Assembly (NCBI GenBank): GCA_947044405.1
Contig: CAMRHE010000655.1
Coordinates: 62,001-126,000 of the forward strand
DNA: 64,000 bases
Source of the DNA: Leptodactylus fallax
Lineage: Eukaryota; Chordata; Amphibia; Anura; Leptodactylidae
Reading direction: 5' to 3'
The notes below the pieces were generated by a model that did not search any database, was not told the origin of the DNA, and saw nothing but the letters and a program-made list of their open reading frames with translations. This document shows positions 1 to 64,000 of this stretch, piece after piece (positions within the stretch are counted from its first letter, which is position 1; every line of letters begins with the position of its first letter). The position numbers were made by a program, and so were the translations under genes.

Positions 1-202
1 CAATTTAGAGGGCACCATATTCAGCCACAGAGCTTTGAGGATGCCAGTTTGGCAAAGCATACACCACTCCCTCCTGAAATGTTTTAATACTGACCTTGCA
101 GCCCAACAAGGGTTAGTTAGTAAGGATGAATTGTGGATGAAAGTCTGCAGTGTATTACAGTGGCAGCAATGTACATGAGATCTAAACAGATTGAAATTCA
201 TT
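1..202. other. Sequence with no recognised feature
   Basis: No exon, repeat or RNA gene is recognisable here. By inference it lies in the last intron of tmem123, whose final exon starts at 7091 on the + strand. Confidence 0.3.
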
Positions 203-456
203 GCTTTATTTATTATGCTTAGTTACATAGCGCCATCATATCCCGCAGCGCTTTACAGATATTGTCAGTCACTGTCCCATATAGGGCTCACAATCTATAT
301 TCCCTATCAGTATGTCTTTGGAGTGTGGGAGGAAACCCACACTAACACGGGGAGAATGTACAAACTCCTTGCAGATGTTGTCCTTGGCAGGATTTGAACC
401 CAGGACTCCAGCGCTGCAAGGCTGCAGTGCTAACCACTGAGCCACCGTGCTGCCCC
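203..456 (-). repeat. tRNA-derived SINE (V-SINE-like), minus orientation
   Basis: Read on the minus strand this starts with a tRNA-like head. A pol III A-box (TGGCTCAGTGGTTAG, complement of 431-445) is followed by a B-box (GGTTCAAATCC, complement of about 390-400). The body, complement of about 300-380, carries the conserved SINE block containing GTGTGGGTTTCCTCCCACACTCC. The tail reads into 'agcgctgcgggatatgatggcgct'. A second copy without the tRNA head is at 63094-63290, and inverted tail fragments occur elsewhere. Assignment to the V-SINE type is from memory of that central block. Confidence 0.65.
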
Positions 457-1340
457 TGCATGCCCACTTATGCCACGGATTTTCACCACAAACTGCATGT
501 AAATGGTGAAATATACAGAAAACCTTCAGCAAGTATGCAACCAAATCTGCAGCACAAACCACAGGGTTTGTTGTGGATTTTGTTGCTGTGGACATACATG
601 TAGCGACTAATAAAGCCGGACTGTCGGCTGTCACATTCATATGTAAAGTGGGTTAAAGGGGTTGTTCTGTCCCTTTTTATGGATGAGCGGGGCTCTGACA
701 CCTGGGCCCATTGCAATAAACTCTTTCCCGTAAATTTTCTATACTGAGATTTATGCAGTATGCGTCTTCACCAGCAGAGGTCACCCAAGTCATTGCTGAC
801 AAAAGAGGGAACTTTGTGGAATAGCAGAAATTGTCCTTAAAGGGGCTGTCCAAGTCTATAGAGTATATTATAGGCTTACACTTGGTATAGATCATCAATA
901 TGAAATCAGTCGGGGGTCTGACATCGACACAACCCCACCGGTTAGCTGATATTTACAGTGTATGGAGCTGGAAGCAGATGGCACCATATACTGTGTAGTG
1001 TCTGTGCTGCTATTTGCAGCTCTGCTCCCATTCAGGTGACACTGGGGGGGTTTGTATCCATAGATAAGACATAGAGACGAGAAGTATCAACCTTTCCTTT
1101 GTACTTTTTCTCTTTTTGTGGATCCACTTCTGTGTTTGGTTACAAAATCTGCCACAAAAACAGTATGTGTGACTCTAGGGGGTTTCTCCAACTATATAAC
1201 ATTGAGGAAGACTTCTGCTTAGGACAGGCCATCCATTGTATGTGTGTAGTCTGAGTCCTGGCACCCCCACCAGTCAGATGTGTGAGTGTCTGTTCACGGT
1301 TTAGCAGGCACATTGCCCACACCTTCTAGCGGATGCACAT
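457..1340. other. Repeat fragments, no gene
   Basis: Two fragments of the TTAA-type MITE family start at 653 (TTAAAGGGGTTGTTC) and at about 839 (TTAAAGGGGCTGTCC), but their second ends are not clear. Nothing else is recognised. Confidence 0.4.
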
Positions 1341-1690
1341 ACGTGTTTCTCCAAAAATAAGCCCTACCCCACAAATAAGCCCTAGCTAGATTTTGCAGTT
1401 TTTTTTGGAGTAAGCTTGAAATATAAGCCTTACTCCAAAACAGTGGTTTAATCGCTTCCCGACATCTGCGGTGCGATTACGGTGGATGCCGGGTCCTTAA
1501 AGATGGCGGCCACCATAGTTGCTGTACCAGGTCTCTGCTGTAATGTACAGTGGAGACCCGGAGCTAATGCCCGCGATCACAGTCCTCTCTGATCGTGGGC
1601 ATTGGTGAGTGTGACCTTTCCCTCCCCAAAGTATTATAACTGCCCCCAGGGCCGGTCCCCAGCGGACCCTGTACCTTTTTCGTTGCAAGC
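1341..1690. repeat. Dispersed repeat (ataagccct / gagacccggagctaatgccc family)
   Basis: It starts with short repeats around 'ccaaaaataagccctac' and continues as 'ggatgccgggtcc...aagatggcggccacca...gagacccggagctaatgccc'. The second part recurs in the same order at about 63820-63990, so it is an interspersed repeat rather than a gene. Class unknown. Confidence 0.55.
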
Positions 1691-2429
1691 CGGATCTTGC
1701 GCGGCAAGATCACAGGAGCTGACCTGTTCGTTTGACACTCGGGTGCCTTATGACCAGCCTCAGTAGTAATGTAGTGAATCTCCCATACTGCAATACTATT
1801 GTATTGCCGTCTATGGGATGATTGCAGGTTCAAATCCTGAATTGGGTAGAGCTATGTGTAGTACCAGACATAGCCACTACAGGATGGATGGCACTGTGCC
1901 TGATAATGAAGAGGTTATAGTGAGGGCACAAGAGCTGCTGTACGGAGACTAAGAAGAAGCTGATATTGATGGCCTGTCCTAGGAATAGGATAGGTCATCA
2001 GCATTGGGCTGTGTGTAATCTGCAGCATGTGCACACACCTTTAAAGGGGTTTTCTGGCCCCTAATGCATATTTAATACTAATGACCTATCCTCAGTATGT
2101 GGGGGACTGACATCAGGACCCCGCACAGATCATATATTCAGGTAGCCCTCAGGGGCTGGATGATGCTACAGAGCATGGGGTGCATGCAGACTGCGCCTAT
2201 TCAAGTAATAGCTGTGGTGTTGCAGTTCCCCGGTGCAACCACTAGATGGGGCTGCTGTTCTGCACCTATTACTTAAGCAGGAGCAGACTGCACATGCTCA
2301 CTGTCCACTGCAGCCAGCAGCTTCCAGTGCCTGGAGGATGTAGGAACAGCTGATCTGTGCAGGGTCCAGTGGTCAGGTCACATACTGATGACCTGTTTGG
2401 ATATATCTCCCCCCCACCCTCCCTTTAGG
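1691..2429. other. Repeat fragments, no gene
   Basis: A TTTAAAGGGGTTTTC terminus at 2040 opens a MITE-like stretch. It contains 'gacctatcctcagtatgtggg' and a degenerate inverse 'ggtcacatactgatgacctg' near 2374-2394, so it is a decayed foldback element. The rest is unassigned. Confidence 0.4.
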
Positions 2430-2830
2430 CTGAGGCTGCACATTGCAGAAACACAGTTTTTCTTGTTGCAGATTTTGCTGCGGTTTCTTGAGACAAAGCC
2501 AGGAGTGGCCACTAAAGGAATGGGAAATATATAGGAAGTTCTTACACTTCTACCTTCTGCTCAATCCACCCTTGGCTTTGGCTCAAAAAAACCGCTGCAA
2601 AATCTGCAACTGAAAAAGCAGCTTTTCTGTGACGTGGGGCCTTAGCCTAAAGTGCAGTTTTTTGGAGCCAAAGCCAGGAGTGGTCTCAAAATGGAATGGG
2701 GAATATAAAGTAAGGACTTAACCTTCTTCCTTCTGCTAAATCCATTCCTGGCTTTGGCGCAATAAAAAAAAAAAGCAGCAAAATTCTGCAGCCAAAAACG
2801 CTTCTTTTTGCAACGTGTGGCCTCCGTCTT
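2430..2830. repeat. Two tandem copies of a foldback element ('aaagccaggagtgg' family)
   Basis: Each copy (about 2430-2645 and 2640-2830) is an imperfect hairpin. 'gcagattttgctgcggttt...caaagccaggagtgg' on one arm matches, inverted, 'ccacccttggctttgg...gctgcaaaatctgc' on the other. Related fragments occur at 38775-38860 and at 53500-53620, inside a Tc1 element. Confidence 0.65.
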
Positions 2831-3197
2831 AGAGGGATGAACGCTCAGCCTTCAGTCTAATGCACTGTCTATAGTTGGCTTTACGGTTCCGTGTGTCGGG
2901 GGAATCTTAGCCTCGTCTTTTAGGGGCTCATTTTGACCACTTGTATACAGCAGACTTTCATCTTTGCCTCGCTGCACTTGGAGAGCCATATCTTTTCACT
3001 AGAATATGATGCCACAGGTCGGGCCGCCTCCGCCAAAAGCCCCTGCTGGAGGGCAGAATGCTCAGAGCTAGCACCGTCATGCTTGGGTGCGGGCAGGGAG
3101 TCCCTGGGAATGGATGTGTAGTCCGATCCGAGTGATGTCAAATATTTACTGACCATGGTCAACAAAGACTAAGCAATAGAACAAATACACAGGCCGC
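2831..3197. other. No recognised feature
   Basis: I see no gene or recognisable repeat in this stretch. Confidence 0.3.
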
Positions 3198-3571
3198 TTA
3201 ACCCCTTAGTGACTGACCTCTTGTGCTTTAAAGGGGATCTTCTTTACCTCTTTACGTCAGTGGGACTTCCAGCACTAAAATGTAAATCAAGCTATATAAA
3301 TTTGGTGTACCCGAAATCATACCGAAATATAGAATACAGGTGACCTGTCATTTTGGCTGCAGAGTGAACGCTGTAAAAACGAAGCCCATAAGAAAGTCGC
3401 ACAAATGCATTTTTCTCCAATTCCACCCCATTCTGACTTTTTTTTTTTTTTTCCAGTTTCCCTGTACATTGCACAAAATAATAAATGGTACCATGAAGAA
3501 CAATTTGTCCCGTAAACATCCTCCTATGGCTCTGTGAACGGAAAGATGAAAAAAAGTTAGGAAGGGGTTAA
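3198..3571. mobile_element. TTAA-flanked MITE (TTAACCCCTTAG termini)
   Basis: It is bounded by TTAA at 3198-3201 and 3568-3571, with inverted ends 'taaccccttagtgac' and 'agttaggaaggggtta'. The interior has the 'tggctctgtgaacggaaagatgaaaaaaa' type sequence that I recall as common in frog genomes. TTAA target sites suggest a piggyBac-like mobiliser, which is inference. Confidence 0.6.
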
Positions 3572-3851
3572 ATCTGATGGAATTGTTAACAAAGCCTTTG
3601 ACCTAGATGTGAACAGAGCCAGACTTGTAAAAGGCTGCAAGGAGGAGGTAGAAGGAGGATTATTGAGGCAAAAGGTTGTGGTACAGTCAGATGTGAGTTT
3701 CATGAGCCAGGCAAGCGTCTTTTTAAAGGGAATTTATCTTCAGATTAATTATGAAACTGAATTTAATACTTATAATTTGATACCTTCCCCATAAAGAACT
3801 TGGTTCACAGTCACTGGTTTGTCTCGGTAAGAAATCTTTCTATTGTCCTTA

Positions 3852-4058
3852 GTAAAGGGGTCTCCGGGACTATGATATTGATGACCTGGGGCTGAGCTGC
3901 AATACCAACCACAGCCACTATATAATGTATGGCACTGTTTAGTAAGCAGTCAATCACTTGATCGGTGAGCGTTCTGGTTGTTGGAACCCCTCTAATCTGA
4001 TATTGGTCCTATACTAAGGACAGGTAATCAATATCGTAGCAGTGGAGAACCCCTTTAA
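3852..4058. mobile_element. MITE with AAAGGGGT termini
   Basis: Left end 'taaaggggtctccgggactatgatattgatgacctg' is matched inverted by 'ggtaatcaatatcgtagcagtggagaacccctttaa' on the right. It belongs to the same general family as other TTAAAGGGG elements in the window. Confidence 0.6.
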
Positions 4059-4150
4059 GGCATATAGATGTCACTGAGGGAGTATCTCCAACTCAGGACC
4101 TCCTTCTATGAGCCGGAATATGAGCTGATAAGATGAGTTTACACTACTGT

Positions 4151-4204
4151 TATTTAATGTCCGTTGCTCTCATCCGTCACAGAATGAGAGCAACGGACAT
4201 TAAT
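4151..4204. repeat. Near-perfect palindrome
   Basis: 'ttaatgtccgttgctctcat' is followed after a short loop by its inverse 'gagagcaacggacattaa'. A diverged repeat of the same motif follows at 4304-4356 ('taatgtctattgctctgattcc...gagagcaatggacagtaata'). The 'gtccgtt' motif resembles the hairpin-rich element at 17541-18650. Confidence 0.7.
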
Positions 4205-4359
4205 TGTAGAATGCAAAGCTAGTGTCCATGTTGTTTACATTAGTCTATGGAAACTGACGCAGGTAGAGGGGGCTCTGTCTGCATCCAGAACTCTACTACT
4301 ATTAATGTCTATTGCTCTGATTCCATTACGGATGAGAGCAATGGACAGTAATAACGGTA

Positions 4360-5185
4360 GTGTGGACATACCGTTCATTAGTAGAATTTCCCACTTTGTC
4401 AGGGCCGACCCTTCCATGTTGTACATGGGCTGTCAGTCATTCATATGGCCACCATTATACTACTTCATTCCTCCTAGTGATAACCACTGTCCGCCACAGG
4501 TCTCAGTAGCCCGATCTGCAGCAATCAGCTGATCACCAAGCACAGGGCTTCATTTCATTGCCCTACCTACATGAATAGGTTGGGCCCGGCATAACAGGAC
4601 TTGTTTTTGGGTGTGCAAAAATTTCTCATGTTATATTAAGGTGTCTATATTAATAAAAAGACAAGGATTTCTGTGCAGTACTGTCAAATAAAACTGCTCA
4701 TAGACAGATCCACATATTAGAAGCAGGAAGGAATCTCTTTCTGATCTCCCCCATGACATGATGCAAGCACCTTGACAGCTCATGCAGATCTCCTAAAGAG
4801 CAGGATGTTCATTGTGCGTCATCTAGAGACCTCCCCGCTGGTGTATGATATAGGGCTGCTTAGCTAATATTTACTAGGGAGGCTGACTAATGTCTGTGAC
4901 TAGGGTTACATACCAGTAGTTACACGTCTTCTCTATAGAAATGATGGTGTAGCATCAGATAAGTATGGCTTCTACTGAACTGAGCCGTTACCAGAGAAGC
5001 CTGACCGTTATCTGATCCTCCGCTATGGAAATGTGCACTAGTGATATACACACACTGATACGGAAGTATACAAGGAACTGCATATTTTCTTAGAATTCTT
5101 ATCATAGTGTTATATGCTGGTCAGTACTGACTGCTGTGGTGTACCAACTGGAAACTGTGCAGTATGAAATACACAACAGCTCCCC
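4360..5185. other. No recognised feature
   Basis: I see no gene or clear repeat in this stretch. Confidence 0.3.
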
Positions 5186-5188
5186 TCT

Positions 5189-5191
5189 ATG

Positions 5192-5223
<32 letters not shown>

Positions 5224-5226
5224 ATA
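5189..5226. repeat. (TA)n/(TG)n microsatellite
   Basis: A run of TA dinucleotides passes into tgtgtgtg. It forms the left border of the element at 5230-5804. Confidence 0.85.
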
Positions 5227-5229
5227 TAT

Positions 5230-5804
5230 GTTACCGTTAAAGTGCGGAATCAGGAGTTTTCCGCACTTTACCTAGGTAATGTGCACCTTCACGGCTTGTG
5301 GATCGTTCAGAAGTTTGTTTCTCTCGTAGTCCTGCTGTCCCTACTCTGTCCCCCCCTCTGGAGGGCCACTGTTAAATAGTCTTCTTTCGCCAGCAGCGTC
5401 TCGTCGTCACCGGTTGTGGTGTGTGTTTTTTTTGGTTTTTTTTTTTTGTCACAATCGCCAAGAAAAAAAAAACGGCTTTTCGTGGTGCAAAGGGTGTAAG
5501 CGCGCACACCCGCCTTCGTTTGCTTTCAAAACCCATTCAAATGGGTTTTGAAAGCAAACCATCTTCAACCTTTCCCTATACTGTTCCCAATCCTTTTTTT
5601 TTTTTTTTTTTTTTCCGACATTACGTTCGCTGTAAGCCTACACAGCGACCTTACTGTTGTTTCGGCAAAACATGTCGTTATCTGCACTTTGAGGTAATGT
5701 CAGAAATGAAAGAAGTTTTCTGCACTTTAATGGATTGCCCTAGTGAATCTGCACATTGCCCAGATAATCTGCAGATTAACTGATTTCTGCACTTTAACAG
5801 TAAC
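5230..5804. mobile_element. Unclassified DNA element with GTTAC-AAAGTGC inverted ends inside TA repeats
   Basis: The left end 'gttaccgttaaagtgc' is mirrored by the right end 'gcactttaacagtaac'. Both sides lie directly against TA microsatellites (5189-5226 and 5805-5838), which suggests insertion into TA. Inside are two poly-T tracts, a perfect 42-bp palindrome (5518-5559) and three further copies of 'tgcacttt'. No transposase is seen. A + frame at 5421-5783 includes the cysteine/histidine pattern C-x8-C-x4-C-x3-H, probably by chance. Confidence 0.5.
5518..5559. repeat. Perfect 20-bp-arm palindrome
   Basis: 'gtttgctttcaaaacccatt' is followed after 2 nt by its exact reverse complement. The structure could fold as a hairpin or cruciform. 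Confidence 0.9.
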
Positions 5805-5838
5805 ATATATTTATATATATATATATATATATATATTT
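5805..5838. repeat. (TA)n microsatellite
   Basis: TA repeats form the right border of the 5230-5804 element. Confidence 0.85.
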
Positions 5839-5864
5839 ACCAAAATAAGTGAGTGAAAAAAAAG

Positions 5865-6256
5865 AGAAATGTAAATACCATCAATATTTGATGTGATTTT
5901 TGGAGGTGTCCTGGAAGTGATGATACGGCCCCCGCAGAGCCCTGATCTCATCATCATCCAGTCTGTCTGGGATGACATCAAGAGACAGAAGGATTGGAGC
6001 AAGCAACATCCACAGAAGATCTGTGCTTAGTTCTCCAAGATGGCGGGAACAACCTCCCTGCCGAGTTCTGCCAAAAACTGTCTGCAAGTACCGAGAAGAA
6101 TTGATGGAAGGCAAAGGTCACACCAAATATAGATGGGGTTTAGATTCTCTTTTCGTTATTCACATAATTTTGACAAAAATAAACTATTAACCCTTCTATT
6201 TCTGAAAGCATTCTCACTTTTTTCCCGCACGTGCCTAAAACATTTGCACAGTACTG
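5865..6256 (+). mobile_element. Tc1/mariner remnant (3' half)
   Basis: The + strand carries decayed Tc1 transposase C-terminal coding: a proline-rich 'RPPQSPDLI' followed by a 'SVWDDIKRQKDW' block, then stops. After it come the AT-rich 3' flank and a terminal 'tttgcacagtactg'. The 5' two-thirds of the element is missing. Nonfunctional fossil in the inferred last intron of tmem123. Confidence 0.75.
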
Positions 6257-7090
6257 CGTGTATCGATAGAGATTGATGACACACAGATATACGCTATTAA
6301 ACTAATCCCTGAGCGTGCCCAGTAGAACATTTTCTGTTCTCTGTAGTCTACTTGTCAGCTTTGCTGTATAGACTGAGATGTGATCAGCTGAGGATGGGGA
6401 TAACAGTTCTACTACTTACTACTACTACTAACTACTACTACTTACTACTACTTCTAACTACTGCTACTAGTCCAGATAAATGAGTATAGTAATGCTAAGT
6501 GCTCTGATGGGATGAAAAATAAACGGTCAAGGATTGTGCCACAAGTTACTGGTAAAAGCTGCATCATTTGCACATGGATTTTGGTTTTGGTATTACAAGA
6601 AAGATGAGATCTCAGCTTTTATATGCTGCATATAAAATCACATTCCCGACTGTGTTTTTAACTAGTGATACCTCTAAGTCTTTTATAGCTAGTACTTTAA
6701 TCTTAGCAGCATATGAGAATCTCGGCTTTCTTGTGATACCAGAAGCATTTTTCTAGGTGGTATATAACCAGAGATACAGCCATTTGAAGTGACCATCTCC
6801 CCCTTTGGTAAATGCTGCAGCTCTACATACTACATTGAGTACAGATTTACAGACAGTCTCTCCCTGGCAGTGCATAGAGCGTTGCTAGTGGGAACTTTAC
6901 AGCCTGTTTTCTATTAAAAGGAAGTTAGATAGGTTAATAAAGTATATTACAAAAATGTTGACCCCCCCTCGACACAGTAGTAAAAATAAAATAAAATTGA
7001 GATTACACTTTACTCTCTGCAAATCAGATTCTGAACCTTGTGTTGCCATATGGTCATAGTAACTAATCCTATCACTTTCTTCTGTTACAG
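6257..7090. other. Intron end of tmem123; (ACT)n repeat at 6410-6475
   Basis: A degenerate ACT trinucleotide repeat lies near 6410-6475. The stretch ends in a good + strand acceptor, a pyrimidine tract 'cactttcttctgttacag' ending at 7090. No coding exon was identified here. Confidence 0.5.
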
Positions 7091-7115
7091 CGATGAACAC
7101 GAGGCCATCATATAA
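7091..7115 (+). CDS. tmem123: tmem123 (porimin) last coding exon, C-terminal tail
   Basis: Directly after the acceptor 'ttctgttacag' the exon reads C GAT GAA CAC GAG GCC ATC ATA TAA, that is DEHEAII-stop. The first C completes a split codon from the preceding exon. Vertebrate porimin (TMEM123), a sialomucin-type single-pass membrane protein, ends IDEHDAII as I remember it. An upstream exon ending in AT would give IDEHEAII here. The call rests on seven residues, the intron phase and the neighbour: TMEM123 lies tail to tail with BIRC2 in human, and birc2 is on the - strand here. The upstream exons (signal peptide, mucin domain, transmembrane segment) were not found and probably lie left of the window. 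Confidence 0.75.
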
Positions 7116-8031
7116 GGGTCCTGCTTACCGATCCTTCTCGGGAATCATCTTGCTTCTTTCTAAGATGCAATTGTACAAAAATAAGCTTCAGGTAAACTCT
7201 GCAATTGGATCGCATTGTACATGGCATAACGGGATAATAATAAAACAGGACTATTCATTTTCTTTACGACCATCGGACACTTTGTACCCAAACCTGCATT
7301 GCCCCCTGCTGAGACACCTCTTACCTCTGCCCTCGATCTTGAGGACTGTACTATAAGACTGGCGGCTTACGCTTTATGGGTTTAGTCATTACGTCTTATT
7401 TCTGTACAATTAGTTGCTTGGGCAACTGCTGGACGTGAACCCTCAAATGCAGGTGGGCACAACCGCCCCGCCATCCCTGCAATGTCTTCTGTGGTCAAAT
7501 GTAAACTTCAGACATAAGTGTCGCCGAGCTTTAACACGTACCTGTTACTGGAGCCAACCAGCAGCTCTTTTCATCTCCCAAAATATTCTTACAATGCTTT
7601 AAACTGAGGTTTCAGCCATTTTTGTGTTATTTTCTATCTGCACTGACTGGGAGAACACTAGAGAAGAAGCTGAGTATGTAAAAAGCTGATATCAGGGCAT
7701 GTTTATTTAGAAAAACTATAGAAGATTTTGTGTGGCTTGTTCCCATTAACCCATATTATGAATTAATCCTTAAAAAAAAAAAAAAAAAAAGTGAAAGTCT
7801 TTTTACTTTGTACGTGAGGAACTGGATGTTCTGATCATTTCTTAAGACTGACGTAGAAAAAGGAAATGAGTTGCAGGAAGAGGAAACAACATTTACCGTA
7901 AGACATCACGCTTAGCACATAATGTAAAAAAAAAAAAAAATTACCCGGAGTTCCTATTGGTCAATACTTCCTGGTAAGAGACCGGGGGGACCCACTAAAA
8001 GTTTGGAATGGCGGCAATGAGGTATGAGTGA

Positions 8032-8389
8032 GTAAGGGTATGTCCACACTGAGTTTTTTGTAGGTGGATTTTGAGGAGGAATCCGCCTCAAGAAATTCCT
8101 CCCAGCTGTCCCCTGTCCTATCTTCAGGCGAATTCCGCCTTGCAAAGCCCTTTGAAATGAATGGGAGGCTTTTTTTTTTTGTTTTTTCTACCTCCCATTT
8201 ATTTCAGAGGGCTTTGTAAGGCAGAATCAATATCAACCACGCTTTATTTTTTCTTCTAGCTAAAAAAAAATCAGCTACAAAATCTGCTATTGACTCCCAT
8301 ATACATAAATGGGGGAGTCAGGAGGTGTTTTTTTTTCTTTTTTTTAGGCAGATTGCTCAAAAACTCTGTGTGAACTTATCCAAAAAATT
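8032..8389. mobile_element. Foldback MITE with 'gtatgtccacactgag' ends
   Basis: Left end 'gggtatgtccacactgagttttttg' pairs with inverted right end 'caaaaactctgtgtgaacttatcc'. Inner arms 'cctcccatttatttcagagggctttg' and 'caaagccctttgaaatgaatgggagg' are complementary. It lies inside the inferred tmem123 3'UTR. Confidence 0.65.
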
Positions 8390-9654
8390 GTACCTTGTCA
8401 GCCCCATTCAGACCGGTCTGTATCTGTCAACTCTTATGTGTATTTCTGGAAAAACTGGGTGACAAACAATATGGCTGAAACAACATAATGGTTCGTCTCC
8501 CGCTTCCTGCAGTAATACAGGTGTACAGAAACCTCTCCCACAATCTGTTACATGTGATAGATCTTTTATCTTACTGGGGATCTTTTCTTTTTGATTCCGG
8601 GGTAAACGCCCTTTAACCCTTTAACCTCTGTTACACTCTTGTTGCCTGCCCTGTTGTATAGAATTTGCCGCGTCTGTACTTTGTAGGTTGCTAAGTCGTC
8701 ATATGCCATGTCAGTCTTTGTGGCTGTTGATCATGTGACGTGTGTTTCGTTGCACTGTGTATCTGAGCAGCAGGATTGTCCACGTGTCAGCCTTATAGCC
8801 CTGGACTTGTCTGGACTTGCATCGGCTTTATAGTGCACACAGGTGAGGGAGCACTCAGGCTAGTGATCACTAGGTACGTAGTAAGCGGAGCTAGGGGTAC
8901 ATTCACACAGAGCAGCTGAGGTGCTGCAAAAAACACACAAAAAAACACATTCAGTTTATGATGCAGTTGCAGTAAAACATTTATTTGAACATGTTTTACC
9001 TATAAAAACCGCAGCGAAGACCTCGCATTTTTTACTATGTTGTACTAACCGCACCTCAGCCGCTGCCGTGTATATTTTGTACCCTTACCCATTTTTTTTG
9101 CTTTTTTATGTGTTGATATACTTCATACTCTCTGTATTCTGTATCTTGAGGATACATATTGAGGTGCTTACATTTCCTCCATCCACTTCCTACGTACTTG
9201 TACGTCTCTGGCCTCCTTATCGGACGTTTAGGACCCCTGCACACCGGAAACCCCGGACCATATCATGCTTGTATTTCTCAGCAGAATCTGGATACTGGGA
9301 CTCCCGACCTCTTAGTCTCTACCCACCCGCGGCTCTCTTGTTCCTTACTGTATATAGGGGACTCCTAACATCATCATCCCTATAATGCTGGGAGGCCTAG
9401 TGTCTGAGCCAGATTCAGGCAGGGGATGCGGCCATCATACTGCACCACATTTACCTATGTGTAGGTGGCCTTATAGGTTTCCTGATCCAATATACATAAT
9501 ATGGCAGAGCGCAGGCTAAATGTGCCGTGGTCACAAAGTTGCATCTTGTGGTACATTTATGATAATGCTGCATTCAGAGTTCTTGGGATCCATTTATAAT
9601 AGACCGGAGATCTTCTCTCTTTTGCGAGTGGTTGCCACTAAGACCCTACAGACT

Positions 9655-10213
9655 TTAAAGAGGATTTCTGAGAGTTAAATATTAATGACTGATCCTTAAA
9701 ATAGGCAATCTGACGTCTGGGGCCCCCCACAGCTGAATACCAAGTACAGTGCCATGCAGTGTATAGTGGTTGCACTTGGTATTGCATCTCAGCCCCATTC
9801 ACTTGAATGGGACAAAGTTGCAAACAGGCCGGTTAATAAATGATCCTGATGTTACTGACCGGTGGAGCGAAAGCGGCACTTACACCAGCACTGCTTCCAC
9901 TTCTAACAGCTGATCTATAGGACGGCCTGGGAGTCTAATATAAGGATATGCCATCAATATATTAAAGGTAAATATGGCTGCTTTACTCACCTCTCCCCAG
10001 GCCTCTGTTTCCATCAGTGGCAGCTCTGGTTCTCTGTATATAGGTCCCTTGGCTGACGTCAGTAGTTTTTGCTCGGTCACCTGAGGACTGAAGCTGCCGC
10101 CGCTGGAGACTGAGGCCCAGGGAGAGGTGAGTAATGTGTTTTTTAATGTTATGGTCCCTTCAGCAGCCCTATTAAACATAAAAAAAAAAAAAAAAGTTGG
10201 ACAGCCCCTTTAA
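9655..10213. repeat. MITE-like repeats in tmem123 3'UTR
   Basis: It begins with TTTAAAGAGGATTTC and ends with 'gttggacagcccctttaat'. Near 9983-10133 'ctcacctctccccaggcct' and 'aggcccagggagaggtgag' form inverted arms, as in a foldback element. The right end ('ccttcagcagccctattaaa...acagcccctttaa') recurs at 26530-26590. Confidence 0.5.
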
Positions 10214-11374
10214 TGGTTCACATTAGGTTTTTGGTATTGTTAACGGCAGGTATTGTGCTGTGAAACCTTGAAGGATATTATTTTGTAGTGTGAACAGAGC
10301 CTTAGTTTCTGAATGCAGTGGTGCAGAGTATTGTGGGAGAATCTCTCAGTACACTGCAGCTTTGGCTTTGTTCACATCTGTCCGCTCCATCACAGAAGCA
10401 ATGCCAGAAACACCTCCTGGCAGGCCCATGACCATAGTAGGGTCTTTCCCTCCTACCCGCTCTATATTTTTCCATTATTTTTGACGTCTGAGACTTGTAA
10501 CCGATGTAATCAGTATGTCCTGTACAGACACCGATCCAGCAGGGGAGCAGAGCAGGGTATAGGTCATGCACACAAGCTTTGGGCAAGCACCGGGACGCCA
10601 TTACAGGGAGTCCTTGGCAGATCCATACTGTATACTGTGCGCTAAGCACCAAATGTTGATCATCCTCCGTAGTAGCATTTCTGCATGCAAATGCTCCAGG
10701 TACCTCCATGTAAAATCCGAGACATCCAGTAAGACCCACCATACACACCTATGGGTACCCTATTATGGCTCCATACAACACAGAGACTTAATACATTCAT
10801 ATACACAAGACCGCCTAAAAAAATCAGAAAATTGTGAATGCAGCTCTGGATGTAAATAAACTATAATACATGAAATTAAATTCCAAAGTAGTATACTGTA
10901 TACACCGCACAAAGGACAACGTGTAGTGATGGATGGTGACCTACAACTACAACTCTCAGCATGTTAGCAGCAGCGGGGAAGCTTCAGATTGTCTTCCATC
11001 CATATACATACTGCGTTAGCTCCACCCCCGAGGTTCTGGTGACTGCGGCCAGAATTTTGACCACTAAGGAATATTTCCCTTTCCCCCTAAAAGCCTTTGC
11101 CCTAAAGCAGGAATTGCAGTAATAGTTTCTAAGGTGAAGGTTGTTTTTTTTGTTTTTTTTTTATTGGACTGTAAATTCTTTTAAATACTGGTTTAGATTT
11201 TTGTTTTTTGTTATGCTCAATGTAAAACTGAAGAATTTGTGTCATGTACAGAGCGATGGATGTGACCGCCTCTTATGTTACTTTAAAGGAGATTTCTATT
11301 TTTAATGTGCCTTTATGTCTGGCTTGAAGAAAAGAAAAGCTTTTGACTATATTGTTACTCTGAATGTTCTGTAA

Positions 11375-11380
11375 AATAAA
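11375..11380 (+). promoter_or_regulatory. tmem123: Polyadenylation signal AATAAA (tmem123)
   Basis: AATAAA sits in 'tgtaaaataaaaggatg' with a downstream G/T-rich element within 40 nt, on the + strand. Confidence 0.55.
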
Positions 11381-11563
11381 AGGATGATTTGCACTATTTT
11401 TGGGACCTCTTTGTGCTTTTCTTGTGTGTTACATGCGTCAGTCATGATGTCCGTGGGATGCCCTGTGTGACAATGTGTGACAATGGCTTATTCCTAGGGT
11501 ATTGATGGTCCATGGGATGATTTTGTGACCATATCATGGGGGGCATGAACAAGCCGTTGCCAG

Positions 11564-12029
11564 ACTTAGAGGGATTATACCACAAAAATTATTCTCCACT
11601 GACCCCAAAAACGACAGGGTTTCACCCGTTTCTAAATATAGTGGTGGTTTTCCATGTAAGCAAGTTGTCCCCTCGCCATAGGATAGCTTACAGTTCGGTG
11701 GGGGCCCGACCACTACCATTGATCAGGAGAACGGGGGGCTTTTTGTCCTCTGTTCTGAATGGAGCAGCGGTCGAGCAGCACATGCGCCACTCCATTAATT
11801 TCAGTGGAAGCGCCGGAGATAGCCAAGCACAATACTGCGGATATCTGGGGCACTTCCATTGAAACGAATGGTGCGGTTAGCACGCTGCCCGACCATTGCT
11901 CTATTCAGATGGGTTACAGAAATCCCCCATTCTTCTGATCAATGCGGATTTGTCTGAGCGGTCCGACCCCCATTGATTTGCCCCATAGGATAGGGGATAA
12001 CTTGCCAAGAAGAGTAAACCCCTTTTTAA
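11564..12029. mobile_element. Foldback MITE (~470 bp)
   Basis: It starts 'ttagagggattataccac' and ends 'agagtaaacccctttttaa'. The inner arms 'gttgtcccctcgccataggata' and 'gccccataggataggggataac' are partly complementary, and so are 'gatcaggagaacggggg' and 'cccccattcttctgatc'. This is the common frog TTAA-type foldback organisation. Confidence 0.6.
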
Positions 12030-12940
12030 TGGGTGCCTGTAGCTTTTTCTGCTGCTCTATTGAAACAAATGGAAGGGGGGCGCACATTCTGCATCCACCG
12101 CTATATTCAGAATGTTGGTAAAACCCACCAAACTTGGGGTCATTGGGTGTCTCAGCAGTACTTTATACGGGATAAATAAGTTTCATGACATACAACATAA
12201 CTCCTTTTAACTAATATGATGCTATACTCTTCATATAGCTGTCTCGCGTTGGCCAGCAGCTACAACCTCCCAAAACTATCCCCTACCATACACATGCACA
12301 TGCTCAAGGAAGTGGGTGTAAGCTGCTGCTGGCACCAGGTACCTCCGGCCAAGCCTTATCTCCAAGGAGAATGAAAAGATAGGGCATGTTAAAGTCCAGC
12401 AGGCCTGACCCTTTTTTGTCTTGACAATCTACCATGGTGGAAAGTGTCGGGACACCCCTATAAACTATACAAGTTCAGCCAGTGTTGCCAGATTTCGGCA
12501 GGTTTGTCCAACATTTTAACTGCTGGGTTTGGACACCTATAATATGCAAACCCATAATGAATTCTATGTCCATATTGGGGAGCGTCTCAGTGGGTGAGGT
12601 TTACGACTACTGACCTCAAAAACTGGGGGGAAATGACCTGATAATACTGAGGAGAACAGGACTGCATATAACAGAAATAGCCAAGGCAGCAGGGGAGTAA
12701 TGTGGTGGTTTTCCTGGAGATAGTGCCCTAGATATGGTGGTATTGGGAGAAACCACGCTATATAAGGGTCACAGATGGAAGGCCTTGCTTCCAATGAGAC
12801 CGTGGGAATGACTACAGCAGGAGAGGACGACGATACTCTTACTGAAGACAGTGACTTGTCCATCCAGCAGGAGAGGAGTGAACTTATGTTTTAGGAAGTA
12901 ATGACCTGGCCCTTTATATTAGGAAAAACAGGACTTCCAT
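12030..12940. other. No recognised feature
   Basis: I see no gene. Short generic repeat pieces may be present but none can be bounded. Confidence 0.3.
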
Positions 12941-13495
12941 TTAAAGAGAACCCATCACCAGAGCCCAGCATATCACCACAGCCATACAGATAGGTTAGGG
13001 TCATCAGAACCCATTATATCAACCCAGGCTTGCAGATAGATAGGTTTAGGGCTACCTGAATCACACAGTGTATCAGAGGCTGCGTTTGTCAATATGGTAA
13101 TGAGCTCTTTGGAGCTATGAGGGTGTTGCCGCTTACCTGTTTGGAGCAATGCAAGCTCTTATAATAATACATTTTATTTATATAGCGCCAACATTTTCCA
13201 CAGCACTGTACAATTTGTAGGGTTCAAATACAGACAAAAAAGATACATTACAAAGAAATAGTCAATTCACACACTGGGACTGAGGGCCCTGCTCGCAAGA
13301 GCTTACAATCTAATAATAGAGCTTACAATCTAATAATTATATTGCTCTCTTATTGCTGCAAAGGGCTCATGTGCATATTGATAAAAGCTGTGATATTTGT
13401 GCAATGGAGGTACCAAGGGGGAAAACGCTGCTTCACTCAGGGGACCCTAAACTACCTATCTGCGGGGCTTGGTTCTGGTGACAGACTCCCTTTAA
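12941..13495. mobile_element. TTAA-flanked MITE with nested repeat
   Basis: Bounded by TTAA at 12941 and 13492. Left end 'ttaaagagaacccatcaccagagcc' is mirrored by the right end 'ggttctggtgacagactccctttaa'. A SINE/LINE-tail repeat (13161-13335) is inserted in the middle. A relative without the insertion is at 36500-36769. Confidence 0.7.
13161..13335. repeat. Dispersed repeat ('tatagcgccaacatt...acaatttgtagg' family)
   Basis: It reads 'attttatttatatagcgccaacattttccacagcactgtacaatttgtag...gggccctgct.gcaagagcttacaatct'. A close copy is at 55536-55685. It is inserted in the MITE 12941-13495. The right end carries a short duplication (agagcttacaatctaataat twice). Confidence 0.7.
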
Positions 13496-14840
13496 GGGGA
13501 TAGTTTCCTAATGTGGAGTAGAGGCCTGTGCTGATGTTGCAGGAGGCAGTGAACTAGTTTGCTCCTGCCTAGAGCCTTGTTCTCATTTACTACATAGCAG
13601 GATTTAGCCAGCATTGACAAGATCATAGCAACAATGCCAGTAGTCAGCATGCCTTTGTTATATGTAGCAACATACTTTATCTGTTGCACAATGGCTATTT
13701 GTGATTGTGCAGATTCAGGGACATTTTGAGGACAGACCCTCCATGTTGGAACCGTGAGTTACGTCACAATGCACGTTGACCATAAGGAATTTCCAAGGTA
13801 GATGAATGGTGCAATCTATTTTCTGTTCCTGATAAAGCTAGTCTGGATGTCTGAACCACTTCTGCATTCACCTTCAGCTTCCATGCTGTCTATCACGATG
13901 TAGAAAGATGTGCAGGCATAGTTGTGTCACCCTATGGGGGCGCCTAAAACCAAGGTTATAAGCTGTACGGGCGTTGTAAATATACCAATCCATTGTCAGG
14001 CAAGCCTTTGCATCGAATAAACCATGGGTTGGCTAATATTTGTTAGCAGGTTGCCCCCATAAGCTGGTAACTGGCTGACCCACCACAATTGGCTATAACC
14101 TGTGGAGGAACCCAGCGGCAAGTGTTCAGTTTAAGTCAACCCCTTCCAAAATGTATGTGCTTGGTTGACTTTGCCAGGGTAAGCTACAAGCCCATCAGGC
14201 ATTTCCTCTGTAGTGGGCGCTACAAGGACTTGAGGCCACCTGAATGGGAACCATTCTCATACTGCATTTCCACTTTCTGGCTCGTAGAAGGGCATGTCTC
14301 TTGTGACCCCTTCTATGAGTCCAGATTTGTAATAGGGGTTTTATAATTTAAAAGGGTTGGCTGGGAATTTCTTTATGGCCTTAAATATCTGAGTATCTGG
14401 TGTCAGGCTGACAAGTGGTCCCTGCGGGGGTCAACTGTACGAGGCTGAAGTAGTTGGCTCCGTGCCCTGTGTAATGACCGGATGCCATCACTGCTGCTGA
14501 AGGCAAAGGTTGATGAGCTGCAATACCAGCGCCCAGCCACTATACGGAGACCAGAGCTATCTGCGTCCAACTCTGTATAGTCCAGTTGTACCACCAAACT
14601 GTTAAAAAAATTAAAAAAATTTAAAAAAAAAATTCCGTGACATCCATTTTTCAGCACAGGCAAGTCTTCATTGTTGGCTTGACGTATACTAATATTTTAG
14701 TGACCTTTCAGCCTTTTCTTGTTATCTTTGACTTTCTTGGGTAATAGCAGAGGTGAAAAATGTAACCTACAGTTTAGGCTGTAGGATTCAGGGTAAACCC
14801 ACAGACCTTGTAATTCTGGATCTCCGTGCTTCAAAATAAT
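13496..14840. other. No recognised feature
   Basis: I see no gene or bounded repeat. Confidence 0.3.
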
Positions 14841-15212
14841 TTAAAGGGGTTGTCCCATTATGGGCACTTATCTCCAATCAACAGGACAGTAAATAAGTAT
14901 CTGATCGCCGGGTCTCCCAGTGATCAGGAGAATGGGGGACCGAAAGTCCCCATAGGCCTCCTTGTGAATGAAGCACCAGTGCGCTTGTGTGACTGCTCTG
15001 TTCACTTCTATGGGGTTTCCGAGACGGTAATACGCCCACAGCCCCATAGAAGTAAATGGAATGCCACAAGCTTGCTGGTGCTCAATTCACAAGGAGGCCT
15101 ATGGGGACTTTCCATCCCCCGTCCTGATCACTGGTGATTTGGTGATCGTGCCACCAGCAATAGGACACTTATCCCCTGTGTAGACAAGTATCCATAACAG
15201 GACAGCCCCTTT
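14841..15212. mobile_element. Foldback MITE, TTAAAGGGGTTGTCC type
   Basis: Starts TTAAAGGGGTTGTCC and ends 'ggacagccccttta'. Long inner arms match in inverse: 'aagtccccataggcctccttgtgaat' against 'attcacaaggaggcctatggggact', and 'ctatggggtt' against 'ccccatag'. Nearly the whole element folds on itself. Confidence 0.75.
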
Positions 15213-15227
15213 ACGCTGTCCAACATG

Positions 15228-15484
15228 TTAATGGGGTGTTGAAAGGTGTTATGTCATGGACAATATGTATCCTCTATCCATAGGATAAATTGGCCATTGG
15301 TGGGGGCCTGACGCAGATAGCCATGTGCTGTACATCCACTATCTTCCGCCTTCATGTCAGCTGCATTCACAACAGAGGTAAAACACCCCCATTCTCAGGA
15401 TCAGTGATAGTCTCAGCTGTAGACCCCCGCCGATCACCAATTATGGATAGAGGATAAATATTGTTCATGGCATAACCCCTTTAA
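15228..15484. mobile_element. TTAA-flanked foldback MITE
   Basis: Bounded by TTAA (15228 and 15481). 'ggtgttatgtcatggacaatat' is mirrored by 'atattgttcatggcataacc', and 'cctctatccataggataaat' by 'attatggatagaggataaat'. Confidence 0.75.
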
Positions 15485-16134
15485 GATTTCAACAACAGGT
15501 TCTGGGGAAAAAAAAATTAGTGCGTAAGTATCTTCAAATCCACCGTCATTATCCACAGGGTAGGTCATCAGGTATAAACCATGGAAAATCCCTTTAAAGG
15601 ATTTAATATGGCCTTTGTTCTGCTACTTAAGCCAAGTGCCCTCTAGTAATGGAGCATAGCTCAGCTTTCAGACTATTGGGCTGTTCTGAGCTTTTCCTGT
15701 TCACATAATGACGTCTTCTTGACTGATATGTGTAGGTTGGCAGAAGTGCCTTTAAAACTTTAATTTCCGCATTTTAACCCTTTGTTTGCAGGTCTATCTT
15801 TTCTCATTAATTCTAAATATATCCTAATAATGTCTCATACAGAACTCTATATAGACCTAGAATTGATCGGATACAATTCTCCCAGCCTGCAGGAAGCTTA
15901 CAATACCCTTATATTACTGTCAGCTGCTCTACCCCATTACCTTGCCAATTGAAGTGACCCCATACACACGACTGTGATGGCTGGTGTCAGAACAGTGAAA
16001 GTCTGCGTGTGTATTCACACTGACCGTGACTAACGTCCATCAAAAAATAAGACAGACCTCATACAAGTCAATGCATTCATTAAAAATGGATCATTGGGAT
16101 GTGTTTTTTTTTGTTGGGGGGGTGTTTATGGAAA
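15485..16134. other. Repeat fragments, no gene
   Basis: A half MITE ending 'ggaaaatccctttaa' lies at 15540-15600. Nothing else is recognised. Confidence 0.3.
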
Positions 16135-16575
16135 TTAAAGGAGTACTCCCATCTCAAGGATCCCATCTATACTGCTAGCTTATGTAAATTAAAGAGTTTT
16201 CCTAAATATATTGCTTTAGCAATGCTGCTTTGTTTTCCTGATATGTGAAATTATTCCTCCCATTGTTTACACATCGTTTCCATAGAGCCGGACCTGTGTG
16301 ATGAGATAGGACAGATGACGTCACTCACTGTTATCTACAGCTCTGCCAGTTATCTCTCTATGTAAACACACAGATAACACGCAGAGTCCCTTCTCTAGAA
16401 GCATGTGCATATTATTTGATCTGCATGTATATTAGATTTCTAGTAATCATAATAAGTATAGTGTCCTGTACAGCAAGCTGGGGGGAGGCGGCTTTCACTG
16501 CTTGATAAAGAATACAAGAAGTGAGAAGAAGAGACAGCAGGCAGGCTGAAACAGAGAGATGGGAAAACCCCTTAA
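16135..16575. mobile_element. TTAA-flanked MITE (GAGTACTCCCATCTC ends)
   Basis: TTAA at 16135 and 16572 bound 'aggagtactcccatctc' and the inverse right end 'gagagatgggaaaacccc'. No coding capacity. Confidence 0.65.
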
Positions 16576-17175
16576 AAAAAAACGGATGACAAAAGGACAT
16601 TAAAAATTGTCAGATGGCCAATGGATGAAAAATATGTGAAACGTTACAAACTGACCCTTTCATCCATTGTTTACAGTGTTCGTGTGCATGTAACCTAAGC
16701 TACTACAATGCCCCCATTAAAGTAACAGTAGTAAGAAGCCCTAGGGTTGCATTGCATTTGACCACTGTGATCCCTTGTCCAAAAAATTGCTACAAGGGCA
16801 TTAGTATGGCATTCAACTCAAATTGTATTTAGGTTAGAAAAGTGGGGTAAATGCTAAAATCTGCCGCATGTTGGGAAGCGTTCTATCCTTGGCTTACAGC
16901 CCCATTAGTATATTCTGTAAGGCTCATACATTTCGGTTACCTAGCAGACACTTGACTGCCCATATGGCATGTCCAGATGGTAAGCTGGCCATACGTATCA
17001 GATTGTAGACTGCTGTTGTTTGTCTGGAACAAACATTCATCGATCGTTTATAGAGGTGACCATTCCAAACATGCAAACAACAACTGGTGAACATTCGACT
17101 ATCCCAAACACTTGGAAAATTAACAGATGAAATGTTAATGAAGTGATGGAAACAGGAAATGTCCTTCTGTGTGGG
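16576..17175. other. No recognised feature
   Basis: I see no gene or bounded repeat. Confidence 0.3.
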
Positions 17176-17540
17176 TGTGTGTTAGTAGTATGCCAAATTA
17201 GTCTTCCTCAAAAAGTAATGTCTCATAAACAATAAGAAATCAATTAAACCTACAAGAAGAGTTTATAGAGACTATGTATATAGAAAAAATAATAAATTTT
17301 ATTAATAAAATACCAAAAGCATACATATATAATATAATCATAAGATTGTGCCAACAAGCACGCAGATGGAAAACAGCGTGTACAGTTAAATGGAGTCTCA
17401 CCCTCCCCAACTTATTCAGAAACACACTCCTACAGTATAAATAGTAAAATACAAGGGTCATATAAATAACTAGACTTAAACCAAGAATCAATACTCAGAC
17501 ATAGATTTGAAGAGAATAACATACCCTGAATTATAAAAGA

Positions 17541-18650
17541 TAAGGCAGGGTTCACACTACCGTTGGAGTCCGTTATGAAGGTGTCCGTTAAAAAAAAAAA
17601 AACGGACACCTATCATAACGGACACTACCTGATGTTAGCATCAGGTAGTGTCCGTTTTTTTAAAGAGGACCTTTCATGTCACATACCGCTAGAAAGCCGA
17701 CAGCGCGCTGAATTCAGCGCACTGCCGGCTTTCCCGGTATGTGCCCCGGGGCTAGAGATATCGGCGGTGTAAGTTACATGATTTACTGTCAGAAAAGCGT
17801 TCCTGACAGTCTAGCTGCGCTGCGAGGAACGCCCTCCCTGACACTTCTCTTCGTTCAGAGACTTGTACTGAGGGGGCGTTCCTCACAGCTCAGCGTCATC
17901 GCCGGGCAGTAAGGAACGCCCCCTCTGACAGTACCCGGCTATAGACCAGAACAGAGAGAGAAGGGGGCGTTCCTTACAGCCCAGTGATGACGCTCAAGCT
18001 GTGAGGAACGCCCCCTCAGTACAGCGCTATGGACGAACGAGAAGTGTCAGGGAGGGAGTTCCTCGCAGCACCCTTCTAACAGTAAAACATGTAACTTACA
18101 CCTCCGATATCTCCAGACCCGGGGCACATACCGGGAAAGCCAGCAGTGCGCTGAATTCAGCGCGCTGTCAGCTTTCTAGCGGTATGTAAAACCGCATGTG
18201 CCTGAGGACACGAAATGTCCTCTTTAACACTGTTATTTTTTTTTTTTTTTGCTTTGTTTCTCCTTTCTGAGCATGCGCAGGGAAAGTAAACGGACATAAA
18301 ATAACGGACAGTAACTGATGGCTAACAGTTACTGTCCGTTATAAGTCCGTTACCCATAGACTTCAATGTTAAAAAAATAACGGACACTTGCTGTCCGTCA
18401 AGAATCCGTTTTTTTCAAACGGACAAAAAGTCCTGCATGTAGGATTTTTTTGTCTGTGAAAAAATAACGGACTTCTGATGGATTGGGTGTAAACGGACAC
18501 TAACGGACACAATATAAAAACCCATTGAAATGAATGGAAATTTTAACGGATTTCTGACGGTTCAACTAGTGTCCGTTGCTAAAATCTTGTAACGGACAAT
18601 AGCAATGGACACTACTGACGGACACCAACGGTAGTGTGAACGCTCCCTAA
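17541..18650. mobile_element. Hairpin-rich foldback element with AACGGACA motif, inserted in the Penelope element
   Basis: Terminal inverted repeats: left 'ggttcacactaccgttgg', right 'ccaacggtagtgtgaac'. Between them 'aacggaca'/'tgtccgtt' recurs many times and makes several perfect hairpins, for example 'cggacactacctgatg' with its inverse at 17619-17654, and 'aacggacagtaactg' with its inverse near 18302-18340. A second MITE (17660-18227) is nested inside. No ORF. The class is unknown to me. Confidence 0.65.
17660..18227. mobile_element. TTAA-flanked foldback MITE, copy A (TTAAAGAGGACCTTTCA family)
   Basis: Ends TTAAAGAGGACCTTTCATG and 'gaaatgtcctctttaa', with TTAA at both borders. Long arms include 'ataccgctagaaagccgacagcgcgctgaattcagcgc' and its inverse near 18130-18185, so nearly the whole unit is one hairpin. 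Copy B is at 56112-56578 and a shorter relative at 59404-59772. Confidence 0.8.
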
Positions 18651-18730
18651 CAGTATTAAATGCAAATGCTATCAGGGTACAATTATATAATATGTGCATG
18701 GAAAATAGACACAATATCAGATTATCAGAT

Positions 18731-18829
18731 CTCAAAAATAGTAATGAATAAAGAGATATGACATATATATAAATTAATATACCAACTCTCAAAAATAGTA
18801 ATGAGTAAAGAGATGTGACATATATATGA
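18731..18829. repeat. Short tandem duplication
   Basis: 'ctcaaaaatagtaatgaataaagagatatgacatatata' occurs twice with few changes (about 18731-18771 and 18789-18829), within the 3' part of the Penelope element. Confidence 0.75.
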
Positions 18830-18999
18830 ATAAATCAACCTAGCTTCTATATAAAAGCCTAAATGATGACCTTGAAATCCCATGCACATAAATAAATCAA
18901 TTGTACCATCTCCACATACCAGTCGCTATATTGGAAGATAATAAATGCACCTAGGAGTATGTGCCAAAGAAGAAGGGGGTGAGAAGATGCGCTGTGCCC

Positions 19000-19034
19000 G
19001 ACGCACGTTTCACCACGCCCAGTGGCTTCATCAG
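19000..19034 (-). ncRNA. Hammerhead ribozyme-like motif in Penelope element
   Basis: On the - strand the conserved hammerhead core appears in order. CUGAUGA (complement of 19028-19034) is followed by a stem II of four pairs (CCAC/GUGG, loop UGGGC) with a bulged G and a closing A-U. Then comes GAAAC (19007-19011), a two-pair helix III with tetraloop GUGC, and the cleavage triplet GUC (19000-19002). Stem I can pair GCC-U-C with GGGC, with one bulged U. Very short helix III is what is known for hammerheads in Penelope-like elements and retrozymes, and the motif is on the same strand as the Penelope RT. The A10.1-U11.1 pair and bulge are non-consensus, so activity is uncertain. Confidence 0.65.
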
Positions 19035-19665
19035 GAGGCAAAAAATACCAAAGAATTGGGGGTATAAATATAATAAAAATAAAACCAAAAGGATTCCACC
19101 TGTGACTAGGACGCTAATGCATCACATTCGGCGTGTAGGAGGTTCCGGACCAGTATATGTGATGACATCACCACGCACGCGTAACGTGACGACGTCATCG
19201 CGTAGAAACTAAATAGAGCATATAAGACTCTGTTCGCACACGCGTAAACGCGACAGAGTTACTCACAACAATATTTAAATGAATAAATATAGGTCACGGA
19301 CCCAAAAGGAAGTGATACATATATAGAAGAACAAGGAAGAGTGACAAATCACAAACACTATCCCAGAGTGAGACAAGTGAAGTATAGGACATACAGTACA
19401 TAAGGAGATTTACACAATATATCCCTAAATATGTTAATAATATATTATGATAATATTTGACATATAAATGCCAATAGCATGAAAAAGTGAATGTGAAAAA
19501 TAATTATGACCTACTACTTTTTTTTTTTTTTTTCCAAGATGGCGCCGCTGGAGTGGCTGCCAGCTACAGCAGCTCTGAGACTCTCTATCTTATTTTTCTT
19601 TCTATGTCTCGTTTTGTACCTCTCTACTTAAGGACTTTGCACTATGAAGAAACACACACAAAGAC

Positions 19666-22637
19666 TTGGACCCTTGTGATACCTTTTTTTGTTTTTTATC
19701 TGTCTTTTTGTTCTGCTTGAAAATGAGATCTTTTGTGTATGCAGACAATTCCTTTGTCTATACAAGAGAAGAAATTCTGCAGCTCAGAGGCACAGCAGGG
19801 CGGCATACCATCTGGTCACACATCCCCCGCGAGCTTTGGAGAAAGAAAAAGCGGGTGAGGGGATGCAGAGCTGGTACTCTTCAGAGGATTAAAAAGAGGC
19901 GTTACCGACCAGCTGTTCCCTCCATCATCATGGGCAATGTGAGATCTCTTGCAAACAAGATGGATGAACTAACAGCGCTCACCAGGCATCATTAGGAGTT
20001 TCGGGCGTGCAGCATGATGCTACTTACAAAGACTTGGCTCACTGAAGTTACTCCTGACCCTCTGGTCTCCTTGGATGGTTTTAAACTCCTTCGGGCAGAC
20101 AGGACAAGGGAGAGCGGTAAGAGGAAAGGAGGAGGGCTGGCAATGTTTGTGAATAATAGATGGTGTAATCCTAGGCACATTGTGATTAAGGAGCAAACTT
20201 GCTGTAAGGACATTGAACTATTAGCTGTGAGCATGAGACCTTTCTACCTACCAAGGGAACTATCACATGTCATCGTGATAGCTGCATATGTCCCCCCCTC
20301 TGCGAAAGCTGACACTGCCTGCGAGGTCCTACAAGCCACGCTGAGCCAGTTACAGTTAAAACATCCCCAGGCCCTCTTTCTTCTGTCGGGTGATTTCAAC
20401 CATGCCTCTCCATCATCCACACTGCCCAGTTTCACACAGTATGTAACCTGCCACACAAGAGACAACAAAACACTGGACTTGTTCTTTGCCAACGTGAGGG
20501 AGGCATATAACTCATCAGCCCTACCGCCCCTGGGGAGATCGGATCACAACCTAGTGCATCTCCGACCTGTGTACAAGCCACTTGTACGTAGAGAACCAGC
20601 TGTCACCCGCACAGTGAGGATATGGTCCGAGGAGAGTGATGAGGCTCTGAGGGATTGTTTTGACACAACCGCATGGGAAGTGCTGCAGGATTCTTATGGA
20701 GAAGATATAGAAGGACTCACACACTGCATAACAGACTACATTAATTTTTGTGTGGACAACACAGTACCCACAAAAGTGAGGTGCTTCTCCAACAACAAAC
20801 CATGGATTAACTCTGATATAAAAACACTACTTAAGGAGAAAAAGATGGTATTCAGGACAAGAGATAAGGAGGGGTTGAGGGAAGTACAAAAGGAGCTGAG
20901 GCATCAAATCAGGCAAGGAAAAGCCAGTTATAAGGAAAAAATGGAAAAGCAAATGGAAAGAAAAGACATAAGGGGGGTCTGGGAGGGGCTTAAGTCAATT
21001 TCGGGTCATAAACAGTCTGTCTGCCAGATTGAGGCAGATGTTAATTGGCTTAATGAACTAAACCTATTCTTCAACAGATTTGATCACACACCAGCTCCTC
21101 CCACCCCAGTATGTCCTTCAGCTTCCCCCACCACAATGACTTCTCCCCATGCGGCCACTTCCCAACAGACCAGTAAATCCAGAAATCTGTCTTTATCTGG
21201 CCACAGTCTGACCTTCACACGGGCCCAGGTGAGGAAGGAGATGAAAAAGATCAAGGCAAGGAAAGCCGCAGGGCCAGATGACATCAGTGCAAGGCTAATT
21301 AAGACTTGCGGGGACCAGCTGTGTGGTATAATTACATATATGTATAATATGAGCCTGAGGCAGGAAATAGTCCCTGAATTATGGAAATCTTCTTGTGTGG
21401 TACCAGTTCCAAAGAAACCCCACCCTATGGACCTCAACGACTACAGACCTGTAGCACTGACATCCCACCTGATGAAGATCTTGGAGAGATTGGTTCTCAC
21501 ACATCTCCGCCCTCTAGTGAGCCCCGCTATGGACCCCCCTCCAGTTTACTTATCGGCCGGGCATTGGGGTAGATGATGCCATCATCCATCTTCTGCACAG
21601 GGCTCTGTCTCACCTGGAGAAACCAGGGAACACAGTGAGAATAATGTTCTTTGACTTCTCCAGTGCTTTTAACACCATACAGCCCAGGTTATTGTGGGAC
21701 AAGCTGGGCCTTGCTGGAGTGGACCACCACCTCTCCAACTGGATCCTAGACTACCTCACAAATCGACCTCAATACGTGAGAGCCCAAGACTGTGTGTTTT
21801 TAGGTACCGTGATCTGTAATACGGGGGCACCTCAGGGTACGGTTCTCGCCCCTTTCCTCTTCACACTGTACACTGCAGATTTTAGGTGCAACTCATCCAG
21901 CTGCTACCTACAGAAGTATTCTGACAACTCTGCAATAGTGGGTCTCATCACAGATGATGATGACAGGGAGTACAGAGAACTGAACCAGGATTTTGTGGAC
22001 TGGTGCCACCGGAACCACCTGAAGATTAACGCGGGGAAGACCAAGGAGATGGTGGTGGACTTTCGCAAAGGCAGAAGCCCTCCTAAACCAGTGGACATCC
22101 TGGGGACGGGCATCGAGATTGTGAACACCTATAAGTACCTGGGTTTGCTCCTTAATAATAAGCTGGACTGGGCAGATCATATGGAGGCCCTGTACAGGAA
22201 GGGCCACAGCAGGCTCTACCTGCTTAGGAAGCTGAGAGCCTTTGGAATCCGGGGGGGCACTTCTTAGAACTTTCTTCAACTCGGTAGTGGCATCAGCCAT
22301 CTTCTTTGGAGTGGCCTGCTGGGGGAGCAGTATATCAACCAGGGACAGAAATAAACTTGACAAGCTGATTAGAAAGGCCAGCTCTGTCCTGGGGAGCCCA
22401 CTGGACTCAGTGCAGGTGGTGGGTGACAGAAGGATACTGTCCGTGGTGAGCTCCATGCAGAAGAAGAAGTCCCATCCCATGCATGAGACTGTGATAGCGC
22501 TGGGCAGTACTGTCAGTGACCGACTGCTCCACCCTAGGTGTGAGAAGGAGCGCTATCGGAAGTCTTTCCTCCCCACCGCGGTTAGGCTGTACAACCAACA
22601 CCGACCTAAGCGGAGATCATTACACACAGAGAACTGA
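19666..22637 (+). pseudogene. LINE endonuclease-reverse transcriptase ORF2, broken
   Basis: The frame opens at 19666 with a basic N-terminus and 'GNVRSLANKMDEL', the start of the APE-type endonuclease. An in-frame TAG at 19993 breaks it. It resumes to 21576 with endonuclease motifs SGDFNHA and RSDHN and the first RT motifs. An extra C in a C-run near 21535-21540 shifts the frame to 21635-22267 (RT motif A FFDFSSAFNTI, motif B GAPQGTVLAP). An extra G in the run at 22250-22256 shifts again to 22242-22637. The catalytic YADD box reads YSDN, so one metal-binding aspartate is lost. The copy cannot encode an active enzyme. Confidence 0.85.
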
Positions 22638-22815
22638 AATATCTCTCTGCCTGTTAAATCCTCCCCCCCCTCTGCTACGTCCTATCTGTCTGTCTGCTAT
22701 TAATGTAATGCCTCTCACCTTGGAACATACATGTTGTATTTGTATTTGTATCTGCTTATCTTATCTTATCTTTGCTGCTGTAACACACTGAATTTCCCCA
22801 TTGTGGGACTATTAA

Positions 22816-22843
22816 AGGACTATTATTATTATTATTATTATAA
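22816..22843. repeat. (ATT)n tail of the LINE
   Basis: Tandem ATT units follow directly on the LINE 3'UTR, as expected for the 3' tail of this family. Confidence 0.8.
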
Positions 22844-23222
22844 CAGTAAGAAGACTTATATTATATATGAAGACAACAATAAAAAAATCACAATAAAAAA
22901 TGACATTTTTTTTTTTTGTGTGTGTCTTTCTCTTTATTCTTCCTTATCTTCTTTTTCTCTTGTAGTCCTTTATCCCTTTACATATTCGAATGCTCCCTTC
23001 ATCTCAAGAGAAACCAATAAAATTCCTCCATGGTCCAAATCACATATTCCAAAAGAAAAAGCCACTGCCTGATGCGGAAGGTCCAAACCGAATAAAGCCA
23101 CAGAAGAACCAACTAACATAAACAAACAAAAAAATAAATATTTAACAACAAAAAATGAAAAATTAAATAAAAAAGACAATAGACAATCCCCCCCTCAAAA
23201 AATAAAATTAACATTTGCGCTA

Positions 23223-25142
23223 CTAAATAAAGGGTTTAAAGCTTACGGCCTCATTAAGGCCGAACGGAGATGCTGTATTTAATTGAACAATCCAGCGAGT
23301 TTCTTTACGTAGCAAAGAACGACGAACATCTCCTCCTCTACTACCAAGATGGACTTTATCAATCCCCCTAACTTGTAGGTCCCGTGGATCACATGAATGA
23401 AAGTCTTGAAAATGACGTGGTATTAGTTGGAGTTGTTCAAACTCATGAGCATTAGCTGCTGCTGTAATTTTCCAGCATGTTCCAAAACCCTTACCCGAAG
23501 CATTCTACTGGTCATACCAATATAGATAAGACCGCACGGGCATGTCGCGAAGTAAATCACTGCATCTGTACTGCACGTAATGTGGTGTACAATTTTATAC
23601 CATTTACCACCACTAGAACCCCAAAATTCAGAACTTCGCACCATATACTTGCAAGCAGCACAATGCCCACAACTGAAAGAACCCCAAAGAGGACCTCTAT
23701 CTCCGAAAATATATTTTGGGATATGAGATACATAATGGCTCCTCCTGAGTAGATCACGAAGATTCCTAGATCTATGCCACGTGATTTTAGGGCTAGATGG
23801 CAAAGTCTGTGCTAAATCATGATCTGTCAGAAGAACCTTCCAATGCTTCTGAATAATATCACGTATACCCCTCCACTGATGACTAAAGGAGGTAATGAAT
23901 CTCACATCATGTTCCTTATTTGTATGTCTACTCACTGTGTTTGCCAATAAAGAATCTCTTGGGGCGTCCTTTGCTCTCTGATACCCACGTCGCATGTCCC
24001 TCATTTTGTAACCACGGTTCAAAAACCTAGTAGTAAGATCTCTGGCTTGATCTTCGAACATATTATCATTGGAGCAGATTCGTTTCATTCTCAAAAATTG
24101 TCCAATTGGTACAGCTTGTTTGACTTTTGGATAATGAGAAGAGGTGGCATGGAGTAGAGAATTGGTCGAAGTGGATTTCCTAAAGACATACGTCACAATA
24201 TTCTGATGTTCATCACATTCCACTATGATATCGAGGAATTCCACCCTATTATGACTAACATAAGAGGTAAGACGAATGTTTAAATCATTCTGATTAAGGG
24301 AGGATAGAAATGAATACAATTGCGACGTGGAGCCCTGCCAGATATACAATATATCATCTATATATCGAGACCTCATCAGAACCCCCTCGCATCCGAAAGT
24401 GTGTTGAACCACCTCCCTCTCCCACAGCCCCAGAAACAAATTAGCGTATGAGGGCGCACAAGTCGCCCCCATAGCAGTTCCCTGGAGCTGTAGGAAAGGG
24501 CGGTCCTTAAATATAAAAAAAATATGTGTCAAAATAAATTCCAATAATTCCAAAATGAATGCTATTAAATCTGAATTTAAATCAGTGTTCCGCAGAAAAT
24601 ATTCAGATGCTCGGAGGCCCTGATGGTGTCTAATAGATGTATATAGTGACTCCACGTCGCAAGTAACAAGATACATATCTTGATCCAAATGAAGTCCATT
24701 CAGCCGACGAAGCATATCTGTAGTATCTTTTGTGTAGGAAGGTAACGTCTCTACACAGCACTGTAGATAAAAATCCACAAATTTGCAGATATTATCGCAA
24801 AGGCCCCCAATCCCCGAGACAATAGGTCTGCCCAGGAGGGTTGGAGGCACATTTGTGGATTTTGGGTAATAGATAGAACGTCGGCTGGATGGGAAACTCA
24901 ACCAACAAACCCTCCCTCAACTTTGATGTAATTATATTTTTCTCAACACCTCTATTAAGAATTTCTTCCAACTTATCCTTAAAAGAATCCAATGGGTCAT
25001 TCGTCAACCTCTGGTAACAAGCCTTATTGTTCAGCTGTCGAAAAACCTCTTTCTCATACATCTGCGCCAGCCAAATCACAACATTCCCCCCCTTGTCTGC
25101 AGGTTTAATAACCACATCCTTCATCTCTCTGAGTTGTCTCAA
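23223..25142 (-). pseudogene. Penelope-like reverse transcriptase with GIY-YIG endonuclease, broken
   Basis: Read on the - strand. 25142-24792 gives the RT N-terminal part (VVIKPADKGGNVV, then FYLLPKIHK). A frameshift near 24830 leads into a 492-codon frame (24901-23423) with motif A CDVESLYTSI, motif B QGTAMGATCAP, the catalytic YIDD, and a C-terminal GIY-YIG-type endonuclease (CPCGLIYIGMTSR). A second frameshift in an A-run at about 23470 separates the last 80 residues, which continue as HFQDFHSCDPRDLQ... to LNEAVSFKPFI and a stop at 23223. Penelope elements use these two domains for target-primed retrotransposition. The beginning of the protein is absent, and the frameshifts and 5' truncation make it nonfunctional. 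Confidence 0.85.
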
Positions 25143-25209
25143 CGCAGTTCTCTGTGTTCCGCTGAGATTATATCTAACTATCCGACTAGATAATGTGTGT
25201 TAGTAGTAT

Positions 25210-27350
25210 AACCATGCCCACGATACACAAGTCGCCCACAGTCTTGCCCATACACAAAGATTACGGTCAACAGATAGGTGGAAATATCCAGCACAACTGA
25301 TATTGGTTGAGACCAACTCTAGTTGTCTGTACGGAATCAGCGCTCGTAGGTCTATGTACGAACAGCATTTGCTGAACGTTTAAAATCTGCTACTTCAGCA
25401 GTCTAAATCTAATGTGCATGGAGAACCCCTGACTCGCATCCAAAACCCATCCCCTTCCTCCAGCGGCAGATGTCAGAGATGGGAGGGTTGGCAATTTCAA
25501 CATGATCTGCAATACTGAAAGAATGGCAAAATTCACAAGAATTAAAAACAACCCGCCTCTTCAATTCCTTGGAATTCCAGACATCAGAATTATGTTTTGT
25601 ACTACACTGAAATTTTTGCTTTTGTTGCTTTTGTATAAACACTGGTGATATTGAGTGAAAATCAAAGTGCAGATCTGCCGCTGATTCCACCATGTGAACT
25701 CACGCTAAGGTTACATGCACGCGAACATTGTAAAAAACTTGCGTTAAATTGGCTCAGTCCATCTTTCATCTTTCGTTTTTAATGTCCATTGTCTTCTGTT
25801 TATCACCCATTTTTACTGTCTGTTAAAAAAAATAATTTTGTTGGCATTTTTTTGACCCAACCAACTGAACAGCCATCACTCAGAGGCAAATTCTTTTGGC
25901 GGACCTAAAAAAACAGACCCACTGATATTTATTGGGTACATTAAGCCCTGACGTGCTATTTTTTGGCTGACATTATTCATACTACGTTAAAAAACAGGCA
26001 TGTGAATATACCCATAGACTTTCATTGTTCTAAAAATGGCCGTCATATGGCAACAAACACTGCCAAACAGTATGAACTATTAGTGCCGGTACATGCCATG
26101 GCTGCAATAGAAATGCAAGCACAAAAAGTTGCAACTACACCCTGCTAGCACCAAGAGCATCAGTGCTAATACCTTCTGTATATAAAATACATGGAAATGA
26201 GGTTCTTGGTTAACACTTTGATCAAATTATATAAGCCCCTCTGCAAGTGTCAAGGCAACCTCTTTAGTTGGGACCTGGCCTCCAATGAATTAAGGGCAAG
26301 TGTCCAAGTACCCAAGGCTGATTTTATTTAGAGAATAATATGGTTAATTCACTTGGAGGCCCAGAGAGAGGAGTCTATCTGTAGTGTGCATGAGGCCTAA
26401 GAGTCCATCTGCTAATCAGAAGCTGTAGCCAAGGAATCAGATTCACAAGAATTGTCTAGGCTTGTGAAATGAACTATTCAAAAAATTTCAAGGGTTTCCG
26501 CATTTTCCTATAAAATTTTTGGTTTTAAGTTTGTGACCCCTTCAGCAGCCCTATTAAATAATAAAGAAATAATTCAGACAACCCCTTTAAGGCTGAGGCC
26601 ACACGTTGCGGAAAAGCTGCGTTTTTTTGTTGCAGATTTTGGTGCTTTTTTTTTTTTTTTTTTTTTTATAACATGTACGTCTTGGTGCACGTGACTAGGT
26701 CTGTGACTAGTTGCTAGGTCTGTGTTGTTTCACACAGCATGGACTCGGCAGCGTTGTCTGTGATCAGAGATGACTGATCACGGGCATTAAGCTTCTCAGA
26801 TACCGTGGTCAAATGCGAGCACGGCATCTGAGTGGTTACTTTCACTTTCATAATCACATTCGGGCCCCCTGCCCGGCGCGTTCGTGGGAGGTGTCCCGTT
26901 ACCATGGCAGCTGGGAGATCTCTGAAGGCTCCCAGCCCTACTATAGTACTGCAACTACTGAAGCCTGCCTGTAATAGGCTTCAATAGTTACATAGGGAGT
27001 CCGCCATAGACTGCAATACAGTAGTACTGCTGTCTGTAGAACAAGCAATTTGAAGATCGCATGTTTAAGCCCCCTAGGGGGGGGGCTAAAAAAAAAAAAA
27101 AAAAAGTTTTTAAAAATATGAAAAAAAAACCCAAAAACCTAAAAGTTTAAATCACCCCCTTTCCCTAGATCACATGACTCCTGGCTCAAGAAAAAAAAAA
27201 AACATAGCAAAGTTTGCAACTAAAAACTTTTTTTGTAACATGTAGCCTCAGCATATGGCTAAGGCTAAATTAGATTTTAAGTGTCCATGCATTGACAGAA
27301 ACACCAGAGAAGCAGGGCCAGCTGCCAGGAAACTTTACCCTTGATTTACT
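25210..27350. other. Repeat fragments, no gene
   Basis: Fragments include the MITE right end at 26530-26590, a poly-T at 26645-26668, the 'gatcacgggcattaagc' repeat type at 26750-26840, and several A-runs at 27090-27200. No coding region is recognised. Confidence 0.35.
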
Positions 27351-27353
27351 CAG

Positions 27354-27538
27354 ATCCCAAGAAACGAAAGTGAAATTTAGTCTCCTTCTCAGGTCCGGTG
27401 TCAGCATGATAAACACGACCAAATTCCACGCACCCCCTATCACCAACCGAGTCCTTGGGTGCCTGGCATTTGGCCATGTTTATCATGCTGACACCGGCCC
27501 TGAGAAAGAGACTAAATTTCACTTTCGTTTCTTGGGAT
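27354..27538. repeat. Large hairpin (~80-bp arms)
   Basis: 'atcccaagaaacgaaagtgaaatttagtctc' through 'ggtgtcagcatgataaacacg' is mirrored almost exactly by 'catgtttatcatgctgacacc' through 'gagactaaatttcactttcgtttcttgggat'. Loop about 25-40 nt. Probably a foldback element; no ORF. Confidence 0.85.
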
Positions 27539-27539
27539 T

Positions 27540-28440
27540 TGCTCAGTATATCTTGAAAGTGACCAGAATAACCTTGTCTGGACGTCAGACCTACCCTCAT
27601 ATCTCGTGAGTCACAGATATTGTATCACAGATTAGTGGAATATTTCTGAGCGAGGTAACCCTTCTGCTGAACAAATATGTTTTTTTATAAAATCCATTTA
27701 TCACTTATTTATAGCATTTACATTCGCATTGTCGATCACTAGGGGCCCCACCTGTCACTAAAAATGGGGGCCCTGAGTATTCTGTTTGAATGGAGCAGCC
27801 ATGAAGTATGTGGGAAACCACTTCAACCTCTGTGGGATTCATAACAACAGATCTGCAGATGAAGGGAGAATTAGGGAATCCCCAAAAATCATACATTTAT
27901 CACCAAAGCAAAGGTTGCTTCCAATGTACAAGACAAAAACCCAATGATTCCGTAAGTCCTCAAGTCCACCAATGTATACACAGCTTCTTCCAAACCTACA
28001 TCTTCATCGAAAATTCATAAAGTATATACCAACAACCTAAGGCTTCATTCACACGACTGAGTGTGCAGGCTTGGTGGTGGGGGAGTCAGATTTTTTAACA
28101 TAATGTACTCCATCATCCATTGATTTCAATGGGGGGGTTTTGTTCCAATGTATATTCATGGATAAGGTTAGGACCTGCTCTCTAAATATCGGAATGGAAC
28201 AGAGAATCAGAATCCTCATCGGAAGAGCCTCAGGCTGCACATCCAGTCATGTGCATAAGGACTTACCTTCTCCCCCATGTAAAAATACTACAACTTTTTC
28301 AATATATTTTTTTTTTCTGGTTACAGGTTGATACTGCCATAACACTTCCCTTTCTTTGATAACTTGTATTTAGTAGGTTAGTAAGAACAATGGGAGAGAT
28401 GAAAGGCAATATCATGGCAGGATCAGACTACACAGGGTTT
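27540..28440. other. No recognised feature
   Basis: No gene. This is where a 3' LTR for the downstream - strand env would be expected, but I could not recognise one. Confidence 0.3.
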
Positions 28441-28466
28441 GTCTGTAGTCTGTGTTAGGGTGGGGA

Positions 28467-29763
28467 CTAAGACCCCTGGGTTATGTTGCCTTCTTGGTCA
28501 ATGTAGTGGCAGCAGGTAGGTCCCACTATCTGGCACATTCCTCCCTGAGCTGCAGTTATATAGTCTAATACCAATGTGTGTTGATTAGTGACTATTATCA
28601 ATTGATTCTGTACTGCAATAGTGGTATTAAGTATCCCCAGAATTTCCCATATTTGATCATCGAGATAGTCAGTACTTTGCACTAGCTTGTCCCACATCTG
28701 CATTATCATAGGATATATGAGTATTGTGCTTACTATCTTATTCCCAGTGCTTGACTGTACCAAGTGAGGTCTACCACTTTTCCTAGGGGTGTTGTCTGCA
28801 GCTCTCTTGTATAGAGTGTGTTTAGGTATGGATTTTGTATTTAATTAATCAACAACAAAGGTAGCAGGAGTAAGTCTTACTATTGTACATGTGCCTTTCA
28901 CTCCTACTGGTAACCACTTATACGCTCTGCTGCCACATGCCCAATACATCTGAGGAGGTAAATCGAATAAGGCTGAGTGTTGTGTACTAAGTTTGTGAAC
29001 AAGATCCACAAAGCCAGATACATTCTTTAACATACACCAAGAGGGTAGTTTACCCAGTGCTCCACAGTACCCCAGATCTCGATTTCCACAAACAAATGAA
29101 AGGTTCTTTTTCCTGTAAAGCCTTTCTTCAACCATCTCATTCACACACTCTATGTTCCCGGGTATCTCTTTACACGTATGATTGTCTCCATCTACAAATA
29201 GGTGTGCATGTTCCCAGGAAGTGTTGTGTACTGTTCTTTCTATGACTCAAGGTGCCCAAAAATCCCTCTCTTTTGTCCATCATCCCCAAAACTTATCTGT
29301 ATCCTGGTCTGGGGAATCTTACCCAATATGGTGGGGCAGTGGATTTATTCCTAAAAACCCATCTTTCTCCACTATATGCTACGTATTGGATATTCTTATT
29401 GTTTCCAGTAAGGTTACCTTGCCACCAGGGATAGTCTGTCTACCCCACTATTGGTATCCCCACAGTAACATTTGCCCATGACCTGGTCTTGAAGTCACCT
29501 GCAACATTATCTAGACACCCTGGCCACTGCAGTAGTTCATCAATAGGGACAGGTACAGCCAGGAAGGGTAAACTAGTGGAGGTAATAGGAGAGTGTGTAC
29601 AGATCCAGCAATCCTTGAGGGTATAGTTAAACCCTTCCACCATCACAAGATGGTGTTTAATAAACTTATTGTCCACTTCTTTAATTCCCTGAAGGGATTT
29701 CCAGGTCTCACTGATTGTGAGTCCTCTTAGAAGGCACAAAACAAATAATGTCCATTTCTTCAT
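28467..29763 (-). pseudogene. ERV envelope gene, broken
   Basis: It starts at 29763, overlapping the last four bases of pol, with a hydrophobic leader-like segment. Surface-subunit-like sequence covers 29763-29440 and 29144-28845, separated by stops and frameshifts. The transmembrane-subunit part at 28763-28467 keeps the disulfide motif C-x6-CC, preceded by a heptad-like stretch. Several stops and shifts, with no clear membrane anchor after them, mean it cannot be expressed as a full Env. Confidence 0.75.
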
Positions 29764-31505
29764 CCTTGCTCAGGTTCAAGGACTTTTTTACAATGAGAAG
29801 CGTGTATCCAGTTAGGCTTTCCTTCTAGTTTGACCGAAGTGGCAGTTGTCAACAGTACTTGGAAAGGGCCATCAAATCTAGGTTCAAGGGTTTTTCTGAC
29901 GTGTCTTTTTACAACCACCCAATCGCCAGGCTGCAGGCTATGTGTCCCTGAAAAATCAGAAGGGTCTGGAATAGAAGAGAACACTTGTTTATGTGTTACT
30001 TTCAGTCTTTGACACAAGCTCTGAACATAGCTGGCAGTGCTGTCATAATTGAGTTGTAAAGTCTGAGGAAAATACAACCCCAACCTAGGCACACTTCCAA
30101 ACAATATCTCAAATGGTGATAACCCTGTCCTCCTGTTAGGAGTAGTCCTTACTGAATATAAGGCTAAGGATAGGCATTCGGGCCAGGGCTTTCCTGTCTC
30201 TGCCATGGCTTTCTGAATCTTCAACTTGAGTGTACCATTCAACCTTTCAACTTTGCCTGAACTCTGAGGATGGTAGGGTGTGTGGAAAGCTTGCTCAATC
30301 CCCAATGCAGACATTATTTCTTTCATTATCTCACCTGTGAAATGTGTACCTCTGTCAGATTCTATCACCTCAGGTATCCCGAATCTGCACACAAGCTCAG
30401 ACATCAATTTCTTGGCAGTTACTTGTGCAGTCGCTTTGCTCACAGGGTAGGCCTCAGGCCATCCTGAAAACAAGTCCACACAAACTAATATGTATTCGTA
30501 CGTTCCAGACTTAGGCAACTGTATGTAATCTATTTGTATTCTCTGGAATGGGTACAGGGATTTTGGTGTACATTTGGTAGGTGTTTTAACTACCTGTCCT
30601 GGATTGTGTAGAGCACATATGTGACATGCTTTTACGTGATTACTAGCAGCCCTTCCAAAACCTGGGGCAAACCATAATTTACCCACTAATGACTCCATGG
30701 CATTTCGAGAGGCATGCACCTTACCGTAGGCCAAACCAGCCATTTGGGGGTATACTGTTGCAGGTAGACACAGTCTATCCCCCATTTTCCACGTTCCTTC
30801 ATACTCTCTGGCACCAGCCTTTTTCCATTTTTCAGTTTCCACACTGGTTACATTAGAGTACAGCCCCTTGGGGTCTGCTAGGTCAATGTCCATTTTGCTC
30901 ACCTGGTTGAGACCCTTCCATGGCAGCAGTGCTGCTGCTTTGGCTGCTGTGTCAGCCTTCTCATTTCCAAGACTTTCAGGGTCTCTTCCTTTTGTGTGAG
31001 CTCTAACTTTCACAATTGCCAACTGCTTAGGGAGCAATATGGCCTCCATCAATCGACTTACTGAATCTCCATTTTTGATTGGCTTGCCCTGTGCCGTCAG
31101 GAAGTTCCTAGACCTCCATATAGGACCATAATCATGCGCAATGCCAAAAGCATACCTGGAGTCAGTGTAAATGTTTGCTGTGCTATCTTTAGCTATTTTG
31201 AAAGCCTCTGTAAGGGCTTTCAATTCAGCTTCTTGAGCTGACATGTGTGGTGGAAGGGCTTCTTGTACTATGATGTCATGTGTAGTGACTACAGCATACC
31301 CTGTAACAAATTTGCCTTCATCTGTTAAGTACCTAGAACCATCCACAAACATCTCATAGTCAGGGTTCTGTAATGGGATATCCGTGACATGGCTGAAGCC
31401 CACCGTCTCTTGAGACATTAGGGCCACACAGTCATGCTCATGTTGACTATCAAACAAGTCATCTTCTGAGAGGGAGTTTAAAAATATCTCATCATCTGTA
31501 ACCAT
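29760..31505 (-). pseudogene. ERV pol fragment: RNase H and integrase, RT missing
   Basis: An uninterrupted 581-codon frame, but it starts in mid-gene. RNase H keeps its acidic residues (D55 in FVDG, E94, D115 in YTDSR, D185). Integrase follows: zinc-binding CHIC at residues 294-297 with an upstream His at 264 (the second His of the HHCC motif is not evident). The catalytic triad is D326, D384, E420, with the retroviral 35-residue D-E spacing. A C-terminal GPF domain near residue 555 is gamma/epsilon-type. Length and an open frame suggest a moderately young insertion, but without RT and protease it is not functional. The start at 31505 is only the first in-frame ATG, not a real initiation site. 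Confidence 0.85.
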
Positions 31506-31566
31506 GGAGACTTATACAAGTTTAACAAAATGTCCAGTTTAGGCTACACTGGAAGAAAAGAACTAT

Positions 31567-31729
31567 AAAACCTAACTTTTAATATAAATTATAATAATAA
31601 ATATTCATGTTAAGACGGTCAAAAAAAACCATCACCAATTTAAGTGCACGTACTTGTAACTGGTGATTTTTTTTTACCGTTTTATCATGAATATTTATTA
31701 TTATAATTTATATTAAAAGTTAAGTTTTA
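31567..31729. mobile_element. AT-rich foldback element
   Basis: 'aaaacctaacttttaatataaattataataataaatattcatg' is mirrored by the sequence ending at 31729, with arms of about 65 bp. The inner arms 'catcacca' and 'tggtgat' flank a central 'gtgcacgtac'. It lies next to the break point of the ERV pol. Confidence 0.8.
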
Positions 31730-31739
31730 TATTTCTTTT

Positions 31740-32355
31740 GGTCCTCTGTTTGTGGCATGGTTGAATCTGCCACAACATGTGTTTTGAGGGTCATGCACAC
31801 AACCCTGTTCAGACTGGGAAACATGGTGCAGGTTATCTTTCCCAGATTGACCCCGGCCCAAGTGTATGAAGTCACGACAGTGAGCTCCTGAATGTCCCCG
31901 TCAATACCTTACTGAACTGACAGCTACTCATGGTCATTTCACAAGCCCTTCGCCTGTGGTCACTGCACATTGGAAACTTTCAATCTTTCTGTTAGGAAGT
32001 GGTGCTGGGTGGAGACCACAAGAGAAAACATGTGCTCTGGCAGATGTGACTATGCCCCCAGGGTGCCGAAAACTACATATTTGCACTTGGGTTAAAAGGT
32101 CATTTCTACTGTAGCAAGACTGCACTATGACACAAAAAAGGTCTTTTCTCGGTGTCACTACCTGCACTAGAACAGTATAGAAGTGGTTTAGAAGAAATTT
32201 GGTGGTGGTAGAACCCCCTTTCCAGCCCGACATAACAGTAAGTGCTTCCAAGCAGAACTGAATAACCCAAAAGTTAAAGAAAAAAAACCCCCAAAAAAAC
32301 AAAAACCTTTTAAGTGGTTATTTGGCACCACTGAACAACTACGGCATATGAAGTA
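31740..32355. other. No recognised feature
   Basis: I see no gene or bounded repeat. Confidence 0.3.
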
Positions 32356-32707
32356 CAAGTGCATCTCAATAAATTAGAATATTATCAAAAAAGTTAAAGT
32401 GAAACACATATTATATTGAGTCATTACAAACAGAGTGAACTTTTTCAAGTGTTTATTTCTGTTAATGTTGATGATTATGGCTTACAGCCAAGGAAAACCC
32501 AAAAGTCATTATCTCAGAAAATTAGAAGAATTAACCCAAAACAGCTGCAAAGGCTTCCTAAGCGTTTAAAAAGGTCCCTTAGTCTGGTTCAGTAGGCGAC
32601 ACAATCATGGGGAAGACTGCTGACTTGACAGATGTCCAGAAGGCAGTCATTGACAATCCACAAGGAGGGTAATTCTGATGATATTCTAATTTATTGAGAT
32701 GCACTAG
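32356..32707 (+). mobile_element. Non-autonomous Tc1/mariner element
   Basis: Inverted ends 'agtgcatctcaataaattagaatat' and 'atattctaatttattgagatgcact' are flanked by TA (32354-32355 and 32708-32709). A short remnant of a transposase N-terminus (MGKTADLTDVQKAVID, then stop) begins near 32609 on the + strand. It is therefore an internally deleted derivative of an autonomous mariner-type element. Confidence 0.85.
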
Positions 32708-32709
32708 TA

Positions 32710-33367
32710 TGTGCTCCCAGTCCAAACCACATCAGTGTGATTCCTAGTTTGCAGGGTGAGATCCTTACCAAAGAGCTACCATATTGGGTCCCCCATTAAT
32801 ATGGGGAGGAAGGATATTGGGGAGAACTGCATAAATGTCAGGTTTTCAGCTGAGTTAGAGACAAATCCTATATTACAGATCTGCATGTGTGTGCATGAAT
32901 TAGAATATTTGCCAATTGGTGCCTGATATGATAACTGCCGGAGTCAGTGGATCGGCGTCTATTAAAGGATGCAAAGAGTTGGAGGCGGTGAATGGTTCTC
33001 TTTAATATATCTTCAGATATTAAACATATCAAAAAAGTTCCTGTAATTCAGCATTAGCATGGCGGATGTCTGGCTTTCAGAAATAGCCTGGGACTATGAA
33101 GAAATGACAGAAGTGGTTTATTACAAGAGCTCTCTTACTTATTTCAGTTTACACAACTACTATTGGGCCAAGTGATCATGTGATCGCTGGGTGTTCCCCT
33201 GCATGGTGGAGTGGTTGGGTCATCACATATTCACATAAATGCACAGAACATATCTGCGATCTATAGTCCAATAAACATTCAAGGTATAGAGTTGACAAAT
33301 GGCCCGATTAGGTACATGGGGAAACGACATATACAACTGCTAGACTAGTAAAAAAAGATCAGAGGTG
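32710..33367. other. No recognised feature
   Basis: I see no gene or bounded repeat. Confidence 0.3.
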
Positions 33368-35368
33368 TTACTGATAGAAGATACTAGTTATCATTACTGA
33401 TAGAAGATACTAGTTATTACTGATAGAAGATACTAGATATCATTACTGATAGAAGATACTAGTTATTACTGATAGAAGATACTAGTTATCATTACTGATA
33501 GAAGATACTAGTTATTACTGATAGAAGATACTGGATATCAATACTGATAGAAGATACTAGTTATTACTGATAGAAGATACTAGTTATCATTACTGATAGA
33601 AGATACTAGTTATTACTGATGGAAGATACTAGTTATCATTACTGATAGAAGATACTAGTTATTACTGATAGAAGATAATAGTTATCATTACTCAAGTTAT
33701 CATTAGTTATCATTATCTCAAGAGCAGAAAGTACTGAGAAGCATATTCACTGGTTAAAGATACTAGGTTAAAGATACTAGTTATCATTACTGATAGAAGA
33801 TACTAGTTATTACTGATAGAAGATACTAGTTATCATTACTGATGGAAGATACTAGTTATTACTGATGGAAGATACTAGTTATCATCACCGATAGAAGATA
33901 CTAGTTATTACTGATGGAAGATACTAGTTATCATCACCGATAGAAGATACTAGTTATTACTGTTAGAAGATACTAGTTATCATCACTGATAGAAGATACT
34001 AGTTATTACTGATAGAAGATACTAGTTATTACTGATGGAAGATACTAGTTATCATTACTGATAGAAGATACTAGTTATTACTGATGGAAGATACTAGTTA
34101 TCATCACTGATAGAATATACTAGTTATTACTGTTAGAAGATACTAGTTATCATCACTGATAGAAGATACTAGTTATTACTAATAGAAGATACTAGTTATT
34201 ACTGATGGAAGATACTAGTTATCATTACTGATAGAAGATACTAGTTATTACTGATAGAAGATACTAGTTATTACTGATGGAAGATACTAGTTATCATTAC
34301 TGATAGAAGATACTAGTTATTACTGATGGAAGATACTAGTTATCATTACTGATAGAAGATACTAGTTATCATTACTGATAGAAGATACTAGTTATTACTG
34401 ATAGAAGATACTAGTTATTACTGATAGAAGATACTAGATATCATTACTGATAGAAGATACTAGTTATTACTGATAGAAGATACTAGTTATCATTACTGAT
34501 AGAAGATACTAGTTATTACTGATAAAAGATACTGGATATCAATACTGATAGAAGATACTAGTTATTACTGATAGAAGATACTAGTTATCATTACTGATAG
34601 AAGATACTAGTTATTACTGATGGAAGATACTAGTTATCATTACTGATAGAAGATACTAGTTATTACTGATAGAAGATAATAGTTATCATTACTCAAGTTA
34701 TCATTAGTTATCATTATCTCAAGAGCAGAAAGTACTGAGAAGCATAGTCACTGGTTAAAGATACTAGTTATCATTACTGATAGAAGATACTAGTTATTAC
34801 TGATGGAAGATACTAGTTATCATCACTGATAGAAGATACTAGTTATTACTGTTAGAAGATACTAGTTATCATCACTGATAGAAGATACTAGTTATTACTG
34901 ATAGAAGATACTAGTTATTACTGATAGAAGATACTAGTTATCATTACTGATAGAAGATACTAGTTATTACTGATGGGAGATACTAGTTATCATTACTGAT
35001 AGAAGATACTAGTTATCATTACTGATAGAAGATACTAGTTATTACTGATAGAAGATACTAGTTATTACTGATAGAAGATACTAGTTATTACTGATGGAAG
35101 ATACTAGTTATCATCACTGATAGAAGATACTAGTTATTACTGTAAGAAGATACTAGTTATCATTACTGATAGAATATACTAGTTATCATTACTGATAGAA
35201 GATACTAGTTATTACTGATAGAAGATACTAGATATCATTACTGATAGAAGATACTAGATATCATTACTGATAGAAGATACTAGTTATTACTGATAGAAGA
35301 TACTAGTTATTACCGATAGAAGATACTAGTTATTACTGATAGAAGATACTAGTTATCATTACTGATAG
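33368..35368. repeat. 2-kb minisatellite, 23/26-bp unit
   Basis: Head-to-tail copies of 'actgatagaagatactagttatt' (23 bp) alternate with a 26-bp variant having 'ttatcatt' in place of 'ttatt'. Point variants (tggaag, tgttag, gatatc, caccg) recur in blocks. Two interruptions with the same 65-bp non-unit sequence ('ctcaagttatcattagttatcattatctcaagagcagaaagtactg...') lie about 1001 bp apart (near 33700 and 34700). A third piece of that sequence lies just outside, at 35517-35555. The array therefore has a higher-order duplication of about 1 kb. It is not a CRISPR array: there are no unique spacers. Confidence 0.95.
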
Positions 35369-36499
35369 AAGTGCTCATTTTTTACCAGCGGTGGGCGGGC
35401 AGTGAGGGGTGAGTATGGCTCTCTATGCTCACCACTCTTAGTACTGTCCACTCCTTCCCTGCTGCTGGTGCTGCTCTGGTGTAAGTAGTGGTGTCAGAGC
35501 ATAAGGAAAGAAGATTCTCAAGAGCAGAAAGTACTGAGAAGCATATTCACTGGTTACTTCTGGGGCCTATGATATGTGGGGGCTGGGTCCATAATATGAG
35601 GGCATTATATTTAGTACATCCCTGGAAAAGATAATCAGAGAACACACATGCTGATTGGTAAGAAGGGTGATCGCTTCTGTTTCCCCCCCAGTGGATGGAG
35701 ACGTAGGAGGTGGGGAGGTGATAGTACCAGGATGTGACCCCTCTTCCTGCTCTCACTTACAGCCCCCCACCCTTACCTTACAGACACATACAACCAGGAG
35801 GTAGAACATTTTGTGTTCCCCGACTTCTAAAATGAGCGTTTCACACTAAATATTGCACCTTGAGCTTGGATCATGGTATTAATATAAGCTAAGTTTCTTG
35901 GTGCAGTTATAGTCCAGCTATGGATGCCTATGACATATGTCTTTAGCAGTGGAATACGGTAATTCAGGTCTCATGATCTGTTCCAGCACTTATGCCCTTC
36001 GGACTAATGGCAAGCACATTCACCACCACATGACATCCTAGTGTTATTAATAGTAACACATGAGGCATATCACGGGGGCATTATTATGTAGCCTACACGT
36101 CTATGAGCCCTCTTATTCATTCAGTGCACATGCTTCCCCACAAGCTTTACTTCTTTAAAAAGGGTTTCTCCCCTGGAAACAATTGGTGCTATTTCTGCTA
36201 GGGGGCAGGCTTTTTTGCCATGTTGTCTCTTGTGAAAGTAAATTGTTGTTCCTGTGATCCTCTGTACTATTACGACACAGCCATGGCTGTTGGTCCAGGA
36301 ACTGGAGTCACAGGGAGTCCTTGGAATAGAACACTTGGGGTTTTTAACTATTGGGACACAAAACTTTCTGCACCTTCTGATTCAGTGTATTAAGCAACTG
36401 TTCACATGGTGGATTGTGTAAGTGATTTACAATCAACGGACTGTGGTGGAATGTGAGGCCGTGTGTGGCAAAATGAAATCTCTCAAAAATTGCAGTGAA
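35369..36499. other. Flank of the minisatellite, no gene
   Basis: 35517-35555 repeats the 'ctcaagagcagaaagtactgagaagcatattcactggtta' interruption found inside the array. The rest is unassigned. Confidence 0.4.
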
Positions 36500-36769
36500 G
36501 CAGAAGGATCTCCACCAGAACCCAGTATATCAACCCAGCCTGGCAGATAGATAGGTTATGGTCACCTGAATCAAATGGTGTTTTCCCCTTGTAAATCGCT
36601 GACTCCCTTGCCAAGATATTGCTTTTTTCCTGTGGAAATAAGGGAGTTGTCATTGCTCCAAAGAGCTAATTTGCATTTTGACAAAAAGTCACTTATTCAC
36701 AAGGGGAAAACACTGTTTTGTTAACCTATCTATCTGCAGGGCTGTGTTCTGGTGACAGACTCCCTTTAA
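36500..36769. mobile_element. MITE related to 12941-13495
   Basis: It shares 'ccagaacccagtatatcaaccca...gcagatagataggtta' and the right end 'gttctggtgacagactccctttaa' with the element at 12941-13495. Inner arms 'ttttccccttgtaaa' and 'cacaaggggaaaac' are complementary. The left TTAA is lost. Confidence 0.65.
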
Positions 36770-37350
36770 GTGGCCCATTCCCTGCCTCTGCTCTCCCAGC
36801 ACCCCATCCCTACCCAAACTGACTGTACTCGGGACCTACTGCTTCATCACAAGTTTGAGGAGTGAAAAACAACAATAGTTTATTGTAGAATGAGGAGGAA
36901 AGAAGGATCCATGAGTGTGCCCATCCAGCTGGTCAGTGAGATGTCCTGCTCAAACGTCCTGGCACCTCTAGAGTCACACTCTTTCATCTCTATCACAGGT
37001 AGCGCTGCTAGCAATGGGCACAAACTTTTAGGATAGCATACATAAGGCACATTGACCTGCCCTTTAAAGGATTTTTGCAGGCTTATCTTTAGCATTGACC
37101 ATCCACTGAAGATCAGCAGGGATACAACACTCACAAATCTGCTATTGCAACAGTAATGATCCATATCACAGACCACGTGATGTCAAGCTCATCGGTCACA
37201 TGGCCTGTTTGCAGCTCCACCCCAGTGTATTTGCAGGTTAGTTTCACTGTGGTGAGTATATGTGTAAGGTGGCTATATAGATATTAGCGAATGTAATGCA
37301 TAACCTGTGATGGAACTGCCTGTCTCACAATACTTTCCCCACACACCTAA
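36770..37350. other. No recognised feature
   Basis: I see no gene or bounded repeat. Confidence 0.3.
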
Positions 37351-37895
37351 AAAGCCACGATGCATTACCCAAGTATCACCCTGACCCTAAGCACACAGCT
37401 AAAATAACAAAGGAGCAGCTTCGGAACAACTCTGTGACCATTCCTGACTGGCCCAGCCAGAGCCCTGACCTCAACCCAATTGAGCATCTCTGGAGAGACC
37501 TGAAAATGGCTCCACCAACGTTCACCATCCAACCTGACGGAACTGGAGAGGATCTGCAAGGAAGAATGGCCGAGGATCCCCAAATCCAGATGTGAGAAAC
37601 TTGTTGCATCATTCCCAAGAAGACTCATGGCTGTACTAGCTCAAAAGGAAGGGGCTTCTACTCAATACTGAGCAAAGGGTCTGAATACTTATGACCATGT
37701 GAGATTTCAGTTTTTCTTTTTTAATAAATTTGCATAAATATCTACATTTCTGTTTTTTTCTGTCAAGATGGGGTGCTGAGTGTACATTAATGAGAAATAA
37801 AATGAACTTTTTTGCTTTTAGCAAATGGCTGCAATGAAACAAAGAGTGAAAAATTTAAAGGGGTCTGAATACTTTCCGTACCCACTGTATATCCA
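37351..37895 (+). mobile_element. Tc1/mariner remnant (3' part)
   Basis: The + strand carries a decayed transposase C-terminus with the catalytic-region sequence [16 protein letters not shown] at about 37448-37495, then stops. The AT-rich 3' flank follows, with 'gggtctgaatacttatgacc' and its near copy 'ggggtctgaatactttccgt' at the right end. The 5' two-thirds is missing. Confidence 0.8.
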
Positions 37896-40498
37896 CTTCA
37901 GTCCAATGGCTGGATATACCAGCGTTAAGATCTTACTGAGTGCATATAGCAGTGGGAACAGATCTCGGGGACTTCACATGTCAAATACCTATGAAGGAGC
38001 TATAAATATAATATGTAGAATAACATCTTGACCCTTCCATGAATTAAATCACACTTCTCCATAATTTCCAAACTGTATCATCCACGATGTGTCATATTAA
38101 CATTATTAAAAGCCAAAAAATATACTATTTTTTAAAAAATTTAAAATTCTACTTGTGGTATTTTTACCTTCCAATCCATTCGTGAACTGGTACAAGTTAT
38201 CAGCCATCACCACATTCTGTTAGAGTCTCATCACTCGTACTGTAAAGAATCCTCACCTATGGCAATACCATAATTCCTCTAGATGTAGAAGATGCCCCTT
38301 TGTCACAATTACAGTCCGCAGTATAAAGAGATCAGTGGAGAGATCTCTGTACTGTCTATACATATATTTGTACATTATTAGGTCGCTCCCTAAGACATTT
38401 TTATTCCGAATTGAACCACCCCAAGTTTGATAGTCTGTCTTTATACTCTAATCCAACCATCCCCTTAGATGTGGTCACCGCCTCTGCACCCGCTTTACTT
38501 CTATGTCCTACCTATATACAGGTGCAGTCTGGCAAAACCACTTTCACATCCGTTGCACTCTGCACGTCTTCCATGTATACACATATCCCAGCCCTCAGCC
38601 ACTGATCAGACACCAAATTTTGGTTTCTATCTTTCTCTAGTCTCATGATGCCTTAGCACAGCATCACATGGGCAGCTAAAGACAGCACCATCTGTGCCTG
38701 GCAGGGAACAGAGTAAATCTCCTTCCCTCTATATCACAGGTGACATTATAGTCCTTCCCTTGCTTCGTATTTTTGAGCCAAACCCAGGAGTGGCTACAAA
38801 AGGAATGGGAAATATAAAGAAAGCTCTTCTACTGCTCCTTTCTGCAACGTAATAAGAAGCTTCTCCTCAATGTGTTTTCCCATCTCAACAACAGAAGCGT
38901 GGCGCTCAGCCAGAATGACCATCAGCTTCTTGGTCAGATCAAGGCCCTTCAACTCGGATTGGCCCGCTGGACCTTCAATGCAGTAGTAATGTATACAGTA
39001 TATTTCCCGGATCTGTGTCTCTAGATGGTCCTCACAGAGGTCTACAGAGAATTCCTTCTTTATTCTCTGACAAGCATGGTCACCGTGGGGCCGTATACTA
39101 ACACATTTGTACCTTAAATCATGTCCTATTTTTTATATATATATTTTTATTTTATTTTATTATTATATTATATTTTATTTAATAAGACAGGGCTCCAATG
39201 TAGTTGTAGAAGACTCTTACATGACGATTAAGAGTAATTTCACACGACCGGAGGTACAAAACAGCTGTGAAAAACATCCCATTTTTCAAGGTTGCCTTGC
39301 CCCCAGGGGCACCAGTTTTCACAGATCTTCCATATATTTGAGTGTATGGAAGAATCTGGGAAAAACGTAGAAAAATGTAACAGACTGACATAGGTCATGT
39401 TCTAACAGTCATGTGAACAGCCCCCATTTGCTTGAATTTGAGAGACCACACACGACCACTATTTACAGTGTGAATACAGCTTAATGGAACGTTTGCATGT
39501 CATAACAGAGTCTGAGAGAAGTCAGCTGCTTAGATGAGCCCATGGCTGTTGAATGTAAACACATAACCCATGACTGAAACAAACACATAACTCATGACTG
39601 GTGTTTGTTTCAGAGAACTCTCTCTGAGAATCCTAGATTTACATACCAGATAAGCTCTTGACACAATTATTGCTTATTCATGGCTCCTCTTATCACCGAG
39701 TTAGGAGGTACACTTAAAGGTTCCCAGTTTCATACATATATTTTTTGACACCTTGTTGTTGGGTAAAGTTTGAAGTTCACATCTGTACTGGAGTCTGCGT
39801 CACAATGTGCGCCCGAATTTGGTGGTCCTGCAGGGGACCCGAACAGATAGGCAAACGCTAGTGTGAACCTATCGTAATCTTGCTATGGAAAAATTCAACT
39901 TTCATCCCAAATACAAAATTAGCCATTCGTTCCTTCAGGACGGGCCACACCTACTACATCACCCATTTCCTTTATGGTCACCACCCAGTGTTACCCCCAA
40001 AACAAAGAAAAACCATGTCCCATGGACTGCGATCACAATAAGAAGACTGTGCATCAGCGGGCATCTGCCGGGATAGTGCAGTGGATATCAGGAAAGGGTT
40101 AATATTACAGATTGTGAAGATCAAAAAGTAAACATGCTATTGTGTGTGATAATTTTTTATATATTTTCTATTCTATAAACATAGAAATGTAAGGTTTGTG
40201 TGACTTCTATACCTCACCATTTACATCATGCTAAGATCCATGCTGTAGGGATGATATACAAGCCTGCCTCATTGTAACCCCACCCCCCCCCGGACGATGG
40301 AGGTCGCATTTCCCATCCCACATGAATCAGCACCCAGTTTTCCCTTTCAGTAGCAAAATGCTCGTAAGATTTCTAGGTTAAGAAGGAGTGTGTGTTTTAG
40401 GATTTCCTTCCTTTACACTGACTCAGCTTTGGTGCAGTGTAAAGCAAATAAAAAAAAAAATAAAAAATACAAAGTCATCACTTTAATGAAATTCTCTA
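37896..40498. other. No gene; repeat fragments
   Basis: A piece of the 'aacccaggagtggc' foldback family is at 38775-38860 and an AT-rich run at 39122-39182. No coding exon is recognised. Confidence 0.35.
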
Positions 40499-40638
40499 TT
40501 TCTCGTCTACTTCACTGGGGGACACAGCACCATGGGTATAGACCTGGTCACTAGGAGACAAGACACTAGGGAAAAGAAAGCTGTTGGCTCCGCCTCCAGG
40601 CTATACCCTGCCACAGCCATTGTGCATGAATCAGTTTG
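40499..40638 (+). repeat. DIRS left terminal inverted repeat
   Basis: 'cactgggggacacagcaccatgggtatag...agacaagacactagg...ctataccctgcc' is repeated in inverse at 46177-46311. Confidence 0.9.
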
Positions 40639-42990
40639 AAACCTAGTGTCATAGGAGGCAGACACGACCTGACTCAGGTCTTCTGTCTTGCATCGTTTTT
40701 ATTTTTACCTTTCTTTCAGGTGCAGGGGGTAGTCAGCGTGTACGCCACACTAGTCATACCCTCCTGCGGGCGCAGCGCTCTGCAAAAGAGAAGCTTCGCC
40801 GGTCACCCAGTCCCCACTCACCATTCGCCGCACCCCCGAAAGCGGCCGGAGTACCGGTGACCTCACTCCCACATGCGAGGTCCTACCGAGGGGGTGACCC
40901 TGCGGCGCCTGAAGATGCCAGACTGGTGAGTATGAGAAGAATAGAAGGCAGGTGAGTATGAAAGTTACCTCAGCCCTTCTCCATCTCCCCTTCAGGCCCT
41001 CTCCACCTCCCCTCAGCCCCTCTGTGCCAACAATAGTATGGGTCCTGTTTAGCGGTGGCATCACAGGGTTCCCCAGAACTGGGCCTTAAATTTAAGTAAA
41101 TAAGCCCCTTTTTTCTGGGACGTTTTTGGGCTTTCTGGTCGCTCCTACCGAGCGGCCCCCGTCGGGGGGGGCACCCGGCCCCCCCCCCCCCGCTCGTGTG
41201 GGGACCCCCTTTCCTGGCCCCCCCGGTACCTTTTCCCAGGCCTCCGCGGAACCTCCGGAGTTCGCGGTCGCGCCGCCGACGGTGCCTCGCGGTCGGCCGC
41301 GTTCAACGCGAGTCCGAGGCCTGGCCGGGAACTAGGCCGCAACGGGACCGTCCCTTTCCCGGGCTTTTCTGGTACCCAGACTCCGCCTAGGGCCTTCCAT
41401 TGGCCAGGGGGCTGTCCTGGCAAGCCATCCAGCCTGCCCAGTAGCTACTGAGCATGTATTTACCAGGGGAAGAGCTTTGCTCTCCTCATATTCTCTTTTA
41501 TTTATTTATTTATTGGCTTATTTTTTGGCTTATTTATTGGCTTGCTGGGACAGCAGGGATTCTTACTCTCCTCCCAGTTCCCTGGGAGACATTGCTCCTG
41601 CGGAACCCTTGATGCAGCAGTTTGTGAGCGGCCATCTTTTTCAGTCTGGTAAGCTAACCCCCTGGGTTACCCCTAATTTCCTTGGGCTCCCTCTCTCACC
41701 CTCCGGCCCCTCTGGTTGCGTCACGTTTTTATACGTGCACCCGCTGTATCAAAAACAGTTGCCATGCGGACAGCCCGAGCCCATGTGCTCTCTCTGCCTT
41801 CCGCCTCAGCCAGTCAGGAACCTCCTGGCCCCTCTCCAGTTCTTCCATCTCCCGGATTGGGCGGCCTCCCTAACCTTGGCCATGGTGTCCTTACCAGACT
41901 TAACTAGTCAGTGCTGGAAACTTGGAATGGCTGCTTTCCCAGATCGCCGCTCAGTCGGCTGCTTCTAGGGATCTCCCTGGACACCCTCATAGTTCCCGTC
42001 GCAGCTCCAGGAGCCTCAGAAGGACCAGGAAGTCTTCCTACGTTTCACGGTCCGCCATCCCTTCCTCTGGGTACTCCCCAGATAGGAACTCAGCTCACGG
42101 CTCCACTCCGACAGGCGGATACCTCCCTCCCTCTGCTCGGTCTACTTAACTGGGGACGCCTCTGACTCCGACTCGGAGCTTCAGCTAGGCTCATCTATAT
42201 CTGCTGCTACGCGGGAGTCATCTATGCGATAGAGACCCTACAGATCTCTGAGGACCCGGACTCATCCTCTCAAGTGGACATCTCTTTCTGCCACTGGATG
42301 TTTGATATCATCTTGAGGGCACAGTGACTTCTCCCTGGACCATCCTCTGTCTTCGACTAGGAAATCGGACATCCCTTCCCTTGACCTGTGTGTCTCCAAG
42401 TGGAAGGTGAGCTCGGGCAGTTCTGCCAGGCTATGCTGTGACACATGTCTCTAGCTCTCCCTGGCTGGCAATGATGAACATCCAAGGTAAAGGAAGCAGG
42501 TTGCTCCAGTGGTGCAATCGGTTAGCGCACGGTACTTATATATCAGTAACTAGTGAGTGCAAGCTGGCCTGTCTTGACATCTTGTCAGCGAGCCGCCCCA
42601 TGTGTCCCTTCCTATCACTAAGAGCCTCCCACGGTGGATCCCATGATAGCTAGGCTCTCCAAGGCTTCTAGTCTGCCTTCAGCGGACTGTGCCTACCTCA
42701 GTGATCCCTCTGAGTGAGATCGGATCGCTTCTGTTGTATTGTTTGCAATGCAGAACTGATACATTGCATTGTCCTAAATGCTGGCTATTGTATTGCTGCA
42801 AGAAGGAGGCTTCCCCCACCAGGGTGGCCTTCGTAGTGGCTGGTTTCTCCCTGCGGCTCTCCTTTGCTGCCTTTTGGGTCATCAAGGCCTTCTTTTTCTG
42901 GGCCAAACAGCTTCAGTCAAACCTCCCTGATGCAGTTTCCCTTCAGCCGCTCATCTCTGATATTCTGAACGCTTCCCAATAACTAGAGAT
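40639..42990 (+). pseudogene. DIRS 5' (gag-like) region, decayed
   Basis: No continuous frame. Proline-rich G/C-rich sequence at 41130-41420 and fragments such as LPSADCAYLSDP (near 42680) suggest the remains of the first DIRS ORF. A tRNA-like sequence lies at 42503. Function is inferred from position only. Confidence 0.4.
42503..42571 (+). pseudogene. tRNA-Ile(UAU)-like sequence, 3' part decayed
   Basis: The first 38 bases (gctccagtggtgcaatcggt, then tagcgcacggtacttata) match a vertebrate tRNA-Ile-UAU 5' half as I remember it, except for two changes at former CpGs. They cover the acceptor strand, D-arm with pol III A-box, and anticodon loop with TAT. A partly intron-like stretch and a weak B-box-like 'gagtgcaagctgg' follow. 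The 3' anticodon arm and the acceptor complement are missing, so it cannot fold into a tRNA. It is embedded in the DIRS element. Confidence 0.6.
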
Positions 42991-44650
42991 GCCGCCCAAA
43001 TCTGCTAAGGCGGCCGCCAATGCAGTGATTATCCGCCATACCGTTTGGATTCGTTGTGGAATAGTGGGTCCGCCTCCAAGAAAGCGAACGCAGCTCTTCT
43101 CCCTTTCCAGGTCGTCCTGGGCCAAATTTTTTGTTAAGGGCGTTGAGAAGCTTATCCCTGAGGCCACGGGGGAATAGATTCTTCCTCCCTCAGAGGCGTC
43201 CTATGTGTCAGCCGTTCTCCTGCTCCAGAAAGCTTCTTTCAAGTCCAGGCCTCCCTGGCGGTTCTGCACCATGTCGTCCAGGTCTTCCTCTTCCTAGCCT
43301 CCTCGGCATGAAGTTTTTTCCCCTCTCTGGGCATCTCAAATGGCGGGACGTCTGGGGGCCTGGGCCTGAGAGGCGGTGTCGTCCAGCTACTCCAGTTTTC
43401 GCTGGAGTCTCTTTGCCTTCCCTATGTCGGACAATCCAGGCTGTCTCCAATCTCCAGCGGCAGGGAGTCAGCGTCCCTGTTCCCATTTCAGAGTGTATCC
43501 TGGGTTACTATTCCTACCTGTTCTCCATTCGCCTAGAAGGACGGCTTCCTCTGTCCCATCATGGACCTGAAAGGGCTCCACAGGTTCTTCCATGCCTGCA
43601 GGCTCCATTGTAGTCTATGCAGTTTGTGGTGGCATCCCAGGAGATGGGTGAATTCTTCGTCCATCTACATCATCGCGCTGTGCCATCAGCGGTTTCTTCG
43701 TTTTGCGGTGGATCCTTGACCTTTCCAGTTGTCTCTCTCTCCCCTTCAGGCTGGCCTCTGCCACCGGGGTTTTTTTTTCCTCAGTGATGGCGTCTCTCAT
43801 GGCCATCCTCTGCGTCAGAGGTGCTGCCGTGTTTCCAGACTTGGACGACCTCCTGGTGAAGCCCTCAATGAGGATGTCTCGTGTCCTCTAAGCACATGGA
43901 ATCCGGGACATGATCCTCTGCTCGCTCCAGGGTGTGATTCTCCCTCCGGAGGCCAAGATCCTGAGTGTCCCACCTTCGGAGGTACTCTCCTTGCTCTCTT
44001 TGAATCGGCATGTGGGTCTTGCGCACGATCGCCTCAACCTTCTAGGCTGTACCTTTTATTCACTCTGTCGTTCTCTCCTCTTGAAGATTACGGCCTGCTG
44101 GGACAAATCTCCGGACAGCCTCATCTGCTTGGTTCTCTTTCCACCTTGGTTCACTGAGAGATTCTTTAGTGTATCTCCTCCCCAGGAATTTCTCAAGGGA
44201 AGTCCTTCTTCCCCTCTGTTGGTAGGTGATTCCCACTGCCGCCAATTTCCCCGGCTGGGGAGTGGTCCTCGATGCTTTGATTGTTCAGGGCCTGTGGTCC
44301 AGGGCAGATTCCTCCCTCTGGTTCAACCTGCTGGATCCCAGGGCTATCTTATTTGCCCTTACTCCTTGGACCTCTCTTCTCCAAGGACATCTGTCACAGT
44401 CCAGACTGACCTCTCCTCCATGGTCGCCTACTTGAACCCTCAGCGGGGCACCAGGAGCCGTGCGGCCTTACTAGAAGCCTCACAATTTCTTCCTTGGGTG
44501 GAGCGCCTTGTTCCAGCTCTTTCGGTGGTCAACCTTTTTTCTGGCGTGGACCACTGGGAGGCAGACTACTTGAGTCGAGAAAATATTGCTCCGGGCGAGG
44601 GTCGCTTTATCTGCAGATCTTCCATCCACTGTGCTCCCGCTGTGGCGTGA
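42990..44650 (+). pseudogene. DIRS reverse transcriptase / RNase H, decayed
   Basis: Fragments in shifting frames give the DIRS RT-RH order. 'VPVPISECILGYYS' comes near 43480, then 'FRLASATGVFFSSVMASLMAIL' with the RT catalytic box reading FPDLDDLLVK (normally YLDD) at about 43750-43870. RNase H sequence follows ('AYLNPQRGTRSRAAL' and 'DHWEADYLSRE', about 44430-44580). Multiple stops and frameshifts; the aromatic residue of the RT box is changed. Not functional. Confidence 0.75.
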
Positions 44651-44959
44651 CAAACGTCGACCTTTTTAGCCTCCGCCGGAACCACAAGGTCCCCGGCTAA
44701 ATTGCCAGGCCTTTGGATCCTCAAACCATCACCGCTGGCGCTCTTGTAAGTTCGGTTTTTCACTTCCTCTTCTCCCTTGGGTCCTCCAGAATCTCAAGAT
44801 GAAGGGGGTTCAAGCTATCCTGGTGGCACCAGATTGGCCCTGCCGGGTCTGGTATGTGGATCTCATGTTCCTGTTGGCGGATGCTCCTGGCCTCTTCCTC
44901 TGCTGGTCAACTTTCTGTCTCAAGGACTGCTGTTCCATCCCACCTTGACTCAGCTGCGT

Positions 44960-45930
44960 TCACAGCGTGGCTGTTGAATCCGAGGTTTGAGGCGTCGTGG
45001 TTTTTTTCGGAGTTTGTTATTCTAACATACTCAAGGCCCGGAAATTCCAGATAGCTTAGATCTGCCATCAAACGTGGAAGGCTTACGTCCACCGTTGGAA
45101 GAGTAATGATTCTCATCGGATCTTCTCCAGTCTGGTCTGGATCAAGGTCTTAGTCTTCTTTCTTTTTAAAAGACTTTCCTACAGGAGTGCCACGCTGTGC
45201 TCCTTTGGAACCCTTGGATCCGTGGGATCTTAACCTCGTCTTTAAGGTGCTTCAGGTTCTCCCCTTCGAGCCTATGATATCCGTTTTTTTGCCTTCTGTC
45301 CTGGTAGAATGAGTTTCTGGTGGCCATTACTTCCATCCTCAGGGGTCCCGAATTGGCTGCCCTTTTTTTCGGCAGCCTCCCTTTCTGGTCCTCCACAAGG
45401 ATAAGGTTTTCCTCTGTCTGCCAGTCTTTTTTTCTTAGGGTGTTTTTCCTGCTTCCACATCGAGGACTTGGTCTTGCCCTCTTTCTGCTCGGTCCCCAGG
45501 CGTCCATGTGAGTGCTTGCTCTTCCCTGCCCGGTTGTTGCCCGGGCGATTTACATGTATACTGTCCCTCATGGATCCTTTCTCTTGTTCGGACGCTTTGC
45601 TCATTCTCCCTGAGTGCCCTTGCCAGGGCCTTCCTGCTTCCAGAGCTCCTATCTTCCGATGGCTTTGGTCTGAGATTAGGGAGACCTATCGGTTTAAGAG
45701 TAAGGCTCTGCCTTCTCGTGTGACGGCTCTCTCCTCTAGAGCTGTTGGAGTTCCCGGGGCCTCCGGCATCAGGCTTTTGCTTCCCAGGTCTGTAAGTATC
45801 CCACTGGGCCTCCATCCTCTTTCTCTAAGTTTCACCAGATCCATTCTGTGGCCTCTGCTGATGCCAATTTTGGTTGTAAGTTTCTGGAAGCGGCTGAGCG
45901 TTAAGGGTTTGCATGGCAGTGTTATTCCCA
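44960..45930 (+). pseudogene. DIRS tyrosine recombinase-like region, decayed
   Basis: Fragments follow the place and rough wording of the DIRS recombinase: a C-terminal 'LLNPRFEASWFFSEFV' linker, a 'RPGNSR-LRSAIKRGR' core-binding-like part near 45040-45090, and serine/leucine-rich segments to 45930. Catalytic Arg/His/Tyr residues cannot be assigned with confidence. The call rests mainly on its place between RNase H and the internal complementary region. Confidence 0.5.
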
Positions 45931-45953
45931 CCCTCTGGGACTGCTTTAGGACA

Positions 45954-46053
45954 TCCCATGGTGCTGTGTCCCCCAGTGAAGTAGACGAGAAAGTGGGATT
46001 TTTGTGTACTCACCGTAAAATCCTTTTCTCGTTGTATTCACTGGGGGACACAG
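45954..46053. repeat. DIRS internal complementary region (circle-junction sequence)
   Basis: 'ccccagtgaagtagacgagaaa' (inverse of the left end) runs directly into 'gtgggatttttgtgtactcaccgtaaaatcc...cactgggggacac' (inverse of the right end). This internal copy of the joined termini is the template thought to guide circularisation of DIRS cDNA. Confidence 0.9.
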
Positions 46054-46176
46054 ATCCCTCCCTTGTTTTTTTCAGTGTTCTTGCCCGAACTGTGTTGGTT
46101 CCTTTTCGGGTTCAGGCATTGTTGGTGGTTGTTGGTTCCATGTTCCTTTGTGTCTCTCTCTCCTACTGGTACGGTA

Positions 46177-46351
46177 CAAACTGATTCATGCACAGTGGCT
46201 GTGGCAGGGTATAGCCTGGAGGCAGAGCCAACAGCTTTCTTTTCCCTAGTGTCTTGTCTCCTAGTGACCAGGTCTATACCCATGGTGCTGTGTCCCCCAG
46301 TGAATACAACAAGAAAAGGATTTTACGGTGAGTACACAAAAATCCCACTTT
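46177..46351 (-). repeat. DIRS right terminal inverted repeat
   Basis: Inverse of 40499-40638 plus an extra outer 36 nt ('ggattttacggtgagtacacaaaaatccc') that is also found in the internal complementary region. Confidence 0.9.
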
Positions 46352-46838
46352 TTAGAGTGCAGTCAGCTTGAACACTATGTAAAACTGAGCAATGGAATTG
46401 TTTGTGCAGTATATGGTAGTCATAATAGACTGGTGCTGCCTTTTGTTATTTCAGTCATTTTAATTATAAGGTGTGTCTCCACAACCAAGCCTGTTTTACA
46501 ACAACAACTATAGTAATTAAATATAAATTAGCAAGTAATATTCACGCTGAAAACATTTCCAAGTACTGTGTATCAGTCAGGAAAACCTGCTGCACTATTT
46601 ATCTATAAGATAGATGGGGCCAATGAGTTGACTCAGTGTCATGTGACAAGCACGTGCTATGATCAGTCACACAATGATTAAAGGCTCACGTGACATCAGC
46701 ATGACAAGTCACGTTAAACATTTTCAAATACACATTGCCCAGACACAGACCAGCTCCACGTGAGTCAGATATTGTGGGCCATGTTCCAGAACAGACAGCT
46801 CACCTTCCTGATATACATTTTTCCGAGTCCAAGCAGAA

Positions 46839-46839
46839 C

Positions 46840-46868
<29 letters not shown>
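46839..46868. repeat. Poly-A run
   Basis: About 29 consecutive A on the + strand. It lies just beyond the birc2 polyadenylation signal; on the birc2 strand it is poly-T, so it is not that gene's tail. Confidence 0.9.
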
Positions 46869-46872
<4 letters not shown>

Positions 46873-46897
46873 GAAAACGGATCAACACTTAATTGGA

Positions 46898-46903
46898 TTT
46901 ATT
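46898..46903 (-). promoter_or_regulatory. birc2: Polyadenylation signal AATAAA (birc2)
   Basis: AATAAA on the - strand starts 35 nt after the birc2 stop codon. It would give an unusually short 3'UTR. Longer alternatives would run into the DIRS element. Confidence 0.5.
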
Positions 46904-46938
46904 TAATCAAGTTCGGAACATTCCAGAACAACCTGGAA

Positions 46939-47132
46939 TTATGAGAGGAAGGTGCGAACTGTGCCCTTGATTATTCCTCTGCAGATTGGACATTTCCGGA
47001 GAGAGGGTGCGCAGTCCTTACAAACTACTAAATGGCCACATGGGATGAACACAATAGAGACTTCTTGGTCCATACAAATTTTACAAGTCCGTTCTTCTTG
47101 TAACCTCCTCAGCTGTTCTTCCATTGGAAGAT
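46939..47132 (-). CDS. birc2: birc2 coding exon 8: RING domain and stop
   Basis: The acceptor is tttttag at 47133. The exon encodes [17 protein letters not shown] and a complete RING finger: C-x2-C, C-G-H, C-x2-C, CPIC. It ends in the conserved hydrophobic tail ...GTVRTFLS followed by TAA at 46939-46941. In cIAPs this RING recruits E2 enzymes and dimerises through the C-terminal tail. All eight zinc ligands are present. Confidence 0.95.
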
Positions 47133-47442
47133 CTAAAAAAATAAAAAAATAAAAGTGTGATTGTTAAACTCAAGACTATTGGCTTTGAGAAAATACAAGA
47201 CACTAAACGACAGGGAGTGAGAATTTAAAGACGACTTTTACCCCATATTCTGTGAATAGGATACGGGATAAGAGTCTTCAGTCAAACATGGGGAAACTTT
47301 AATTGGTAGGGAATCTGGTGGTCATACCCCCATCGAACCGACATTGGACATTGTTCAAACACCTTTAATCTGAATACTTTAGGGTATTCACATGTTTCAT
47401 GCCCAGCTGCTATATATTAATGAGCAAAAAAAATCCAGTTAC

Positions 47443-47484
47443 CTGAGTAGCTATCTGACGTCTGACATCTCAACGACTGTTCAA
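47443..47484 (-). CDS. birc2: birc2 coding exon 7: CARD-RING linker
   Basis: A 42-nt exon between acceptor 'ctactttag' and donor CAG|gtaact. It encodes about EQSLRCQTSDSYS, in phase with both neighbours. This is a variable linker in cIAPs, so the call rests on splice signals and phase. Confidence 0.85.
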
Positions 47485-47617
47485 CTAAAGTAGAAGAGAA
47501 AAAACAGCACATAAACATCAAATCTGTTTGTATTATGTAGAATAAGATATTAGTGGGGTGGGAAGGATGAAGAGGGAAGTCCTAGAATCCACACTTATAA
47601 AAGGAAGTGAAACTTAC

Positions 47618-47872
47618 GGAATAACTCCCTGTGAAGACCTGGATCGTGCTTATTAAGAATCTTCTTGAAAGCTTCAATTGCGACTGGTCCTTTTAGTAAA
47701 ATGATTTCAATCATCTCTTGCGCTTGTAAAGGCATTGGCGTTTTCTGCTTTATGGCTTCATAGTCAGTAGATGAGAGGACCTCTGAGGTGAACAAGTCTT
47801 CCACAATTGGAAGGCAATTTGTCATGCGCTGGGACAAGGCAAGTCGACTTTTTCTAATTAACGTGATCTCAT
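47618..47872 (-). CDS. birc2: birc2 coding exon 6: CARD
   Basis: A 255-nt exon with acceptor 'atttttag' and donor TCC|gtaagt. It encodes EITLIRKSRLALSQRMTNC onward to HDPGLHRELF, the six-helix caspase-recruitment domain. In cIAP1 the CARD restrains RING activity. Confidence 0.93.
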
Positions 47873-48409
47873 CTAAAAATAAAAAAAAAAAAAAAAAAAA
47901 GTTTTCAATTTTAATTATTGGTCAATTGTGCATTACTAACAATATACCACATTTCTAAACCAGGGAGCCCTAGACTTTCAGGAGTCAACATAAAACCAGC
48001 AGGTGCATCATGCTGGGGTTCTTTACCTTCATATTGTCTTAGGTTTCCCTAGACTGGTGGGTAACTTGTGCACAAGTGAATGATCCCCACCCTCGAAAAA
48101 TTGTTTGCCCTAAATGGCAAGTGATTAAGCCAGATTTGGCCTATCATGCCATCCATATACATATTTTCAGCTAAGATTTTCTAACAGGACTAATGATTTT
48201 TTGGGCAGACTGAACGTTTAGAGATGCCAGTTAAGGCACAGAGTCATAGGCCAAGCAAACATCTCAAAGTTCTACAAGCCCTGTCATTGCTGGTGTCTTA
48301 TTAGTTGGCGTACACGGGAGTCATGGGATTTTTAATACACAAGGAAGCTGGAGATATGAGTGATCAGAAACCAAAGAGTAAAGGTCTTATGATGATAACG
48401 CTGCATTAC

Positions 48410-48649
48410 CTGATGAACTTTGCTCCATCTGTCGGTCTCGTTCTTCCTCAGTTTGCTCTTTTTGAGCAAATACCAAGTCGTTTACCAGATCTTCCGTTTC
48501 CTTATAATTTTCTCCTGATGTCAGTATTTTACTCGTTACAGTTTCTTTCACTAGTCTTCTATTAAATCCCATCTGCAGTACATTCTGAACTACAGCGGTG
48601 TTCATGTAAACCTCATCATCCTGGTTGCTTTCATTACCCAACCGAATAA
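48410..48649 (-). CDS. birc2: birc2 coding exon 5: UBA domain
   Basis: A 240-nt exon with acceptor 'gttttccag' and donor CAG|gtaatg. It encodes the ubiquitin-associated domain with the MGF loop (NVLQMGFNRRLVKETV) and then an acidic, glutamine-rich linker. The UBA binds polyubiquitin chains in cIAPs. Confidence 0.93.
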
Positions 48650-49135
48650 CTGGAAAACAAACAAACATTATGATAAGTACAAAACGGAGCTAAGGGCGCG
48701 TGCACATGGGCATTTGTTGCAGACATCACTGCGACTGAAAATCTGTTATGAATATAAAAGCCCCATTTATAACACACAGAACAGTCTGCTGCGTGTGAAC
48801 AAAGCAGTTATTTTAGCCACAACATATAACAGGATTGACTGCATGAAGCATGAACCATAACAGGCTACACAAGAATGGAAAATAAATACATAACACTTAG
48901 TGTTTGGGTTATACATTACAGGCATACATGGAGTATCCCCAGATATATACCTTCTGTGTAAGTCACTATATAAATCAGATATTGGCCAAAACAAATGTAA
49001 TAAGCACTTTCCTGGTGCAAATGCCAACTGTGTTCCACCCATGACGGTCAAACTGTTCACTGGAGGAAGCAAGATAAATAGCAACCAGTTTATTAGGTTG
49101 TGAAAGCTTATCATTAGAAGAACATGTGCCAACCA

Positions 49136-49499
49136 TTAAAGGGGTTTTCCAGGATTTGCATATTGAGGATTTATCTTTGTGGTTAATTCATCACTATTTG
49201 ATCCATGGGGGTTCAGGCTCCCAGCTGTTTGAGGCGACAAGCGCTGCAGCCTCTTCCCTGTGGCGATGATGTCACACTGCTCTGACACTTGGTGCAGCAA
49301 CAGCTCAGATTAAGCCAAGTGAATAGGGCTGAGAAACTGCAATACCAAAACACAGCCCCTACAATATGTATGAAACTGCTTGGTATTCAGTGAAGAGGCC
49401 GCAGCCTCTTCAACCAGCTGATCAGTAAGGGTCTTTCTTGGTTCAGCTGGTTGAAGAGGATAGGTCATCAATGTGCATGTCCTGGAAAGCCCATTTAGT
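49136..49499. mobile_element. TTAA-type MITE in birc2 intron
   Basis: It starts TTAAAGGGGTTTTCCAGGA and ends 'tcctggaaagcccatttag'. Inner arms 'cttggtattcagtgaagaggccgcagcctc' and 'gaggctgcagc' type sequence near 49235-49400 are partly inverted. Confidence 0.6.
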
Positions 49500-49787
49500 T
49501 TTTTATTTAATGTTCCTTTTTTAAAATCACATTGCAGTCAAATATAAACTAATAAAGAATTCTACCAAATGTGATGCTCAATGATAAAATATACTAGGGT
49601 TTTGGGGTTTAATTAACAGAATTGCAGTTCAATTGGACCATCAGTAGCTGGGCCTTAAAAGTCAAAATAGTGGGATATAATGGTTAAAAGAAAACCCAGG
49701 TTTTGGCTTTTGTCTTTATGGGCAATTTATCTAAACCTTGAACCGTTTTTATTAAATTGTTTGGAAACAAGCTGTACATATACTTAC

Positions 49788-49836
49788 TAGGTGGATACTG
49801 AGCTTCATTGTTTTGCGTTTCTGAAGACGACAAAAG
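49788..49836 (-). CDS. birc2: birc2 coding exon 4: BIR3-UBA linker
   Basis: A 49-nt exon with acceptor 'tatttgcag' and donor CTA|gtaagt. It encodes LLSSSETQNNEAQYPP, in phase with both neighbours. Confidence 0.88.
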
Positions 49837-50168
49837 CTGCAAATAGCAGGAAAAATAAATTAATAAAATGGCATATAAACTTTTTTCTCATGAAAATATC
49901 AGTCAGTAGAACATACATAAGAAAAACTACTGCATATTGCTGGCACAGATAAATAGTGGCCTTACATTATAACAAATCTAACATTAGCACTTGTGATACT
50001 TTGTGTAATAGCCAACAATAAACTAAAAGCATCCAAAATCTCCGGTAACGTTCAAGCACCCAGTGACTTCACTGCTATCCATCAGCACTACCAAGGCCAA
50101 AATAGATTTAGGCCAAAATAGATTTGAGAATGTAAGTGTGCAATAGATTAAAGTCATGGGTATATTAC

Positions 50169-50247
50169 CTGATCTAGAAGATGCGGATATCTATCTTGAA
50201 TATCAGTGACAAAACTTTGACCTTTCACATGCAGCAAGTATTCGCAT
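50169..50247 (-). CDS. birc2: birc2 coding exon 3: after BIR3
   Basis: A 79-nt exon with acceptor 'cctctccag' and donor CAG|gtaata. It encodes C-EYLLHVKGQSFVTDIQ and on to YPHLLDQ. The first Cys (about residue 317) is the last zinc ligand of BIR3. The 'EYLL..KG..FV' wording is typical of cIAPs. Confidence 0.93.
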
Positions 50248-50265
50248 CTGGAGAGGAAAAAAAAT

Positions 50266-50270
<5 letters not shown>

Positions 50271-50302
<32 letters not shown>
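50271..50302. repeat. Poly-A run in birc2 intron
   Basis: A-rich tract of more than 30 bases next to the exon 3 acceptor. Confidence 0.9.
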
Positions 50303-50304
<2 letters not shown>

Positions 50305-50484
50305 TTTTTACCAATTGTAATAAACATATAATCCTAACAAAAAGTAAGCAGCTCTTTGTAAAAGCACTTTAGGGCCCATTTATATAACCTATGCACTGAA
50401 TCAGCTTCCATAGACGGACCACGCTACGTTACATCAGCACAAGCCCCTTAACCTTCATTCTTTACAAATCAAAGCAACGCATAC

Positions 50485-50584
50485 CTGGGAAACCACTTTG
50501 CATGTTCAACCCATGGATCATCTCCCGATTCCCAACATCTTAAGCCGCCATCACAACAAAAACACTTGACATCATCATTTCGTC
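50485..50584 (-). CDS. birc2: birc2 coding exon 2: BIR3 core
   Basis: A 100-nt exon with acceptor 'acttgatag' and donor CCAG|gtatgc. It encodes the BIR3 zinc site ([13 protein letters not shown]...[13 protein letters not shown]): Cys 290, Cys 293 and His 310, with Cys 317 in the next exon. The Asp and Trp residues that form the IBM/Smac-binding groove are present. Confidence 0.95.
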
Positions 50585-51057
50585 CTATCAAGTGGGAAAA
50601 AAGGGAAAATTATAAACAATGAAACCTTTCATCACCAAGAAAAGAAAATGTAACTTCAAGAAATTCTCTGTGACTGGAAACTATAGGGTTAGAGCTTAGA
50701 TCACACTATAGTAACAGGATCAATGAAGAAAATTGTTACTTCCTGGTTTTGTTACTTTGGGGGACAGGGGGGGCTGGGGAGCCTGTCAGTCATTCCTTCC
50801 CTTGTACAATCTTAGTGGCCCTGGGGAAGGGGGGTGGGAGGGTGTTACAAGAATTTTTTATATTATTTCCACCCACTAGGATGAAAGAAATGCACCATTT
50901 GGAGGGAGAGTTTCTGCACTGGACTGCGGGATCGAACTAGATTTTGTAGTTTGTAGTCTGATCCTGCAGTCCTGTTTCTGAGTCTTCTACTTGCTAGTCT
51001 AACCATGGAGTCACAGCTCTACATAGGAGCTCTAGGTGTGAAATTCACATTACGTAC

Positions 51058-51905
51058 CAACATAGTAAAATCCAGCTTCTGCCAATTTTTTCGGTGTCAC
51101 TGGTATCCTAGATGGCCAGTTTAAAAAAGTTTTAAGCCTTGAGGAGGTGGTCTGCATGCTGACATTGGAGACACTGCACCTCAACGAGGACCTTGCACTG
51201 TTGCTCACAAATGGACAATTTGGAAAATGTCTCCGGTGCTCAGACATGGCGTTATCATTAGGTTCCCAATTATTTAATTTTCCTTCACAAGCAAAACAAG
51301 CCACTTTATCTCCAGGACCCACATAGTAAAATCCAGCTTTGGCGAGGTCAGTAGGAGCCAGAAAACTTAAAGGCCAATTTGTGTAAGTGCCCAGTCTAGC
51401 TTCTTCTGTGTACATATTGGAGTTGTTGTCACTGCCCCTTTGGTGAGACTGGTCTTCAACTGCTCTTGACGAAACAGCATCAATTGGAAAGCTTGTGTAG
51501 GCTCCAGCATAGAACCCGGTTTCTTCTTCGCAAGAGGCTGAATGGATCTGATTAGGAGGGGAAAAGGCAGAATACAAAGATGCTCCAAGATTTAATGAGG
51601 ATACATTCTGGATGAAGCTACAGCTTGGATAGAGCTTTTTGTGCTTTTCAATGGCATTGTCTCCTCTCTTCCAGTTATCCAGCATCAGGCCACATTTAAA
51701 GCACTTCACCTTGTCGTCTGTGCCGATATAGTAAAACCCTGCCTTAGCAAGGCTGCGCTCAGAAACAGGTGTATTTACTGGAAACTTGGAGAACGTGGAG
51801 ATTCGGTACAGTTCGCACGAGGGATCCAAGCTAATGACGTTCTTGACGTTTGGAGTAGATTTCAGCAGATTTGCCAAAAATGTACTGTTATTTAAGTCTT
51901 GCATT
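51058..51905 (-). CDS. birc2: birc2 coding exon 1: start codon, BIR1, BIR2, beginning of BIR3
   Basis: The exon begins right after a strong acceptor (pyrimidine tract and 'ctattag'). Its second base starts the ATG at 51904-51902 (MQDLNNSTFL). I chose this start because the acceptor lies one base upstream; a more upstream in-frame ATG at 51961 would lie in the intron. BIR1 (about 33-99) has Cys 68, Cys 71, His 88, Cys 95. BIR2 (about 170-234) has Cys 203, Cys 206, His 223, Cys 230. The exon ends YYVG with donor G|gtacgt, at phase 1. In cIAPs BIR1 binds TRAF2. Confidence 0.95.
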
Positions 51906-51909
51906 CTAA

Positions 51910-52370
51910 TAGTAGAACAAAAAGAAGGTGAGGGAAGTCTGTCTGGGAGGCAGCTCTGCACATAGTCAGGCGCTTACATAGAAAATCTAATAGAAAGCAA
52001 CTAAAGGCGTCAGATTAAAATCGGCCATAAAAATGGAAAACGTGATCGTAAAATAAGCTTTAATCTTCACATTTCTAATAAAAGTCACTATCCTTAGATT
52101 TTCAGTTTAGAGAACATATCTATGGTAAAATAAAATGTTGGAACGTGTTCATCTTCGATGGTCAATGCCTAAAAGCTAAAACCTGACCTGTCAGGCAGCC
52201 ACTATAATAGAGTTGAATGCATTTAAAGCCTACAAAAACTTTGCAGTAGAGAAAGACCAAATGAAAGGTTTCAAGATGTAGGTAATAAAATTAGTACTGC
52301 TGTAAGTGTCAGCTTAATAAGTCAATAAAGAACTTATGGTGGAAAATGTGCTAATTTTTAGTGCAACGCT
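51910..52370. other. birc2 intron sequence, no feature
   Basis: Nothing recognised between the coding exon 1 acceptor and the Tc1 elements. Confidence 0.4.
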
Positions 52371-52373
52371 GTA

Positions 52374-53724
52374 TGTACAAAAGTATTGGGACATCTACAG
52401 GAACCTATATGACCACCCATTAATATAGAGCTGGTCCCCCCTTGGCAGCTAGAACTGCTTTCACTCTTCTAGGAAGGCTTTCTACAAGATTTTGGAGTGT
52501 GTCTGTGGGAATTTTTGCCCATTCATGCAGAAGAGCATTTGTGAGGTCAGACACTGACATTGGATGAGAAGGCCTGGCTTGCAATCTACGTTCTAGTTCA
52601 TCCCAAAGGTGTTCCATAGGGTTAAGGTCAGGGCTCTGTGGGGGCCAGTCAAGTTCTTCTACACCAAACTCCCTCATCCATGACTTTATAGAGGTCACTC
52701 TGTGCCCTAGGGAACAGTCATGCTGGAACAGAAAAGGGCCTTCCCCAAACTGTTCCCACAAAGTTGGAAGCATATAATTGTCTAAAATGTCTTGGTATGC
52801 TGAATCATTAAGATTTCCCTTCACTGGAACTAAGGGGCCTAGGCCGACTCCTGAAAAACAAGCCCATAGCCATTATGCCTCCTCCACCAACCTTTATAGT
52901 TGGCACAATGCAGTCAGGCAGGGAATGTTGTCCTGGCACTCGACAAACCCAGACTTATCCATCAGACTGCCACATAGAGAAATGTGATTCGGCACTCCAC
53001 AGAACACGTTTCCACTGCTCTGGAGTCCAGTAGCGGTGTACTTTACACCACTCTATCCTACGCTTGGCATTCTCCTTTGTAATATAAGGTTTGCATGCAC
53101 CAGCTCGGCCATAGAAACCCATGCCATGAAGCTCCCGGCGCACAGTTTTCGTGCTGATGTTAATGCCAGAGGAGGTTTCGAACTCTGCAGCTATCGTGTC
53201 GGCAGAGCGCTGGCAACTTTCATGCACTATGCGTCTCAGCACTTGGCGACCCTGTTCTGTAACTTTACGCGGTCTGCCACTTCTTGGCTGAGTTGCTGTG
53301 GTTCCTAAACGCTTCCACTTTTCAATAATACCACTCACAGTTGACCGTGGAATATCTAGAAGGGAAGAAATTTCACGCACTGTCTTGTTGCAGCGGTGGC
53401 ATCCTATTACTTTACCACGCTCAAAGTCTGTAAGCTCTTTAGACCTACCCATTCTTTTATGGATGTTTAAAGGTGTGTTGTCACGTAGTTTTTTAAATGC
53501 AATTTCTGAAGCCAAAACCAGGTGTGGGTCATAAAGTGAGTAAATGTATAGAGGATAGGTGCCACTTTTGTGTTTTCCTGAATCCTCTCCTGGTTTTGGC
53601 TAAAATCCTGACCATGTAAACACACTCTACAGGGGGACTGCATGGCTAAGTGTTGTATTTTATACACCTATGTCAAAGGAACTGAATTCAATAATTAAAG
53701 GGTGTGTCCCAATACTTTTCTCCA
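52374..53724 (-). mobile_element. Tc1/mariner element, decayed (in birc2 intron)
   Basis: Inverted ends 'aaaagtattgggaca' and 'tgtcccaatactttt' are flanked by TA. It carries a broken transposase (52420-53452) and, near 53500-53620, a copy of the 'aagccaaaaccagg' foldback repeat between the transposase start and the TIR. Confidence 0.9.
52420..53452 (-). pseudogene. Tc1 transposase (DD34E), broken
   Basis: The start is taken at MGRSKELTDFERG (53452), the usual Tc1 start, not the upstream ATG at 53515. The N-terminal helix-turn-helix pair and a GRPRK hinge are intact. The first catalytic motif reads WSAESHF (normally SDES), losing an aspartate. The frame breaks around 52955-52825. The C-terminal part keeps FQHD and SPDLNPMEHLW with a 34-residue spacing. 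Nonfunctional. Confidence 0.88.
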
Positions 53725-53728
53725 TATA

Positions 53729-55289
53729 CAGTCATGGCCAAAAGTTTTGAGAATGACACAAATATTATATTTTCACATGATCTGCTGCCCTCTGGTTTTT
53801 ATGTGTGTTTGTCAGATGTTTTTATCACATACAGAAATATAATTGCATTCATATTATGAGTAACAGAAGCTTATATTGACAGTTAGAATGAGTTAATGCA
53901 GCAAGTCAATATTTGAGGTGTTGACCCTTCTTCTTCAGGACCTCTGCAATTCTCCCTGGCATGCTCTCAATCAACTTCTGGACCAAATCCTGACTGATAG
54001 CAGTCCATTCTTGCAGAATCAAGGCTTTAATTTTGTCTGAATTTTTTGGTTTTTGTTTGTCCACCCGTCTCTTGATGATTGACCACAAGTTCTCAATGGG
54101 ATTAAGATCTGGGGAGTTTCCAGGCCATGGACCCAAAATCTCTATGTTTTGTTCCCTGAGCCATTTAGTTATCACCTTTGCTTTATGGCAAGGTGCTTCA
54201 TCATGCTGGAAAAGGCATTGTTGAGCGCCAAACTGCTCTTGGACGGTTGGGAGAAGTTGCTCTTGGAGGACATTCTGGTACCATTCTTTATTCATGGCTG
54301 TGTTTTTAGGCAAGACTGTGAGAGAGCCGATTCCCTTGGCTGAGAAGCAACCCCACACATGAATGCTTTCAGGATGCTTTACAGTTGGCATGAGACAAGA
54401 CTGGTGGTAGCGCTCACCTCTTCTCCGAATAAGCTGTTTTCCAGATGTTCCAAACAATCGAAAAGGGGATTCATCAGAGAAAATGACTTTACCCCAGTCC
54501 TCAGCAGTCCACTCCCTGTACTTTTTGCAGAATATCAGTCTGTCCCTGATGTTTTTTCTGGAGAGAAGTGGCTTCTTTGCTGCCCTCCTTGAGACCAGGC
54601 CTTGCTCCAAGAGTCTCCGCCTCACAGTGCGTGCAGATGCACTCACACCTACCTGCTGCCATTCCTCAGCAAGCTCTGCACTGCTGGTAGCCCGATCCCA
54701 CAGCTGAAACACTTTTAAGAGATGGTCCTGCCGCTTGCTGGTCTTTCTTGGGCGCCCTGGAGCCTTTTTGGCACCAATGGAACCTCTCTCCTTGAAGTTC
54801 TTGATGATGCGATAGATTGTTGACTGAGGTGCAATCTTTCTAGCTGCAATACTCTTCCCAGTTAGGCCATTTTTGTGCAGTGCAATGATGACTGCACGTA
54901 TTTCTTTAGAGATAACCATGGTTAACAGAAGAGAAACAATGATGGCAAGCACCAGCCTCCTTTTAAAGTGTCCAGTGGTGTCATTCTTACTTAATCATGA
55001 CAGATTGATCTCCAGCCCTGTCCTCATCAACACCCACACCTGTGTTAATGGAGCAATCACTGAAACGATGTTAGGTGGTCCTTTTAAGGCAGGGCTGCAA
55101 TGTTGAAATGTGTTTTGGGGGATAAAGTTCATTTTCTAGGCAAATATTGACTTTGCAAGTAATTGCTGTTAAGCTGATCACTCTTTATAACATTCTGGAG
55201 TATATGCAAATTGCCATTAGAAAAACTGAAGCAGTAGACTTTGTAAAAATTAATATTTGTAGCATTCTCAAAACTTTTGGCCATGACTG
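53729..55289 (-). mobile_element. Full-length Tc1/mariner transposon with intact transposase (in birc2 intron)
   Basis: Terminal inverted repeats 'cagtcatggccaaaagtttt' and 'aaaacttttggccatgactg' are flanked by TA at 53727-53728 and 55290-55291. The only ORF is an uninterrupted transposase. The left end is separated from the neighbouring Tc1 (52374-53724) by TATA only. Intact TIRs and ORF suggest it is the youngest DNA transposon in the window. Confidence 0.95.
53906..54919 (-). CDS. Tc1/mariner transposase, intact, DD35E spacing
   Basis: 337 codons from the ATG at 54919 (MVISKEIRAV, good 'accATGG' context) to TAA at 53906. It would bind the element's inverted repeats and catalyse cut-and-paste transposition into TA. 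The N-terminal helix-turn-helix region covers about residues 1-110, with the GRPRKTSKR hinge at about 55-63. The catalytic Asp 149 is in FSDESPF, Asp 240 in FQHDEAPCH and Glu 276 in [11 protein letters not shown]. There are 35 residues between Asp 240 and Glu 276, one more than the DD34E of classic Tc1, because of the GPWPGNSPD segment. No stop or frameshift. The helix-turn-helix looks slightly shorter than in Sleeping Beauty-type enzymes. Confidence 0.93.
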   Translation of the reverse strand: MVISKEIRAVIIALHKNGLTGKSIAARKIAPQSTIYRIIKNFKERGSIGAKKAPGRPRKTSKRQDHLLKVFQLWDRATSSAELAEEWQQVGVSASARTVRRRLLEQGLVSRRAAKKPLLSRKNIRDRLIFCKKYREWTAEDWGKVIFSDESPFRLFGTSGKQLIRRRGERYHQSCLMPTVKHPESIHVWGCFSAKGIGSLTVLPKNTAMNKEWYQNVLQEQLLPTVQEQFGAQQCLFQHDEAPCHKAKVITKWLREQNIEILGPWPGNSPDLNPIENLWSIIKRRVDKQKPKNSDKIKALILQEWTAISQDLVQKLIESMPGRIAEVLKKKGQHLKY

Positions 55290-55364
55290 TAGTGTATATT
55301 TCCTAGGATGTGAAAAAAAACATTGCTGATAAATGCCTGTTCATTGATTAGTGTGCAAAGCTAC

Positions 55365-55489
55365 CTCCCAGAGTCAGACTTCCCCTCATCTCTTAGGCCT
55401 TTAGCCTTGCATGATAAGATTTGTTCTGACCACAGCGTAAAAAAGTGAAGGTTCTGATTAAGAGCGGTCAAAACATCGGGATTCCCAAT
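55365..55489 (-). other. birc2: Probable birc2 5' exon
   Basis: On the - strand, acceptor 'tcttttag' precedes and donor GGGAG|gtagct follows a 125-nt stretch, in the right orientation between promoter and first coding exon. Joined to the coding exon it contains three upstream ATGs. The first two give tiny ORFs; the third (ATG AGG GGA...) reads 12 codons and stops 8 nt past the main ATG. The exon is also open throughout in the frame of the main ORF (42 codons), so an N-terminal extension cannot be excluded, though no in-frame upstream ATG is seen. Human cIAP1 mRNA is known to be controlled by a 5'UTR uORF. Confidence 0.6.
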
Positions 55490-55535
55490 CTAAAAGAAAA
55501 AAAAATAAATAAAGTTGCATATTTTGCAAAGCAAT

Positions 55536-55685
55536 AATATAATACATTTTATTTCTATAGTGCCAACATATTCCGCAGCACTGTACAATTTGTAGGGTTC
55601 AAGTACAAACAAAATAGATACATTACAAAGTCAATTCACACAATGGGACTGAGGGCCCTGCTAGCAAGAGCTTACAATCTATGAG
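55536..55685. repeat. Dispersed repeat ('tatagtgccaacatattccgcagcac' family)
   Basis: Close copy of 13161-13335: 'attttatttctatagtgccaacatattcc...actgtacaatttgtagggttcaa...gggccctgct.gcaagagcttacaatct'. Confidence 0.75.
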
Positions 55686-55769
55686 GTAGAGGGGGCGACA
55701 TTTTCACACAAGTACATTTATATAGCTCTCCAAAGTAAAACTAGACTTCACATTTCAAACCCATTTTTA

Positions 55770-56115
55770 TTAAAGAAGTTGTCCCATGACCAAGATTTAT
55801 TCTCTATCCACAGGACAAGAGATATGGGATTACTAGGGAACCAATGGCTGGGACCCCAGCCAAAAATCACCAGAACAAAAGTTCCCACGTCCCCTGTTAA
55901 ATGGAGCGCCAGACGTGCTGCCACTTTATGGAGCTGCTGGATATAGCTAGGTGCTGTACACTGTTTCTCTTCAGTAGTCCTATAGAGATAAATGGGATTT
56001 AAACAGGGTGAGGAATCAGAACCCCTGTTCAAGATTCCTGTGGTGGGACGCCCAACTATCAGACACTTTTCTCCTATCCTGGGGATTAGTCTTATTCATG
56101 AGACAATCCCTTTAA
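55770..56115. mobile_element. TTAA-flanked foldback MITE
   Basis: Starts TTAAAGAAGTTGTCCCATGA and ends 'tcatgagacaatccctttaa'. Inner arms around 'cccacgtcccctgttaaat' and 'ttaaacagggtgagg' are inverted. Its right TTAA is also the left TTAA of the next element. Confidence 0.75.
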
Positions 56116-56578
56116 TGAGGACCTTTCACGTCCTCATGTATATGCGGTTTTACATACCACTAGAAAGCAGACAGCACGCTGAATTCAGTGCGCTGTCTGC
56201 TTCCCCGTTATATGCCCCGGGGCTGGAGCTATCGGTGCCGGTAGTTCTGTGCCCCATCGTCAGAAGGGCGTTTCTGACAGTCTCACTTGGCAGACTTGAC
56301 AACTCAGCGTCATCACTGGGCTGTAAGGAACGCCCCCTCTGACTATAGAGGGCTATGGAGGAGTACTGTCAGGGAGAGCGTTCCTCACAGCCAAGCGAGA
56401 CTGTCAGAAACGGCCTTCTGACGATGGGGCAGAGAACTACTGGCACCGATAGCTCCAGCCGCGGGGAACCGATAGCTCCAGCCCCGGGGCACATATCGAG
56501 AAAGCAGATAGCACGCTGTCAGCTTTCTAGCGGCGTGTAAAACAGCATATACATGAGGACGTGAAAGGTCCTCTTTAA
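56112..56578. mobile_element. TTAA-flanked foldback MITE, copy B (GAGGACCTTTCA family)
   Basis: Ends TTAATGAGGACCTTTCACG and 'gtgaaaggtcctctttaa'. The arms share 'ctagaaagc.gacagc.cgctgaattcag' with copy A (17660-18227). It abuts 55770-56115, sharing one TTAA. Confidence 0.85.
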
Positions 56579-56714
56579 TAGATCCATTGGAAACCATGAA
56601 TACAACCAACTTATTAATACATACTTAGAAGCTGACGACCTTGTTAGGCAGCTGGAGGGGAGTAGCAGATGGTGGAGATGCAGCTGACCAAACATGATGA
56701 GTCATAGTAGAAGC

Positions 56715-56969
56715 TTAAAGGGGTTACCCAAGATCAAAACGTCAAAAGATCCAGCTGTGGCACCAGGATGTAGGTTTTAGAAGTTGTGCACATGGTATGT
56801 GACTGGAAGCAGCTTTGTTCTATTGATGTGAATGGAAGCAGAGCTGCTTCCGGTCATACACCACGTACACAGCTTTCAGCACCTGGATCAGCTGATCGGT
56901 GTGGGGTCCAGGTGTCAGATCCCCATGTAATTAGTATCCAGTACCTGCTGGGCTTGGAAAACCCCTTTA
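56715..56969. mobile_element. TTAAAGGGG-type MITE
   Basis: Starts TTAAAGGGGTTACCC and ends 'ggaaaaccccttta'. Inner 'tgtgactggaagcagctttg' and 'agctgcttccggtcataca' are inverted. Confidence 0.7.
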
Positions 56970-57892
56970 TTTAGTGGTGGCATTTCCAAAACATCCTCTA
57001 TCCAGAGCACTACCCAGCGCACCCACCTATTAGATGACTTGACATTTTTATGAAAGGTCAGCAGATAATACTACAATTGTCTGTACAGGCAGCTGCAGGA
57101 TCCCCAGTCATAAAAATGATTGTCAGGGGTTTCTGAAGATGGAACATCAGCTGATTGCATAATTGAAAGTCACAGTGAGGCTACCCCTTATGACAATAAA
57201 AAAAAAAAAATATAAATCCACAAAAGTTATAAACCAGATGATGGCCACCCGCTGGCACTGATCCTAACTCGATGTCTTTTGGGGTTGCTGCAGAAACTCC
57301 CCTACAATCTAGCAGGAGTAGGTTGAGTCTCTGGCTGCCAGACACCCTGCAGAAGAGATAGAATTGATAATAAACTCCTTCTGTCTTCTCCTTTACATAC
57401 TACATAGTACTGAATGAGCACTATGTAGTGAACAGACCAAATGGCACAACTGCTGCCTCTATTGGACCCGCTGATCATGTGATCGCCAGGTACCTACAAA
57501 TGTAGTACGGCTGTTGGGTCTTAGCAGACCCAGATCAGCTCTACCAGTGACTATCACTATGGAGGCATCTCCACCTGTAACTGGGGCTCCTGTGGATGCC
57601 CCAGTACAAAAAAAAAAAAAAGTAAAGAGTGACTGTACCCCAGGGGACTTTTATAACCTGGAGAACAAAGTGACAAACTATTAGCAGAGCCGCCCCGTTC
57701 ATCCAAGAGTATACCTATACCAAAGTGGAATCCATTTTGATATAATATTTTAGTATCAATCAAAAAAAAAAAATATGCCATCAACTGTAAAAACATGCCT
57801 AGTTTTGGTAAAATTTACCCTTAATAAAACCAAAAAAGGGGAGTTTAGTGAGCAGCCCTACAGGTAGTTTAAAACAAAACAGTGACAAAAAT
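56970..57892. other. birc2 intron sequence, no gene
   Basis: Short A-runs only (57198-57211 and 57607-57620). Confidence 0.35.
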
Positions 57893-58778
57893 TTAAAGTG
57901 TACCTCTGGATCTAAACAACTTATAATAAGTGAATATAACAAGATTTGTAGTATATCTTATTAAAGAAATAGGTTCTTCCCACTTTTCAAGCTGAGTTAC
58001 TCTCTACAAATTAGTCTATGAAGAGGGGAGGGCAGAAGATGCTTCTAGAAAAGACACTCAATTGCAGCTACTACACTCTGTGCTCTTTTAACACACCTAG
58101 GTTATAGATAAGAGGCTACCAGTGCACAGAATGAGGCAATAAATCAAGAAGAACTTTCACCACCTTTTCCTATTCAATTTCTTAGCAGATCTTAATCCCT
58201 TCAGGACCAAGGCTCATTGATGCCCCACTGCTCAGGCCAAATTTAGCATTTTGGTATTCATTACTTTACACAGAAATATCTTTTTAATGTCTTTGAATAT
58301 CTCAACTATTTTACCATGTTTTTATCAGGACACATAAGGTTTAAAATAAGTAGCCTAATAAGTCTAATATTTTTTTTGATAGAAGTAGAAAAATGGTATA
58401 AAAATGAGAAAAATATGAATGTTGCTTTTACTTAAAATTGCTTTTATATATACACTACTGCACATAAACATTAAAATGATTTTCTATTTCTTCTGATTAC
58501 AGGGGCTACATATTTATGTAGTTTTTTTTTTTTTTTTTAACAATATTAGATAGCATATGGTTTTGTATTCAGCATGACTTATTTTATGGACCCCTAGCAG
58601 GTTGTAAACTGCCTTTGTTATCATAGGTAGGTCCTGCGCCTTAGGAGAAGAGGGTGAAGGGAGGGGCTGGCAGGGGAGCAACATCAGTTAGCACAATGTA
58701 AATCAAAAGACTCTTTCACTTCACCGTGATCACTATAAAGAGTTACATTTTGGTGATCAAAAGTGATGATAAAGAACC

Positions 58779-59201
58779 TTGGAGCAGGTCCAGAGAAGAG
58801 CAACCAAAATGGTGGAAGGTCTACAAACCATGTCCTACGAAGAAAGGCTAAAAGAATTGGGACTGCTTAGTTTGCAGAAGAGAAGGCTAAGGGGAGACTT
58901 AATAGCGGTATTTAAATATCTGAAAGGTTGTCACAGTGCAGAGGGATTAACCCTATTCTCATTAGCAGAAGGAAGCACGAGAAGTAATGGGATGAAACTA
59001 AGGGGAAGGAGATTCAGATTAGACATTAGGAAAAACTTTCTAACAGTAGGGGAGGTGGTGAATTCTTCATCAATTGAAATCTTCAACCGGAATCTGGATA
59101 GGTATATAGCTGGGATGATCTAGGAATTCCTGCTTTTGCAGGGGGTTGGACTCGATGGCCCTTGAGGTCCCTTCCAACTCAAACAAACAAACAAACAAAC
59201 C
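58779..59201 (+). mobile_element. CR1-type LINE, 3' end
   Basis: The + strand encodes the end of a CR1 reverse transcriptase: 'QRRATKMVEGLQTMSYEERL', then 'LRGDLIAVFKYLKG', 'RRFRLDIRKNF' and 'EIFNRNLDRYIAGMI' with a stop at 59121. The usual block between 'RKNF' and the final helix is deleted. The 3'UTR has the CR1 hallmark 'gggttggactcgatggcccttgaggtcccttccaactc'. An (AAAC)n tail at 59180-59201 closes it. 5'-truncated, as most CR1 copies are. Confidence 0.9.
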
Positions 59202-59403
59202 TAAAAGCTTCTCTTTATCAAACAGCAACTCCTGGACAATAACCCTTGCATGGAGAAGCCAGCTATCACTCCTACAGGAGCAGTTGTAAATTACAGCCGA
59301 TTGACTAATTAAACATCACCGCAGCACGGGGTATCAACTAGAGCAACGTAAATAGCCAGACTGGTCACCTCTAGGGGTTAATAGTCACTGCTCCACTGAT
59401 TCC

Positions 59404-59772
59404 AGCACAGTTTGAGGTTTTCTCTTTAGCCCCCACCATTCCTGAGAAATAAGTGTAGTTGGTTTTGGTGCCTGATGTGCTATTTAAGCTCTGTAATATC
59501 AGAATGGCGGTGTCAGGCAGGGGGTGTGATTCAGAGCTCCTATCAGAGGCAGCCAGTGTCAGAGCTCCGAATCACACCCCTTGTTTGCTCCTGCCTGACA
59601 CCGCCTCCTGACAGTACAGAGACCAAGTAGTAAGTCAGGCACCAAAACTAACAGTACTTATAGCTTGGCAATGGTGGGGGCTAGAGAAAAATTTCCAACT
59701 GTGTCAGAATCATTTCCTTTTAATTGATATAAAGAGCTAGGCTTGTTTGAGGTGATGAAAGGTCCTCTTTAA
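59404..59772. mobile_element. Foldback MITE, relative of the GAGGACCTTTCA family
   Basis: The right end 'gatgaaaggtcctctttaa' matches the TIR of copies A and B. The arms 'ggcggtgtcaggcagggggtgtgattcagagctcc' and its inverse, and 'ctagcccccacc' and its inverse, make a nearly full-length hairpin. The left TIR is lost. Confidence 0.7.
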
Positions 59773-60329
59773 TCAGCTGGCAAAACCTTACTCCACCTCT
59801 CCCTTTTCCATAGAGCTCTGTATGTGAGGCTGGATACTGGAATCTAATGTAAACAAGCAGTCACACTGAAAATAAGAAGCAGGAAAACAACTTAAGTGGT
59901 GAAGGAAGCATATCTTGTTAAGATATATTACAAAGTTTGTTATATTAACTGTACTATTCATTTATGAATAGTTGTTTATAACTGGATGTTGACTTTAAGA
60001 AGTTAGGTCTGTTAAAACACTATGAGAGGGAATTCATTAAGATTGGCCCACCCCCTTAATTCTGGTGCATCCTGTGAGATCCCATGTGCCAAAATTCAAA
60101 TGTACACCAGTCAGGGACTAACAAAGATTTCAAATATAACACTGCTTTCATCTGTCTTGCTCCTCCCACTTTTCAAATAAAAGCAGAGAGCTGGTCTGAA
60201 AATGGAAAGTGGCACATGCCAAATAACCTGGCATGCCCATTTTAATAAATGTGTCTGGTCATTAAGGAGGGTTTTTTTCCACAAATAAATATTAAAACAT
60301 TTCTGTTACATCAGGTAAAATACTGATTT

Positions 60330-60425
60330 AGATTGTTAGCCCTATATGGGACAGTCTTAACAATATCTCTAAAGTGCTGTGGAATATGATGGTGCTATAG
60401 AAGTAAGCAAAATAAATAAAATGTT
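60330..60425. repeat. SINE/LINE-tail fragment
   Basis: 'gattgttagccctatatgggacagt...caatatct.taaag.gctgtggaatatgatggtgctatagaagtaa' is the inverse of the tail at 220-300 and 63097-63170. Confidence 0.7.
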
Positions 60426-60518
60426 TTTCAATTAGAATAATAAGTAAAAGCCCAAGAAGAAAAAAGAACAAAAATAATATTTCATTCTATACCAACATAC
60501 TGTTCAGGTGGCTCTAAG

Positions 60519-60792
60519 TAGGGCTGGGTAGTTCAGCCCTAAATTACAATCAAACATTTTACCTTAACCATGATTAAACAATTATTTTAGGACACCCCCT
60601 TTTTACATGAAATTTCCCAACATATCTGCCACTGAATTTTGGTTATTCACCTATTGGGGTACAGTTTATGACAGGTCATTTAGCCAACAGCAGTGTGACA
60701 CAGGATGACATGGATGCAAAATAAATAAAATAATTAAAATGAGTTCACAATCATAAACTGAGCCAATTTTGTAATTAAATTGCTCAGCCCTA
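60519..60792. mobile_element. hAT-like MITE (TAGGGCTGGG ends)
   Basis: Left 'tagggctgggtagttcag...aattacaatc' and right 'ttgtaattaaattgctcagcccta' are inverted. The TAGGGCTGGG start is what I associate with hAT-type MITEs. A clean 8-bp target duplication was not found. Confidence 0.5.
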
Positions 60793-60799
60793 CTCGGCT

Positions 60800-61550
60800 T
60801 TGCAGCACTAGGGTCCCAAGTTGAAATCCAATGGCAACATCACCATAGAAACTATAGACGCTCCCCACATTTGTTGGGTCATCTCCAGGTGCTCCAATTT
60901 CCAACAAAAACATCCTAGTTAAATTTGGAATGTAAAGATCGTGATCCCCATTAAGGCTAGTAACTATAGGGTTAATTTATCAAGACTAGCACTGTCTTCA
61001 TAATCCCTGCACCCAAATTAGTGGCATCCTCTGGGATCTGCATACTGGTATAAATGAATATAAAGTCTAATAGGACTGTTGGCCCTGCCCTTGCGCACCC
61101 ATATGGTCACACCCCAGAATGTGGCAGGCGGGAAAGAAAATTCAAAAAGTCAGGTTTTGTATATAAAAAAAAAAAAAGTTCTATATATAGAAAATGGCAT
61201 GACTTTAATGGATTGTACACTTTCTGTGGCACAAAAGCCATCAAACATCAGTCCCTATGAGGGATGACAGGCTCTGCAGAATACATAACATTGGGGGGGG
61301 GGGGAGATTTTAGATAGATAGATAGATATTAAATATAAAATAACAAGCCATAATAGTAAACGTGCATGCAAACCTGTATACCAATGACGCAATAAAGCAT
61401 GCAGCCATGACTAGCAAAATACAGTCTATGAAGCCCATTGAATAAGTGAGGACCAGACCATGCAATGACTCATCTGACAGGGACTTACCCCTCGTAAAAG
61501 CAGACAGCTAGCTAACCCCAGGTTTCCAGAAACATACCGGATACACTGAA
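60800..61550. other. birc2 first intron; no gene; (GATA)n at 61313-61330
   Basis: A short GATA microsatellite and A and G runs occur. No gene is recognised. Confidence 0.4.
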
Positions 61551-61559
61551 GATGTTGAC

Positions 61560-62050
61560 TAGAACTCTTATAGTACTCTTATATACTCCTACAATGGCCA
61601 CAAGCTCCGCCTTCGTGGGTCGTCCTTAACGTCGAGAAAAAGCTTACTATGTCTCAGAGCTATTTTAGTCTCCTCAAGGAGAGGATCCATACAAGTAGCT
61701 CCTGCCGGATTACACCTTCTAGCCGCCCGCCATATCACACCACACCACCCAGCCTTCAGCCACTGGCTCGAGCGCACCCAAGAGCCGCCATTTCACGACG
61801 GAGTCCATTTCCTTTTACTCATCTTCGCGTCTTTTCTTCGGTCCTTCCCTACTACATTTTTTTTTTTTCTTAACGTGCGTTTTTCGGTCACGTTTTGCTC
61901 TCTCTGCCCACTCTCAAAGGATTCTACCTCAGGACCGTGTGTCGCCGATACTCACCTCACACCGCAAAATGTCTCCCGTCTCTGCCTCAGCAGTTGGACT
62001 AGTCCACTACTACTCACATAGGGGAGGCGTGTGATTTGGTCCAAACATTT
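61560..62050 (-). promoter_or_regulatory. birc2: CpG-rich promoter region and probable first exon of birc2
   Basis: CpG dinucleotides are concentrated here compared with the rest of the window ('cgccttcgtgggtcgtcc', 'cttcgcgtcttttcttcgg', 'acgtgcgtttttcggtcacg'). A consensus - strand donor (GAG|gtgagt) at 61956 marks the end of a probable non-coding first exon running upstream from there to about 62045. The transcription start is not fixed. Confidence 0.55.
61956..62045 (-). other. birc2: Probable birc2 exon 1 (5'UTR)
   Basis: Bounded on its 3' side by the strong donor GTGTGAG|gtgagtat. No in-frame ATG linked to the main ORF is present. The 5' limit is a guess. Confidence 0.45.
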
Positions 62051-62452
62051 TCGCGTTTTGTATAGGTGATTTTTGTTTTTTGAGTTTAAAAAAAAAAAAA
62101 AATACTACGGTGTTTTCTTAAATGTATTTACTTTCTGTGAGGAACATGTGACGTGGTGGAACAAACAGTATCTGTCATTGTTATGGAGAAGAGAAAAGTA
62201 CGGTGGAAAGTCCCGAGGTCACATAATGAACCTGGAATTTCCCTGCTAGGGCTGCCAGATTGACGTGTCACTTTACCGTATTGTGTGGTCAGGCGTGTAA
62301 GTTTCGAATTACCTCAGGTTGAGTCCCTTTTGGCGCCATATTTCAGTCTGTATAAGGTTTATTTTTTTTTCTTTACCAAAGACAGCTTTCATCTATTGTA
62401 GCTAGCAAGAGATACTTCTAAAATGCCTTCCCTACCCTAAGGCTGGATTCAC

Positions 62453-62503
62453 ATCTGCGCTTGCGTCCTGTTTGGGGATTCCAAATGGGATGCAAGCGCA
62501 GAT
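62453..62503. repeat. Short hairpin (atctgcgcttgcgtcc)
   Basis: 'atctgcgcttgcgtcc' pairs with 'gggatgcaagcgcagat' around a short loop. Probably a fragment of a foldback repeat. Confidence 0.75.
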
Positions 62504-63090
62504 GGGGCTGTCCTGTGATAGACAATCGTCTGTCAGTAATGGGGGTTGTATTAAATATAGTTTTTCTGCCCTTTGCGTTGAGGTAATGTGTTATATGATA
62601 TTTGGTAGATTTGGCGCATCTTTATAGCTAAGGTCACGGGCTGAGATCACAGCTATGCCGTTGGAGATTGTTACAGAAACTGCCAAAAATCAGTGAAGAC
62701 ATTTCTCTCCGCTTCCCGTTTGAAAACAGTGGACCCCATAATAGTCAATGGGGGTCTATGTGTAACCACTGTTTTAGAAGTCCGGCTGTACGTTGTTCAG
62801 GTTGCCCAGTGGACCTGAACGACAGAGAGCCCAGCACAGATGTTAAACTAGTGTTATTCACACAGCCATATCTAGACCAATTGGTCTGTTTTTAATGGCT
62901 TTTTGCATCCGTTTTGTCCGTTTCTAATGGCTGACCTTTGGCATGAGGACCAGAGAGATGGAGACGCTGTCTGCTTAAAAAGCAGTTACCCGCTATCCCA
63001 TAAGCTATAATAGGGTCAGCCCAGTTTCCGCCGGTTTTATACTGAAACAGTCAGAGAGAAAAGTGAATCAAATTTGAGCCCTTTTTTGGC
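62504..63090. other. No recognised feature
   Basis: Upstream of birc2; no gene seen. Confidence 0.3.
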
Positions 63091-63093
63091 TTG

Positions 63094-63290
63094 CTTGTAT
63101 AGTGCCACCATATTCCGCAGCGCTTTACAGATATTGTCAGTCACTGTCCCATATAGGGCTTATAATCTACATTCCCTATCAGTAGGTCTTTGGAGTGTGA
63201 GAGGAAACCCACACTAACACGGGGAGAACATACAAACTCCATGCAGGTGTTGTCCTTGGTTGGATTTGTACTTAGGGCTACAGTGCCGCT
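63094..63290 (-). repeat. SINE copy without tRNA head
   Basis: Matches 203-400 closely ('tatagtgccaccatattccgcagcgctttacagatattgtcagtcactg...gaggaaacccacactaacacggggagaac') but stops before the tRNA-like part. Confidence 0.75.
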
Positions 63291-63554
63291 CCATTACAGT
63301 AAAGCGTACCCAAATTTTAGAACAAGCTTCAATTTTTTGACATTATATATTGTAATATACTTTGGCTTCTTTCCTTGAAATCCTACAATGAAATCCCTTT
63401 TGTATTCTTTGCCTTGTTTCTCTTACGGGTGTATGGGTTCTAATACAGCAGGAAAACTGAGTCAAGGGGGCAGTGGTCACTTTAAACTGTTATACCTTGC
63501 CCATTACTTAGAACGGTGCTTTTGGTGTCATATGAAAGGTGAGATTCTGCAGAA

Positions 63555-64000
63555 TTACCATATTTTTCGGCCTATTAAGGCACCCTTTTTTTTTTTTTTT
63601 TTCCTCCAAATTTGGGAGGAAAATGGGGGGGTGCATCTTATAGTCCGAATGTGAGTGTTGGGAGGGGGTGGAGGAGCGGGGTTGCAGAATCACCCCCACT
63701 TCTGCCGCCGCTGGCTTCCTGCAGCAGCAGGAGTGGGGCGAGGCTGCGGGCCCTGGGCTTGGAGAAGAGGGTGTAACGGTGGTGAGAACCCATCACACCA
63801 TCCGCTGTGCTATTACGGCGGATGCCGGGTCTGTAAAGATGATGGTGGCCGCCATCAGCGGAGACCCGGAGCTAATGCCCACGATCAGAGTCCACTCTGA
63901 TCATGGGCATTACTACTTCAAAGCCCGCCCCCACACTTCCTCCCCAAAATGTAAAACTGCCCCTGGCCCTGCTGTGTACCTGTCTAAATGCAGGCCAGCT
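63555..64000. repeat. Dispersed repeats at the window end
   Basis: 'accatatttttcggcctattaaggcaccc' and 'ggtgcatcttatagtccgaatg' form inverted ends of a short repeat (63559-63650). From about 63780 the 'ggatgccgggtc...gagacccggagctaatgccc' repeat seen at 1440-1690 recurs and runs off the window. Confidence 0.6.

Follow-up and report, generated by a model that had tools for sequence, protein, structure and literature searches.

A decayed hammerhead ribozyme motif in the 3' pseudo-LTR of a frog Penelope-like element, and sister insertions placed as starting at its predicted cleavage site

Results

A truncated Penelope-like element and its pseudo-LTR

The window, that is, the whole stretch of 64,000 nucleotides of Leptodactylus fallax DNA that was analysed, carries on its minus strand a truncated and frameshifted Penelope-like element (PLE). 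The open reading frame (ORF) of the element (23226..25196, - strand) is truncated at its 5' end and contains two frame changes, and it joins a Penelope-type reverse transcriptase (RT) and a GIY-YIG endonuclease within one ORF, as PLEs do. The RT was matched by RVT_1 at 5.8e-07, barely past the cut-off of that model, whereas the YIG stretch was read from the translation, the two ORF pieces having no Pfam GIY-YIG match. The ORF is about 170 N-terminal residues shorter than P0002. A protein search gave 765 related proteins; among the 120 listed, four carry PF01541, and those with the best matches come from frogs (Ranitomeya imitator, 54-58% identity). The RVT_1 match and these frog relatives bear out the first-pass annotation, which had placed the hammerhead motif described below on the same strand as a Penelope RT.

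Between the ORF and the motif lies a later insertion (19535..22840, + strand, boundaries approximate), which had been described as a LINE. Beyond the cleavage site the pseudo-LTR continues over 17238..18999 (- strand) as far as the element's 3' end, and it is broken by another repeat at about 17542-18649. This repeat is a long palindromic sequence, 81% self-complementary over 532 bases, with relatives at 56112-56578. Endogenous retrovirus pieces (integrase-like and env-like frames, judged by eye) were seen upstream of the PLE copy, at 28467-31511 (- strand).

In what follows, positions in the element are counted from the predicted cut site, 0 being the first base after GUC. The motif had been placed some 0.9 kb beyond the ORF once the insertion is removed, and a like distance was found in sister copies, where the ORF ends at -889 to -940 (L020, L021, L025 and L039), at -739 (L037) or at -1016 (L038). 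In many of the sisters the pseudo-LTR unit has its 3' end at +583..+591. The order pseudo-LTR, ORF, pseudo-LTR that is typical of PLEs was recovered in one locus, L092, which reads as a pseudo-LTR piece, the ORF start, a shortened (incomplete) ORF and a pseudo-LTR piece again; the window retains just the 3' pseudo-LTR.

A TATA-like box, TATATTTATA (19063..19072, - strand), lies 38 nt ahead of CUGAUGA and may be the promoter of the pseudo-LTR. The TATA-like stretch is present in the aligned sister rows, with a spacing of 38 in L020 and of 37 in L006, a very distant PLE, and none was seen by eye at that place in L008 and L009. Its position suggests that transcripts would start at or near the hammerhead.

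The motif is a minimal type I hammerhead

The hammerhead core occupies 19000..19034 (- strand). Read from 19034 to 19000 it is CTGATGAAGCCACTGGGCGTGGTGAAACGTGCGTC, which was parsed as CTGATGA, AGCCAC, TGGGC, GTGGT, GAAAC, GTGC and GTC, namely CUGAUGA, an extra A (A10), stem II (GCCAC/GUGGU) with its UGGGC loop, GAAAC, a short stem III and GUC. Letters and order are those that the first-pass annotation had read. Stem I extends outside the coordinates given there, and the full minimal hammerhead takes in 18995..19040 (- strand). Stem I pairs UGCC-U-C (19040-19035) with GGGCA (18999-18995), giving 5 bp with one bulged U; a wobble reading of this stem was rejected on folding comparison. In hammerheads cleavage follows C17 of the GUC triplet, and it is predicted here between 19000 and 18999. 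The elements of a type I core (CUGANGA ... GAA, A15.1-U16.1 and a NUH triplet, in that order) were found in the window and in the sister copies too, some of which carry single CpG-type core changes, e.g. CTGACAA.

Stem II had been described as containing a bulged G and an A-U pair, and as weakened or else a lineage variant. That pairing folds at -3.6 kcal/mol, 3.5 worse than a reading in which one extra A stands between A9 and stem II, instead of stem II sitting directly on A9, and is followed by the pairs G-U, C-G, C-G, A-U and C-G (-7.1 kcal/mol). Most sisters have a G-C in place of the G-U of the extra-A reading, and stem II is GCCAC/GUGGC in most of them as against GCCAC/GUGGU in the window copy. 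The bulged-G description is best replaced by an extra A after CUGAUGA and a decayed G-C pair. The extra A was present in all 22 distinct motif sequences (from 32 of 70 scanned loci, some of which are the same copy), in a scan whose pattern fixes part of the core but leaves the extra A free. Each half of the earlier alternative applies to a different feature: the extra A is the norm of the lineage, and the weak pair at the foot of the stem comes from CpG decay in the window copy.

Stem III of the monomer consists of two pairs only. Its eight bases are self-complementary, ACGCGCGU in the sisters and ACGUGCGU in the window, the latter with two G-U pairs, so that the stem has the palindromic form, able to pair across two copies, of PLE hammerheads. 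The duplex formed by two such stems was calculated at -13.3 kcal/mol for the sister sequence versus -8.8 for the window copy. For a single window copy the hammerhead fold reaches -7.1, against -14.0 for the minimum-energy fold, and the 76-nt stretch around the motif is as stable as its shuffles (z -0.12).

How often such a motif arises by chance depends on how it is described. A loose hammerhead pattern is expected 0.15 times per window and had at least one match in 14 of 100 shuffles; genome-wide, it was found 3154 + 3300 times, versus 3051 + 2909 for a backward-read control (6454 vs 5960), an excess so small that raw pattern counts by themselves tell little about the number of real hammerheads. 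A structured descriptor requiring stems I, II and III, devised after the motif was known and tolerating one unpaired foot base, matched the 64-kb window only at 19034-19000 (- strand) and matched none of 400 dinucleotide shuffles. No second copy of the motif was found elsewhere in the window.

Covariance models gave nothing for the window copy and matches below threshold for its sisters. Rfam gave no match on the whole window at gathering score, and no hammerhead in 18500-19500 (1001 bases) even with E up to 10. RF00163 (Hammerhead_1) matched two sisters at full length and exactly on the motif (L035, 25.3 bits, E 0.01; L021, 21.8 bits, E 0.15), and matched, again at full length and on the motif, a locus of a second family (L113, 21.3 bits, E 0.21) and another locus (L094, 19.2 bits, E 1), all four scores lying below the gathering score of 34. 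The fifth source given to Rfam, L093, had no hammerhead match.

Sister copies conserve the motif

A 401-base query against the 2.5-Gb genome of the same frog gave 41 matches including the window's own, 40 of 106 candidates being scored. The commonest sister motif is CTGACGAAGCCACTGGGCGTGGCGAAACGCGCGTC, and in two copies, L021 and L023, neither this motif nor the six bases preceding it nor the four following it are altered. The window motif departs from this majority by three C-to-T changes, every one of them at a CpG. The core bases are conserved across the genomic copies: mean pairwise identity, measured on rows that were chosen by an in-motif pattern and therefore somewhat favour the motif, was 0.884 in the 35-nt motif and 0.887 in the 7 bases before it, above the 0.57-0.75 of the bins from -240 to -43 and the 0.79-0.83 of those from 0 to +118. 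The set comprised 15 of the 16 copies named, L054 being unmatched; copies lacking its 5' half, e.g. L027, were left out.

The window motif is therefore taken as real: a minimal hammerhead of type I, carried by the 3' pseudo-LTR of an anuran PLE that is itself truncated and frameshifted. The window copy is a decayed relic and probably a weak or inactive ribozyme.

Related motifs in other PLEs

Five PLE contigs were found among bacterial MAGs and were taken as eukaryotic contaminants. A scan for CTGANGA, a stem and GAAA found a hammerhead-like motif in three of the five (L006, L008 and L009), always on the RT strand, where 0.325 were expected by chance; the same scan found no hammerhead-like motif in L007 and L010. 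In each of the three, a single additional base (A, A and T, respectively) precedes stem II, and in L008 pieces of the ORF flank the motif on both sides. No clear cleavage triplet was seen in L006 and L008 when read as single copies, and Rfam found no hammerhead in the five contigs. When hairpins near the motif were compared among the window, L006, L008 and L009, a strong one was seen in L008 only; in that contig a 39-bp inverted repeat, 90% complementary (L008:1010-1088), lies about 57 nt before the hammerhead-like motif.

Five pattern matches in viral contigs of 55-66% G+C were taken as chance, another pattern had 0 matches there, and no PLE relative was confirmed among them. Read as a peptide, the motif had no match in 120 homologues, each covered over its first 400 residues, and none in a protein search.

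The genome of the frog holds further hammerhead-like families. Two loci, L093 and L094, represent such families with the extra A, short CTGATGAGTTTAGCGAAACATGCATGTC copies have a retrozyme-like look, and a PLE family represented by L012 gave about 500 search candidates. In the L012 family, here called family B, an ORF-like stretch ends about 0.7 kb upstream of the hammerhead.

The 5' ends of sister insertions

We then considered where insertions of the family of the window element (family A) begin. Both junction searches scored 40 of 89 to 219 candidates, and the copy list is a part of the family. From these, 56 matches were grouped by hand into 34 copies, the pieces of an interrupted copy counting as one; 27 copies have their 5' end in -400..+350 and 7 reach beyond. 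With C14, C71, C129, C298 and C397 added (C1459 reaches beyond), the 5' end was placed in 32 insertions. For C105, C182, C432, C243, C129 and C298 it was taken from the match table alone, and where a copy includes an inverted piece, the end given is that of the direct piece (C170 at 22, C300 at 73).

The ends were clustered, 18 of the 32 falling within -53..+3, where 2.2 would be expected if they were evenly spread. Most of these 18 fall inside the motif and not at the cut site. Four (C247, C291, C42 and C8) were placed at 0, with homology to the element that starts at the predicted cleavage site, and all four start GGGCATAGCGC. Given the hotspot, finding 4 of 18 ends at a preset base among 57 has P 2.4e-4; base 0 was set by the hammerhead rule, but the cluster had been spotted before the test in the same data, and correction for the choice among 57 positions gives P 0.014. 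The corrected value becomes 0.025 with three extra ends from a biased first search (C222 at -33, C116 at -11 and C227, near 733 kb, at -42), which were seen in that search alone. One more insertion, C31, starts at +1, and the inverted piece in C170 ends at +1. A further cluster of 5' ends at -43..-39 was considered as a transcription start and is suggestive only (4 of 18, P 0.067; 5 of 21 with the biased ends, P 0.032).

A 10-bp direct repeat lies two bases away from either end of the insertion in C247. Among 22 insertions inspected, direct repeats were convincing in C247 only, and none was found at C291, C42 or C8. Both C291 and C42 are attached to an inverted piece of the element. Such a piece at the 5' end of the direct piece, resembling twin priming, was seen in C291, C42, C62, C7, C32, C198, C397, C300, C170 and C14.

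The placement of the four ends varies with the reference chosen: C247 and C291 fall at 0 or -2 and C42 at 0, -5 or 16, while C8 stays at 0. A T immediately precedes the start in all four, and some sisters have GTT where others have GTC. GTT references shift the ends of C247 and C291 (to -2) and of C42 (to -5) but not that of C8. For three of the four insertions, the start is placed with a precision of about two bases.

In family B, a query starting at +60, which keeps ends at 0, replaced one from -15 that had favoured site-containing copies. Of 514 candidates, the best 40 were scored; they yielded 39 reads, each 111 bases long, and in some cases two reads are the opposite arms of a single inverted insertion. 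None of the 39 started exactly at 0, just three ending in the informative stretch -53..+3. By eye, 29 continue past -90, the left limit of the read, while L100 ends at about -24, L104 at -3 or -4 and L126 at about -46; the other seven end further upstream, are inverted or lack the site. With only three informative ends, for which 0 of 3 at the site has a probability of 0.47 under the family A rate, a start at the cut site is neither confirmed nor refuted in family B.

Discussion

The best explanation of the locus, to which we give a probability of about 0.88, is a minimal hammerhead of type I from an anuran PLE, present here as a decayed copy, together with a proposed cycle of dimer action and cleaved template. 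In the living element the hammerhead would stand at or near the start of the pseudo-LTR transcript and would recur in the pseudo-LTR that follows the ORF. Two hammerheads, whether within a single RNA or on separate ones, could share the 8-bp stem III (ACGCGCGU), which would compensate for the two-pair stem III of the monomer. PLE hammerheads are reported, by Lunse et al. in 2017, to act as dimers, and the self-complementary stem III of the frog motif fits such action. Cleavage after GUC would release an RNA starting GGGCA, and reverse transcription of this RNA from its 3' end would give an insertion that starts at the cut site.

The four ends at the cut base are a hint that self-cleaved RNA was the template. 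That the frog hammerhead cuts its RNA in the animal, and that the cut RNA sets the 5' end of a class of short insertions, which extend between the cut site and the pseudo-LTR's 3' end, is a tentative reading of genomic junctions which we hold at just under an even chance. Its strongest competitor accepts the hammerhead relic as real and ascribes the starts at the cut site to chance, or to the RT stalling on the folded ribozyme, instead of RNA cutting. This has appreciable weight, though clearly short of even odds. A stop within a structured stretch predicts what was seen for most of the 18 clustered ends, which lie within the motif; three of the four ends at 0 are uncertain by two to five bases; and the pile-up was not repeated in family B. 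The T that precedes all four starts, together with GTT in some sisters, also raised our estimate of stalling and lowered that of a cleaved template. Against stalling, an RT entering stem I from the 3' side should stop at about +5, but four ends lie at 0, where the 3' strand of stem I has already been copied.

It is highly improbable that the hammerhead is part of a retrozyme, or of some different repeat, that just happens to adjoin the Penelope element. Amphibian retrozyme type I hammerheads are abundant according to PMC7229834, and canonical-looking hammerheads do occur in the genome of the frog, but the sisters keep ORF, motif and 3' stretch in one order at a similar distance, and the motif sits within a unit whose 3' end is shared by many copies. 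The slight genome-wide excess of the loose pattern would suit a chance likeness in repeat-rich sequence, a possibility that the sister copies make very unlikely and against which stand the structured descriptor's absence from shuffles, conservation above that of the flanks, the Hammerhead_1 matches and the confinement of C-to-T changes to CpG.

The frog hammerhead is read as a kind already known. Minimal hammerheads in PLE pseudo-LTRs are established in the passages cited of PMC6155905 and PMC7761336, in agreement with what the first-pass annotation had said of Penelope-like elements, and as described there they are like the frog motif in having the type I order with a very short stem III, in lying within the pseudo-LTR and in being expected to act as dimers. 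The extra A after A9 sets the anuran subfamily apart from PLE hammerheads as these parts of the reviews describe them. The same extra A, between A9 and G10.1, is present in the plus-strand hammerhead of chrysanthemum chlorotic mottle viroid (CChMVd), a viroid ribozyme with no common origin shown, in which it moderately lowers trans-cleavage (PMC3705267, in the section cited). Replacing this A by U raised the viroid rate (PMC3705267), and its deletion is reported to have a like effect (PMC11014351). This extra-A core, shared with a viroid ribozyme, is a defined variant for assay. Amphibian retrozyme hammerheads, in the account drawn on from PMC7229834, resemble the frog motif in type I order, weak stem III and dimers, but they belong to small non-autonomous repeats.

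A closer comparison is the PAc (Poseidon) element of the green anole, for which we rely on the sections cited of PMC11167929. Like the frog element it has a pseudo-LTR hammerhead near the ORF, and its protein cuts and extends both strands, with which the inverted segments of the frog insertions fit. The anole hammerhead cleaves only in the presence of protein, mutating the ribozyme leaves insertion in vitro normal, and RNA-seq contained no reads that start or end at the site. In PAc the cut site lies 26 bp inside the ORF and is without an RNA-seq trace of cleavage, whereas in the frog some insertions are placed as starting at the cut site. We found no published report of genomic insertions starting at the cut site, in a search that stopped short of the original PLE-hammerhead papers, and the novelty of these junctions is unproven.

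The junctions bear on an open question, since the 2020 review PMC7761336, in the passage cited, terms the in-animal role of PLE hammerheads a mystery. The one PLE examined in vitro could do without the cut, according to the cited part of PMC11167929. If the cleaved-template reading is true, the motif would lie at the very start of pseudo-LTR transcripts, so that cleavage would strip the capped leader too. Genomic junctions at the cut site would then be a standing record of germ-line cleavage, readable in any frog genome and testable by counting.
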